48,850 bases of DNA from Terriglobia bacterium (GTDB lineage Bacteria; Acidobacteriota; Terriglobia; Bryobacterales; Bryobacteraceae). The notes beneath the pieces are model-generated. The model made no database searches, was not told where the DNA came from, and saw only the letters and a list, made by a program, of their open reading frames with translations. Position 1 is the stretch's first letter, and the number at the start of each line of letters is the position of its first letter. Shown one piece after another: positions 1 to 48,850 of the stretch. The stretch is from contig JAJPIT010000027.1 in assembly GCA_021324615.1 (NCBI GenBank), forward strand, positions 1-48,850, written 5' to 3'. Both the position numbers and the translations under genes were made by a program.

Positions 1-44
1 CGGCATCCTGGTTCTCGGTAGACTTCAAGGAATTGGAGGTTTTC

Positions 45-3000
45 ATGCGTCTTGCCGCTACCGCCGTAGCCGTCACGTTTTCCGCTTTCGCCCAGATTCC
101 GGCCTCGGCGTTAAGCGGGCTGGAGTGGCGCGCCATCGGACCGGCGGCGACAGGAGGACGCATCGCCGATCTCGCCGTGGTGAAGGCGCCGGGACAGGCC
201 GACACGATTTACGTCGCCACCACCACCGGCGGAGTTTTCAAGAGCGTGAACGCGGGAATCTCTTTCACGCCGATTTTCGATCACGCCGGCGCGATGATGT
301 CAACGGGCGCGATCGCCGTGGCGCCGTCGAATCCGTCTATTGTGTGGGTCGGAACCGGCGAGGCCGACAACCGGCAAAGCTCGTCGTGGGGCGACGGTGT
401 TTACAAATCGATGGACGCGGGCGCGACGTGGCGGAAGATGGGGCTGGCGGATACGCGCCACATCGGCAAAATCGTCATCGATCCGCGCGACGCCAATATC
501 GTCTACGTCGCGGCGGCGGGGCATCTGTGGGGATCGAACGCGGAGCGCGGAGTTTTTAAGACCGCCGACGGCGGCAAGACGTGGCAAAAAGTTCTCTACA
601 TAAACGACAACACCGGCGCGATCGATCTGGTGATGGATCCGAAGAATCCCAACGTCCTTTACGCCGCCATGTACCAGCATCAGCGCAAAGGCTGGGGCTA
701 CAACGGCGGCGGGCCGGGGAGCGGAATCTACCGGACGATGGACGGCGGCGCGAGCTGGACCGAGCTGACCAACGGCCTGCCCCGCGGCGATAAGGGCCGC
801 ATCGGCCTGGCCACGTTCGCCGGCGATAACCGCCTGGTCTATGCGATCGTCGAAGCCGATCCAACGCCCGCGCCGGGCGGACGCGGCGGGGCACGTCCGG
901 CTCCACCGCCCGATACGATCACCGCGCGCGGCGGCGTGTTCCGCAGCCGCGACGGCGGCGAAACCTGGGAGCACATGAGCGGCCTCAATCCGCGGCCGAT
1001 GTACTACAGCCGGATCTACATCGATCCCTCGGACCGCAATCGCGTGTACGTGATGGGTTCCAACCGCGGCGTGTTCATCTCCGACGACGGCGCGCGCACG
1101 TTTCGCGAAGTGTTCAGCGAGGTTCACGGCGAAGATCACGTTTTGTGGATCGATCCGCAGAGTCCGAATCATCTCGTGGTGGGCGGCGATGGCGGCGTGT
1201 CCATTTCCTTCGACCGCGGGGCCACGTGGCTGTTTCGAATCAACCTTCCGATCGGGCAGTTTTACAACATCTCGGTGAACCAGCGCGTTCCGTTCACGGT
1301 GTGCGGCGGCTTGCAGGATAACGGAAGCTGGTGCACTCCTTCGGCCACCAATATGAGCTACGGAATTTCCTTCAAGGACGCCTATAACGTGGGCGGCGGC
1401 GACGGGATGCACGCGCAGTTCGTCGACGATCATACGCTGCTGGTGAGCTCGCAGAACGGCGTCACCGGGCGGCTCGACCTGGATACGATGGAGCGGCAGC
1501 AGATCGGGCCGGTGCAGCCTCAGGAAAAGTTGCGGCCGGGTCAGCCCGGCTACCGCTGGTATTGGACCGCGCCGCTGATCGTTTCCGCGCACGATCCGCG
1601 CACGATCTATACAGGCGCCGACGTGTTGTTCCGCTCCGAGGACCGCGGCGTGACGTGGAAGCCGGTCAGCCCGGATCTCACGGCGCATATCGACCGCGAA
1701 AAGCTGGAGATGATGGGCGGTCCGGTGCCGCCGCGGGCGCTTTCGCGGCACGACGGGCAGGCCAATTTCAGCGCGCTGACCGCGATCGCCGAATCGCCGC
1801 TGGACAAAAATGTTTTGTACACCGGCGCCGACGACGGGACCATTCAGATGACGCGCGACGGCGGCGCGCACTGGACCAATCTGACCGCGAATGTTCACGG
1901 CCTTCCGCCGATGCTGAACATCAGCGGAATCGTAGCGTCAAAATACGCCGCCGGCCGCGTGTATCTGACCGTGGACGGCCATTTCAACGACGATTATCAT
2001 CCTTACGTCTTCGTCAGCGAGGATTTCGGCGCAAGCTGGCGCGCGATCACGGTGGGGTTGCCGGAGACGTCGGTGCACCGCATCCGCGAGCACTTCTCCA
2101 ATCCCGATCTGCTGGTGGCCGGCACGGAAATGGGCGTGTACGCGAGCTTCGACCGCGGCGCGCACTGGACCTCGCTCAACACCAATCTGCCGCCGGTGCC
2201 GGTTTACGATCTGCTGTTTCAGGAATCGTCGAATGCGCTGGTTCTCGGCACGCACGGCCGCGGGATCTGGGTGCTTGACGACGCTGAGCCTCTGAGCCAG
2301 CTTGCGGCGGCGGCCGCGGCGAAAAAATTTTTATTTCCGGTTGCGCCGGTTCATCACAAGGTTCTCTACAACGGGCAGTTTTGGTTCGGGCACGGCGAAT
2401 TTTTCGCGCCGAATCCGCCCTCCGGAGCGGTATTCACGTACATGCTGCCGGCGGCGGCGCCGGGAGGAGTCACGATCACCATTTCCGATGCCGCCGGCAA
2501 GACGATCCGCGTCCTGCGAGGTCCGGGGGAGGCGGGATTAAATCGCGCCTGCTGGGATCTGCGCCAAGAGCCGCCGCTTCCGGACGGCAATTCGACATCG
2601 GCGGCGACGTGCATCACCACCGGCGGCGGCCGCGGCGATGCGGGCGTGGAACGGCCCGCCTCGGATCCCGTGATTCCGCCTTCCGGGCAGATCCCGAACG
2701 CCTTCGGCGGAGGCCGTGGAGCGCGCGGCGCCGGGCCAGTGGTGCTGCCGGGCCGCTACTCTGTTTCCATCGAATCGCTCAAGCAGGAGTTTACGGTGGA
2801 CCCGGACCCGCGCTTCACGATCTCGGAGGCGGACCGCAAGACGCGCCAGGCGGCGATCATGAGCGCGTACTCGCTCCAGCAGCAGCTTGGTCCCGCGCGG
2901 GAAATGGCGCGGAGCCTGGCCGAGCAGATGGCCGCGCTGCGGCAGTACTTCGCGGCGCAGGGGGAGAGCGCGAAAGCCTCGGCGGCGGACAACGCGCTTC

Positions 3001-3263
3001 CGCCGATCGCGCGGGCGCAGGGGGAAATTGATCGCGCCATCGCAGCGGCGGCGCACGTTGAAAATGCGATGGATTCCTACGACGGCTTGCCCACGGCGGC
3101 GCAGTTGCGGCAAATCGATTGGGCCTGGGAAGACGCGGCTGCCGCGGTCAACGGGCTGAACCGGCTGATCCGCGAATCGCTGCCGGCGGCCTATTCGACG
3201 CTGGGCGGCGCGGTCCGTATGCCGGAGCTAAGGCCCGTGCCGGTCCCGGCGCGGCCGCGCTGA
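45..3263 (+). CDS. Exported VPS10/BNR-type Asp-box beta-propeller protein
   Basis: About 1072 residues. The ATG at 45 is chosen over an upstream in-frame TTG at 33 because GGAGG (35-39) sits 5 bases before it and the protein then starts with a clean signal peptide (MRLAATAVAVTFSAFA, likely cut near AFA). At least ten Asp-box-like repeats are visible, for example SMDAGATW, TADGGKTW, TMDGGASW, SRDGGETW, SEDRGVTW, TRDGGAHW and SFDRGAHW. They indicate one or two beta-propellers of the sortilin/VPS10 or BNR class. The C-terminal third adds a beta-sandwich-like part, a Gly/Arg/Pro-rich linker and a helical tail. I see no sialidase catalytic set, so a binding or scaffold role outside the cytoplasm is more likely than glycosidase activity. 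Its 3' end overlaps the convergent DUF488 gene by 36 bp. Confidence 0.88.
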   Translation: MRLAATAVAVTFSAFAQIPASALSGLEWRAIGPAATGGRIADLAVVKAPGQADTIYVATTTGGVFKSVNAGISFTPIFDHAGAMMSTGAIAVAPSNPSIVWVGTGEADNRQSSSWGDGVYKSMDAGATWRKMGLADTRHIGKIVIDPRDANIVYVAAAGHLWGSNAERGVFKTADGGKTWQKVLYINDNTGAIDLVMDPKNPNVLYAAMYQHQRKGWGYNGGGPGSGIYRTMDGGASWTELTNGLPRGDKGRIGLATFAGDNRLVYAIVEADPTPAPGGRGGARPAPPPDTITARGGVFRSRDGGETWEHMSGLNPRPMYYSRIYIDPSDRNRVYVMGSNRGVFISDDGARTFREVFSEVHGEDHVLWIDPQSPNHLVVGGDGGVSISFDRGATWLFRINLPIGQFYNISVNQRVPFTVCGGLQDNGSWCTPSATNMSYGISFKDAYNVGGGDGMHAQFVDDHTLLVSSQNGVTGRLDLDTMERQQIGPVQPQEKLRPGQPGYRWYWTAPLIVSAHDPRTIYTGADVLFRSEDRGVTWKPVSPDLTAHIDREKLEMMGGPVPPRALSRHDGQANFSALTAIAESPLDKNVLYTGADDGTIQMTRDGGAHWTNLTANVHGLPPMLNISGIVASKYAAGRVYLTVDGHFNDDYHPYVFVSEDFGASWRAITVGLPETSVHRIREHFSNPDLLVAGTEMGVYASFDRGAHWTSLNTNLPPVPVYDLLFQESSNALVLGTHGRGIWVLDDAEPLSQLAAAAAAKKFLFPVAPVHHKVLYNGQFWFGHGEFFAPNPPSGAVFTYMLPAAAPGGVTITISDAAGKTIRVLRGPGEAGLNRACWDLRQEPPLPDGNSTSAATCITTGGGRGDAGVERPASDPVIPPSGQIPNAFGGGRGARGAGPVVLPGRYSVSIESLKQEFTVDPDPRFTISEADRKTRQAAIMSAYSLQQQLGPAREMARSLAEQMAALRQYFAAQGESAKASAADNALPPIARAQGEIDRAIAAAAHVENAMDSYDGLPTAAQLRQIDWAWEDAAAAVNGLNRLIRESLPAAYSTLGGAVRMPELRPVPVPARPR

Positions 3264-3608
3264 GGCGTGGTGTTCGAGGTAGTCCTTAAGCGCGGCGGCG
3301 TTATTGTGTTCGGTATCGCGCGAGCTATACAGCAGCGTCACCGTTCCGCGGCGCATGGCCTCGCGGATCGGCGCCCATGCCTCGGGAGCGCGATCAAGCT
3401 CGGCAAAATATTTGCGCCGGAACTCGCTCCATTTGGCCGGATCGTGATGGAACCACTTCCGCAGATCCGTGCTGGGTCCGGCGTCCTTGAGCCAGCCGTC
3501 GATGCGCAGCGACTCTTTTTTGACCCCGCGCGGCCAGAGCCGCTCGACGAGAAACCGCGCCCCATCGGCGGGGGATTCGTTTTCGTAGACTCGCTTCAAT
3601 TTAATCAT
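3228..3608 (-). CDS. DUF488 family protein
   Basis: 126-residue cytoplasmic protein. The start MIKLKRVYE, the block RFLVERLWPRGVKKE, the KWFHHDPAKW segment and the end VTLLYSSRDTEHNNAAALKDYL are the hallmarks of the DUF488 family, whose biochemical function is unknown. The ATG at 3608 is preferred over an in-frame GTG at 3620 because a GAGGG ribosome-binding site lies 6 bases upstream. The family is usually 115-125 residues, so this copy is complete. The last 36 bp are antisense to the end of the propeller gene. Nothing in the context gives it a specific role. Confidence 0.9.
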   Translation of the reverse strand: MIKLKRVYENESPADGARFLVERLWPRGVKKESLRIDGWLKDAGPSTDLRKWFHHDPAKWSEFRRKYFAELDRAPEAWAPIREAMRRGTVTLLYSSRDTEHNNAAALKDYLEHHASARPRRDRHGP

Positions 3609-3690
3609 CGCCGCCCTCACTGTACGGCCGCGGAGCAGGTTGGATCGGCCGGGTGCGGATTTTCACCGGCTTTTGCCCGGACGGTTCGCG

Positions 3691-4713
3691 CTACGGCGCC
3701 AGCAGCTCCGCCACGTACTGCTTCCAAAGCTTGGCCACCGAATGCGTGCCGTGGCCGCGCGTCTCGCTGCTGGTCGGAATCAGGATATAGCGGCCGTTCT
3801 TGACCCTTTTTATGCACCGCTCCAGGATGCCGAGTTCCGGGGGGTTCACCACGTCGTCGGCGGAGTTGACCGCGATCAGACGAGCCTGGATCTTTTCCAG
3901 ATCCGGTTCGGGGTTGTAATCGGCGGAAGAAGCGAACTGGTACAGCATATCGTTGGCATCCTTTTGCATGGCCGCCTCCATCAGTCTTTGAAAGCCGGCG
4001 TCGGCGGCCTCGCGCGTGGGCCACTGCTTCTGCATCTGAAGCGGGCTGGAGGTCATCATGGTCAGGGCGTACTGCGCGGCGCGAAGGCCGTGAATGGGAT
4101 GAGTGTAATCGCCGTGGTTGTATTCCGGGTCCGAGGTGATGGCGTCCAGGATCATGTCGCGCAGCAGGCGGTTGCGGCCGGCGATCTGCACCGGCGCGCT
4201 GGCGAGCGGCATCAGGGCATCCATGAAGTCCGGATACATTTCGCCCCACAGCCAGCTATGCATGGCGCCCATGGAGGTGCCCATCACCAGCCGCAGGTGC
4301 TTCACGCCGAGATGCTCGGTGAGCAGCCGGTAATCGGCGTGAATCATATCGTGGTAGCAGTACTTCGGAAAATGGGCGCGCAGGCCGTCGCTCGGCTTGG
4401 ACGATCCGCCGTGGCCGATGGCGTCCGGCATGATGAGGAAATATTTGGCGGCGTCCAGGGGCTGGCCTTCTCCGAACAATTCTCCTCCGAATTGTTGCGA
4501 TTGGAATCCCTTGCCGCTTCCTCCGGTGCCGTGCAGAATCAGCACCGCGTCCGGCGAGGACGGATTGCCGATGGTGTAGTAGTGCAGCCGCAGTTCGGCC
4601 AGCGTTTCGCCGTCGTGAAACCGGAAGTTGTGTATGGTGTAGTCGCCTTCAACGGCCGGCGGAAAGGAGGCGGCGCAGGCGGCGCCCGCCGCCAGGAGCA
4701 GAAACCACTTCAT
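3691..4713 (-). CDS. Exported alpha/beta-hydrolase (MetX-like fold)
   Basis: 340 residues starting at MKWFLLLAAGAACAAS, a signal peptide. An upstream in-frame start at 4758 would overlap the divergent gene and hide the signal. The fold resembles homoserine O-acetyltransferase-like hydrolases: strand-turn VLILHGTGGSG, nucleophile elbow GTSMGAMHS with Ser147, acid in NSADDVVNP (about Asp287) and His in GHGTHS (about His324). The triad is therefore intact. Export argues against a role in methionine synthesis. A secreted esterase or acyltransferase is the safer call, and the substrate is unknown. Its start lies 43 bp from the divergent DUF6526 gene, so the two share a short regulatory region. Confidence 0.85.
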   Translation of the reverse strand: MKWFLLLAAGAACAASFPPAVEGDYTIHNFRFHDGETLAELRLHYYTIGNPSSPDAVLILHGTGGSGKGFQSQQFGGELFGEGQPLDAAKYFLIMPDAIGHGGSSKPSDGLRAHFPKYCYHDMIHADYRLLTEHLGVKHLRLVMGTSMGAMHSWLWGEMYPDFMDALMPLASAPVQIAGRNRLLRDMILDAITSDPEYNHGDYTHPIHGLRAAQYALTMMTSSPLQMQKQWPTREAADAGFQRLMEAAMQKDANDMLYQFASSADYNPEPDLEKIQARLIAVNSADDVVNPPELGILERCIKRVKNGRYILIPTSSETRGHGTHSVAKLWKQYVAELLAP

Positions 4714-4756
4714 GATTAACAATGTTACGATTGTTTCCGTCCTTACGGAGGAGCCC

Positions 4757-5194
4757 ATGGCTGAACCAAAAACGCAGAACTTTCAGAATCACGCGCGGCT
4801 GGATCCGCTGTATCATTTCTTTCTCTCGCCGGTGGCGGCGCTGATGGTGATCGGATCGATCTATGAAGTGGTGAGGAACCCGGGCTGGGTGAGCGGCGCG
4901 CACGTGCTGGCGGCGGTCTGGGCCTATATCGCGCTGTTCAAGCTCCGGGTGTATCCCTTGAAGGTGCAGGACCGGGTGATCCGGCTGGAGGAGCGGCTGC
5001 GGATGGAAAAATTGCTGCCGGAGCCATGGAAATCGCGGATTCCGGAGTTAAGCGAAGCGCAGTTGATCGCGCTGCGCTTCGCCTCCGATGCGGAGCTGCC
5101 CGAACTGGTCGAAAAAACGCTCGGCGGGAATCTCGATCCCAAGACGATCAAACAATCGATTCGAAACTGGCGGCCGGATTATTTCCGCGTTTAG
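4757..5194 (+). CDS. DUF6526 family membrane protein
   Basis: 145 residues. The ATG at 4757 is supported by GGAGGAG at 4747-4753. The first part holds two hydrophobic segments, around FFLSPVAALMVIGSIY and HVLAAVWAYIALFKL. A cytoplasmic part follows with the features QDRVIRLEERLRME and a C-terminal IKQSIRNWRPDYFRV. This arrangement, including the N-terminal QNFQNHARLDPLYHF, matches the small DUF6526 proteins found in Acidobacteria and Bacteroidetes. The function is unknown. The gene is divergent from the exported hydrolase and convergent with the low-complexity membrane protein, with only 13 bp between stops. Confidence 0.82.
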   Translation: MAEPKTQNFQNHARLDPLYHFFLSPVAALMVIGSIYEVVRNPGWVSGAHVLAAVWAYIALFKLRVYPLKVQDRVIRLEERLRMEKLLPEPWKSRIPELSEAQLIALRFASDAELPELVEKTLGGNLDPKTIKQSIRNWRPDYFRV

Positions 5195-5207
5195 GCCGGG
5201 CCGCGCG

Positions 5208-6671
5208 TCAATTTTTGGAGGACTTGGGCGGCGCCGTCTTCCGGATCTCTTCGAAATATTGCTGCACGAATTGCTGGTAGATCAGCGGGACTTCATCGCG
5301 CTGCACTTCGCTGCCGGCCTCGGTGTGCTGCGCCTGCTTCTGGGCCCATGGAGTCTTAAGCTGCTGTTTGCTCTGGCCGACCTCCACCATTACTTCTCCG
5401 GTGACGTTCTGGGACCGTTTGCCTAAAATTTCGCTGATCTTGCCCATGGCCTGAAGCTGCTCAGCCAGCTTGGCCGATTTGTCGCCGTCGGCCGAGCCGA
5501 TGCCGCTTTTGGAGTCATCCGAGGCGTTCTTATCCGAGGATTTTTCGCCGCTCCTGGCTTCCGAGGAGTCCTTGGGGTCGCCCGAGTTGGCCTGCTGCTG
5601 ATCGCTTTGCGCATCTGCCGACGAATTTTGTTTCTGCTGCTGGTCCTGCTTGGCGGTCTGGCTGGATTTTTCCTGCTGCGATTTCTGATTCTGCGCGTTC
5701 TGCGGATCGGAGTCCTTCGGCTGAGGTTTCATTTTGTTCAGCATGTTGGACATCGCGTCCTTCAGTTTGTCGATCAGCGAGGCGCTCTCGCTCTGCGAGC
5801 CCTGCTTGGCGTCCTGCTGGCCTGCCTGCTTGCCGTCTTTCGAGTTCTGCTGCGAATTCCGCTGGTCGGCATCGTTGCCGTTCTGCTGCTGATCGTCTTT
5901 TTTGCCGGCGTTGTCGGCGGCCTGATCCGGCGGCTGCTCCTGCCTGGCGCCTTTTTGGGCATTTTCCTTGGAGGCGTCGGCGGACTGGGGATCGTTCTGC
6001 TGCTGGGTATCCTGCGCCTCAAGCGGCGTATCGGGCGCTTTCTCGTTTTGGACCGCCGCCGAATCCGGGTCGCCCGGATCGAGCGGAGGCGGGCGGTTGC
6101 CGCGCGGCTGCTTTGTGTTTGCCATCTGGTTTTGCGGCGGGAAGAAGGTATCGAAGGCGATCTTTACCAAAGACGGCTGGAGATTCAGGCTGCCGGTCAC
6201 CGCGTAGCGCAGGGCGAACATTCCGAAGGCGACGGCGGCCAGCGCGCCGGCGTGATAGGCGTAGCGCGGGCGGCGGAACGGCACGGCCACTTCCGGCTGG
6301 ATGCCGCGCGCGATGGCGTCGGCCTCCTCGTGCTGGCGCTGGCGGATGGCGGGATCGCCGTGAGCGCCGGGCGAGGAAAAATGCGTCGCCGTCGAAAGCG
6401 CGTCGGCCAGCGACAGGCGGCGGTCGATCTGCTGCGCCAGCCGGTAGGTGGAGGGAATCGTTTTGCGAAGCCGGTAAACGCCCGCGCCGAAGCTCGCCGC
6501 GGCGAGAATCGCGATCCAGTACCAATCCAGGATCTGGGTTCCGGCCAGAAGCAGCACGACCGCCCCGCCGGCGGCGATGGCCAGGGCCAGCACGCACTGT
6601 TCGAGCACCAGGTTGGCGAAACACCTTCGCCGCGCCCTGTTGAGGAGCAGAACTACAGGTCGGTCGTCCAA
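5208..6671 (-). CDS. Membrane protein with long Q/N/S/D/K-rich domain (DUF4175-like N-terminus)
   Basis: 487 residues. Two hydrophobic helices near the N-terminus (about 25-45 and 50-66) and a third around 140-160 flank a basic/helical region (RLAQQIDRRLSLADALSTATHF) that recalls the LDARLGLKDRLSTA-type segment of DUF4175-like proteins. From about residue 185 to 415 the protein is almost entirely Gln, Asn, Ser, Asp, Lys, Glu and Ala, with no long exact repeat. A conserved-looking end (about 420-480) follows: GKISEILGKRSQNVTGEVMV and PLIYQQFVQQYFEEIRK. The ORF-defining start is TTG at 6671 with no good ribosome-binding site, so the true start is uncertain. Function unknown. DUF4175-type proteins often accompany BatA/MoxR-type genes, but none is adjacent here. 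Confidence 0.75.
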   Translation of the reverse strand: MDDRPVVLLLNRARRRCFANLVLEQCVLALAIAAGGAVVLLLAGTQILDWYWIAILAAASFGAGVYRLRKTIPSTYRLAQQIDRRLSLADALSTATHFSSPGAHGDPAIRQRQHEEADAIARGIQPEVAVPFRRPRYAYHAGALAAVAFGMFALRYAVTGSLNLQPSLVKIAFDTFFPPQNQMANTKQPRGNRPPPLDPGDPDSAAVQNEKAPDTPLEAQDTQQQNDPQSADASKENAQKGARQEQPPDQAADNAGKKDDQQQNGNDADQRNSQQNSKDGKQAGQQDAKQGSQSESASLIDKLKDAMSNMLNKMKPQPKDSDPQNAQNQKSQQEKSSQTAKQDQQQKQNSSADAQSDQQQANSGDPKDSSEARSGEKSSDKNASDDSKSGIGSADGDKSAKLAEQLQAMGKISEILGKRSQNVTGEVMVEVGQSKQQLKTPWAQKQAQHTEAGSEVQRDEVPLIYQQFVQQYFEEIRKTAPPKSSKN

Positions 6672-6760
6672 GCGATGTGCCCAATAAGATTATGGCATAG
6701 TCGCCGGCGGGCTCCGTTTCGGCTACGCGGCCGAGCGCGGTGGGATAATCGAAGGGGGCC

Positions 6761-7660
6761 GTGGAGAAAAAATTTTCGCGCTACGCCTGGACGGCGCTGT
6801 GCTTCAACCTTGCGGTGATCGCCTGGGGAGCGCTGGTGCGGGCTTCGGGATCGGGCGAAGGATGCGGCGACCATTGGCCGCTCTGCAACGGCGCGATGGT
6901 GCCGCGCGCGGCCGCGATCGCCACGATCATCGAATTTACCCATCGCGCAACCACCGCCCTGGCGCTGATCTCGGTCATCGGGTTGGTGGTGTGGGCCTTT
7001 CGCGCGTTCCCGCCCGGCAAGGTGCGAAAGGCGGCGGCGGCTTCGCTGCTGTTGATCTTGAGCGAAGCTCTGCTCGGCGCGGGATTGGCGCTGTTCCGCT
7101 ACACCGGCGAAAATGTTTCGGCCGGGCGCGCGGTGTATTTGTCGGCGCATCTGATCAACACTCTGCTGCTGCTGGGGGCGCTGGCCCTGGCGGCGTGGTG
7201 GGGCGCGGGACATCGCGCGATGCGCGTGGATGCGAAGTCGGCCGGCGCGCTGGCAGCCGCGCTGGCAATCGCGGTGACCGGCGCGATTACGGCTCTGAGC
7301 GATACGCTGTTCCCTGCCACGTCGCTTCAGGCGGGAATCGCGGCCGATTTTTCGAGCGCGGCGCCATGGCTGGTGCGGCTGCGGATCTGGCATCCGCTGG
7401 TGGCCGCTGCAGCGGGCGCCTATATCGCGGTTCTCGCTTTGTCCGCGCGGCGGCCGTGCAGCCGGGCTGTGGCCATTCTGGTGGCGCTGCAATGGGCCGC
7501 CGGCGTGGTGAATCTGGAGCTGCTCGCGCCGGTATGGATGCAGCTCGTGCATCTGGTGCTGGCCGATTTGTTGTGGATCGCGCTGGTGATTTTCTCCTGC
7601 TCGCCGGCCCTACAGCCGGCCGCCGCCCAACCGGCGGAGGTCCGCCAGGTGGTTCTCTGA
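6761..7660 (+). CDS. ctaA: Heme A synthase (COX15/CtaA family)
   Basis: 299-residue polytopic inner-membrane enzyme that oxidises the C8 methyl of heme O to the formyl of heme A for aa3-type oxidases. Eight hydrophobic helices can be traced. Diagnostic residues are present: Glu58 and His61 in IIEFTHR, His130 in SAHLINT, His211 in RIWHPL and His264 in QLVHLVL, as heme ligands or catalytic residues, plus the Cys35/Cys42 pair in the first external loop (GEGCGDHWPLCNG), as in Bacillus CtaA. The start is GTG at 6761 behind GAAGGGGG. The gene stands alone: no cox or heme O synthase gene is in the window. It is followed after 33 bp by the membrane-spermidine-synthase fusion on the same strand. Confidence 0.92.
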   Translation: MEKKFSRYAWTALCFNLAVIAWGALVRASGSGEGCGDHWPLCNGAMVPRAAAIATIIEFTHRATTALALISVIGLVVWAFRAFPPGKVRKAAAASLLLILSEALLGAGLALFRYTGENVSAGRAVYLSAHLINTLLLLGALALAAWWGAGHRAMRVDAKSAGALAAALAIAVTGAITALSDTLFPATSLQAGIAADFSSAAPWLVRLRIWHPLVAAAAGAYIAVLALSARRPCSRAVAILVALQWAAGVVNLELLAPVWMQLVHLVLADLLWIALVIFSCSPALQPAAAQPAEVRQVVL

Positions 7661-7693
7661 CATCCGGCGGCGCGTATGTCATACTGAGGGGCC

Positions 7694-10075
7694 GTGAAGT
7701 CGACCAACATCAAGCCGTATCTGCTCCTGCTCTCCGGCGCCAGCGGCTGCGCCGCGCTGATTTACGAAATCGTCTGGTATCAGTTGCTTCAACTTGCCAT
7801 CGGGTCCACCGCGATCTCGCTGGGCATTCTTTTGGCGACCTTCATGGGCGGGCTTTGCCTGGGCAGCCTGTGGCTGCCGCGCCTGCGCGCTAGGCTGCAC
7901 CCGTTCAAGATTTACGCGCGGCTGGAGGCCGGCATCGCCGCCTGCGGCCTGCTGGTGCTTGCCGGGCTGCCCCTGATCGACCGCGTTTACATCGCCGGGT
8001 TCCAGGCCGGCATGCCGGGGATGCTGCTGCGCGGCCTGATCTGCGCCATCTGCCTGCTGCCGCCGACCATCCTGATGGGCGCGTCGCTGCCGGCGATCGT
8101 GATGTGGGTGGAGTCCTCCGCCGATGGCGCGTCCTGGTGGGGGATGCTCTATGGCGCCAACACCGCCGGGGCGGTGTTCGGCTGCCTGTGGGCGGGATTC
8201 TATCTGCTGCGGATTTACGACACTCACGTAGCGACCTTTGCCGCGTTCCTGATCAATCTCGCCGCCGCCGCGCTGGCCACGGCCCTGGCCAAACGCGCCC
8301 CTTACGTCCGGCGCGAAAGCCCGCGCGAGGTGGTTTCGAATCAGTGGACCATCTACGCCGCGATCGCGATCTCCGGCGCCTGCGCGCTGGGCGGCGAAGT
8401 GGTGTGGACGCGGCTGATGGGCATGCTGCTGGGCGCGACTGTCTACGTCTTCTCGATCATTCTCGCCGTATTCCTGACCGGCATCGCCATCGGGAGCTGG
8501 CTGGGCTCCATGGCCGCGTCGTCGCTCCGGGATGAGCGCGCCGCGCGCATGGCCTTCGGATGGTGCCAGGTCCTGTTGATTGGCGCCATCGCCTGGAGCG
8601 TGTTCATGATCGCCGATTCGCTGCCTTACTGGCCGATCAATCCGCTGCTGGCGCGCAACCCCTGGTACACTTTTCAAATCGATCTGATGCGCGCCGTTTG
8701 GGCGCTGCTTCCGCCGACGCTTTTGTGGGGCGCGAGCTTTCCGCTGGCCTTCGCCGCGGTCCGCGGCGGGGATCCGGCGGGCGTTGTCGGCGGAATTTAT
8801 GCCGCCAACACCTTCGGTTCGATCCTGGGCGCGCTGGTGGTGAGCCTGGCATTGATTCCCTGGATCGGGACGCGGGACTCCCAGCGCGTGCTGCTGGCGT
8901 TGGCGATCGCCAGCGGGGTGCTGGTGCTGGCGCCCTTTCTGAAGTCGAAGGCCGTCGCGGCGGGAGTAACGGCGGCGCTGGTCATCGGCGGGATTCTGGT
9001 CGCCTTTGTCGATCCGATTCCCGGCGAGGTGATTGCCTATGGGCGCCGCGTCGCCATCTACGCCGGGCAGTCCAAGCTGATCTACACCGCCGAGGGCCGC
9101 AACTCTTCGGTCGCCATCACGCAGTGGAACGACGGCGCGATGGAGGTCGATGTCAACGGCCACGTGGAGGCCACCACCGAGCCGTACGACATGAAGCTCC
9201 AGCGCATGGTGGGGCATCTTCCGGCGCTGCTGCATCCGAATCCCAAGTCGGTGCTGGGAATCGGCTTCGGCGCCGGCGTTTCGGCCGGAACGTTCACCCG
9301 CTATCCCGGAGTCGAGCACATCACCGTTTGCGAGATCGAACCGGTGATCCCGCCCACCTCCACGCGCTTTTTCGCGCGCGAGGATTACGACGTGCTGCAC
9401 AATCCGAAGACGCGGATCGTCTACGACGACGCGCGGCACTTCCTTCTGACCACGCCGGAGAAGTTCGACATCATCGCCTCCGATCCGCTGGATGTTTTCG
9501 TCAAAGGCACCGCCGCGCTCTATTCCAAGGAGTATTTCGAGGCGGTGAAGGCGCACCTCAATCCCGGCGGATATTTCACGCTCTACGTTCCCTTGTATGA
9601 AAGCGACGAGAAGACCGTGAAAAGCGAGCTGGCGACGTTCTTCGACGCTTTCCCCAACGCGACCATCTGGGCGAACACGCGCAGCGGCCAGGGTTACGAC
9701 ATGGTTTTCATGGGGCAGAACGGGCCGCTGAAGGTCAATCTGGATGAAGTCCGCGATCGCCTGGCGCGGCCGGATTACGCGCCGGTGGTGCAGTCGCTGC
9801 GGGAAATCGGCGTGAACTCGGCTATCGATCTGCTGAGCGCCTACACGGCGCAAAAAAGCGATCTCGATGCGTGGCTGGAAGGGGCCGAGATCAACCGCGA
9901 CCGCGATCTACGCCTGCAATACCTGGCCGGATGGGGCATCAATGCCAGCCTGGAGGATTACCTGTACCGGCAGATGCTCAGCTACCGGCATCCGCCGGCG
10001 AACCTGTTTACGGGCTCGCCCGAGCAGATGGCGATGCTGATGAACGCCCTTTCGATCCCGCCCGCGGGCCAGTGA
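7694..10075 (+). CDS. Fused polytopic membrane / spermidine-synthase-like protein
   Basis: 793 residues, GTG start. The N-terminal ~470 residues form a 12- to 14-helix membrane domain (beginning SGASGCAALIYEIVWYQLL, typical of the family). The C-terminal ~300 residues form a Rossmann-type aminopropyltransferase/methyltransferase domain. Motif I is VLGIGFGAGVSAGTF, the acidic strand end is CEIEPVI, a second acidic stretch is IVYDDARHFL, and the catalytic-region motif is FDIIASDPLD followed by LYSKEYFEAVKAHLNPGG. The family is annotated as 'fused MFS/spermidine synthase', and the true substrate of most members is unproven. Polyamine chemistry is plausible since a potABCD-type operon lies at 42 kb, but that is only an association. 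It probably shares a transcript with ctaA. Confidence 0.88.
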   Translation: MKSTNIKPYLLLLSGASGCAALIYEIVWYQLLQLAIGSTAISLGILLATFMGGLCLGSLWLPRLRARLHPFKIYARLEAGIAACGLLVLAGLPLIDRVYIAGFQAGMPGMLLRGLICAICLLPPTILMGASLPAIVMWVESSADGASWWGMLYGANTAGAVFGCLWAGFYLLRIYDTHVATFAAFLINLAAAALATALAKRAPYVRRESPREVVSNQWTIYAAIAISGACALGGEVVWTRLMGMLLGATVYVFSIILAVFLTGIAIGSWLGSMAASSLRDERAARMAFGWCQVLLIGAIAWSVFMIADSLPYWPINPLLARNPWYTFQIDLMRAVWALLPPTLLWGASFPLAFAAVRGGDPAGVVGGIYAANTFGSILGALVVSLALIPWIGTRDSQRVLLALAIASGVLVLAPFLKSKAVAAGVTAALVIGGILVAFVDPIPGEVIAYGRRVAIYAGQSKLIYTAEGRNSSVAITQWNDGAMEVDVNGHVEATTEPYDMKLQRMVGHLPALLHPNPKSVLGIGFGAGVSAGTFTRYPGVEHITVCEIEPVIPPTSTRFFAREDYDVLHNPKTRIVYDDARHFLLTTPEKFDIIASDPLDVFVKGTAALYSKEYFEAVKAHLNPGGYFTLYVPLYESDEKTVKSELATFFDAFPNATIWANTRSGQGYDMVFMGQNGPLKVNLDEVRDRLARPDYAPVVQSLREIGVNSAIDLLSAYTAQKSDLDAWLEGAEINRDRDLRLQYLAGWGINASLEDYLYRQMLSYRHPPANLFTGSPEQMAMLMNALSIPPAGQ

Positions 10076-10231
10076 TCAGATCCAGCCGAGCAAATAAAGA
10101 ATGATGACGATAATCAGCACGGTGCCGATTCCGCCGCTCGGATAATAGCCCCATTGGCGGCTGTAAGGCCAGGCCGGAAGAGCGCCGAGAAGCAGAACCA
10201 GCAGCACCACCAGCAGCAGCAACCCAATCAT
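10076..10231 (-). CDS. DUF3309 family small membrane protein
   Basis: 51-residue peptide with two hydrophobic stretches around the invariant centre LGALPAWPYSRQWGYYPSGG, which identifies the DUF3309 family (usually about 50 residues). Two adjacent ATG codons exist at 10234 and 10231. AGGAGG at 10237-10242 is 2 bases from the first and 5 from the second, so the second is chosen. The longer reading frame running up to 10291 lacks a ribosome-binding site. Its stop codon directly abuts that of the convergent membrane-spermidine-synthase gene. Function unknown. Confidence 0.85.
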   Translation of the reverse strand: MIGLLLLVVLLVLLLGALPAWPYSRQWGYYPSGGIGTVLIIVIILYLLGWI

Positions 10232-10352
10232 CATCGCCTCCTGCGGTGTGGCTGGCACGTTCGCCTCCATTACGCGGCGCAAAGAAAACACGCCAGATAC
10301 GGGGGACCGGCCAGGTAAGAAGTTCCCGCGCCTGCAAACGTTGCGCGCTTGT

Positions 10353-10381
10353 TCCGCCCGGGCATTTCAGAACCGGGCGGA
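10353..10381 (-). terminator. Hairpin after the receiver-like gene
   Basis: CCGCCCGG (10354-10361) and CCGGGCGG (10373-10380) are perfect inverted copies, extended by one A-T pair, around an 11-base loop. The hairpin begins 5 bases past the stop of the leftward receiver-like gene. No T-run follows on either strand, so termination efficiency is uncertain. Confidence 0.35.
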
Positions 10382-10385
10382 TCCG

Positions 10386-10763
10386 TCACGATGCCGGGCT
10401 GGCGGAATAGCGCCTCAGGATCTGCGGCAGGTTTTGCGAAAACGCTGAGCGCACCATCACGAGGTCGCAGCCGGCCTCCTGCGCCTTCTGCTTCAGCTCG
10501 CCCTGCACGTGGGAAAGATAGCCGAGCAGGCCGATATCCTTGGTCTCCGGATTCGCCTTCAACTCCGCGATCAGCTTGAGCGGATCGATGCGCGCCAGAT
10601 TCAGGTCGATGATAATCAGGGCCGGCCGGGCGGCGGCTTGCGCCAGCGCGTCCTGCTCGGTTTTGACAAACTGAACCGTCATACCGGCGCGCTTGGCGGA
10701 TTCGTTGATTTTCACCGTGAAGAAAAGGTCCTCGACGACGGCCAGGATTTGGCGATTGGGCAT
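10386..10763 (-). CDS. Stand-alone response-regulator receiver-like protein
   Basis: 125 residues with the alternating beta/alpha pattern of a CheY-like receiver and no output domain. Seen: acidic pair Glu11-Asp12, phospho-acceptor candidate Asp53 in LIIIDLNL, and Ser83 in GYLSHV at the usual Thr/Ser position. The near-invariant Lys before the last strand turn is replaced by Arg (MVRSAF instead of the usual TKPF type). Known family logic suggests phosphorylation is possible but signalling may be altered. No histidine kinase is adjacent. A pseudo-receiver that works by binding is an alternative. ATG start at 10763. Confidence 0.72.
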   Translation of the reverse strand: MPNRQILAVVEDLFFTVKINESAKRAGMTVQFVKTEQDALAQAAARPALIIIDLNLARIDPLKLIAELKANPETKDIGLLGYLSHVQGELKQKAQEAGCDLVMVRSAFSQNLPQILRRYSASPAS

Positions 10764-10843
10764 AGCGATACGAAAAAGTGCGGTCCAGGCGGGAGTAAAC
10801 CCGATTTTACCATGAGCTGAGCCGGAGCAAACCGGAAATGCGG

Positions 10844-11425
10844 TCAGCGGGAGATGATCTTATAGTTCGGCGGCGGCTCGAACAGGGCGGCCGGCGTCTG
10901 CGCGGCGGCGCACCGGCACAGGCAAACGCGCTCGCCGAACGGGCCGGTGGTCTTGGTCAGCACGGGAAGGGCGAGTTTGGTGCTGGTCCACACCTCCCAA
11001 CTGGTGAGCGCGGCGCCGGCGCCGAAGGCGTATCGCATGCCTTGGACCTCGTGACCCTCGATCAGCGCCTTGCCGAGCTGCTCCAATTGCGTGGCCATCG
11101 CCGCCGCGGCCGCGATTTGCATCAATCCGGGGGGCAGCGCCGGCAGGTGCGGAAGCTGCTCGCCGGGCGTGTGGGGGAGCTGGGGAATCGGTGGCGCGGC
11201 GAGGATTCTCGCCTCCATCGCCCGGTGATCCAGGATCATCCGGACCTGCGTGAGCGGGTTGGAGATGATCGACATGGTTCCGAAATCGATGCGGATTTTT
11301 CCCTCGGCGGAGCGGAACTGCTGCATCGCGTTTTGAACCGGCGCGAGGCCCGCCTGCGCGAAACGCGTGGTTTCGATGCAATCGGCGCAGGCCGCCGGAA
11401 GCGATTGCCGGGAGGAGGAGAACAC
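10844..11425 (-). CDS. Outer-membrane lipoprotein-sorting-like / DUF4412-like protein
   Basis: 193 residues from a GTG at 11425. An in-frame TGA lies just upstream, so no earlier start is possible. The C-terminal half (ALIEGHEVQGMRY, TSWEVWTSTKLALPVLTKT, ALFEPPPNYKII) follows the pattern of acidobacterial exported proteins where an induced cleavage or 'EVWYSPEL' strand precedes a final PxxY motif. I would place it loosely near LolA-like or DUF4412-like beta proteins. No proper signal peptide is visible at this N-terminus, and there is no good ribosome-binding site. A different reading frame across the first ~15 codons encodes a more hydrophobic stretch (VLLLPAIASGG), so an N-terminal frameshift or mis-called start is possible. 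It is 12 bp downstream of transketolase on the same strand, so it may be co-transcribed. Confidence 0.6.
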   Translation of the reverse strand: MFSSSRQSLPAACADCIETTRFAQAGLAPVQNAMQQFRSAEGKIRIDFGTMSIISNPLTQVRMILDHRAMEARILAAPPIPQLPHTPGEQLPHLPALPPGLMQIAAAAAMATQLEQLGKALIEGHEVQGMRYAFGAGAALTSWEVWTSTKLALPVLTKTTGPFGERVCLCRCAAAQTPAALFEPPPNYKIISR

Positions 11426-11437
11426 CCTTAAAGAATA

Positions 11438-13258
11438 TCAGGCGTTCAGGCGCTCGATGGCGGTGAGGATCGCCCGCGCGGAGATGCCGAAGCCGTCCAG
11501 CAGCTCCTCGGGTTTGCCGCTGCGCGGGATGGCGCGGACGGCCAGGCGATGAACCTTCAGATTTAAAGCTTCGGAGACCGTGTCACCGATTCCGCCGTGC
11601 GCGTAGTGGTCCTCGACGGTGATGACGCGGCCGCCGCAGGCCTGCGCGCATTGCGCCAGCGTGTCGCGATCGATGGGCTGCACGCTGAACAGGTCGACCA
11701 CGCAGATGTCTTTCCCTTCGTCGGCCGCTTTGAGCGCTTCAAACAGCGTGACGCCGGCGGCGATCACCAGCGCGCGGTCGCCGCGGCGCAGCACCTTGGC
11801 CTTGCCGATCTCGAACCGCTCGTCCGGTTCATAGATCACCGGCGTCTTGGGACGGCTGGTTCGGATATACACGGGCCCTTTGTGCGCCGCCGCGAGCTGG
11901 ACCGCGCGCCAGGCGCTTACCGCGTCGGAGGGATAAAGAACGGTGTAGTTGGGCTGCGCGGTGGTCATCGCCAGATCCTCCAGCCCCATCTGCGACGGGC
12001 CGTCCTCGCCAATGGAGACGCCGGCGTGCGTGCCCACCAGCTTGATATTTGATCCGCTGATGGCGGCCATGCGGATGAAATCGTAGGCGCGGGTCAGAAA
12101 GCAGGCGAAGGTGGAGGCGAACGGAATTTTTCCCGCGGCGGCGAAGCCCATCGCGGCGCCAATCATATTCTGCTCGGCGATGTACATCTGGAAAAATCGT
12201 TCCGGCGCGGTTTGCTGAAACTCCTCGGTGTAGGTGGAATTCTTCACGTCGCCGTCAAGGACGACAATCGATGGATTCGCCTTTCCGAGCGCGGCCAGCG
12301 CGTCGCCGAAGGCCTTGCGGGTGGCTTCGGGCCTGGACTGCGGCGACCAGGGCGGATCGGCGGCGGCGGTGGGTTTGGGCGTAACCGGCGCCGCGCCGGA
12401 GGGTAGATTCGGCTGCCACGAATCGCCGTTGCTGGGAATTTCGCGGCGAAGCTGCGCCACTACTTTTCGTTCCTGATCCGGATCGAGCGCGCGGCCGTGA
12501 AAGCCGGGCTGATCCTCCTCGCCTGCGATTCCCTTGCCTTTGAGCGTGCGCGCCAGGACCACGGTGGGACGGCCGCGCGTTTCCCCCGCCAGCCGGTAGG
12601 CCGCCAGCAGCGCGTCCAGATCGTGCCCGTCCACCGCGATGGCGTTCCAGCCGAAAGCTTCAAAGCGCCGGCGGTAGGCGTCGATGTCGTGACCCTCCAT
12701 GGTCGGGCCGCTCTGGCCCAGGCGGTTGATATCGACGGTGGCACATAAGTTGTCCAATCGATAATAGGCCGCAGTATGCGCGGCCTCCCAAACCGAGCCT
12801 TCGGCCGTCTCGCCGTCCCCCATCAGAACATAGATGCGGCGCGGCGAACCGTCCAGTTTCGCCGCCATCGCCATGCCCTCTCCGGCGGCCAATCCCTGGC
12901 CGAGCGATCCGGTGGCCACCGGCACGAAGGGCAGCCGCGGCGTCGGATGGCCCTCGAGCTTGGATCCGAAGGTCCGCAGCTTCAGCAGTTCCGCGCGCGG
13001 GAACAAACCAGCCTCGGCCCATGCCGCGTAGAGAATCGGCGCGGCGTGCCCTTTCGACAGAATGAAGACGTCGTTGCGGGGATCGGCGGGATTGCGCGGG
13101 TCGTACCGCATCACGGAGAAAAACAACGCGGACAGGATCTCCGCGGCGGAGGCGCAACTGGTGGGATGGCCGCTGCCCGCTTGCGAGGTGGCTTCGATCG
13201 AGTCGATGCGAAGCTGCGTCGCTTTCTGTTGCAGAAGTTGGGAAACGCCTGCCGGCAC
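11438..13258 (-). CDS. tkt: Transketolase
   Basis: 606-residue thiamine-diphosphate enzyme that moves two-carbon ketol units between sugar phosphates in the pentose phosphate pathway. Both halves are present in one chain. The diphosphate-binding half has SGHPTSCASAAEI, SKGHAAPIL and the cofactor motif MGDGETAEGSVWEA, ending its helix with a DxN pair. The pyrimidine half has the catalytic-Glu segment IAEQNMIGAAMGFAAAG and HAGVSIGEDGPSQMGLEDLA. A Pro/Ala-rich linker (about 290-310) joins them. It is shorter than the ~660 residues of E. coli-type enzymes and looks like the compact animal/actinobacterial-like class. GTG start with AAAGGAG upstream. The preceding 90 bp hold the hairpin that ends the methyltransferase gene. 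Confidence 0.93.
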   Translation of the reverse strand: MPAGVSQLLQQKATQLRIDSIEATSQAGSGHPTSCASAAEILSALFFSVMRYDPRNPADPRNDVFILSKGHAAPILYAAWAEAGLFPRAELLKLRTFGSKLEGHPTPRLPFVPVATGSLGQGLAAGEGMAMAAKLDGSPRRIYVLMGDGETAEGSVWEAAHTAAYYRLDNLCATVDINRLGQSGPTMEGHDIDAYRRRFEAFGWNAIAVDGHDLDALLAAYRLAGETRGRPTVVLARTLKGKGIAGEEDQPGFHGRALDPDQERKVVAQLRREIPSNGDSWQPNLPSGAAPVTPKPTAAADPPWSPQSRPEATRKAFGDALAALGKANPSIVVLDGDVKNSTYTEEFQQTAPERFFQMYIAEQNMIGAAMGFAAAGKIPFASTFACFLTRAYDFIRMAAISGSNIKLVGTHAGVSIGEDGPSQMGLEDLAMTTAQPNYTVLYPSDAVSAWRAVQLAAAHKGPVYIRTSRPKTPVIYEPDERFEIGKAKVLRRGDRALVIAAGVTLFEALKAADEGKDICVVDLFSVQPIDRDTLAQCAQACGGRVITVEDHYAHGGIGDTVSEALNLKVHRLAVRAIPRSGKPEELLDGFGISARAILTAIERLNA

Positions 13259-13318
13259 GATTCTCGCTCCTTTCGGCAGAGCCTGAGTGCTCCTGGTTCG
13301 GGATCTTTAGGCTATTGG

Positions 13319-13344
13319 ATGAATTTCGCCGCTGAAATTTTCAT
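13319..13344 (-). terminator. Hairpin after the methyltransferase gene
   Basis: ATGAATTTC (13319-13327) pairs with GAAATTTTCAT (13334-13344) with one bulged base around the loop GCCGCT. It begins 7 bases after the stop of the leftward methyltransferase and before the transketolase ribosome-binding site. It fits a transcript end or attenuator. No strong T-run follows. Confidence 0.4.
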
Positions 13345-13351
13345 GATTTTG

Positions 13352-14071
13352 TCACGGCTTCTCCAACACCGCGAAAAGCGACTGCCCCAAGGGCGGCGCG
13401 GCGATCCTTTCCAGCACCGCCATGGGCGGCACGATGTAGCGGTCGAAAAAGCGGATCTGCGCCGGCGATTGCTCCTGGAGCTTGAAGACGCGGGCATTCA
13501 CCCACCAGCCCAGCGCTCCGGCCAGGTTGGCATAGTGCAACCTGACGATGGTGAGGCTGGCGGCGCGCGCCAGCGCATAAAGATCCGCCTTGCGATAACG
13601 GCGGTAATGGCCCAGGTTGCGGTCGATGGGGCCGTATAAGGCGGGCAACGCCGGCACCCACAGGACGATCGTTGCGCCGCGCGGCAAGATGGAGGCCATA
13701 GCGCGGATCGCCTCCGCGTCATCGGCGACATGCTCCAATACGTTGAGGTACACGGCGGAATCCGGCGAAAAGCGATCGAGGGCGCGCACATCGGCGGCGC
13801 CGCCGCGGATCAGGCGCAGATTGGGCCGCGCGCCGAACCGCTCCCGGTGCGCGGCAAGCGCTTCGGCGTCGGGATCGAGCGCGATGACCAGCTCGCGGTC
13901 CAGCAGGAAGTTTGTAAAATTGCCGGCGCCGCATCCCACCTCCACCACTCTTTGGCCCAGGTGCGGCTTGATCAGGGAGGCCTGCCAGGCGAAGTAGTTC
14001 TTGGCCTCTCTCATCCGGCGCTGATCCTCGACGAGATAGGAAGCTTCAACAACCATTTGGGGCGCAACCAT
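13352..14071 (-). CDS. Class I SAM-dependent methyltransferase
   Basis: 239 residues, with ATG candidates at 14071 and 14056. The upstream in-frame extension to 14146 would overlap the divergent gene. Motif I is VVEVGCGAGNF, the acidic end of strand 2 is VIALDPDAEAL, motif II-like is DSAVYLNVLEHVADD, and motif III-like is ILPRGATIVLWVPALP. This is the UbiE/Methyltransf_11-type fold. The later block DRNLGHYRRYRKADLYALA is common in methyltransferases next to polysaccharide or lipid glycosyltransferases. It is divergent from two membrane proteins that look like GT-C enzymes, with only 18 bp between starts, so a role in surface-glycan or glycolipid modification is a reasonable inference. Confidence 0.85.
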   Translation of the reverse strand: MVAPQMVVEASYLVEDQRRMREAKNYFAWQASLIKPHLGQRVVEVGCGAGNFTNFLLDRELVIALDPDAEALAAHRERFGARPNLRLIRGGAADVRALDRFSPDSAVYLNVLEHVADDAEAIRAMASILPRGATIVLWVPALPALYGPIDRNLGHYRRYRKADLYALARAASLTIVRLHYANLAGALGWWVNARVFKLQEQSPAQIRFFDRYIVPPMAVLERIAAPPLGQSLFAVLEKP

Positions 14072-14089
14072 TTTAGAACATCTGTGAAA

Positions 14090-15826
14090 ATGGTTCTTTC
14101 GATGTTCTACCTGTTCGACTGGTTCCGGTCGTTTCTGCCGCTGCACAACCCGATCGGCTTTGGCGTGGTGGATTTCATCGAGCTGGGACTGGGACTGGCG
14201 CTGGTGCTGTTCGCTCTGCTCGGTTCGCGGATTGCGCGAATCGCGGGCGCGCTGGCGCGGCGCCCGGCCTGGTGCATGGGGATTTTATTCGTGCTGCCGA
14301 TTGCGCTGCGTCTGCTGCTGGCGCTCGGCGTGCATCCGATCCCGGCGCCGAATGTTTCCGACGATTTCAGCTATCTGCTCCTAGGAGACACCCTGGCGCA
14401 TTTCCGGCTGGCGAATCCGCCGCATCCTCTGCACCGGTTCTTTGAGACGTTCTATGTATTGCAGGAGCCGAGTTACAGCTCGATCTATCCACTGGGGCAG
14501 GGGCTGGTGTTGGCGCTGGGAGAGTGGATTTTCCGCTGTCCGTGGGCGGGAGTGGCGATCTCGGCCGGCGCGCTGGCGGCGCTCGCCTATTGGATGCTGC
14601 GCGGTTGGACGACGCCGGAATGGTCTCTGGCGGGCGGCCTTCTGTGCGTGATCGAGTTCGGGCCGCTGACCCACTGGATGAACAGTTACTGGGGCGGCGC
14701 GGTATCGGCCTGCGCGGGTTGCCTCGCCTTCGGCGCGCTGCCGAGGCTTCGCGCAAATCCGAGCCTCTGGAACGGCGCGCTGTTGGGACTCGGCGCCGGC
14801 CTCGAGATGCTGACCCGCCCCTTTGAATCCGTGCTTCTGATCACGGCTTTAATTTTTCTCGCCGCCCCGTGGCGCCGGGCGGCGTGGAAGGCGCTTCCGG
14901 CGGCTGCTTTGCTGATGCTTGCGTGCGCCGGTTTGATCTATCTGCACAACAAAAGAGTCACCGGCGATGGCCTGACTCTTCCCTACGCCTTGAGCCGCTA
15001 TCAGTACGGGATTCCGGCGGCGTTCACGATTCAGCCGAAAGTGGTTCCGCATCGCGAGCTGACTCCGCAACAGCAGCTCGCCTATCGGATTCAGGCCTCC
15101 GTACATGGACCGGGGACCGATACTTTTCGAAGCTGGTTTTCGCGGCTGGCCGGCAGAGTGGGCTTCTACCGGTTTTTCTTTCCCGCTCCGATTTATCTCG
15201 CCCTGCCTTTCTCTTTTGTGTTGCTCAGAAGTTACTGGCCTTTGCTTCTCACCATCCTATGGTTCGCGGCCGGAACGAATTTTTATCCCTATTTTTACCC
15301 GCACTATATCGCCGCGCTGGCCTGCGTGTTCGTCCTGGTGAGCGTGGCGTCTCTGGCGGCCCTGAGCCGGTTTAGCCCGGCGGCGGCGTATCTCCTTCTT
15401 TTTTTCTGTTTCGCTCATTTCGCGCTGTGGTATGGCGTTCACTTCGGGCGGAATGAAGCGATGTGGAGATATGAGTCCTGGGATGCGATCAATTACGGCG
15501 ACGCCAGCGGCCGGCTCGCCATTCAGCGGGAGTTGTCAAAAATACCGGGAAAGAAGTTGGTTTTGGTCCGCTATAGCTCCCAGCACACGATCACGGAGTG
15601 GGTATTCAACGCGGCTGATATCGATTCGGCTCCGGTCGTCTGGGCGCGCGACCTTGGAGATGACGCGAATCAGGAACTGATCCGCTACTATCCGGATCGA
15701 AAACCGTTTGTGTTGGAAGCGGACGCCCGCCCGCCCGCGCTTGAGCCGTATGAAATGCCCCAGAGGGAAACGCCGGCGCCGGTTTCCAATCCGCCGTCTA
15801 AATTGAAGTTCGAAGACGTCAAATAA
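14090..15826 (+). CDS. Polytopic membrane protein, GT-C glycosyltransferase-like (paralogue 1)
   Basis: About 578 residues. Candidate starts are GTG 14084, ATG 14090 and ATG 14102, and none has a strong ribosome-binding site. I count roughly ten hydrophobic helices. The first external loop carries PNVSDDFSYLLLGDTLAHF, an acidic pair in the position where GT-C enzymes keep their catalytic acid, then RFFETFYVLQEPSYSSIYPL. The motif NSYWGGA sits further on, and a soluble C-terminal domain ends with WARDLGDDANQELIRYYPDR. I do not recognise a named family. The GT-C assignment is inferred from topology and the acidic loop. The stop codon overlaps the ATG of a close paralogue (TAATG), which implies translational coupling. 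Confidence 0.72.
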   Translation: MVLSMFYLFDWFRSFLPLHNPIGFGVVDFIELGLGLALVLFALLGSRIARIAGALARRPAWCMGILFVLPIALRLLLALGVHPIPAPNVSDDFSYLLLGDTLAHFRLANPPHPLHRFFETFYVLQEPSYSSIYPLGQGLVLALGEWIFRCPWAGVAISAGALAALAYWMLRGWTTPEWSLAGGLLCVIEFGPLTHWMNSYWGGAVSACAGCLAFGALPRLRANPSLWNGALLGLGAGLEMLTRPFESVLLITALIFLAAPWRRAAWKALPAAALLMLACAGLIYLHNKRVTGDGLTLPYALSRYQYGIPAAFTIQPKVVPHRELTPQQQLAYRIQASVHGPGTDTFRSWFSRLAGRVGFYRFFFPAPIYLALPFSFVLLRSYWPLLLTILWFAAGTNFYPYFYPHYIAALACVFVLVSVASLAALSRFSPAAAYLLLFFCFAHFALWYGVHFGRNEAMWRYESWDAINYGDASGRLAIQRELSKIPGKKLVLVRYSSQHTITEWVFNAADIDSAPVVWARDLGDDANQELIRYYPDRKPFVLEADARPPALEPYEMPQRETPAPVSNPPSKLKFEDVK

Positions 15827-17478
15827 TGCCGAACGATCATTTCCTCGGATTTACGGGGGGCGATTTTATCGAAGTGGCGCTGGCGCTGTTCTTCGTCCTT
15901 CTGTTTTGGCGCCCGTGGATGGAAAGGATCGCGGTGAAGCTGGCGCCGCAAACCGCGGTTTGCATGACGATCCTCGCGGCGGCGCCGGTGCTGCTCCGGC
16001 TGGCTCTTTTGAGCCGCCATCCGGCGCCGGTTCCGGACATCTATGACGAATTCGGCCATCTGTTAGCCGCCGATACCTTGAGGCATTTTCGTCTGGCTAA
16101 CCCGCCGCATCCGTTTTCGCGGTTTTTCGAAACGTTCTTCGTATTGCAGGAGCCGAGTTATAGCTCGATCTATCCGCCGGGGCAGGGGATTGCCCTGGCC
16201 GCCGGCTGGATGATTTTCGGTCACCCCTGGGCCGGCGTTTTGCTATCCGGCGCGGCGCTTTGCTCGCTTTGTTATTGGATGCTGCGCGGATGGACGAGCC
16301 CGCGTTGGGCGTTGGCCGGCGGATGCCTGGCAATTTTCGAGTTCGGCCCGCTTTCCTCCTGGATGAACAGCTATTGGGGCGGGGCGTGTGCGGCCTCCGG
16401 AGGGTGTCTGGCGTTGGGCGCGCTTCCGCGGTTGCGCGCCAGTTCCAGAAAAATCTATCCCGCATTACTCGGAGTGGGGTTGGCGATCGATTTTCTCACA
16501 CGGCCTTACGAGTCGATCTTTTTGGCGATCGCGGCCGCCTGCTATCTCATAAGGTGGCGGCCGAAGCTTCGCCTGTTTGAGGTGATTGCGCTGGCGAGCC
16601 TGGCCCTGGTTCCTGCCATGGGGCTGCTTTTCTTGCAGAACAAGAGGGTCACCGGACGCTGGACCCAGATGCCATATTCTCTCAGCCAGTATCAGTACGG
16701 AGTTCCCGCCGCGCTGACTTTCGAGCGCGATCCGCTTCCGCACCGGCCGCTCACCGCGCAGCAGGAGATGGAATACAAGTCGCAGATCGCCTTCCGCGGC
16801 GGGCAGAAAGAAACGCTGGGAACTTTCTTGCTGCGCCTGGAATATCGAGTGCGCTACTACCGGTTCTTCTTTCTTGCGCCGCTGTATCTCGCCCTGCCGT
16901 TGTTTTTGCTCGCGCTGAGCCAGCCGGCATACGTCTGGGTTGCGGGAACCTTGCTGTTGCTGGCGGCCGGGACCAATTTCTTTCCGGCGTTTCAAGTTCA
17001 TTATCTGGCGCCGGTGGCCTGTTTATTCCTTCTGCTCAGCGTTGTGGGACTGGAGAAGCTGGGAGCCGTCGCGCGGGAAGCTCCCGGATTCCTGCTCGCG
17101 CTTTGCGCGGCGCAGTTTCTCTTCTGGTATACGCTTCATCTGTTTGAAGGACGGAGCTTCGCCGCCGAACTGCTTCCCTACGAGACCTGGGATGGTCTTC
17201 ATCGCCCCTCTGCGGACCGCCGGCGGGCTGTGGCGGGCGAGCTCGCCAGAATTCCGGGGAAACTCCTCGTTTTTGTGAGTTATTGGCCGAACCATGTTTT
17301 TCAGGACGAGTGGGTTTATAACTCCGCCGATATTGACGGCTCGCGGATCGTGTGGGCGCGGGATCTGGGAGATCAGGAAGATCAACAACTCCTCGCCTAT
17401 TATCCGGACCGGACCGCGCTGCGGCTGGAGCCGGACGCGTCGCCGCCCCGCCTGCTGCCGTTCAAATCCGGCGAATAA
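15826..17478 (+). CDS. Polytopic membrane protein, GT-C glycosyltransferase-like (paralogue 2)
   Basis: 550 residues. It is clearly homologous to the preceding gene along its full length: PDIYDEFGHLLAADTL matches the acidic loop, RFFETFFVLQEPSYSSIYPP, FEFGPLSSWMNSYWGGA and the C-terminal WARDLGDQEDQQLLAYYPDR are near-identical blocks. The acidic motif is D-E here against D-D in paralogue 1, and this copy has a longer first cytoplasmic basic stretch. The ATG overlaps the previous stop by one base. The duplicated pair may form a heterodimer or act sequentially on a lipid-linked sugar, but this is inference. It ends 74 bp before the promoter of the cobalamin unit. Confidence 0.72.
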   Translation: MPNDHFLGFTGGDFIEVALALFFVLLFWRPWMERIAVKLAPQTAVCMTILAAAPVLLRLALLSRHPAPVPDIYDEFGHLLAADTLRHFRLANPPHPFSRFFETFFVLQEPSYSSIYPPGQGIALAAGWMIFGHPWAGVLLSGAALCSLCYWMLRGWTSPRWALAGGCLAIFEFGPLSSWMNSYWGGACAASGGCLALGALPRLRASSRKIYPALLGVGLAIDFLTRPYESIFLAIAAACYLIRWRPKLRLFEVIALASLALVPAMGLLFLQNKRVTGRWTQMPYSLSQYQYGVPAALTFERDPLPHRPLTAQQEMEYKSQIAFRGGQKETLGTFLLRLEYRVRYYRFFFLAPLYLALPLFLLALSQPAYVWVAGTLLLLAAGTNFFPAFQVHYLAPVACLFLLLSVVGLEKLGAVAREAPGFLLALCAAQFLFWYTLHLFEGRSFAAELLPYETWDGLHRPSADRRRAVAGELARIPGKLLVFVSYWPNHVFQDEWVYNSADIDGSRIVWARDLGDQEDQQLLAYYPDRTALRLEPDASPPRLLPFKSGE

Positions 17479-17551
17479 CGGTTGCTCCGCGGAATATTGC
17501 TGGCGGCGGCGCGTTCATTGCCATCCCGCCCGGGAAACGTTGCGATTTTCC

Positions 17552-17580
17552 TTGACCTCTTCGGTGGCGGTCTGTTATAT
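17552..17580 (+). promoter_or_regulatory. Sigma-70-type promoter of the cobalamin operon
   Basis: TTGACC (17552-17557) and TTATAT (17575-17580) are separated by exactly 17 bases in an otherwise G+C-rich region. The predicted start of transcription (about 17587) coincides with the first base of the riboswitch P1 stem at 17588, which strongly supports the pairing. Confidence 0.75.
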
Positions 17581-17587
17581 CTGAGTT

Positions 17588-17751
17588 GTCCCACGGTGCT
17601 CGCTTGAAAGCGGCGAGTGAAAAGGGAAGCGGGTGAAAATCCCGCACGGTCGCGCCACTGTAAGCAGCGAGCGTGAAGGCAATCAGGGCCACTGGAAACG
17701 GGAAGGCCGCCGGATCGCGATGACCTGCAAGTCAGGAGACCTGCCTGGGAC
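17588..17751 (+). ncRNA. Cobalamin (B12) riboswitch
   Basis: The closing stem P1 is GTCCCA (17588-17593) with TGGGAC (17746-17751). Inside are the conserved core features: GGTGC near 17595, GAAAAGGGAAGC-type P3/J region, GGTGAAAATCCCGC, the core GCCACTGTAA (from 17654) and the B12 box AAGTCAGGAGACCTGCC (17729-17745). Adenosyl- or methyl-cobalamin binding in this class normally lowers expression of the downstream genes. The expression platform is 17752-17859. It has no clear intrinsic terminator, but GAGG (17843-17846), part of the best ribosome-binding site, can pair with CCTC (17854-17857), and a CTCGC(G)CC/GGCGAG hairpin lies at 17805-17830. Control at translation is therefore the more likely mode. 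Together with the promoter this fills the 381-bp gap between genes. Confidence 0.95.
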
Positions 17752-17776
17752 GGATTCGCCAAGGCCACGCTTCGCG

Positions 17777-17863
17777 ATGAGGGTTGTGGATGGACGACCT
17801 CTGTCTCGCGCCTTTTATTGTGATGGCGAGCCGCGGCCAGTGGAGGCGCGCAACCTCGCGTGA
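17777..17863 (+). CDS. Possible 28-codon leader ORF in the riboswitch expression platform
   Basis: An ATG at 17777 opens 28 codons whose TGA (17861-17863) overlaps the GTG start of the cobyrinate synthase by the four-base pattern GTGA. The peptide begins MRVVDGRPLSRAF. No clear ribosome-binding site precedes it and codon choice is mixed, so it may be chance. If translated, terminating ribosomes could re-initiate on the main gene, whose own Shine-Dalgarno spacing (13 bases) is poor. Confidence 0.2.
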   Translation: MRVVDGRPLSRAFYCDGEPRPVEARNLA

Positions 17864-19227
17864 GACAACGGATCGATGTGCCGCGTCTGGTCCTGGCAGG
17901 GACGCATAGCGGCGCAGGCAAGACCACCATCGCCACGGCGCTGATGGCCGCTCTGGCGCGCCGCGGCTGGCGGGTGCAGCCGTTTAAGACCGGCCCCGAT
18001 TTCATCGATCCCTCCTTCCATCGCGCGGCGGCGGGCCGCATCGGACGCAACCTCGACGGCTGGATGATTCCCCGCGAGTGGAATTTGCGGATTTTTGCGC
18101 GCGGCTCGCGGGACGCCGATATCGCGATCATCGAAGGCGTGATGGGATTATTCGACGGGCGTGACGCATCGAGCGAGGCGGGATCGACGGCGGAGATGGC
18201 GAAGTTGCTGGACGCGCCGGTGGTTTTGATCGTGGACGCCTCGGCCATGGCCCGCAGTTGCGCGGCGGTGGTACGCGGGTTTGAAGAGTTCGATACGGAT
18301 CTGCGCCTGGAGGGAGTGCTGTTCAATCGCGTGGCCGGCGCGGGGCATTATGAATTTCTGCGTCCCGCCGTCGAGCAAAACTGCCGCGCGCGCCCCCTCG
18401 GCTTTTTGACGGACAATCCCGCGATTTCCTTTCCGGACCGGCATCTGGGGCTGGTGATGGCCGAGGAGTGGCTCACCGGAGAGCGCGTTCGGGATCTGGC
18501 GGATTGGATGGAAGCGCACATCGATCTGGAGCGGCTGGTCGAGCTTGCGCGTCGCGCGCCGGCGCTATGCGTTGAAGCGGCCGCGCCGCCGAATGTGGAT
18601 CGGCGAGGGCCCGTGCGGGTGGGCGTCGCCCGGGATCGCGCGTTTTGCTTCTACTACCAGGACAACCTGGATCTGCTTGCCGAGTACGGTTGCGAGCTGG
18701 TGGAGTTCAGCCCGCTCGCCGATGCCGAACTGCCGCGCGATCTAGGCGGCTTGTATCTGGGCGGCGGCTATCCGGAGCTTCACGCGGCGGCGTTGAGCGC
18801 CAACCGCGGGATGCTGGAGGCGATTCGACGATTTGCGCGCCGCGGATCGCCGGTTTACGCCGAGTGCGGCGGGTTCATGTATCTGACCCGCGCGATCGTG
18901 GACGTTGACGGCGTGGAGCATGAAATGGCCGGAATTTTTCCGGTGAAGGCGCGGATGGGGAGGCGCCTGGCGGCGCTCGGCTATGTCGAGGTCGAGCAGC
19001 TTTCGAGCGATCCGCCGCTGGCGCACGGCGAGCGCGCCCGGGGGCACGAATTCCGCTACTCGGCGGTCGAGGAAATGCCGCCGGAAATTCCAAGGGTTTA
19101 CCGCGCGGGCGGGCGAACGGAAGGGTTCCGGTCCGGTTCCGTGCTGGGCAGCTACATTCATCTGCACTTCGCCTCGTGTCCGGGATTTGCTGAACGGTTC
19201 GCGGCGGCGTGCCGGGAGAGGTCATGA
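17860..19227 (+). CDS. cbiA: Cobyrinate a,c-diamide synthase (CobB/CbiA)
   Basis: 455 residues. It uses ATP and glutamine to amidate the a and c side chains of cobyrinic (or hydrogenobyrinic) acid. The N-terminal P-loop NTPase domain has GTHSGAGKTT (14-23), GPDFIDP and IEGVMGLFDG. The C-terminal class I glutamine amidotransferase-like domain has LYLGGGYPELHA, nucleophile Cys336 in YAECGGFMYL, HEFRYS (396-401) and His434 in GSYIHLHF. All catalytic elements are intact. The start is GTG at 17860. The gene lies under a cobalamin riboswitch, and its stop overlaps the ATG of a TonB receptor (ATGA). No other corrin-ring genes are in the window, so the rest of the pathway must be elsewhere, or this enzyme serves corrinoid salvage. 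Confidence 0.93.
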   Translation: MRQRIDVPRLVLAGTHSGAGKTTIATALMAALARRGWRVQPFKTGPDFIDPSFHRAAAGRIGRNLDGWMIPREWNLRIFARGSRDADIAIIEGVMGLFDGRDASSEAGSTAEMAKLLDAPVVLIVDASAMARSCAAVVRGFEEFDTDLRLEGVLFNRVAGAGHYEFLRPAVEQNCRARPLGFLTDNPAISFPDRHLGLVMAEEWLTGERVRDLADWMEAHIDLERLVELARRAPALCVEAAAPPNVDRRGPVRVGVARDRAFCFYYQDNLDLLAEYGCELVEFSPLADAELPRDLGGLYLGGGYPELHAAALSANRGMLEAIRRFARRGSPVYAECGGFMYLTRAIVDVDGVEHEMAGIFPVKARMGRRLAALGYVEVEQLSSDPPLAHGERARGHEFRYSAVEEMPPEIPRVYRAGGRTEGFRSGSVLGSYIHLHFASCPGFAERFAAACRERS

Positions 19228-21602
19228 GAAACATTCTTGTGAGTTTTGTTTTTATCGCCTGGGCCGGCCGGGCGCAGACAATTTCGGGAACCGTGACGGA
19301 TCCGCAAGCGAAGGCGATTGCAGGGGCGTCCGTTTCGCTGCTGGCGCGCGACGGCGACGGCGGGCAAGCCACGGCCACCGATGCGGGCGGCTCCTACCGG
19401 TTCGACCGCGTCGCGCCCGGCGAATACGTGGTTGAGGCACAGGCGCCCGGTTTCCAGCGCGCCGCCGTGCCGGTGCGGGTTCGTAAGGACGAAAATGTGC
19501 GGCTGGATCTTTCGGTCCAGATCGCGGCGGCGCGGGAGCAGGTTGTGGTGACCGCCTCCAGCACGCCGCAGACCGCGGAGGAAACTTCGAAGGCGATCCA
19601 GGTGGTGACAGGCACTGAAATCGAACAGCTCGACCTGGCGCAGCTCACCAGCGCGCTGCGCCCGCTGGCGGGCGTGCGGGTTCAGCAGCTCGGCGGACCC
19701 GGCGCGCAGGCGGCGATCAATATGCGCGGCCTTCCCGAGTACGACACCGCGGTTCTCATCGACGGCATGCGCTTCCGCGACGCCAGCGGCACGCAGGCCG
19801 ACGCCACGCCGTTGCTCGAAGACATGCTGGTGACGGGGCTGGACCGCGTGGAGGTGATGGGCGGGCCGGGATCGTCGCTGTATGGATCCAACGCCATCGG
19901 CGGAGTGGTGAACGTGATCACCGATCCGGGCGGCGGGCGCGCGCACGGCGGCTTTCTCGCCGAAGGCGGGTCCCTGGGGGAGATGCACGGGCGGGCCAAC
20001 GCCGCCGGAAGCTTCAAAGGGATCGACTATAGCGCCGCGCTGAGCGAGCTCGACGTCACGCGCGGGATCGACAACGATTCACCGGTCCGCACGCTGAACG
20101 GCCAGGGGCTGGTGGCGTTTCATCCGGCGCCTTCGATGCAGATCGTGGCGCGCTTCTATGGGGCCAATTCGTTTTCCAAGGTGCAGACCGGACCGCAACT
20201 GATCGGCGACACGGCCAGCCCGGACCTGGTGAGCGCAGTCCCGCTGGCGGCTTCCCAGCTCCGGCTGTATGAAGCCGGTGTTCCGCTTTCTCAACTGGCC
20301 ATCGGCGGCGCGAACTTTATTCCTTCGGTGGACGATCCCGACAGCACGCGCGTGGCGCGGTTTCTCGACGGCGCGCTCAAGCTGGAGGGACATCCGGGGG
20401 CGCGGTTCGGCTACACCATCGCCTACCAGGGGCTGTCCACGACGCGGAGCTACGGCAACGGCCCGGCGGGCGTCGGATATCAGCCTTCGGGCAGCACGCG
20501 GTCGGATTTCGACGGAGAGATCCACACGGTGAACGCGCGCGCGGACTATCAGCTCGGATTCAGTTTGCTGACGGCGGGCTATGAATTTGAGGATGAGAAT
20601 TACGGGAATTATTCGGCGGCCGCGCTTGATCCGGCTTCGACGGCGCGGGCCAGCGTGACGGAGGCGAGCAACTCGGCGTTCGGGCAGGATCAGATGCGGC
20701 TGATGCACGGCCGGCTGCTGATTTCGGCGTCGTTCCGCGCGCAGGCGTTTTCGCTGCGGGCGCCGCAGTTTTATCCGGCGCAATCGGCGCCGTTTCAGGG
20801 CATTTCCTTCGCCTCGCCGCCGGCGGCCTACACCGGCGACGGCTCGATCGCGTATTTTTTCCGGCGGCCGGGAACCAAGATCCGCGCGCATGCGGGCCGC
20901 GGCTATCGCGAGCCGTCGCTGTTTGAGCGGTTCGGCGCGGGCTTCGACGAAAACTTCGGCTATACGGTGTATGGCGATCCGCGGCTGCGGCCGGAGCGGT
21001 CGATCGGATTGGATGGAGGCTTCGATCAGTCCTGGTGGAGGCAGCGCGCGCGAATTTCGGCGACCTATTTCTACACGCGGCTTCAGGACGTGATCCTGTT
21101 CACCGAATCGATTCCGGAAAACGATCCCTTCGGACGCTTCCTCGGCTATGTAAATTCCAGGGGAGGGTTGTCGCGCGGCGTGGAGCTGAACGCGCGGCTC
21201 TCGCCGGCGGCCTCGCTGGACTTGACGGCTTCCTACACCTACGTCAACGCGATCGAGAGAACACCAGTGGTGGGCGACGTTCTGCGCAGCTTCCTGTCGC
21301 CTCATCATCAGGCGGCGGTGGTCGCGGCGTGGCGGATCGGCCCGCGCCTGCTGATTTCAGCGGAAGCCATTGCGGCCAGCAGCTACGCCGGGGAAGTCTT
21401 CGGCGATTTCGCCACCGCGGCAATGCTGTTTCCGGGGATGAAGAGAATCGATGTGGGCGCGAGTTACCGCATCCCGCTTGCGGAATCGCGGGCGGTGCGA
21501 TTGTTCGCCCGGGGATCGAACCTGCTCGACCAGAACTATTTTGAGAGCGGCTATCGCACGCCCGGCGTCACCGGCATCGGCGGCGTGCAGTTCGAGTTTT
21601 GA
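19224..21602 (+). CDS. TonB-dependent receptor, probable corrinoid (BtuB-like) transporter
   Basis: 792 residues from ATG 19224, within the ATGA overlap with cbiA and with a GAGAGG site upstream. The signal peptide is MRNILVSFVFIAWAGRAQ. A carboxypeptidase-regulatory-like beta domain follows (about 20-105: ISGTVTDPQAKAIAGASV, VAPGEYVVEAQAPGF). The plug comes next (about 115-245: LRPLAGVRVQQLGG, INMRGLPEYDTAVLIDGM, DRVEVMGGPGSSLYGSNA), then a 22-strand barrel ending in Phe (VQFEF). Sequence alone shows a siderophore/corrinoid-class receptor. The cobalamin substrate is inferred from the riboswitch and the overlap with cbiA. No ABC partner (btuCDF) is present here. Confidence 0.88.
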   Translation: MRNILVSFVFIAWAGRAQTISGTVTDPQAKAIAGASVSLLARDGDGGQATATDAGGSYRFDRVAPGEYVVEAQAPGFQRAAVPVRVRKDENVRLDLSVQIAAAREQVVVTASSTPQTAEETSKAIQVVTGTEIEQLDLAQLTSALRPLAGVRVQQLGGPGAQAAINMRGLPEYDTAVLIDGMRFRDASGTQADATPLLEDMLVTGLDRVEVMGGPGSSLYGSNAIGGVVNVITDPGGGRAHGGFLAEGGSLGEMHGRANAAGSFKGIDYSAALSELDVTRGIDNDSPVRTLNGQGLVAFHPAPSMQIVARFYGANSFSKVQTGPQLIGDTASPDLVSAVPLAASQLRLYEAGVPLSQLAIGGANFIPSVDDPDSTRVARFLDGALKLEGHPGARFGYTIAYQGLSTTRSYGNGPAGVGYQPSGSTRSDFDGEIHTVNARADYQLGFSLLTAGYEFEDENYGNYSAAALDPASTARASVTEASNSAFGQDQMRLMHGRLLISASFRAQAFSLRAPQFYPAQSAPFQGISFASPPAAYTGDGSIAYFFRRPGTKIRAHAGRGYREPSLFERFGAGFDENFGYTVYGDPRLRPERSIGLDGGFDQSWWRQRARISATYFYTRLQDVILFTESIPENDPFGRFLGYVNSRGGLSRGVELNARLSPAASLDLTASYTYVNAIERTPVVGDVLRSFLSPHHQAAVVAAWRIGPRLLISAEAIAASSYAGEVFGDFATAAMLFPGMKRIDVGASYRIPLAESRAVRLFARGSNLLDQNYFESGYRTPGVTGIGGVQFEF

Positions 21603-21610
21603 CGGGGGCG

Positions 21611-22561
21611 TTACAGGGCGGCGGCCTGGGGTGTTTCGACCGTCACCTTGGCCCGCAAATTGGCGACCCCGGCGGTGGGCCGCTCATCGGTGACGGTGAA
21701 GGCGATGGCGTCCTCCAGCCAATCGTGCGAGGAGCCGTCCGGATCGTGCGAGGCCAGCGTGATGGTGTAGGCATGCGGGCAGAGATCGCACAGAAAACGG
21801 AAAACCACGGTGACCGATTCGCCGGGCTGGCGCGGCCCGATCCTGACGCGCTCCAGTTCGGTGTTGGTGCCGTAGACCTCGAAGCCGATCTGGGTGCGGA
21901 TCAGCAGGCCGAGCACCGGATCGTCCACCGCCTCATGAAAGCGCACAGTGGCGCGGACGGTCATCATTTCGCCGCTCTTAAAAACGATGGTCGGCTGGCC
22001 GTTGGCGCCGATGGTTTCAATCGAGATCACTTCGGCGCGGCCGTCTCCGCGGCGCGCCGAGGGAACCAGGCGGGGCGAGATCGATTCGCCCCAGCTTCGA
22101 ATCCGCCCGGCGACAAAGCGGCGGTAGCGGTCGAGTGTTTCGCGGGGATCGCCCTTGGCGGCGATCCGGCCCTGGTCCAGCCACCAGACTTCGTCGCAGA
22201 GTGTTTCAAGCAGCCGGTCCTCGTGCGAGGCGATGAGGATGGTGCTGCCGGAGCGGCGCAGCCGGTCGAGCGCGGTCAGGGTGCGGGCGCGCACGATCGC
22301 GTCCTGCGCAGCCAAGGCCTGATCGAGCGCGACCACCGCCGCCGGCGCCAGGTTCAACGTGTCGCCGAGGGCGACATAGCGGCGCTCCGGCGGAGCGGCC
22401 ACTTCGCCCGAGGATGGCTGCGCCACGCCGCCGGCCAGCTTGAGCAGTTCCGACAGGCCGGAGTTTTTTTCTCCGATCACGCCCAGGATCGCACCCGCCG
22501 GAGCCACCGCCGTGAAGCCGGCCAGCGGGGCCGCATCGACATTACGAAATTCGATCGACAT
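21611..22561 (-). CDS. Degenerate ABC ATPase fused to Wzt-type C-terminal domain
   Basis: 316 residues. The N-terminal ~150 residues align by eye with the NBD of Wzt-type polysaccharide exporters, but the Walker A is GEKNSGLS (30-37): Leu36 replaces the essential Lys and Asn33 the first loop Gly. About 80 residues holding the Q-loop, helical domain and LSGGQ signature are missing. Walker B is VVALDQ, with Gln in place of the catalytic Glu, while the H-loop His113 (ILIASHE) remains. The C-terminal ~140 residues (from about 173) form a beta-sandwich like the Wzt glycan-binding domain. ATP hydrolysis is therefore unlikely. The role may be glycan binding or regulation of a full exporter elsewhere. 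Its ATG follows directly after the stop of the S9 peptidase (TAAATG), so the two are co-translated. Confidence 0.8.
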   Translation of the reverse strand: MSIEFRNVDAAPLAGFTAVAPAGAILGVIGEKNSGLSELLKLAGGVAQPSSGEVAAPPERRYVALGDTLNLAPAAVVALDQALAAQDAIVRARTLTALDRLRRSGSTILIASHEDRLLETLCDEVWWLDQGRIAAKGDPRETLDRYRRFVAGRIRSWGESISPRLVPSARRGDGRAEVISIETIGANGQPTIVFKSGEMMTVRATVRFHEAVDDPVLGLLIRTQIGFEVYGTNTELERVRIGPRQPGESVTVVFRFLCDLCPHAYTITLASHDPDGSSHDWLEDAIAFTVTDERPTAGVANLRAKVTVETPQAAAL

Positions 22562-24580
22562 TTAAGGTTTCTTCACCCACTCCCCGATCCATTCCAGGAA
22601 CTGGTTGTACCACAGCACGCTGTTTTGCGGCTTCAGCACCCAGTGTCCTTCGTCCGGAAACACCACGAGCTTGGAGGGCACTTTCTGCATTTGCAGTGCG
22701 GTGAACAGTTGTAATCCCTGGCCGAGCGGCACGCGGTAATCGAGCTCGCCGTGAAACACCAGCGTCGGAGTTTTGAAATTTTGGGCAAAGGAGCTGGGCG
22801 ACCATTTCGCGTACATTTCGGGATTTTCCCAGGGCATCCCCTTGAACTCCCAGAGCGGGAACCACAACTCCTCGGTGGCGCCGGCCATGCTTCGCAGATC
22901 GTAGACGCCATCGTGCGAGACCATCGCCTTGAAGCGCTGGGTGTGGCCGAGCATCCAGTCGATCATGTAGCCTCCGAAGGAGCCGCCGGCCGCGGCCATG
23001 CGCTCGGGATCGGCGTAGGGCAGCGCGGAAACGTGATCCACCACGGCCATGATGTCGTCGTAAACTTTTCCGCCCCAATCGCCGTTGATCTCGTCGATGA
23101 ACTTCTGGCCGTAGCCGGTCGAGCCGCGCGGGTTCGGCATCTCGACCAGATATCCGGCGGAGGCGAACACCTGCGCGTTCCAGCGATAGCTCCAGGTTTC
23201 TCCCCAGGCGCCCTGCGGTCCGCCATGAATCAGAAACAGCACCGGATATTTCCGCGACGGCGAAAAACCGGGCGGCTTCAGCTCAAAGGCGTGAACCCGC
23301 GTCTTATCCGGGCTTTCGACGGTAAATTCCTCAAGCGGGCCAAGCGAACTGGACAAAAGAATCGGATCGTTGAGGTGTGTCAGGGCGACGCCGCTTCCGC
23401 CCGCAGAGGAGGCGCGGAAAATTTCAGCGGGCCGCGATCCGCTTTCTTCGGTGTAGATCAAAAAACTGCCGTCGGAGTTGAACTGCACGTCGTCGAGGCT
23501 GGAATCGCCCGAGATGATATTGCGTATCCCGCCGCCGCCGGCGGAGATCATCTGCAAGCCGGTTCGCCCGCGATCCTCAACCGTAAAGAATAAGCGAGTC
23601 GAATCGGGCGACCAGGTCATGTTTTCCACCCAGCGGTCGAGAGAATCGGTAAGGCCGGTGATTTTGCCGGTCGCGCGCTCGCAAATCATCAGACGCCAGC
23701 GGTCGCTTTCATACCCGGCGCGCGCCTGCGAGCGGAAGGCGAGGTATTTTCCGTCGGGGGAGTAGACCGGGGTCAGGTCCGCGCCGGGGCTGGCGCTGAT
23801 TTTTTTGGCGTCCCCGCCAGTGATCGGCACGGTGTAGATATCGGAGTTGGTGCTGGTGGCGAGATTGGTGTCGGTGTTGGCGGCGAAGGCGACTTCGCTC
23901 GAATCGGGCGAGATGGCGTAATCGTCCGGGCCGCCCAGCGAAAACGGCGGCGTATCGCGCAGGCCGGGCGTCAGGTCGACGGCGTTTGCGCCATCGACGT
24001 CCACGGCCAGAATGTGGCGCCGGCGGCGGCTTTGCCATTCGTTCCAATGCCGGTAAAGCAGGGAGGTGTAGATTCGCGCCTTCACTTTACTTTCCGCATC
24101 GGCTTTGATCTGGCGCCGGTTGCAGGCGTCGTCGGCGCCGCATTCGGGATAAACATTGGACAGCAGAACGATTTTTTTGCCGTCCGGAGAGATCAGGATC
24201 CCGGAAGCCTCGCCCGCCAGATGGGTGATCTGCGCGGCATTGCCGCCGTCGGCGTCCATGCGCCAGACCTGGGAGGTGCCGTCACGATTGGAGACGTAAA
24301 AAATCCGCCGCGAATCGGGAGACCAGCGCGGGCGTTCGTTCAAGGTGCCGTCATGCGTGATCTGGCGCGGGAAACCGCCGTTGACGCCGACGACGAAAAC
24401 CTGCTTCGGCTTGGTGTTCTTTTCCAGATCGATGGTCTGCACCGTGAACGCCACCAGTCTGCCGTCCGGCGAAAGCTGCGGCTCGCTGATGCGTGAGAGC
24501 CGCATCAGCGCCGACACATCGAACGGCGGTTTCTGCGCCAGGACGCAGGCGGAAGCCAGCAGCGCCGGTAGAACGCGCAT
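22562..24580 (-). CDS. Exported S9-family prolyl-oligopeptidase / acylaminoacyl peptidase
   Basis: 672 residues with signal peptide MRVLPALLASACVLAQ. The N-terminal ~400 residues are a beta-propeller of TolB/WD40-like PD40 repeats (QLSPDGRLVAF, WSPDSRRIFY, ISPDGKKIVLLS). The C-terminal alpha/beta-hydrolase domain carries the triad Ser534 in GGSFGGYM, Asp614 in GELDYRVP and His646 in PDEGHWV. It should hydrolyse short peptides in the periplasm by removing N-terminal acyl-amino acids or dipeptides. A Cys pair occurs at ECGADDACN. It is the first gene of a two-gene unit with the ABC/Wzt-like protein and is divergent from the PEP-mutase-family gene. Confidence 0.92.
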   Translation of the reverse strand: MRVLPALLASACVLAQKPPFDVSALMRLSRISEPQLSPDGRLVAFTVQTIDLEKNTKPKQVFVVGVNGGFPRQITHDGTLNERPRWSPDSRRIFYVSNRDGTSQVWRMDADGGNAAQITHLAGEASGILISPDGKKIVLLSNVYPECGADDACNRRQIKADAESKVKARIYTSLLYRHWNEWQSRRRRHILAVDVDGANAVDLTPGLRDTPPFSLGGPDDYAISPDSSEVAFAANTDTNLATSTNSDIYTVPITGGDAKKISASPGADLTPVYSPDGKYLAFRSQARAGYESDRWRLMICERATGKITGLTDSLDRWVENMTWSPDSTRLFFTVEDRGRTGLQMISAGGGGIRNIISGDSSLDDVQFNSDGSFLIYTEESGSRPAEIFRASSAGGSGVALTHLNDPILLSSSLGPLEEFTVESPDKTRVHAFELKPPGFSPSRKYPVLFLIHGGPQGAWGETWSYRWNAQVFASAGYLVEMPNPRGSTGYGQKFIDEINGDWGGKVYDDIMAVVDHVSALPYADPERMAAAGGSFGGYMIDWMLGHTQRFKAMVSHDGVYDLRSMAGATEELWFPLWEFKGMPWENPEMYAKWSPSSFAQNFKTPTLVFHGELDYRVPLGQGLQLFTALQMQKVPSKLVVFPDEGHWVLKPQNSVLWYNQFLEWIGEWVKKP

Positions 24581-24598
24581 AACCCATTATTCTAACGA

Positions 24599-24614
24599 TT
24601 CGAGTATGCTCGAA
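24599..24614. promoter_or_regulatory. Palindrome between divergent genes, possible operator
   Basis: TTCGAG-TATG-CTCGAA is a perfect 6+6 inverted repeat in the 36-bp gap between the divergent S9 peptidase and PEP-mutase-family genes, ending 2 bases before the GTG start at 24617. It could be an operator or a short mRNA hairpin. A chance match cannot be excluded. Confidence 0.3.
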
Positions 24615-24616
24615 GC

Positions 24617-25396
24617 GTGAACGAAAAAGCGCGCCGGTTTGGCGAGCTTCATCAGGGCCCGGAGATTCTGGTGCTGCCCAATGCCTGGGACGCGGCCAGC
24701 GCCCGCATCTTTGAGCGGGCTGGATTCGCGGCGATCGGCACCACCAGCGCCGGCATCGCTTTCTCGCTGGGCTACCCGGACGGCCAGCGGATTCCGCCCG
24801 GGGAGATGATGGAGGCGGTCGCGCGAATCGCCCGCGCAGTGCAGGTTCCGGTGACCGCCGACGCCGAGGCCGGATATGGCGACGCGGCGGCGGCGGCGCG
24901 CGCGGTTTGGGCGGCGGGCGCGGTGGGAATGAATCTGGAAGATAGTGAGGCCGGCGCGCTGATCGATCTGGCGCCGCGCATCCGCGCGGTGCGCCAGGCG
25001 GTTCCCGAAATGGTGATCAACGCGCGCTGCGATATTTTCCTGAAAGAAATCGGCGAAGAGCGGACACGCTTGGAGCGCACGGTGGATCGCCTGAACGCTT
25101 ACCGCGCCGCGGGCGCCGATTGCCTGTTCGCGCCAGGCGTTCGCGACCGTGAAACGATCGCCCGGCTGGTGAAAGCGGTGCGCGGTCCGCTGAATATTCT
25201 GGCGGTGGCCGGATCGCCGCCGATCGCGGAGATGCAGGCCTTGGGAGTCGCCCGGGTCAGTGTCGGCTCCGGGCCGATGCGCGCGGCGATGGGGCTGGTG
25301 GGGCGGATCGCGCGCGAGCTGCGCGACAGCGGCACGTTCCATAACATGATGGGCGGTGCGATCCCCTACGCCGAGGCGAACCGGATCTTCGAATGA
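24617..25396 (+). CDS. Isocitrate lyase / PEP mutase family enzyme
   Basis: 259-residue TIM-barrel protein of the PEP mutase/isocitrate lyase superfamily. Seen: LVLPNAWDAASARIFE at the first strand, TTSAGIAFSLGYPDG, the metal-binding ADAEAGYGD, MNLEDS, and NARCD. The catalytic KKCGH loop of true isocitrate and methylisocitrate lyases is absent (EDSEAGALIDL occupies that place). A carboxyphosphonoenolpyruvate mutase-like, oxaloacetate-decarboxylase-like or phosphonopyruvate-hydrolase-like activity is thus more likely, but substrate cannot be assigned. GTG start at 24617. Divergent from the S9 peptidase, and convergent with the DUF1801/YdeI gene 12 bp away. Confidence 0.88.
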   Translation: MNEKARRFGELHQGPEILVLPNAWDAASARIFERAGFAAIGTTSAGIAFSLGYPDGQRIPPGEMMEAVARIARAVQVPVTADAEAGYGDAAAAARAVWAAGAVGMNLEDSEAGALIDLAPRIRAVRQAVPEMVINARCDIFLKEIGEERTRLERTVDRLNAYRAAGADCLFAPGVRDRETIARLVKAVRGPLNILAVAGSPPIAEMQALGVARVSVGSGPMRAAMGLVGRIARELRDSGTFHNMMGGAIPYAEANRIFE

Positions 25397-25408
25397 CCGG
25401 CGCTTGAC

Positions 25409-25975
25409 TCATGCCGGCGCTTCGTTGAATCCGCGCCCGCTCAGAATCAGGGGTACGCACCGTTTCGCCCGCGCCTGCCGGGTTTTTGCCCGCTTGGCGG
25501 AGGAGACGTGCAAGATATGGGACTTTCGCCGTCCGGGCGTGAGAGCCGCAAAGGCCGACCGGAGAGCCGCGTCGCCGTTCAGCTTCGATTGCAACTCCTC
25601 CGGAATCGGGTACTCCGAAACTTTCTTAGGTTCGACCCGCTTGCCGGATTTTTCCAATTCGACGGCTTCATGAAGATAGTCCTTCAGGGCCGGCCGCAGG
25701 GCCGCGATTTCGCGAAGCGAGGTGAATTTGATCCATCGGCCGGCCTGCGATTGGCCAATCCTTTCGAGGATGCTGTGGGGATCCTCAAGCAGCGCTCCCT
25801 TAAAAAACGACAAGGCGCAGGACTCCTTGAGCGGGATCACGATCGCCACGTTCTTTTGGAGAAACGTGAAGCACGGCTTGCCCCACTTGCATTCTTCGCT
25901 CAGGCCGCAGCCGAGCGCGATCCGCCGCAGCGCTTCGCTCTCCTTCCGCCACTTCGCCGCGAAGGGAACTTTCAT
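25409..25975 (-). CDS. DUF1801 / YdeI (OmdA) family protein
   Basis: 188 residues. The N-terminal part (about 1-115) has the DUF1801 pattern ALRRIALGCGLSEECKWGKP-C-FTFLQKNVAIVIPLKESCALSFFKGALLEDP. The C-terminal part (about 120-175) is a YdeI/OmdA-type helical tail (PIPEELQSKLNGDAALRSAF-LTPGRRKSHILHVSSAK). Proteins of this architecture are widespread, and the E. coli homologue is linked to envelope stress, but the molecular function is unknown. ATG at 25975. It lies 22 bp downstream of the TolB-like gene end region and could be transcribed with it. Confidence 0.85.
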   Translation of the reverse strand: MKVPFAAKWRKESEALRRIALGCGLSEECKWGKPCFTFLQKNVAIVIPLKESCALSFFKGALLEDPHSILERIGQSQAGRWIKFTSLREIAALRPALKDYLHEAVELEKSGKRVEPKKVSEYPIPEELQSKLNGDAALRSAFAALTPGRRKSHILHVSSAKRAKTRQARAKRCVPLILSGRGFNEAPA

Positions 25976-25997
25976 GATTCACCCCCCTGGGCCGGCG

Positions 25998-27323
25998 TCA
26001 CTGCGGGAGCGAATTCGCCCACACCGGCTGATAATTATTCCCCTGGCGCGTGAGCTGCTGCACGTTGGTGCCGTCGGCGAGCATGGTGAAGATCTGCGTC
26101 GAGTCCCCGCGGCGCGAGCTGTAAACAATGTGCAGCCCGTCCGGCGCCCACCAGGGATTTTCGTTCACGCCGGAGTCCTTGGTAAGCTGGATCGGCCGGC
26201 GTTCGGCGATGTCCATCACAAAAATGTTGAACGCCCCGATTTCGAAGCCCTGCGTCCAGGCGAAGGCGATCATCCGGCCGTCGGGACTCCAGGCGGGATT
26301 GGCTACTTCGCCGATGCCGTTGGTCAGCATCTCCACGTCGCCCCCGTCCAGATTCATGTGCCAGAGCTGCTGTTTCCCGCTGCGGTCGGAGATGAACAAA
26401 ACGTCGCGGCCGTTTTTGGGATTGACCTTCGGCGAGATATCCAGCGCTTTCGAAAAACTGATCTGCCGGCGCGCGGAGCCGTCCAGATTGGACATATAAA
26501 TCTGCGTGTATCCGGTGAGGCTGGACGCAAACAGCAGATGCTGGCCGTCGGGAAGAAACTCGGGCCATCCGGTGGTGGGGGCCGGCGGATCGTCGAAGGG
26601 AAGTTTTCTGCCGGTTTCGGTGGACGCGATGAAGATCTGGTAAACCGGAACCGACTCGCCGCGCCGCTTGGCGAGCGACATATAGGCCAGCATGGTCCCG
26701 TCGGCGGAAACGGCGGGCATCTGGGTGATGGTCTTGAGATCGGTGACCCGCTCCTGATTCGATCCGTCGTAGTTCATGCGCCAGATCTCTTTGGACCGGC
26801 TGCGGTCGGAGACGAAGTAAATTTTCGTGCCCTCCAGGCTCTTGACGCCGAACTGCTCCAGGATATCGGTCGCAAACTCGCTTGCCACCTTCTTCGCGCC
26901 GGCTTCGTCGAGCGATCCAAAATAGAGCTTGCCGAACAGATTGGCGTTGGGCGCCTCGGCGGTCGTGTTGAGCCAGGCGAACAGGACGAGCCCTCCGTCC
27001 TTGGCCGCGGCGTAGCCGAAGGCCACATAGTTGGCGCTGACCGGGGGCGAAAACCAGTCGGCGCGGCGGAACTCTTCGGGGCGCTGCGGCGTGTTCAACG
27101 GGTAGAAGGTCTTCGGCGCGATCTTGAGCGCGCCGGAGTTCTGGAGATCGTCGGCGAGCGCGCTGTTGAACGCCGGCATCAGCTTTTGGGCCTCGCCGGA
27201 GCCGCGGAAGTCGGGGATGGCGATCACCGGGATCTGAATCTGCCGCCGGACGCTGCCGGAGATATCGGGCTGCTGCGCGCCGGCAAGGCAGGCGATGCAG
27301 AAAAACAGCAAGGCGCGGCGCAT
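25998..27323 (-). CDS. TolB-like periplasmic beta-propeller protein
   Basis: About 441 residues from ATG 27323, with signal peptide MRRALLFFCIACLAGAQ. An earlier TTG at 27341 lacks support. The N-terminal domain (about 20-165: IPVIAIPDFRGSGEAQ, ALADDLQNSGALKIAPK) matches the TolB N-domain fold. The rest is a six-bladed propeller of repeats such as IYFVSDRSRSKEIWRMNYDG, DVLFISDRSGKQQLWHMNLD and IVYSSRRGDSTQIFTMLADG. Canonical TolB works with Pal and TolQRA in outer-membrane constriction. None of these is in the window, so whether this is the division-linked TolB or a paralogue is open. Length is normal for the family (about 430). Confidence 0.87.
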   Translation of the reverse strand: MRRALLFFCIACLAGAQQPDISGSVRRQIQIPVIAIPDFRGSGEAQKLMPAFNSALADDLQNSGALKIAPKTFYPLNTPQRPEEFRRADWFSPPVSANYVAFGYAAAKDGGLVLFAWLNTTAEAPNANLFGKLYFGSLDEAGAKKVASEFATDILEQFGVKSLEGTKIYFVSDRSRSKEIWRMNYDGSNQERVTDLKTITQMPAVSADGTMLAYMSLAKRRGESVPVYQIFIASTETGRKLPFDDPPAPTTGWPEFLPDGQHLLFASSLTGYTQIYMSNLDGSARRQISFSKALDISPKVNPKNGRDVLFISDRSGKQQLWHMNLDGGDVEMLTNGIGEVANPAWSPDGRMIAFAWTQGFEIGAFNIFVMDIAERRPIQLTKDSGVNENPWWAPDGLHIVYSSRRGDSTQIFTMLADGTNVQQLTRQGNNYQPVWANSLPQ

Positions 27324-27350
27324 GGGATGCTCGTTCCGCAACCCCTCATC

Positions 27351-27956
27351 TTAACGCGCGGCGGGGGCCGTGATCCGGGCGCGGGCAAGCTGCGATTCGG
27401 CCTTGCGAATCAGCCGCCGCCACAGCGTCTCCGGATCGCCATCGAAGACCAGGGCCTCATCGCCGGTGAGAATGTACCAGCCGCCGCGCGTCACCTCGTT
27501 TTCCAATTGGTGCGGCGACCATCCGCAGTAGCCAAGATACATTCGAACATCCGAGCTCCGGGCATGGGCGAGAGATTTTTCGAGCGCCGGCTTGGCGGCC
27601 AGCAGATACAGTCTGCCGAACACCTCCGTGGCGCCCTCCGGCTTTGCAGGCGCGCGGGAGAGAGCGAAGACGGCGTCGAGCTGCACCGGTCCGCCGAAGA
27701 AGACCGGTTCGTTGTGGCCGCCCGCGCCGCGCAGCTCGTGCAGGGCGCGCGCGATCGGGATGCCCGAAGGCCGGTTGATCATCAGGCCGAAGGCGCCGTC
27801 CGCGCCGTAGCGAATCAGCAGAATGACGGACTCGGCGAAAATCGGATCCGGCGCCGGGCTGGTGGTGATCAGAAACTTGCCGGGAGCCAGATCGCCGGGA
27901 TTTTTCGATTGCGCCAGAAGCAGCGCCGCCGGCAGGAGGAAAAACAAATACCGCAT
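27351..27956 (-). CDS. YqgE/AlgH (UPF0301) protein with a signal peptide
   Basis: 201 residues from ATG 27956. The core shows the UPF0301 signature: GKFLITTSPAPDPIFAESVI, GAFGLMINRPSGIPI, FFGGPVQLDAVFALSRA, and the YLGYCGWSPHQLENEVTRGGW block. It is complete. Unlike E. coli YqgE or Pseudomonas AlgH (about 187-189 residues, cytosolic), this copy starts with MRYLFFLLPAALLLAQ, a plausible cleavable signal peptide, so it would act in the periplasm. The longer in-frame extension upstream to 28295 is antisense-like coding of the TauE gene and is rejected. It lies 27 bp upstream of the TolB-like gene on the same strand. Confidence 0.88.
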   Translation of the reverse strand: MRYLFFLLPAALLLAQSKNPGDLAPGKFLITTSPAPDPIFAESVILLIRYGADGAFGLMINRPSGIPIARALHELRGAGGHNEPVFFGGPVQLDAVFALSRAPAKPEGATEVFGRLYLLAAKPALEKSLAHARSSDVRMYLGYCGWSPHQLENEVTRGGWYILTGDEALVFDGDPETLWRRLIRKAESQLARARITAPAAR

Positions 27957-27997
27957 AGTGCCCTGCTCGTAGCATAATGCGGTTTCTCCGCGGCGGT

Positions 27998-28852
27998 TTA
28001 GGCGGAAGCGGGACGTTCCCGCAGGGCCGACCGGAGCAGCATCGCGGCGGTGTAGGCCACCACGGCGATCACCAGCCAGCGCACCCAGTAAAGCGACATT
28101 TCCTTGACAATGAAGGCGGCCACCAGCACCCCCGGCAGGCCGCCGATCACCAGGCCGAGCGCGGCTTTGAGATTGTAGCTCTTTTCGCGGATAAAACGGA
28201 TGCTCGCCACCGGCGCCAGGAACGCGGCCGAGCCCGTCATGATCGGATAGGCGGCTTTGGGGCTCATGCCCAGCAGATACACGATCATCATGCACGGCGC
28301 GTACATCCCGATTCCAAGCGTCATCAGCGCGCCGAGAGCCAGATTAGCCCCGACCGCCGCGGCAAGCTGCCAGCCGGCCAGGCCGGACCGCTCCCCGCCG
28401 CCCGGAAACAGCTCCAGTTGGCGCATCAGAAAAAATCCAGCCATGACGATCAGGGCGATGCCCATCCCGATCTGCACTTTGCGGCGGGGCAGGCGCGCCA
28501 CCACTCCCGCGACCAGCCAGGCTCCGACCACCGAGGCGGCGATCATCAACGCCAGCGTCATCACATCGACCTGCACCACGGTGATGTAGATGAAGGCTTC
28601 CAGCGTGGACGGCAGCACATCGCCGATAGTCATCGTGCCCGGGATCTGCTCGTCGCGCACCAGGCCCCAAAGCTTGTAAAACGAAGTGGTCGGGGCGTAG
28701 GATCCGATGCCGAGCGTGTCGAAAAAATTGGTGACAAAGCCGACGAAAAGCTCCCGCGGGCCGGGCCATTCGTATCTGCGGATGGAGGCGATCCAGACCG
28801 CCAGATACACCCCGACGAAGACCGCCAGCGCCAGAAACAGCCCGGTTTTCAT
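27998..28852 (-). CDS. TauE/SafE-family membrane permease
   Basis: About 284 residues and eight or nine hydrophobic helices. The ATG at 28852 overlaps the stop of the FAH-family gene (ATGA, 4 bp). Family features are GFVTNFFDTLGIGSYAPTTS near the N-terminus and the internal repeat of LALGALMTLGIGMYAPCMMI in the second half, each with a Gly-rich helix kink. Members export sulfite, sulfoacetate or other small organic anions. The tight coupling with a hydrolase of the fumarylacetoacetate family suggests transport of a carboxylate or its degradation product, but that is inference. The last residues are basic (RERPASA). Confidence 0.85.
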   Translation of the reverse strand: MKTGLFLALAVFVGVYLAVWIASIRRYEWPGPRELFVGFVTNFFDTLGIGSYAPTTSFYKLWGLVRDEQIPGTMTIGDVLPSTLEAFIYITVVQVDVMTLALMIAASVVGAWLVAGVVARLPRRKVQIGMGIALIVMAGFFLMRQLELFPGGGERSGLAGWQLAAAVGANLALGALMTLGIGMYAPCMMIVYLLGMSPKAAYPIMTGSAAFLAPVASIRFIREKSYNLKAALGLVIGGLPGVLVAAFIVKEMSLYWVRWLVIAVVAYTAAMLLRSALRERPASA

Positions 28853-29607
28853 GCCGCCACAACCTGGTTCCGCAGCACTCCGACGCCTTCGATCTCCACC
28901 TCCACCGTGTCGCCGGGGTTCATCTTGCGGGTGCTGCCGGGCGTGCCGGTGAAGATCACGTCGCCCGGCTCCAGCGTTACCCAGCGGCTGACGTAGCTTA
29001 CAATCCTCGCCGGGGGAAACAACAGATCGGAGGTGCGCTGCTGCTGCACGGTTTCGCCGTTGAGGCGCGTCGTCAAAAGAAGATCGGAGTAATCGAGGCC
29101 GGCAACGATCGCCGGACCGAGCGGGGCGAAGGTGTCCGAACCTTTGGCGCGCCACCATTGCAGATCCTTGTTGCCGCCGTGCTGCCAGTCCCGCTCGCTC
29201 ACGTCATTGCCGCAGGTGACGCCGAAGATGGCCGCGGCGGCCTCTTCCTCCGAGACGTGACGCACCTGGCGGCCGATGACCAGCACCAGTTCGCCTTCGA
29301 AGTGAACATTGGCGGCGTCGCGCGGAAGCACGATCGGCCCGCCGGGGCGCTGGAGGCAGGAAGGCGGCTTGTAAAAAATTTCAGGATGGACCGGCGCCGG
29401 GCGGGAGCCTAGATGGCTTTTGTAATTCAGGCCCACGCCCAGAATTTTCGACGGCGTGCACGGCGCCAGCAGCTTCAGCTCGGCCAGCCGGTGCGTCCTG
29501 GCGATGGGCGCCCAAGCCGCCGGCGGGCCCAGCTCATGGACCGCCGAGCCATCGAGAATCCCGAACGCCGGATGCGGCGAGCTTTCAAAGCGAACATACT
29601 TGACCAT
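28849..29607 (-). CDS. Fumarylacetoacetate hydrolase family protein
   Basis: 252 residues. Seen: ILGVGLNYKSHL, the metal-binding FEGELVLVIGRQVRHVSEEEA, FGVTCGNDVSERDWQ, the GSDTFAPLGPAIV block, and the C-terminal VTLEPGDVIFTGTPGST and NPGDTVEVEIEGVGVL, all conserved in the FAH C-domain. Members hydrolyse or decarboxylate beta-diketo acids (for example 2-hydroxyhepta-2,4-diene-1,7-dioate isomerase, acylpyruvase or oxaloacetate decarboxylase), and the substrate cannot be told from sequence. It is the first gene of a coupled pair with TauE/SafE. A perfect TTGACA (-35) lies on this strand at 29645-29650. Confidence 0.9.
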   Translation of the reverse strand: MVKYVRFESSPHPAFGILDGSAVHELGPPAAWAPIARTHRLAELKLLAPCTPSKILGVGLNYKSHLGSRPAPVHPEIFYKPPSCLQRPGGPIVLPRDAANVHFEGELVLVIGRQVRHVSEEEAAAAIFGVTCGNDVSERDWQHGGNKDLQWWRAKGSDTFAPLGPAIVAGLDYSDLLLTTRLNGETVQQQRTSDLLFPPARIVSYVSRWVTLEPGDVIFTGTPGSTRKMNPGDTVEVEIEGVGVLRNQVVAA

Positions 29608-29620
29608 GGGCTGATTGCGC

Positions 29621-29650
29621 AGGATGGCATCCTTGCCCGGCCATTGTCAA
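29621..29650 (-). promoter_or_regulatory. Candidate promoter of the FAH-TauE pair
   Basis: On the minus strand TTGACA (29645-29650) is followed after 18 bases by CATCCT (29621-29626), a weak -10 match. The predicted transcript would have a leader of only about 7 bases before the ATG at 29607. The perfect -35 is the main evidence. Confidence 0.3.
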
Positions 29651-29708
29651 ACCGGCGCCGGCGGTGCGGCCGGATGCGCCCTCGCACGCCCCGCCCGTCG
29701 CCGGCCCG

Positions 29709-30356
29709 CTAGAAGACGCGGCGCTTCAGGCGCTCTACGGCGAACTTGGCGGTGTCGGCGACGGCCATCACCGTCATCACGCCGGCTTGCACCGGATCGG
29801 TGACGACCAGGTCCGCGGCTTCCGGAACGCTGCCGGCCATATTGAGGCTCACCACCAGCAGCCCCGCGGCGCGGACTTCCCGGACCGCGTGCTCGATCTC
29901 TCCGCCCATCAGCGATCCGGCCAGAACCAGCGCCTTGACGCGCGGCAGACGGGCGCTGGCGCGAACCGCCGCCGCCAGCTTCTGCTCCCCCACCAGCGGG
30001 ATCGTGTCGATGGAGATGTGTTCGCCCCGGATGTTGTGGCGGTCGGCTTCGGTGATGGCGCCGAGAGCCACCTGGCCGACTTGAGCCCCGCCGCCCATGA
30101 TGATAATCCGCTTGCCGTAGACCCGTTCCATCGTCTCCACCTGCGCCAGGCGGCGGACCGCGGCGAGCTGCTCCAGATCGGCGATCAGCGAAGCCGGGCC
30201 GCCGGGAAGATCCAGCTCGAAGAAGATACGGCTTTCACCCCCGTGATCGGAACTGGCGACGCTGAGGATGTTGCCAGAATGGCGCGCGATGACGCCGGTA
30301 AGCTCGTGCAGGACGCCGGGCGAGGAGTCGGCGTGAATTTCAATGGCGGCCTTCAT
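29709..30356 (-). CDS. ACT domain protein with DUF5612-like C-terminal domain
   Basis: 215 residues from ATG 30356. Residues 1-75 form an ACT ligand-binding domain ([32 protein letters not shown]). Residues 80-215 are highly motif-rich: [71 protein letters not shown] recognise the pattern of ACT-DUF5612 proteins, which are best known from archaea (methanogens), with function unknown. The ACT domain suggests control by an amino acid or other small ligand. It is 67 bp downstream of the TrmB-family gene on the same strand, so the two may be one unit. Confidence 0.8.
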
Positions 30357-30423
30357 TCTCCACAGAATAGCGAGGCGGCGCGGATTCGGGTTACGGCCAA
30401 GGGCGGCCGCGCGGCGGCAGCGG

Positions 30424-31233
30424 CTAGAGCGCGCGGCGCCAGTATTCCTCAAACAGCGCGCGCATCGCCTCCGCCATTCCTTCATGCTCGAACATCACCG
30501 ACGTCCAGGCCGGCCTGGTGATCACCGGATCGAGCAGCGCGCACAAGCCCTCGCGCCCGTCGAGCACCGCCATCTTCAAAGGCACACGCTCGATCTGCCG
30601 CACCTCGACGCCGGCGCCGCGATAACGTTCCAAAAACTGCTCGTGCGCCGGATCGAGCGTGCCGTGCTCCACCAGGACTCGGCATTTCACCCCGCGGCGG
30701 CAGGCGTCGATCACCAGCTCGGCGTCGAGCGGATCGACCGCGTAAGGCGGCCGGGAAAACTCCAGGTACTCGGAACGCGCCGCCGCCAGCATCCGCCGGA
30801 ACTGCGCCGCCACCTGGCCCGGATCGTTCACGATCCGCAGATAATCGAGCGTTCCCCGCCCGCCCCGGCCTTCCGCGTACGCCGTCATCAGCTCGCCGAT
30901 CATGCCCTGCGCCGCCTGCGACTGCTCGGCCAGCTCCTGCTCCAGCAGCCGGGCACGGCGCGAAAGCAAGCTCGGGATGGCCTGATCCGGCGCCACCGCG
31001 GAGAACAGCTTGGTCTTTTCCTGAATCATGCGCGCGAAGCCTTTTTCGACCAGGCTGTCCAGCACTTCGTAAATCTTCTGCCGCGGAACGTGCGCGCGGG
31101 CCGCCAACTCCAGCGCCTTGAAGCGCGGATGGCCCAGCAGCACCAGGTACGAGCGGGCTTCGTAGGCGTTCAATCCCATGCTCTGGAGCCGCTGCCAGAA
31201 GCGGCGAAAATCCGCTGGGGAGAGTTCATTCAT
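30424..31233 (-). CDS. TrmB-family transcriptional regulator
   Basis: 269 residues. The N-terminal winged helix (about 14-85) reads [44 protein letters not shown], the TrmB hallmark. A coiled linker (about 90-125, [18 protein letters not shown]) follows. The C-terminal part (about 130-265) resembles the phospholipase-D-like effector domain ([29 protein letters not shown]). TrmB proteins are abundant in archaea as sugar-responsive repressors/activators and are sparse in bacteria. The gene is divergent from the AAA+/VWA operon across 56 bp, so it is placed to control that operon as well as the downstream ACT protein. Ligand unknown. Confidence 0.86.
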
Positions 31234-31289
31234 GATCTCGGGAACGGACTGAGCATACCAAATTGCTACAATCGCGGTAGGAAGCAGTA

Positions 31290-32771
31290 ATGAAACACCC
31301 CTCCGTTCTCCCCGAAACTCTCGGGGCCCTTCGCGGCTACAAAAATTATCCGTCCACGCTGGCGCGCCGCACCGTGAAGGACGAGCTTCGCCAAAACCTG
31401 ATTTGCAAGCTGGAACGCAAGGAAAAACTCTTTCCCGGCATCGTCGGCTATGAAGACACCGTGGTGCCGCAGATCGTCAACGCGATCCTGTCGCGCCATA
31501 ACTTCATTCTTCTGGGTCTGCGCGGGCAGGCGAAAACCAAGCTGATCCGCATGCTGATCCACCTGCTCGACGAGCAGTTGCCCTACGTGGCCGGATGCGA
31601 GATCCGGGATAATCCGTTCTCCCCCATCTGCCGCGCCTGCCGCGATCTGATCCAAGCCAAAGGCGACGGCACGCCGATCGCCTGGCTGCCCCGCGAGGAG
31701 CGTTACGTGGAGAAGCTGGCGACGCCGGACGTGACCATCGCGGACATGATCGGCGACATCGATCCGATCAAGGCCGCGCGCCAGGGCCAGAACATCTCCG
31801 ATGAGCTGACCGTGCACTACGGCCTGCTGCCGCGGGCCAACCGCGGGATTTTCGCCATCAACGAGCTGCCCGATCTCGCCGGCAAGATCCAGGTGGGGCT
31901 CTTCAACATCATGCAGGAAGGCGACGTGCAGATTAAGGGCTATCCGGTGCGGCTCCCGCTCGATCTGCTGCTGGTGTTCACCGCCAATCCGGAGGACTAT
32001 ACCGCGCGCGGAAAAATCATCACGCCCTTGAAGGATCGCATTGGCAGCGAGATTCGCACGCACTACCCGGCGACGCTGGAGCACGGGCTGGCCATCACCG
32101 AGCAGGAATCCTGGACCTCGCGCGCCTCTCCGGTGGAGCTGCGCGTGCCCGATTACATTCGCGAGATCGTCGAGCAGCTCGCTTTTTCCGCGCGCGAGGA
32201 TAAAAAAGTGGACAAACGCAGCGGCGTCAGCCAGCGTCTGCCGATTTCGGTGCTGGAAAATGTCGCCTCCAACGCCGAACGCCGCGCGCTGATGTCCGGC
32301 GAAGCGCTGGCCGTTCCGCGCGTGCTCGATATCTACGCCGCGCTTCCTTCCATCACCGGCAAACTGGAGCTGGAATACGAAGGCGAGCTCAAGGGCGGCG
32401 ACCAGGTGGCGCGCGACCTGATCCGGCTGGCGGTGGGCAAGGTGTTCACCCAGTATTTCGACGGCGAGAACCTCTCGCCCGTGGTGCAGTGGTTCGAGCT
32501 GGGCGGCTCGTTGAAGCTGGAGGAGACGGCGAGCTCGCCGGCGATGGTGAAAGACCTGAGCCGGATTCAAGGCTTGCTGGAAAAGACCGCCGTGCTCGGC
32601 TTGGGCGCGGGCGAACCGGACGCGGTCCGCGCTTCGGCGGCCGAATTTATTCTGGAAGGCTTGTACGCGCACCGGCGCATCAGCCGCAACGAGGAAGCCG
32701 GTTTCCTGGCCGAGCCGCGCCGCCGCGAGCCGCCCCCGGAGGATAAGGGCAAGAGAAGGCAGTACCAGTGA
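31290..32771 (+). CDS. AAA+ ATPase, magnesium-chelatase (BchI)/MoxR-like
   Basis: 493 residues. The Walker A is GLRGQAKT (76-83), with Ala where Gly is usual before Lys. Walker B/sensor regions are GIFAINELPDLAGKIQ and LLLVFTANPEDYTARGKIITPLKDR, typical of the chelatase/MoxR clade. An insert after Walker A carries three cysteines (Cys103, Cys114 and Cys117: AGCEIRDNPFSPICRACRD), a possible metal site. The C-terminal 150 residues are helical, extend beyond the usual lid and end basic. A TACAAT -10-like box lies at 31267-31272. The stop overlaps the GTG of the VWA gene, so the two products likely form a complex that remodels a protein or inserts a metal; the target is unknown. Confidence 0.87.
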   Translation: MKHPSVLPETLGALRGYKNYPSTLARRTVKDELRQNLICKLERKEKLFPGIVGYEDTVVPQIVNAILSRHNFILLGLRGQAKTKLIRMLIHLLDEQLPYVAGCEIRDNPFSPICRACRDLIQAKGDGTPIAWLPREERYVEKLATPDVTIADMIGDIDPIKAARQGQNISDELTVHYGLLPRANRGIFAINELPDLAGKIQVGLFNIMQEGDVQIKGYPVRLPLDLLLVFTANPEDYTARGKIITPLKDRIGSEIRTHYPATLEHGLAITEQESWTSRASPVELRVPDYIREIVEQLAFSAREDKKVDKRSGVSQRLPISVLENVASNAERRALMSGEALAVPRVLDIYAALPSITGKLELEYEGELKGGDQVARDLIRLAVGKVFTQYFDGENLSPVVQWFELGGSLKLEETASSPAMVKDLSRIQGLLEKTAVLGLGAGEPDAVRASAAEFILEGLYAHRRISRNEEAGFLAEPRRREPPPEDKGKRRQYQ

Positions 32772-33985
32772 AAGCGGTTCGATATTCGCGATACTCCGGC
32801 GAGGATTTCGGCCTCAGCGCCGAGGATTTACTCAAAGCGCTGGCCGATTTTTTTCTGGAAAGCGGCTTTCAAAATCCGTACATGCAGTTCAGCGAGATGA
32901 ATCAGCACTCGCTTGAGGATTTAAAGCGCGCTATCGAGCAGGCGCTGGAGCGCGGAGAGATGTTCGATCCGGAGCGCGCCCGGCAGATCCGCCAGCAGAT
33001 GGAGCAGATGAGCCAGGAGCAGCTCGACCAACTGCTGAACCGGCTGGTCGAGAAGCTGGTGGAGGAGGGCTATATCAGCACCGATCCGCAAGCGGGCGGC
33101 GCGGGCCAAAAAGAAGCGAAAATCGAGGTGAAAATCACCGATAAAAGCATCGATTTTCTCGGATTCAAGACGCTGAAGGATCTGCTGGGGTCGCTCGGCC
33201 ACGCCAGCTTTGGAGCGCACGACACGCGCGATTTGGCCACCGGGATCGAAGCCGCCGGGGCCGCCAAACGCTATGAGTTCGGCGATACTTTGAACCTGGA
33301 CATTCCGGCCACGTTGTTTTCCGCGCTGCGGCGCGAAGGCGTGAAGCTGCCGCTGAATCTGGAGTACGAGGATCTGCACGTTCATCAGTCCGAGTATCAA
33401 AGCTCCTGCGCCACGGTGCTGATGCTCGATTGCAGCCACAGCATGATTCTCTATGGCGAGGACCGCTTTACTCCGGCGAAAAAGGTCGCGCTGGCGCTGG
33501 CGCATCTGATCCGCACGCAGTATCCGGGGGACTCTTTGCGCTGCGTCCTGTTCCACGACTCCGCCGAGGAGCTGCGGATCCAGGAGCTGGCGCGGGTGCA
33601 GGTGGGGCCTTACTACACCAACACGCGCGACGGCCTGATCCTGGCCCAGCGCCTTCTGGCGCAGGAGAAGAAGGACATGAAGCAGATCATCATGATCACC
33701 GACGGCAAGCCCAGCGCGCTGACGCTCGACGACGGCCGGATCTACCGCAACGCCTTCGGGCTGGACCCGCTGGTGATCAGCCGGACGCTGGAAGAGGTGA
33801 GCCGCTGCAAGCGCCAGGGAATTTTGATCAACACCTTCATGCTCGCCAGCGATTACGGCCTGGTGAACTTCATCCAGAAGGTCACGGAGCTCTGCCGCGG
33901 TAAGGCATACTTCACCACGCCCTACACGCTGGGCCAGTATCTGCTGATGGACTACATGAATCGCAAGACGCGGACGATTCATTAG
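32768..33985 (+). CDS. von Willebrand factor A domain protein, partner of the AAA+ ATPase
   Basis: 405 residues, GTG start overlapping the AAA+ stop (GTGA). The N-terminal 180 residues are helical and charged, with a Gln/Glu-rich coiled segment (about 70-100: [19 protein letters not shown]). The VWA domain (about 213-400) has a complete MIDAS: DCSHSM (Asp221, Ser223, Ser225), Thr235, and the second acidic loop ITDGKPSA. This architecture resembles BchD/CoxE-type VWA partners that work with MoxR/chelatase ATPases. Mg-dependent binding of a target or of the ATPase ring is expected. No substrate-specific gene such as chlH or coxL is adjacent. Confidence 0.88.
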
Positions 33986-34049
33986 CCCCGCTCGAAAACC
34001 GTTTCAAGCATTCTTTCCGGCTGCCGATAAGTCCGTGGGACGGGCCTAG

Positions 34050-35048
34050 GTGATCTCTCTCCGCAAATCGGTGAATGAAATCGAGCGGCTGGGCGAGCTG
34101 CAAAAGACGGCAGCGGCCTGTTATGAGCTGGCGCTGCGCGCGATTAGTGCCTACGCGATCGAGGTGGACGCGCGCGAGACCGCGGAGTTCCGCCGGCGGG
34201 TGGATCACCTGCAAGCGGAATGGCGCGGCGCCGGTTCACCGGAAAAGATGCGCGAAATTCACGCCTCGGTCAGCGGCGAGCTGCGCGGCTATCGCGATCG
34301 CGCCGGGGCCCGGCTGGAGCGCCTGCGGCGGGACCTGGAAGCCGCCGCCAGGGCGGTGGAGACGCTCACCTCCGGCATCGCCGGCAGCGGCGCCGATTAC
34401 GGGCGCAGGACCGAGGAAGAACTGCGCCGGCTGGAGCAACTGGCCGGGGAGGAATCGATCGAGCAGATGCGGCGGGGCATTCGCGCCGCCGTGGCGCGGA
34501 TCGCCGCCAGCCTGGAACAGATGCGCCGCGAAAACCAACTGGCTGTGGCGCAACTGCGCGATGAGATTCGCCTGCTGCACCAGGCGCGGGGCTCGCCGCG
34601 GCGCGCCGCGCCGGAGGTGGAAATTTTGCCCCGTCTGAAGATCGATCAACAGATCGAACAGCTTCTTGCGCGCAACGCGCCGTTCTGCCTGCTTTTCGTG
34701 AATCTTCGCAATTTGCAGCGCGTCCAGGCGCGTCATGGGCGCGCCCTGGTGGAGCGGGCCATTGAAGAAGCGGCGGCGCGCCTGCAAAACGCCGCCGGCG
34801 GCGCGGTGGGGCGCTGGTCGGCGCAGTGCCTGGCCGCGATCGCGGACCCGCAGCCGGGCGGCGCCATGCCGCTGGCCCGCGAGGTGACGCGCAGGCTATC
34901 CCGCCTCTACACCGTGCAGGACGGCGGCGCCGCCCACGATATCGCGCTGGACATAACGGTGGGCACCCTGGATCGCGCCTGCGGCGAGGACCCCGCCGCG
35001 TTCGCCAAAAAACTGCTGCGCCTGGCGGCTGCACTCGATCCGGCCTGA
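34050..35048 (+). CDS. Coiled-coil protein with degenerate GGDEF-like domain
   Basis: 332 residues, GTG start 64 bp after the VWA gene. Residues 10-185 are almost continuous charged heptads (RRRVDHLQAEW, LERLRRDLEAAARAVETL, RRLEQLAGEESIEQMRRG), which predicts a long coiled coil. Residues 200-330 look like a diguanylate-cyclase fold: FCLLFVNLRNLQRVQARHG at the usual DxD strand/helix, then RALVERAIEEAAARLQ and VGRWSAQCLAAIAD, where the active-site turn GGDEF should be. The catalytic residues are all lost, so cyclic-di-GMP synthesis is not expected. A nucleotide-binding or scaffold role with the AAA+/VWA pair is an inference from adjacency. Confidence 0.68.
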   Translation: MISLRKSVNEIERLGELQKTAAACYELALRAISAYAIEVDARETAEFRRRVDHLQAEWRGAGSPEKMREIHASVSGELRGYRDRAGARLERLRRDLEAAARAVETLTSGIAGSGADYGRRTEEELRRLEQLAGEESIEQMRRGIRAAVARIAASLEQMRRENQLAVAQLRDEIRLLHQARGSPRRAAPEVEILPRLKIDQQIEQLLARNAPFCLLFVNLRNLQRVQARHGRALVERAIEEAAARLQNAAGGAVGRWSAQCLAAIADPQPGGAMPLAREVTRRLSRLYTVQDGGAAHDIALDITVGTLDRACGEDPAAFAKKLLRLAAALDPA

Positions 35049-35063
35049 CCGGCGCGCCCCCAT

Positions 35064-38000
35064 TTAAAATTGCACGGCCAGACTGAACTGCAACTGCCGC
35101 GGCGCGTTGGCGAGCGTGGTGATCTGGCCGAACTGCGCGCTGTTGATCGCCATATTGTTGCTGAACACGCCGAAGGCCACGTGATTAAAAACGTTCAGCG
35201 CTTCCAGGCGAAGCTGAACCCGCCAGCGCTCGTCGATTCTGGTGTCCTTGATGACCGCCGCGTCCATCGAGAAGACCGGGGGCCCGGTGAACTGGCGGCG
35301 CTGCAACTCGCCCAGCGTACCGGGGCCGGGATTGCTGAAAATCTGTCCGGAAAATGGCGCGGTTCCGGCGGCGGAAACTCCAAAACCGCCGGGGCCGATG
35401 GCCGAGGCGGCGATGAAATACGGGCCTTCGCCGGTCATGCGCACGCCGAGCAGATTTTCGATCTGGCCGCGCGTGAGCGCCGTATCGGGCATGTTCTCGC
35501 CCGAAAAATCCTCGCGCAGGAAGGTGCCCCAGCCGGCCGCCGTTTGCGAAGCCGTGGTGATGGAGAACGGATTGCCCGAAATCCAGGAGATAATCCCGCT
35601 GGTGCTCCAGCCCTCCAGCAGCCGGTTCCATCCGCCGCGCAAATGCAGCGCGTGGCCGGCGCCGAGCGGCAGCTCGTAGGAATAGTTGGCCTTGAACTGG
35701 TGCGTCAAATCGGTGGGCGTGCGCGCGTATTCGAGCTTGGTGTTGTGGATGTCCAGAAAAGGCTCGAAGCGGTTCTGATCCAGACCCGCGGCGTCGCTCA
35801 GCCACTTCGAAAAAACATAGTTCACCTGAAACGACAGCCCGCGCTGGAACCTGCGCCGCACCTCCACCTGGCCGGAGTTGTAATGGGAGTTGCTGAAGTT
35901 GTCCAGATAGACCGCGCTGAGCGCGTTCGGATTGGGGAAAAAATTCAGCGTGCCGTTCTCTCCGTTGATGGTGTATTGATAGGCCAGCTCGCCCGCTTCG
36001 CCATTCTCGATCAGCGCGTCGTAGGTTGAATTCCGCAGCTCGCCTCCGCCGGCCAGATGCGAGAAGACCGGCAGCGGCTGGCTGCCCGCAATCGACGCGT
36101 TATAGGCGGGATTGAAAACGCCGTTTTTCTGGAGCGCGAGAAATCCGTTGTTCCGCGCGATTATAAAATTGCTGAGGAATCCGTTCGCCGTGATGTTCTC
36201 CTGATTCAGATCGAAGCCGCGCAGCAGCTCCGTCGCGTGATCGCCGACGTAGCGCAGCTCCACAATCGCGCCTTTGAACTCGTGCTGGATGGCCAGGGCG
36301 AATTGCTGATCGTAGGGCTGCTTCAGCTTGGGATTGATCAGCGTGTAATACACGCCGGGGTCGAGCTGATACTGCGCGGCGAACGAAGTCGGCACCTGGA
36401 AGGGAGGAACCGCGATCGGGGGAGGATGGCTGACCGTCCCGCTCAGATCGAAGTTCGCCGGAAAGGCCTGGAGCCCCGGATTGGTCGCAGTGAATCCGTC
36501 GGTCACCTCCACCATCTGGTCATCGACATAGCGCAGCGCGTAGCCGGCGCGCAGCGAAGTCTTGCCGTCGCCAAAAACGTCCCAGGCCAAGCCTCCGTTC
36601 GGCGCGAAGTTGCGCAGATTCTTCCGGTAAAAGGGCTGATGGACGGAGTTGCCGTAAAACACCAGCGAGTTGTTGGGATCAAGCAGCGACTGAAAGGCGT
36701 TGCCGCCTTCCAGCGCAGGCTGCAATTCGAGCGAGTTCGCTTCATTCACCGGCGCATAATAATCCCAGCGCAAGCCGAGCGTCACCGTCATGTTCTTGCG
36801 AACCTTATATTGGTCCTGGCCGTAGAAAGCGTGATTGTCGTAGATGAAATTGCGCACCCACGGCGCGCCGGGAACGAATCCCGAGGTGCGGCTGGTCACG
36901 TTGTACACCACGCTGTCGTTGTCGAGCAGGCCGGCGAGCGTCGCCAGCAGCTCATTGGCGTTGTCCAGCTCGGTGGCGCCGATGCCGGGCAGATCGGCGA
37001 AACCCAGCAGGTTGTGCTGCTGGCGCGAGGAATTGATATCGATGTTATAGGTGGGGATCGTGCCGCCGTAGTCGTAGCTGCGGATGCGCACGCCCTGATA
37101 CTGGTATCCGAATTGAATCGTGTGCTTGCCGGGCGCCCAGTAGGCGTTGTCCTGAATGCTTCGCGTCCTGGTGTTGCGGCCCTGCGGCAAAAACTGCGCC
37201 GCGGCGACGGGCGAAGTGAAATCGGTGTTGCCGATGATGTAGGAGGGAAACGGCCCGGTCATATCGAACACCGCCGGAGCGAAATTCAAACCGCCGCGCA
37301 GCTCGTTGGTAATCGCCGCAGCCGGACTCCAGCGCCAGCTCATTGCCCCGAACTTCACGTGATCGTTGTTGCTGACCGGGGGGACGGTCGAATAAGACAC
37401 GGCAACGTCAGGGCGATCGACGTAATCGCGGTTATAGGCATACGAGCCAGATAAAACATGCCGGGTCGAAATGTTGTAATCGATTTTGCCGGTCAGATGA
37501 TCGCGGTCGCGGTTGTTGCGAACCAGATACGAATAGCCCGCAGTGTTGAGCAACTGCCCCGGCTGGCTGTCGCCGACCCGAAGATTATTGATCTTATCGG
37601 GCGTGGGGATCTGGTTGATCAGCGCCTGCACCGCGGGATCCGGCGGTAATCCGGTGATCTGCAAAATATTGGCCTGTTGCAGCCGGCCGGCGGGATCGAT
37701 ATAGGAAAAAATCCCGTTGCGCGCGGTTTGCGTGAGTATCGTCGCGTCCTCCTCGGTTTGGCTCACCAGGCGGTAGGCTTCATAATTGGCGTAGAAGAAA
37801 AGTTTGTCGCGCTTCACCGGACCGCCGATCGCGCCGCCGGCCTGATTTAAATTCAGGCGCGGAAGGCCATTGCCGTCGCGGTTATCGAAAAAATCGTTGG
37901 CGGCGAAATCGTTGTTGCGGTTTTGCCAATACAGCTTCCCGTGAAAATCGTTGGTGCCGGAGGGAGTGACGAAGCTCACCTGCGATCCGCCGCTTGCTTC

Positions 38001-38654
38001 CGCCCCGGAAAGCGCGGTGGTGATGGTCACTTCCTTCACCTGATCGAGCAGCAGAAGATTGGGCGTGAAGTCGAGGTCGTTATCGCGAAGATAGTTGTCC
38101 TGAATGTTGACGCCGTCCAGCGTGACGGTGCTGAAGGATTCGCGCTGGCCGTTGATATTGGTCGCGAACTGATTGGCCCCGACACCGGCCTGCGTGGCGA
38201 TAAACGCCAGCGGATCGCGGTCGCCCACCGGCAGCCGCTGGATCTGCTCGGCGGTGATGGTGGTGGAAATGGTCGGGCTGGAGGTTTGAACCGTTTCCGC
38301 GTTCGCGGTCACATCGACGCTGGAGGCGGTGGAAGCCAGGCTCAGCTTAAGCGCGGGCAGATCGGTGGGGCGGCTCGGATCGATCTTCACGTTTTCCAGC
38401 CGATAGGTCTGAAAGCCGGCGGCCTCAATCTCCAGATCGTAGGAGTCCGGGCGGATGCTCTCGAAGGTGAAGGCCCCGTCGCGATTGGCCGCGGTGGTAA
38501 ACAGCGGGCGCTTGCCGCCGTGCAGGAACAGATTGATCGAGGCCTTCGGCACGGCCGCGCCGGAAGGGTCCACCACCGATCCGTTCAGGCGTCCGTTGGT
38601 CTGCGGAAACGCCAACAACGAAAGGAACAAAAAGAGCGCGCAAAGCCGGCCCAC
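35064..38654 (-). CDS. Oar-like TonB-dependent outer-membrane receptor
   Basis: 1196 residues, GTG start with GGGAGGG 5 bases upstream. The signal peptide is MGRLCALFLFLSLLAFPQ. The carboxypeptidase-regulatory-like domain (about 20-105) has LNGSVVDPSGAAVPKASINL and SIRPDSYDLEIEAAGFQTYR. The plug (about 120-250) has TISTTITAEQIQRLPVGDRD and the GGSQVSFVTPSGTNDFHGKL motif characteristic of Oar-type proteins. A very large barrel follows and ends in Phe (FSLAVQF). The family is heavily expanded in Acidobacteria and is thought to import large or plant-polymer-derived ligands; no ligand can be assigned. The stop is 15 bp from the convergent degenerate-GGDEF gene. Confidence 0.92.
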   Translation of the reverse strand: MGRLCALFLFLSLLAFPQTNGRLNGSVVDPSGAAVPKASINLFLHGGKRPLFTTAANRDGAFTFESIRPDSYDLEIEAAGFQTYRLENVKIDPSRPTDLPALKLSLASTASSVDVTANAETVQTSSPTISTTITAEQIQRLPVGDRDPLAFIATQAGVGANQFATNINGQRESFSTVTLDGVNIQDNYLRDNDLDFTPNLLLLDQVKEVTITTALSGAEASGGSQVSFVTPSGTNDFHGKLYWQNRNNDFAANDFFDNRDGNGLPRLNLNQAGGAIGGPVKRDKLFFYANYEAYRLVSQTEEDATILTQTARNGIFSYIDPAGRLQQANILQITGLPPDPAVQALINQIPTPDKINNLRVGDSQPGQLLNTAGYSYLVRNNRDRDHLTGKIDYNISTRHVLSGSYAYNRDYVDRPDVAVSYSTVPPVSNNDHVKFGAMSWRWSPAAAITNELRGGLNFAPAVFDMTGPFPSYIIGNTDFTSPVAAAQFLPQGRNTRTRSIQDNAYWAPGKHTIQFGYQYQGVRIRSYDYGGTIPTYNIDINSSRQQHNLLGFADLPGIGATELDNANELLATLAGLLDNDSVVYNVTSRTSGFVPGAPWVRNFIYDNHAFYGQDQYKVRKNMTVTLGLRWDYYAPVNEANSLELQPALEGGNAFQSLLDPNNSLVFYGNSVHQPFYRKNLRNFAPNGGLAWDVFGDGKTSLRAGYALRYVDDQMVEVTDGFTATNPGLQAFPANFDLSGTVSHPPPIAVPPFQVPTSFAAQYQLDPGVYYTLINPKLKQPYDQQFALAIQHEFKGAIVELRYVGDHATELLRGFDLNQENITANGFLSNFIIARNNGFLALQKNGVFNPAYNASIAGSQPLPVFSHLAGGGELRNSTYDALIENGEAGELAYQYTINGENGTLNFFPNPNALSAVYLDNFSNSHYNSGQVEVRRRFQRGLSFQVNYVFSKWLSDAAGLDQNRFEPFLDIHNTKLEYARTPTDLTHQFKANYSYELPLGAGHALHLRGGWNRLLEGWSTSGIISWISGNPFSITTASQTAAGWGTFLREDFSGENMPDTALTRGQIENLLGVRMTGEGPYFIAASAIGPGGFGVSAAGTAPFSGQIFSNPGPGTLGELQRRQFTGPPVFSMDAAVIKDTRIDERWRVQLRLEALNVFNHVAFGVFSNNMAINSAQFGQITTLANAPRQLQFSLAVQF

Positions 38655-38682
38655 GACAACCCTCCCGAGAGCGGATATTAAT

Positions 38683-38702
38683 GGAAGAATAGCAGGAAGA
38701 AT
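38683..38702. repeat. 8-bp direct repeat upstream of the Oar-like gene
   Basis: GGAAGAAT occurs at 38683-38690 and 38695-38702, a 12-bp period, within 50 bp of the receptor start, next to an A/T-rich TTAATAT-like stretch that may be the -10. Two regulator half-sites on one DNA face are possible. Confidence 0.3.
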
Positions 38703-38781
38703 CGCACCGGGAAGCCGGCGCCGGCCGGTGGCCCGCCTCGGGCGCCAGCCGGAACGCGCGCGGCGATCCTCCAGGCGCGCT

Positions 38782-39372
38782 TCACATCCCCAGCCATTCC
38801 GCCACCGTTTTCATCCATTCGATCGCGAACGTCTTCCGGCCCTGGCGCCCTCGCCACCATCCGTGAGGGGAAAAATATTCGTCCGGCGCGGCGATGACCA
38901 CAAAAGTCAGCTCCGGAGCGGCGGCGCGAAACAGCTTCCCCGCGCGGCGTGTGTGATAGTTGCTGGTCACCAGCAGCACCGTCCTGGCTGCGCGGCGGCG
39001 CAGCTCGGTTGCGATGGCCGCCGCTTCCTCCCGGGTCGAGAGTGCGTGATGAGGAAAGCTGTCGAAATAACTCGCGGGAAAGCCGCGCTTTTCGGCGAAT
39101 CCGATGGCCAGCTCGGATTCATAGTAGCCGTAAACGCCATAGGGTCCGCTCACCAGCGCTTTGGGCGCGTAGCCTTGGCGGATCAGTTGGCCGGCGGTGA
39201 TGATGCGGCTTCCGGTGAAATCACCGGCCAGCACAACCGCCAAGTCGGCGTTGCGCGGCGGGTCGGCTTTCACCAAAAAATCGCCGCAGGCGCCCAAGAG
39301 CGCCGAATGAAAAATCGCCGCCGCCAGCGCCAGCGCGCCCGCAACCGCCAGCCAGATCCGCCTATTTTTCAT
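38782..39372 (-). CDS. YdcF/DUF218-family membrane protein
   Basis: 196 residues. One N-terminal transmembrane helix (AVAGALALAAAIFHSALLG) precedes the DUF218 fold: ADLAVVLAGDFTGSRIITAG, GYAPKALVSGPYG, STREEAAAIATELRRR and the signature VTSNYHTRRAGKLFR with the conserved Asn-Tyr-His. Members (ElyC, SanA, YdcF) act on the envelope side of the inner membrane in peptidoglycan or lipid-carrier-related processes. The ATG at 39372 overlaps the upstream PH-like gene by 11 bp, so the two are translationally linked. Confidence 0.88.
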   Translation of the reverse strand: MKNRRIWLAVAGALALAAAIFHSALLGACGDFLVKADPPRNADLAVVLAGDFTGSRIITAGQLIRQGYAPKALVSGPYGVYGYYESELAIGFAEKRGFPASYFDSFPHHALSTREEAAAIATELRRRAARTVLLVTSNYHTRRAGKLFRAAAPELTFVVIAAPDEYFSPHGWWRGRQGRKTFAIEWMKTVAEWLGM

Positions 39373-39907
39373 CCAGGCGGCCGACCGACTTCAGCCGCTG
39401 GAACAGGCGCTCGACTTCGCTTTCGTCTTCGGGCCGAAGCAGGGGATATCGCGCCGGAGGGAGCTGCTTCGCCTCGGGTGCTTCGCCCCAGAACTGCTTA
39501 TAAGCAATCCCGTCCAGCAGCGCCTCCCGCGCATGCCGCCGCAAATGACGCAGCAGGCCCGCGCAGGAACCAGCGTCGCCGGCATGCAGCACCAGGACGC
39601 GGCTCTGATCGGCGAGCGTGAGATAAGCCGCCAGCGGCACGGACCATCGGGTCCGATCCACGCGGCGGATTTCCGTCCACGGGATCACCCGCCGGCCCAC
39701 CGCCAGGTGCGTCTCGTAAATCTCCACCGCCGGGCGGAATGCCAGCAGAGAAACGCCGGCTGCCGCCAGCGTGAATATCGCCACCGCAACCCAGGCCTGC
39801 GGCCAGCGCAGCGCCAGCGAGGTGGTCAACAGCGCGGCCGTCAACGTGGCGAAGGCCAGCAGAACGTAGCGTCGGGAGGCGGTGTAACGGGCGACCGGTC
39901 GAACCAC
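39362..39907 (-). CDS. Small membrane protein with PH-like domain
   Basis: 181 residues. Two hydrophobic helices (about 14-32 and 37-56) are followed by a short beta-rich stretch VEIYETHLAVGRRVIPWTEIRRVDRTRWSV, which has the strand pattern of bacterial PH (DUF304-like) domains, then a helical C-terminus rich in Arg and Glu. I do not recognise a named family with certainty. It is the upstream partner of the YdcF-like gene (11-bp overlap), so a joint membrane role is likely. The start at 39907 has no strong ribosome-binding site. Confidence 0.7.
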   Translation of the reverse strand: MVRPVARYTASRRYVLLAFATLTAALLTTSLALRWPQAWVAVAIFTLAAAGVSLLAFRPAVEIYETHLAVGRRVIPWTEIRRVDRTRWSVPLAAYLTLADQSRVLVLHAGDAGSCAGLLRHLRRHAREALLDGIAYKQFWGEAPEAKQLPPARYPLLRPEDESEVERLFQRLKSVGRLDEK

Positions 39908-40037
39908 GAATCCAATTTACCACGGCGCGAATTGCGCGGCTTCCGGAAAGGAGCCGGATCGGCGCCCGCGCGCGGAGGCCGCATCGTCCCTCGCCGCTTC
40001 GCCGGGCGGGCGTCTTCCTTTCTGATACGCTGATCGG

Positions 40038-41702
40038 GTGGCGCCTGGCCCGCAGCTTGTTCCCGAAATCGTCATTCACAGCAGCGACGGCAAGAGTGTC
40101 ACCATTCCCCTGGACCGCGGCCGGATCTCGGTGGGACGGTCCAGCGCCAACGAACTCTGCTACCCCGACGACGCCGGACTTTCCCGCCAGCATTTGGCCC
40201 TGCTGCTGGTCGGCGGACAATGGCACGTCGAGGATCTGGGCAGCAAGAACGGCACGCTGGTCAACGGCAAGCGGATCGAGAAACGGGTGCCTTTTTGCCC
40301 CGGAGACCGCATCTCCGCCGGGCATCTGACCATCGAGTTCGTCAACGCCGGGCCGGGCCCCGGCCGCCGGACCGTCGAGTTCGTCGACAACGCCGAAAGC
40401 ATTTCGGACGCATCGACCACCGTGGTGGCGAGCCTGGACGGCGTGCTGGGTCCGCAGGCCGGCGACGATCTTAACAAAACCTATCTGATGCAGGGCAGCC
40501 CGCAGACGCGCGCGCTGATTCGCGCCGGACGCGAGCTCGCCGGCCATCGTCCGCTGAACGAACTGTTCGAGGTCATCATGGATCTGTCGGTGGAAGCGGT
40601 GAACGCCGGCCGCGGCGTTCTGATGACGCTCGAGGACGGGCAACTCCGCCTGCGCGCCCACCGCGGCGACGGCTTCCGCATCCCCCATGCCGTCCGCCGC
40701 CGCGTGCTGAGCGAAAAAGCCTCGCTGCTGGTGCGCGGCGCGCGGATGGATCCGTCCGGGCGCGATCAAAGGAGCATCGCCGAAGGACAAGCCCGCGGCA
40801 TGATGGCCGTGCCGCTGCAAACCAACGACCGCGTCATCGGATTGATTTACGTGGATACGCCGCACCTGATCCGCGAATTCACCCGCGAAGATTTGAATCT
40901 GCTGACGGTGATGGCCAACGTCGCGGCGATCCGCATCGAGCACGCGCGCCTGAACGAGATCGAAGCCGCCGAACGCGCCCTGGCCAAGGAGCTCGAACAG
41001 GCTGCGCAGATTCAGAAAGGCCTCCTTCCGGCGAATCCGCCCGCCGTCGCCGGCCTCGATCTCGCCGGGAAAACCACCTCCTGCCGCACCGTCGGCGGAG
41101 ATTACTTCGATTTTCTCTCCTTCCCCGACGGGCGCGTGGCCATGCTGGTCGGCGACGTGGCGGGAAAGGGCATGCCGGCGTCGCTGCTGATGTCCAGCCT
41201 CCAGGCGCGCGTTCACGTGCTGTTTGAAGAAGCCGGCGATCTGGCGCGGAAAATCGGGCGTCTCAACAAGGCCGTCTGCGCGCATTGCCCCGACAACCGG
41301 TTCATCACGCTCTTCCTGGCGGTCGTCGATCCGCAGACCGGCGAACTGGTGTACACCAACGCCGGGCACAATCCCGCGCTGCTGGTTCGCGCTTCCGGAG
41401 AAGTGGAGCGTCTGGCTGAAGGCGGCCTGATGCTGGGTATTTTGCCGGCCGCCGTGTATCGGGAAACGCGTCTGGAAATCCGCACAGGCGACGTCCTGGT
41501 GATCTACAGCGACGGCGTCACCGAGGCGGCGGATCCGGACGGCGCCGATTTCGGGGAAGAGCGGTTAGGCGAACTGGCTGCGCGGCTGCGCGGGCGCGCC
41601 GCCGGGGAAATCGTCCAGGCCATCGAATCCGCCGTGCGCGATTGGACCCAAGGCGCCCCCGCCTCCGACGACCTTACCGTGGTGGTCGCCCGCCGGCTGT
41701 GA
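40038..41702 (+). CDS. FHA-GAF-SpoIIE (PP2C) signalling phosphatase
   Basis: 554 residues, GTG start. The FHA domain (about 10-105) has GRISVGRSSANELCYPDD, SRQHLALLL and the DLGSKNGTLVNG loop that binds phospho-threonine peptides. The GAF domain (about 165-305) has the NAGRGVLMTLEDG and AVPLQTNDRVIGLIYVDT patterns. A short coiled linker leads to the SpoIIE/PP2C domain (about 340-553) with GGDYFDF, GDVAGKGMPASLLMSS, TNAGHNPALLV, YSDGVTEA and SDDLTVV, all metal-binding acidic residues present. It should be an active Ser/Thr phosphatase of the RsbU class, coupling Ser/Thr-kinase signals to an anti-sigma/anti-anti-sigma switch. No partner anti-sigma gene is in the window. Confidence 0.92.
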   Translation: MAPGPQLVPEIVIHSSDGKSVTIPLDRGRISVGRSSANELCYPDDAGLSRQHLALLLVGGQWHVEDLGSKNGTLVNGKRIEKRVPFCPGDRISAGHLTIEFVNAGPGPGRRTVEFVDNAESISDASTTVVASLDGVLGPQAGDDLNKTYLMQGSPQTRALIRAGRELAGHRPLNELFEVIMDLSVEAVNAGRGVLMTLEDGQLRLRAHRGDGFRIPHAVRRRVLSEKASLLVRGARMDPSGRDQRSIAEGQARGMMAVPLQTNDRVIGLIYVDTPHLIREFTREDLNLLTVMANVAAIRIEHARLNEIEAAERALAKELEQAAQIQKGLLPANPPAVAGLDLAGKTTSCRTVGGDYFDFLSFPDGRVAMLVGDVAGKGMPASLLMSSLQARVHVLFEEAGDLARKIGRLNKAVCAHCPDNRFITLFLAVVDPQTGELVYTNAGHNPALLVRASGEVERLAEGGLMLGILPAAVYRETRLEIRTGDVLVIYSDGVTEAADPDGADFGEERLGELAARLRGRAAGEIVQAIESAVRDWTQGAPASDDLTVVVARRL

Positions 41703-41705
41703 AGC

Positions 41706-41727
41706 TCCGCGGCGGCCAAGCCGCGGA
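41706..41727. terminator. Strong hairpin between SpoIIE-type gene and tRNA-Ser
   Basis: TCCGCGGC (41706-41713) and GCCGCGGA (41720-41727) form a perfect 8-bp G+C-rich stem with the loop GGCCAA. It begins 3 bases after the phosphatase stop and lies 4 bases beyond the 3' end of the convergent tRNA gene. No T-run follows, so it may act as a 3' end or RNA-stability element for both transcripts. Confidence 0.45.
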
Positions 41728-41731
41728 ACTA

Positions 41732-41821
41732 TGGCGGAGGAAGAGGGATTCGAACCCCCGAGCGGGTCGCCCCGCTAACGGTTTTCAAGACCGCCGGTTT
41801 CAACCACTCACCCATTCCTCC
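41732..41821 (-). tRNA. tRNA-Ser (anticodon UGA)
   Basis: 90 bases on the minus strand. The acceptor stem GGAGGAA pairs with TTCCTCC, followed by discriminator G and an encoded CCA (41732-41734 as TGG on the plus strand). The anticodon loop is CTTGAAA with anticodon TGA flanked by the stem GCGGT/ACCGT-type pairing. The long variable arm (GTTAGCGGGGCGACCCGCTC) and T-loop GGTTCGAATCC mark class II serine tRNA. A TAGAAT -10-like box lies 6 bases upstream of the 5' end (41828-41833). Confidence 0.97.
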
Positions 41822-41881
41822 GCTCTCATTCTAACTTAGCCCCGCGCCCCCGCCGGGTTTCCCGCTACGATGAGAGCAGAA

Positions 41882-42838
41882 ATGCCCGCGCTGCTGGAAC
41901 TGAAACAGATTTCCAAACGATTCGCGGCTCACTGCGCCGTCGCCGACGTGTCGCTTTCGATCGAGCGCGGGCAGTTCTTCTCGCTGCTCGGACCCTCCGG
42001 CTGCGGCAAAACCACCACGCTCCGCATCGTGGCCGGATTCGAAACCCCAACTTCCGGCGAGGTCTGGCTGAACGGAACGCGCATCGATCCACTGCCGCCC
42101 TACCAGCGGAACGTCAACACCGTGTTTCAAAGCTACGCGCTCTTTCCGCATCTCACGGTGCGGGAAAATATCGAATTCGGGCTGCGCCGGAAACGCGTCT
42201 CCGGCTGCGCGGCGCGCGTGGCCAAGGTGCTGGAGCAGGTCCGGTTGACCGGGAAGGAAAACCGCAAGCCGAACGAGCTTTCCGGCGGCGAGCGGCAGCG
42301 CGTGGCTCTGGCCCGCGCGCTGGTGCTGGAGCCGGAGGTTCTGCTGCTGGACGAGCCGCTGAGCGCGCTCGACCCGCAGCTTCGCAAACAGGTCCGCGCC
42401 GAATTGAAGGATTTGCAGCGGCGCAGCGGCATCACGTTTCTGCTGGTCACCCACGATCAGGAAGAAGCGCTCTCGCTTTCCGACCGCATGGCGGTGATGA
42501 ACGCCGGGGTGGTGGAGCAGTTGGGCACTCCGCGGGAGATCTATCAGCGGCCCAAAACCAGATTTTTGGCCTCGTTTTTGGGAGCCATGAACTGGATCGG
42601 CGGGGTTGGAGTGCGGCCGGAGTGCACCAGAATCGCGCGCCAGCCCAACGGCAACGGCTCGCGGCGCGGCCGCGTCACGCGGTCGGTGTTTCTGGGCTCT
42701 TCGATGCACGTCGAAGCGCGCCTGGAAAGCGGCGACATGGTGCTGGCTCAAGTGGCCGCCAGCAGCGACGCGTATCGGGAGGGCGAAACGGTTCACGTAT
42801 GGTGGAATTCGAGCGACGAGCTGCGCTTCCCCGATTAG
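41882..42838 (+). CDS. potA: Polyamine-type ABC transporter ATP-binding protein (PotA-like)
   Basis: 318 residues from ATG 41882 (an in-frame ATG at 41870 is also possible). All ABC motifs are intact: Walker A GPSGCGKTTT, Q-loop TVFQSYALFPH, signature LSGGERQR, Walker B VLLLDEPLSALD and H-loop VTHDQ. A shorter-than-usual TOBE region follows after GAMNWIGG (TRSVFLGSSMHVEARLESGD), as in PotA/CysA importers. Order potA-potB-potC-potD with overlapping genes indicates a spermidine/putrescine-class importer. Substrate is inferred from the family. The promoter must lie in the 48 bp between the tRNA and this gene. Confidence 0.9.
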   Translation: MPALLELKQISKRFAAHCAVADVSLSIERGQFFSLLGPSGCGKTTTLRIVAGFETPTSGEVWLNGTRIDPLPPYQRNVNTVFQSYALFPHLTVRENIEFGLRRKRVSGCAARVAKVLEQVRLTGKENRKPNELSGGERQRVALARALVLEPEVLLLDEPLSALDPQLRKQVRAELKDLQRRSGITFLLVTHDQEEALSLSDRMAVMNAGVVEQLGTPREIYQRPKTRFLASFLGAMNWIGGVGVRPECTRIARQPNGNGSRRGRVTRSVFLGSSMHVEARLESGDMVLAQVAASSDAYREGETVHVWWNSSDELRFPD

Positions 42839-43662
42839 GACGCCTTCGCGCCATCTTCCTCTCTCCGGCCGCGCTGCTGATGCTGATGACCCTGGCGGTC
42901 CCTTCGGCGATCGTCTGCGCCTATTCGCTGCTCAGCCGCGGAGCCTATGGCGGCGTGGAGCGGCCGTGGACGCTTGAAAATTTCAGACTGCTGGCCGATC
43001 CGATGTATCTGAGGATTTTCTTTCGTTCGCTGTGGATGGCCGCCGCCGCGGCCGTGCTGTGCATCGGGCTGGCCTTTCCCCTGGCGCTGTTCATCGCCCG
43101 GTCCGGCCGCCGCAAAAATCTCTATCTCAGCCTGGTGATTCTGCCCTTTTGGACGAGTTTTCTGATCCGCATCTACGCCTGGATGTTTCTGCTGCGCGAC
43201 ACCGGCCTGATCAACACCGTGCTGCGCGCCGCCGGCCTGATCCGCCAGCCGCTGCCGCTGCTCTATAACGATGGCGCGGTGCTGCTGGGCCTGGTGTACG
43301 GCTTTCTCCCGTTCGCGGTGCTTCCCTTGTATGCGACCCTCGAGCGGCTGGATCCCACGCTGCTGGAGGCCGCGGCGGATCTGGGGGCAAAGCCGCTGGA
43401 GGCGCTTTTCCGCGTCACCGTTCCGCTGTGCGCACCCGGCATCCGCGCCGCCGCCATTCTCATCTTCGTGCCGTGCCTGGGAACCTATCTGGCTTCGGAC
43501 CTGCTCGGCGGCAGCAAGACCATTTTGATCGGAAACGTGATTCAGAACCAGTTCACCGCCGCGCGCGACTGGCCGTTCGGCGCCGCGCTATCGGTGGTTT
43601 TGATGATGATCGCGCTGGCCCTGATGTGGGCCGCGCGCCGGCAAGGGGAAGAGCTGGTATGA
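42799..43662 (+). CDS. potB: Polyamine-type ABC permease (PotB-like)
   Basis: 287 residues and six hydrophobic helices. ATG 42799 overlaps the end of potA by 40 bp; a GTG follows directly at 42802, so the exact start is open. Permease features are the first-helix block SPAALLMLMTLAVPSAIVCAYS and the cytoplasmic EAA-loop ATLERLDPTLLEAAADLGAKPLEALFRVTVPL (Glu-Ala-Ala-x3-Gly), which contacts the ATPase. DRLI-type VILPFWTSFLIRIYAWMFLL is typical of PotB. The stop overlaps potC (ATGA), giving strict translational coupling. Confidence 0.9.
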   Translation: MVEFERRAALPRLGRLRAIFLSPAALLMLMTLAVPSAIVCAYSLLSRGAYGGVERPWTLENFRLLADPMYLRIFFRSLWMAAAAAVLCIGLAFPLALFIARSGRRKNLYLSLVILPFWTSFLIRIYAWMFLLRDTGLINTVLRAAGLIRQPLPLLYNDGAVLLGLVYGFLPFAVLPLYATLERLDPTLLEAAADLGAKPLEALFRVTVPLCAPGIRAAAILIFVPCLGTYLASDLLGGSKTILIGNVIQNQFTAARDWPFGAALSVVLMMIALALMWAARRQGEELV

Positions 43663-44417
43663 AGCGCGGGCTGGCCGTTTACGCCATCGCAGTGTACGCA
43701 TTTTTGCATCTTCCGCTGCTGATTCTCGCAATTTTCAGCTTTAATGCATCAAAATTCACGCTATGGGAGGGATTTTCGCTGCATTGGTATCGCGCCGCGC
43801 TGGCCGACCCGGAGCTGGTCGAGTCCGCCCTCAACAGCCTCATGATCGCCGCCAGCGCGACGGCGCTTGCGACAACCATAGGGACGCTGGCCGCCTATGC
43901 GCTTTGGAAGCGAAGTTCCACATGGCTGGCCGGATCGCTCTATCTTTCGCTGGTGACTCCGGAGATCGTGACCGGGGTTTCGCTGCTGGCGTTCTTTCAA
44001 TGGGCCTTCCGGTTTTTGCACTGGAAGCTCGGCATGCACACCGTGATTCTGGCGCATGTCGCGTTTTCGGTGGCGTATGTGGTGGTGGTCGTGATGGCGC
44101 GGTTGCGAACCTTCGATCCGGCGCTGGAGGAAGCGGCCCTCGATCTCGGCGCCGACGAATTCGGCGCCTTCCGCCGCGTCACGCTGCCTTATCTCGGGCC
44201 GGCGGTCGCGGCGGCGGCGATGCTCGCCTTCACCGTCTCCATCGACGACTATGTCATCACCAGCCTGGTGGCGGGAATCGATTCGCAGACGCTGCCGATG
44301 ACGATCTACGCCATGGCTCGCCGCGGAGTGAATCCGATGCTGAACGCCATCTCGACCATGGTGGCGGTGGTTTTGGGCGCGATGGTGTTGATTTCCGAGC
44401 GGCTGAGGTCGTCATGA
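43659..44417 (+). CDS. potC: Polyamine-type ABC permease (PotC-like)
   Basis: 252 residues, six hydrophobic helices. The ATG at 43659 shares ATGA with the potB stop. The N-terminus LPLLILAIFSFNASKF and the EAA loop (DPALEEAALDLGADEFGAFRRVTLP) are characteristic of PotC. SIDDYVITSLVAGIDSQTLP near the last helices is a conserved PotC block. The permease would pair with PotB to form the channel. The downstream potD start overlaps by four bases. Confidence 0.9.
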   Translation: MKRGLAVYAIAVYAFLHLPLLILAIFSFNASKFTLWEGFSLHWYRAALADPELVESALNSLMIAASATALATTIGTLAAYALWKRSSTWLAGSLYLSLVTPEIVTGVSLLAFFQWAFRFLHWKLGMHTVILAHVAFSVAYVVVVVMARLRTFDPALEEAALDLGADEFGAFRRVTLPYLGPAVAAAAMLAFTVSIDDYVITSLVAGIDSQTLPMTIYAMARRGVNPMLNAISTMVAVVLGAMVLISERLRSS

Positions 44418-45436
44418 ACCGGCGCGTGTTTCTTCTGGGAGCCGCGGCCGCGGCGGCCTGCGGAAAAACAAAACCGCGGCTCAATGTTTATAACTGGTCC
44501 GACTACGCCGCGCCGGATACGATTCCCAACTTCGAGCGCGAATCGGGCCTGCGCGTCCGCTACGGCACCTACGAGAGCGCGCCGGAGATGCTGGCGAAAG
44601 TGATGACGGGAAACTCCGGCTGGGACGTGGTCTTTCCCGCCGCGGAGATCGTTCCGCCCATGATCGAGATGGGTTTGCTGCAAAAACTGGATCATTCGCG
44701 GCTGCCCCACTTGAACGTGTTCGAGGGAATTTTTCGCAACCCTCCCTGGGATCCGCGGCTGGAGTACACGATTCCCTATCTGGACGGAACCACCGGGATT
44801 CTCTACCGGCGCGGGATCGCGCCCGAGCCGGGATCCTGGGCGGATCTTTGGGATGCCCGCCTGCGCGGCAAAATGACCATGCTCGACGATCCGCCGGAGG
44901 TTTTCGCGGCGTGCCTGAAGCGCCTGGGCGATTCGATCAACTCCGGCGATCCGGACCAGCTCCGTGCCGCGGCGCGGCTGGCCCTGGCGCAAAAGCCGCT
45001 GCTGCGCGCCTATCTCAACGCCGAAGTTCGCGATCAGGTGATCGCCGGTGACGTCTGGGCCGCGCAGGCATGGGCGGTCACCGCGGGGCAGGCCATCGCG
45101 GCCGCGCCGGATCGCCTGGCGTACTGCCTGCCGCGCGAGGGATTCGCGCGTTACTGCGATACGGCGGCGATTCTGCGGGAGAGCCGGCGCGCGGAGGAGG
45201 CGCACCGGTTCCTCGATTATCTGCTGCGGCCTGAAGTGGGCGCCTCCATCGCCCAGGCGGCGCAAACGGCCACCCCCAACGCCGCGGCGCGGCGCCTGCT
45301 TCCGGCGAAGGTGCGCGAAAATCCGGTGCTTTATCCTGGCGAGGAGGCCTTGGCCCGCGGGGAATGGTTCGCGGCGCAGACGGCGGCTTCCCAGAAGCTG
45401 CGCGACCGCCTGTGGACCCAGATCAAGTCCGCCTGA
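44414..45436 (+). CDS. potD: Polyamine-type ABC substrate-binding lipoprotein (PotD-like)
   Basis: 340 residues, ATG overlapping the potC stop. The N-terminus MNRRVFLLGAAAAAACGK combines a twin-arginine-like RRVFLL with a lipobox ending at Cys16, so it is probably a Tat- or Sec-exported lipoprotein tethered at the membrane. The periplasmic-binding-fold features are LNVYNWSDYAAPDTIPNFE, KVMTGNSGWDVVFP, PYLDGTTGILYRR and a C-terminal lobe with FLDYLLRPEVGA. These match the PotD/PotF class. It closes the four-gene importer unit; the convergent PfkB gene starts 22 bp downstream. Confidence 0.9.
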   Translation: MNRRVFLLGAAAAAACGKTKPRLNVYNWSDYAAPDTIPNFERESGLRVRYGTYESAPEMLAKVMTGNSGWDVVFPAAEIVPPMIEMGLLQKLDHSRLPHLNVFEGIFRNPPWDPRLEYTIPYLDGTTGILYRRGIAPEPGSWADLWDARLRGKMTMLDDPPEVFAACLKRLGDSINSGDPDQLRAAARLALAQKPLLRAYLNAEVRDQVIAGDVWAAQAWAVTAGQAIAAAPDRLAYCLPREGFARYCDTAAILRESRRAEEAHRFLDYLLRPEVGASIAQAAQTATPNAAARRLLPAKVRENPVLYPGEEALARGEWFAAQTAASQKLRDRLWTQIKSA

Positions 45437-45449
45437 GGCGCGGCCGGTA

Positions 45450-45488
45450 GAGGGCGGGCTACCGCTGGATACGCGCTGAGCCGCCCTC
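45450..45488. terminator. Inverted repeat between the potD and pfkB-family stops
   Basis: GAGGGCGG (45450-45457) and CCGCCCTC (45481-45488) are inverted copies with a 23-base spacer, lying between and partly in the ends of the two convergent genes. A GGTAG/CTACC pair is also inside. It may be a two-way terminator. The long loop makes this weak. Confidence 0.25.
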
Positions 45489-46541
45489 GGCGAAGCTCTT
45501 CACCTGATCGAGCGTCGCCATGGTGGTGTCGCCGGGGAAGGTGGTCAGCAGCGCGCCATGAGCCCAGCCCAGCCGGACGCACTGCTCCGGCGATTGGCCG
45601 GTCAGCAAGCCATAAAAGAAACCGGCCGCGAATCCGTCGCCGCCGCCGACGCGATCGTAGACATCGAGTTCGGCGGTGGGCGCGACAAAGGTTTCGCCGT
45701 CGATCCAGGCCACCGCGCTCCAGCGATGGCGGTTGGTGGAGTGAACTTCCCGCAGCGTGGTCGCGACAATTTTGACTTGCGGATGCCTGGCGACCACGTG
45801 GCCGATCATGCCGAGGAACGCCGCCGGATCGAGCTTCGATTTGGCGGCCACCTCCGGCCCGGGCACCCCCAGGCCTTTTTGCAGATCTTCTTCGTTGCCC
45901 ACCAGCACGTCGACGTTTTCAACGATCCGGCGGATCACCTTCTGCGCGCGATCCTCGCCGCCCCAGATGCGCCACAGTTTTTCGCGGAAATTCAAGTCGA
46001 AGGAGACGACGGCGCCGGCGGCGCGGGCGGCTTTCATTCCTTCCAGGATCACTTCCGAGGTGGTTTCGGAAAGCGCGGCGAAAATTCCGCCGCTGTGGAA
46101 CCAGCGCACGCCGCCGGAAAAAATTTTGGCCCAATCGAAATCGCCCGGCTTGAGCCGCGCGCCGGCTTCATTGGCGCGGTTGTAAAAAACCACCGGGGCG
46201 CGCACGCCGAAGCCGCGATCGCTGTACACCGCCGCGATATTGGGGCCGTTGACGCCGTTGTGTTCGAAACGCTTGTAGAACGGCGTGACGCCCATGGCGC
46301 GCACGCGCTCCTCCACCAGGCCGCCGATGGGATAGTCGACCATGGCGGTGGCGATGGCGGTCTTCATTTTGAAGCAGTCGGCGAGGTTGGCGGCGACGTT
46401 GAACTCGCCGCCGCTCACATGAACCGCGTAGTGGCCGGCCTTATGAAAGGGAACGATTCCCGGATCGAGGCGGTGCACCAGAGCGCCCACCGACACCAGG
46501 TCGAGCGCGCCTTCGGCGCGAATTTCCAGCCCATATTTCAT
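45459..46541 (-). CDS. PfkB-family sugar kinase (2-keto-3-deoxygluconate kinase-like)
   Basis: 360 residues with the ribokinase fold. Seen: substrate-side motif SGGEFNVAANLADCF, VSFDLNFREKLW (the DxNxR type found in KDG and fructose kinases), NEEDLQKGLG and the catalytic C-terminal YDRVGGGDGFAAGFFYGLL, in which the last Asp is the base. It should phosphorylate a sugar acid or hexose with ATP. The closest pattern is KDG kinase, but no uronate or KDG aldolase gene is adjacent. ATG at 46541. Downstream of pnp by 41 bp on the same strand, so read-through from pnp is possible. Confidence 0.88.
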   Translation of the reverse strand: MKYGLEIRAEGALDLVSVGALVHRLDPGIVPFHKAGHYAVHVSGGEFNVAANLADCFKMKTAIATAMVDYPIGGLVEERVRAMGVTPFYKRFEHNGVNGPNIAAVYSDRGFGVRAPVVFYNRANEAGARLKPGDFDWAKIFSGGVRWFHSGGIFAALSETTSEVILEGMKAARAAGAVVSFDLNFREKLWRIWGGEDRAQKVIRRIVENVDVLVGNEEDLQKGLGVPGPEVAAKSKLDPAAFLGMIGHVVARHPQVKIVATTLREVHSTNRHRWSAVAWIDGETFVAPTAELDVYDRVGGGDGFAAGFFYGLLTGQSPEQCVRLGWAHGALLTTFPGDTTMATLDQVKSFAEGGSARIQR

Positions 46542-46582
46542 GGTTCATTCAGGATAGTAAATTCGCCGCAAAAAGGCGGCGG

Positions 46583-48700
46583 TCAGGCCTTGCCTGCCTC
46601 TTCCCTTTTGAGCTTTTCGCGCTGTTCCTTAAGAATCGCTTTGCGGCTCAGTTTGATTTTATTGCCCTCAAGCGCCAGGACCTTGACCAGGATCTGATCG
46701 CCTTCCTTCAGCTCATCGCGGACCTGCTTGATGCGGTTTTCCGAAATCTCGGAGATGTGCAGCAGCCCGTCGGTGCCGGGAAAAATCTCGACGAACGCGC
46801 CGAAATCGACGATGCGGACCACCTTACCCAGATAAGTCTTGCCGACCTCGGCCACCGCGCAGATATCCTGCACCATCTGGATGGCGCGGTCCGCCGCGGC
46901 CCCGTCGGCCGAGAAAATTTTCACGCTGCCGTCGTCCTCGACGTCGATCTTGCAGCCGGTGGCGTCCACGATTCCGCGGATCACCTTGCCGCCCGGTCCG
47001 ATCAGCTCGCGGATCTTCTCGGTCGGAATCTGCATGGTGAAGATTCGCGGAGCGTAGGGCGAAAGGCTGGTGCGCGGCTTGTCGAGCGTGGCGTTCATCT
47101 TGTCAAGAATGAACAGGCGCGCCTGGCGGGCCTGCTCGAGCGCCTGTTTCATGATCGCCGCGGTCACGTTGGGGACCTTGATATCCATTTGCAGCGCGGT
47201 GATCCCGTCTTTTGTTCCGGCGACCTTGAAATCCATGTCGCCGTAATGATCCTCGGCGCCGGCGATATCGGTGAGCACGGCGTAGTCGTCGCCTTCCTTC
47301 ACCAGGCCCATGGCGATGCCCGCCACCGGCGCCGAGATCGGCACGCCGGCGTCCATCAGCGAAAGCGATGCGCCGCAGACGGAAGCCATCGAGCTCGATC
47401 CGTTGGACTCCAGAATGTCGCTCACCACGCGCATGGTGTAGGGGAACGCCTTTTCATCCGGCACTACGGCCGAAAGCGCGCGCTCGGCCAGGGCGCCGTG
47501 GCCGATCTCGCGGCGGCCGGCGCCGCGCATGAAGCCCACCTCGCCGACGCTGAACGGCGGAAAATTGTAGTGCAGCATGAAGCGCTTGGAGGTCTCCGAG
47601 GGATCCAGCAGCTCGATTCTCTGCTCATCGTCCTTGGTTCCGAGCGTGGCGGTCACCAGCGCCTGCGTCTCCCCGCGCGTGAACAGGCACGATCCGTGGG
47701 TGCGCGGCAGCACGCCGACCTCGATATCGATCTGGCGGATCTCGTCGAACTTGCGTCCGTCCGGCCGCCGGCGCTCCTTCAAAATTTCATCCCGGAAGAT
47801 GCGTTCCTTCAGGCGGTCGAACAGATCGCCCGCCTCCTCGCGCTGCTCTTCAGGAACCGCCTCCACGGCCTTGGCCCGGGCGGCGTCCACGCGGGCGTAG
47901 CTTTCCAGCTTGCCGTATTTCTGCGTGTTCAGCGCGTCCTGAAGCTCGGCGCGGATAGCATCGCTGATCTGCTGATAGAGTTCGTGGTTGACCGGCGGGC
48001 TGGTAAACTGCTTTTTCGCCTTGCCGGCTTTCTTCATCAGCTCGGCGATGCCCGCCGCGATCTTCCGGCAGCATTCGTGGCCGAACTCGATCGCCGCCAG
48101 CACCTCGGCCTCGCTGGCCTGCAGGGCGCCGGCTTCCACCATGACGATGCCGTCGTCGGTGCCAGCCACCACGATATTGACTTTGGAAATCTTGGTTTCC
48201 TCGTAGGTGGGATTGGCCACCAGTTTTCCGTTCACCATCCCCACCCGCACGCCGCCGAGCACGTGGCCGAAGGGAATATCGGAAATGGCCAGCGCCGCCC
48301 CGGCGCCCACGATCGCCAGCGTGGAGGGGTCGCGCTCCGGATCGGCCGAGAGCACCATGCCGATCACCTGGGTCTCGTGCGAGTAGCCCTCCGGGAAGAG
48401 CGGCCGGATCGGGCGGTCGATCAGCCGGCTGGTCAGGATCTCCTTCTCGGTGGGCCGGCCCTCGCGCTTGATGAAACCACCGGGGAATCGCCCGGCCGAA
48501 TAGGTGTACTCGCGATAATCGACGGTGAGCGGGAAAAAGCTCGCGCCCGCCTTCGGTTCAGGGGCCGTGACGGCGGTCACCAGCACCACCGAATCGCCGG
48601 AGCGGACCACCACCGCTCCATTGGCCTGTTTGGCCATGTTCCCGGTTTCGAGGGTGATGATCTGCCCCCCGCCGAGGTCAACTTCAACAGATTGCAACAT
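46583..48700 (-). CDS. pnp: Polyribonucleotide nucleotidyltransferase (PNPase)
   Basis: 705 residues and complete. It degrades RNA 3'-5' by phosphorolysis, as part of the degradosome. Two RNase PH domains (about 1-220 and 310-545: GRFPGGFIKREGRPTEKEIL, SRLIDRPIRPLFPEGY, LYNFPPFSVGEVGFMRGAGR-type, ILESNGSSSMASVCGASL) flank the alpha-helical domain. KH (GPGGKVIRGIVDATG) and S1 (YLGKVVRIVDFGAFVEIFPG) domains end the protein. The start MLQSVEVDLGGGQII has AAAGGA 10 bases upstream. The gene follows rpsO, the usual rpsO-pnp order, and an extended hairpin occupies its leader. Confidence 0.97.
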   Translation of the reverse strand: MLQSVEVDLGGGQIITLETGNMAKQANGAVVVRSGDSVVLVTAVTAPEPKAGASFFPLTVDYREYTYSAGRFPGGFIKREGRPTEKEILTSRLIDRPIRPLFPEGYSHETQVIGMVLSADPERDPSTLAIVGAGAALAISDIPFGHVLGGVRVGMVNGKLVANPTYEETKISKVNIVVAGTDDGIVMVEAGALQASEAEVLAAIEFGHECCRKIAAGIAELMKKAGKAKKQFTSPPVNHELYQQISDAIRAELQDALNTQKYGKLESYARVDAARAKAVEAVPEEQREEAGDLFDRLKERIFRDEILKERRRPDGRKFDEIRQIDIEVGVLPRTHGSCLFTRGETQALVTATLGTKDDEQRIELLDPSETSKRFMLHYNFPPFSVGEVGFMRGAGRREIGHGALAERALSAVVPDEKAFPYTMRVVSDILESNGSSSMASVCGASLSLMDAGVPISAPVAGIAMGLVKEGDDYAVLTDIAGAEDHYGDMDFKVAGTKDGITALQMDIKVPNVTAAIMKQALEQARQARLFILDKMNATLDKPRTSLSPYAPRIFTMQIPTEKIRELIGPGGKVIRGIVDATGCKIDVEDDGSVKIFSADGAAADRAIQMVQDICAVAEVGKTYLGKVVRIVDFGAFVEIFPGTDGLLHISEISENRIKQVRDELKEGDQILVKVLALEGNKIKLSRKAILKEQREKLKREEAGKA

Positions 48701-48714
48701 TTTGGAAACGTCCT

Positions 48715-48760
48715 TTAATCAAGAACCGTCCGCGCCGGGCGTACGGCCTGCTTTGATTAA
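48715..48760 (-). promoter_or_regulatory. Extended hairpin in the pnp leader
   Basis: Outer stem TTAATCAA (48715-48722) with TTGATTAA (48753-48760), all 8 bp paired. Inside, CCGT-C-CGC (48727-48734) pairs with GCG-T-ACGG (48739-48746) with one mismatch around GCCGG. On the transcribed strand the hairpin ends against the AAAGGA ribosome-binding site of pnp. E. coli pnp has an RNase III-cut leader stem used in PNPase autoregulation; this could be a counterpart. Confidence 0.55.
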
Positions 48761-48784
48761 GAGGAGAGAGGATTTTTGCGGTGC

Positions 48785-48804
48785 GCCGGCTTACGTCAGC
48801 CGGC
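48785..48804 (-). terminator. Hairpin after rpsO
   Basis: GCCGGCT (48785-48791) and AGCCGGC (48798-48804) form a perfect 7-bp stem with a 6-base loop, 18 bases downstream of the rpsO stop. An A-run, not a T-run, follows in the direction of transcription, so partial termination or processing is more likely than strong termination. Confidence 0.45.
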
Positions 48805-48822
48805 TCTCGAGAATCGACTTTC

Positions 48823-48850
48823 CTAGCGGCGGATGCCAAGGCTCGTAATC
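48823..48850 (-). CDS. rpsO: 30S ribosomal protein S15, C-terminal fragment (window edge)
   Basis: Only the last eight codons plus one base are inside the window. They read ITSLGIRR then TAG on the minus strand, matching the conserved C-terminus of S15 (LGLR(K/R)-type end). The position immediately upstream of pnp, the near-universal rpsO-pnp order in bacteria, supports the call. The rest of the gene lies beyond the right edge. Confidence 0.75.

Follow-up and report, generated by a model that had tools for sequence, protein, structure and literature searches.

How Wzt proteins choose finished chains through their sugar-binding domain is an open question for O antigen-type ABC exporters. In Wzt of A. 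aeolicus, the cap pocket comprises Asn313, Leu300, Thr346, Ala348, His350 and Trp362, and three helices of the nucleotide-binding domain (NBD; residues 174-189, 201-207 and 226-240) face the sugar-binding domain, as described in the available text of PMC9445017. According to the introduction of that paper, a separately expressed carbohydrate-binding domain (CBD) restores transport by a CBD-truncated WzmWzt; the CBD works in trans, and the available text leaves the link from recognition to export unexplained.

The window, by which we mean the whole analysed stretch of 48,850 nucleotides from a member of the Bryobacteraceae, contains a gene, here termed degWzt, the product of which has A. aeolicus Wzt (7k2t and 8dku) as its closest solved relative both by sequence and by fold. 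The original prediction had described an ABC/Wzt-like protein with a dead, shortened ATPase domain, and the kinship with Wzt is mirrored in the best matches of the predicted model. Local confidence in this model is good (mean pLDDT 84.1), the relative placement of its two domains being uncertain (pTM 0.56). The open reading frame starts with ATG and has zero internal stops (Table 1).

Table 1. Features of the degWzt gene and its product in the window.
Feature	Position	Strand	Evidence
degWzt gene, 316 aa	22561..21611	minus	ATG at 22561, stop at 21611-21613; homologues
ATP-binding domain remnant, residues 1-160, without helical subdomain	22082..22561	minus	alignment, predicted model, dN/dS 0.043
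Walker A relic GEKNSGLS, residues 30-37, Leu36 for Lys	22451..22474	minus	sequence comparison
Approximate site of about 62 absent residues, around residues 64-73	22343..22372	minus	Walker A-B spacing 43 versus 105
Walker B relic, residues 76-81, Asp80-Gln81	22319..22336	minus	sequence comparison
Predicted helix 88-103, at place of A. aeolicus elongated helix 174-189	22253..22300	minus	model and alignment
Predicted helix 115-121, at place of A. aeolicus H-loop helix 201-207, H113 just before	22199..22219	minus	model and alignment
Predicted helix 139-160, at place of A. aeolicus hinge helix 226-240, aromatic 146 inside	22082..22147	minus	model and alignment
Wzt_C glycan-binding domain (PF14524), residues 169-301	21659..22057	minus	E 1.9e-33, above cut-off; fold match 8dky

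As first read from the letters, Leu occupies the place of the Walker A Lys (G30-E-K-N-S-G-L36-S37) and Gln81 stands in the Walker B motif (D80-Q81) where the catalytic Glu would be expected, while the H-loop (S112-H113) and a full Wzt-type C-terminal domain are present. The segment with the Q-loop and the LSGGQ signature is indeed absent, but it amounts to about 62 residues and not 80: the Walker A Ser and the Walker B Asp lie 43 residues apart in the window protein versus 105 in every full-length row (n = 58), comprising 31 WztB (an intact Wzt encoded in the same genomes), 26 other Acidobacteriota Wzt and one WztC. What has been lost is the helical subdomain, and therefore the Q-loop and signature; the N-terminal residues are partly absent as well, and ABC_tran scores 13.3 bits, below the cut-off of 25. 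The idea that the missing segment is encoded upstream or in another frame was discarded, since the reading frame does not extend beyond the ATG on its upstream side and the segment is missing from relatives as well. With the Walker A Lys, the Walker B Glu and the helical subdomain gone, the window protein is, judging from its sequence, without a working ATPase site.

A contig scan returned 27 loci, 23 of which carried a near-full-length homologue, all of them shortened. These homologues in other genomes covered at least residues 9-306, with identities of 46-95%, and 23 of 23 lacked the same segment; none restored it. Using a profile of the 23 rows with an author-set cut (E <1e-77, placed between 8.6e-78 for the weakest degWzt inspected and 2.7e-76 for the best-scoring of the other matches), we found degWzt in 145 of 237 Bryobacteraceae genomes and 52 of 76 genera. 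A sample of 396 genomes across the phylum Acidobacteriota gave three matches at 1e-60, all from the window's genus; the sample seems poor in other Bryobacteraceae and is hence informative on other families only. Altogether 99 degWzt were inspected, namely the window protein, the 23 loci of the contig scan and 75 of 80 further loci (the five left out being four full-length Wzt and one duplicate), and removal of two more duplicates left 97 rows for comparison. One contig titled as a Bordetella parapertussis MAG (L013) carries the degWzt of the own-genus genome G191 and is probably a mislabelled record.

The helical subdomain is absent from all degWzt compared and the median Walker A-B spacing is 43, while the remaining motifs are eroded to different degrees. 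The Walker A Lys is present in 27 and absent in 70 of the 97 rows, and the tree requires at least 11 changes of this state; loss of the Lys is not universal in the family. The H-loop His is retained in 76 of 97 rows. Only one row has a Walker B Glu, and this row is eroded and without a recognisable Walker B; likewise, the one signature-like match lies in the Walker A helix, and there is no true signature in the 97 rows. A complete recognisable ATPase site was found in none of the 97. Some genera also lack the Walker A loop and the Walker B strand, and the ten most eroded rows are without the Walker A region, and therefore part of the remnant appears dispensable. Whole-gene dN/dS ranged from 0.038 to 0.161 in ten close degWzt pairs, and comparison of the window gene with its 95%-identical relative L008 gave 0.083 for the whole gene and 0.043 for the ATPase remnant (the border of the remnant, set at 160 residues, lies inside Wzt_C in the two pairs with the strongest erosion). 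By these substitution ratios degWzt is under purifying selection, and the early view of an intact, maintained gene holds.

The Wzt_C fold of the window protein superimposes on 8dky with an rmsd of 1.5 over 125 columns, and its pocket residues are N233, T268, A270, H272 and W281. Across the 97 degWzt, the Asn313 place is N in 96, the Thr346 place T in 97, the Ala348 place A in 94, the His350 place H in 94 and the Trp362 place W in 97, so that the five side-chain places match A. aeolicus, whereas the other Wzt compared vary there. The Leu300 place holds Met or Leu, the Arg302 place is R in 97/97, V299 is found in 97/97 and the C-terminal segment is conserved. The three helices predicted in the window protein (Table 1) are also kept in the more eroded relative L029 (59-74, 86-92 and 110-127), although the letters of the docking side chains named for the A. 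aeolicus helices are not conserved in degWzt. Chain numbering in the A. aeolicus Wzt structure alignment runs one ahead of that in the available text of PMC9445017; an equation of Tyr146 with Tyr233 was dropped, because this offset puts Tyr233 at Arg147. The sugar-contacting Tyr233 of the hinge helix thus has no Tyr counterpart in the window protein, and a Tyr at this place is uncommon in WztB and other Wzt too. Residue 146 itself is aromatic in all degWzt, and 58 of 58 full-length Wzt have Tyr there. A CxxC motif (C258/C261) and a Trp pair (126, 127) are near-invariant in degWzt and not found as such in WztB. Taken together, degWzt retains the putative cap pocket and the predicted helices on which Wzt_C would dock. 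Because the pocket is conserved, degWzt likely binds caps, and retention of pocket and domain supports the repurposing as a glycan reader that had been envisaged.

In a tree of 155 rows, made without the Walker A region (quick search, midpoint root), the 97 degWzt formed one clade (SH-aLRT 100, stem 1.41) and the 31 WztB another (SH-aLRT 97), and the two grouped together with SH-aLRT 95, apart from one WztC and the 26 Wzt that come from other families. In this phylogeny WztB is the sister clade of degWzt. Lys and Glu are present in all 31 WztB and the 26 other Acidobacteriota Wzt, and all catalytic letters in 31/31 WztB. WztB resembles degWzt in the shared C-terminal segment and most pocket letters, but differs in its 105-residue spacing, its full catalytic letters, the lack of the CxxC motif and a Gln at the His350 place (31/31), where degWzt has His; the glycan of WztB may therefore differ. 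WztB (contig C118) and WztC (C46) each stand alone in the window genome. Two long genes upstream of WztB (L128:8822-16001, C118) resemble phage-tail-type proteins by eye.

We saw no Wzm-like gene beside degWzt in the window, the PF01061 matches of its own genome lying on other contigs, and none beside WztB or WztC in this genome. Its permeases Wzm1 (C13) and Wzm2 (C6) are encoded away from any Wzt gene, and a third on C31 (L205:5337-6933) adjoins a complete ABC ATPase without Wzt_C; the C31 exporter would either work on uncapped chains or depend on a cap reader encoded at another place. Wzm2 (L210:6363-7505, C6) has an N-terminal extension of about 115 residues before ABC2_membrane, without a Pfam match, which is possibly a docking part; its relatives are mostly open frames of at least 380 aa, most Wzm1 having about 270-300.

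Among 107 genomes that were at least 95% complete and at most 5% contaminated, 71 had both degWzt and WztB, 5 degWzt only, 8 WztB only and 23 neither, WztB presence being defined by author-set cuts (E <1e-130, or two matches <1e-90 in genus g8). In 80 genomes drawn from this set, the corresponding numbers were 47, 5, 8 and 20; degWzt and Wzm2 occurred together in 49, with 3 having degWzt only, 9 Wzm2 only and 19 neither, and WztB and Wzm2 occurred together in 54, singly in 1 and 4, and not at all in 21. Wzm1 is near-universal (76/80). In genera g1 and g10, degWzt, WztB and Wzm2 are jointly missing from some genomes, and an independent-pairs test in which Wzm1 took the place of a species tree agreed in direction, with 2.6 same and 0.0 opposite of 6 pairs, but with so few pairs fell far short of significance (median p 0.25). 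WztB and Wzm2 are both absent from seven of the 102 genomes in which degWzt was read and the partners were tested. Four of these seven (G189, G192, G078 and G079) have an altered pocket versus 0 of the 95 others (Fisher p 8e-6, a value that ignores kinship, the four altered pockets representing two lineages); the three partner-less genomes with an intact pocket, G193, G176 and G053, are 94, 65 and 79% complete. Because the genes are unlinked, the Wzm2-WztB-degWzt pairing rests on co-occurrence, which makes a partnership of degWzt with Wzm2 and WztB plausible. The original prediction did not include the graded erosion, the kept pocket and docking helices, the permease that co-occurs with degWzt or its full-length sister Wzt.

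In the window, an S9 peptidase gene (22562-24580, minus strand) ends with a TAA directly preceding the degWzt ATG. The predicted TAAATG junction is thus real but local: direct abutment occurs in the window and L008 among 97 loci, L011 being similar with a short gap. A peptidase homologue was present in the flanks of 13 of 18 own-genus-type loci versus 3 of 79 others (26-32% identity there), and the conserved peptidase-ABC pair for which a survey had been suggested did not emerge beyond the own-genus-type loci. Because many loci lie close to the end of a contig, such neighbour counts are minimum values. More widespread is a gene for a beta-helix protein (PF13229), found in the flanks of 61/97 degWzt loci and in some cases encoding an apparent lipoprotein signal. 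Own-genus-type loci have the order S9 peptidase, beta-helix protein, degWzt, except that the window and L008 have no beta-helix gene between the two, so that peptidase and degWzt adjoin; elsewhere the beta-helix gene mostly lies upstream, adjoining degWzt in divergent (head-to-head) orientation. A single query, the L009 protein, run without a positive control, found no beta-helix homologue in the window genome, and the idea of an obligatory partner was set aside on this result. A TANNNT element ends 6-9 nt before the start of 72 of 96 degWzt genes versus 5.1 expected (maximum 13 in 200 shuffles) and is absent in the window and L008. This -10-like element suggests that degWzt mRNAs may be leaderless.

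The reading that we favour, and to which we give about an even chance, is that degWzt acts as an ATP-independent cap reader of a cytoplasmic lipid-linked surface polysaccharide, working in trans with Wzm2 and WztB. Following duplication of an ancestral Bryobacteraceae Wzt, the WztB copy would have stayed a full ATPase, and the other would have lost the helical subdomain and the catalytic Glu first, the Walker A Lys later in many lineages, and in some also the Walker A loop and Walker B strand, while selection would have kept Wzt_C with its cap pocket and the docking helices. Present-day degWzt might bind the capped glycan as a Wzt_C dimer and pass or present it in trans to the Wzm2/WztB exporter. 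Weighing against this reading are the three partner-less genomes with an intact pocket, the nine genomes that have Wzm2 but no degWzt, the Arg at the Tyr233 place, the unconserved docking side chains and the uncertain domain placement. More tentatively, and with somewhat less confidence, we propose an O antigen-type ABC exporter built from a reader (degWzt), a motor (WztB) and a pore (Wzm2), each with a gene of its own, in which Wzt was duplicated and one copy kept of its motor just the surface that seats the reader. Such a layout suggests that recognition and energy use are divided between proteins in exporters of this kind. On this analogy, degWzt looks like a natural form of the separate-CBD arrangement that keeps the part of the ATPase that seats the reader.

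Of the competing explanations, decay or an assembly artefact, which the lost catalytic motifs and graded erosion might bring to mind, has practically no probability left: purifying selection (dN/dS 0.04-0.16), invariant Wzt_C residues and a frame that is open in dozens of independent genomes contradict it. We also consider it improbable that degWzt is a regulator in which ATP, bound without being hydrolysed, controls cap binding; although 27/97 rows keep the Walker A Lys and 76/97 the H-loop His, the Lys is absent from the window and 70/97 rows, having changed state at least 11 times on the tree, and there is no partner signature motif.

Two other possibilities are less easily set aside, while we regard each as unlikely. 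As a negative regulator or decoy, degWzt would pair with WztB via a swapped Wzt_C strand, or compete for caps, and thereby lower or time export. This would agree with the Wzt_C and C-terminal segment common to both proteins, with their co-occurrence, with the inability of degWzt to power export and with the lowering of ATPase activity by O antigen binding described in the available text of PMC9445017; yet the His350 place differs between the two (His versus Gln), a pure decoy would not need the ATPase-side helices, and 5 of 76 degWzt-positive genomes in the 107-genome set lack WztB. Similarly doubtful is a role unrelated to export, as a cap sensor or adaptor acting, for instance, in chain termination or in signalling with the beta-helix protein. 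The beta-helix gene near degWzt in 61/97 loci and the seven degWzt genomes with neither WztB nor Wzm2 speak for such a role, but the L009 query (no positive control) found no beta-helix homologue in the window genome, and the pocket changes are confined to genomes without transporter partners.

A natural family in which the motor was discarded while the reader survived shows what such a reader requires, and its graded erosion series amounts to a set of natural deletion mutants. If our reading of degWzt as a cap reader is true, a widespread soil lineage would offer a clear example of an ABC ATPase domain that has lost its helical subdomain and persists as a scaffold. A search of the open-licence literature found no publication on such a motorless Wzt protein, which is weak evidence of absence. 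That evolution tolerates a degenerate ATP site, as in degWzt, is known from heterodimeric ABC exporters with one degenerate site, but unlike degWzt such exporters as a rule retain a whole NBD fold, helical subdomain included. The NBDs of TagH/TarH (7dd0, 6jbh) share with degWzt the NBD fold of polysaccharide exporters, but are complete ATPases without Wzt_C. Isolated Wzt CBDs acting in trans (the construct in the available text of PMC9445017; 8dky, 6o14, 2r5o) are, like degWzt, cap-binding units apart from a working ATPase; these are laboratory constructs without an ATPase remnant, whereas degWzt is a natural gene that retains part of it. Wzt of the A. aeolicus WzmWzt exporter (7k2t, 8dku) has Wzt_C, the pocket letters and the three docking helices in the same order as degWzt. 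In contrast, degWzt is devoid of the helical subdomain, Q-loop, signature and catalytic Glu, in most cases also of the Walker A Lys, and has no Wzm gene beside it.
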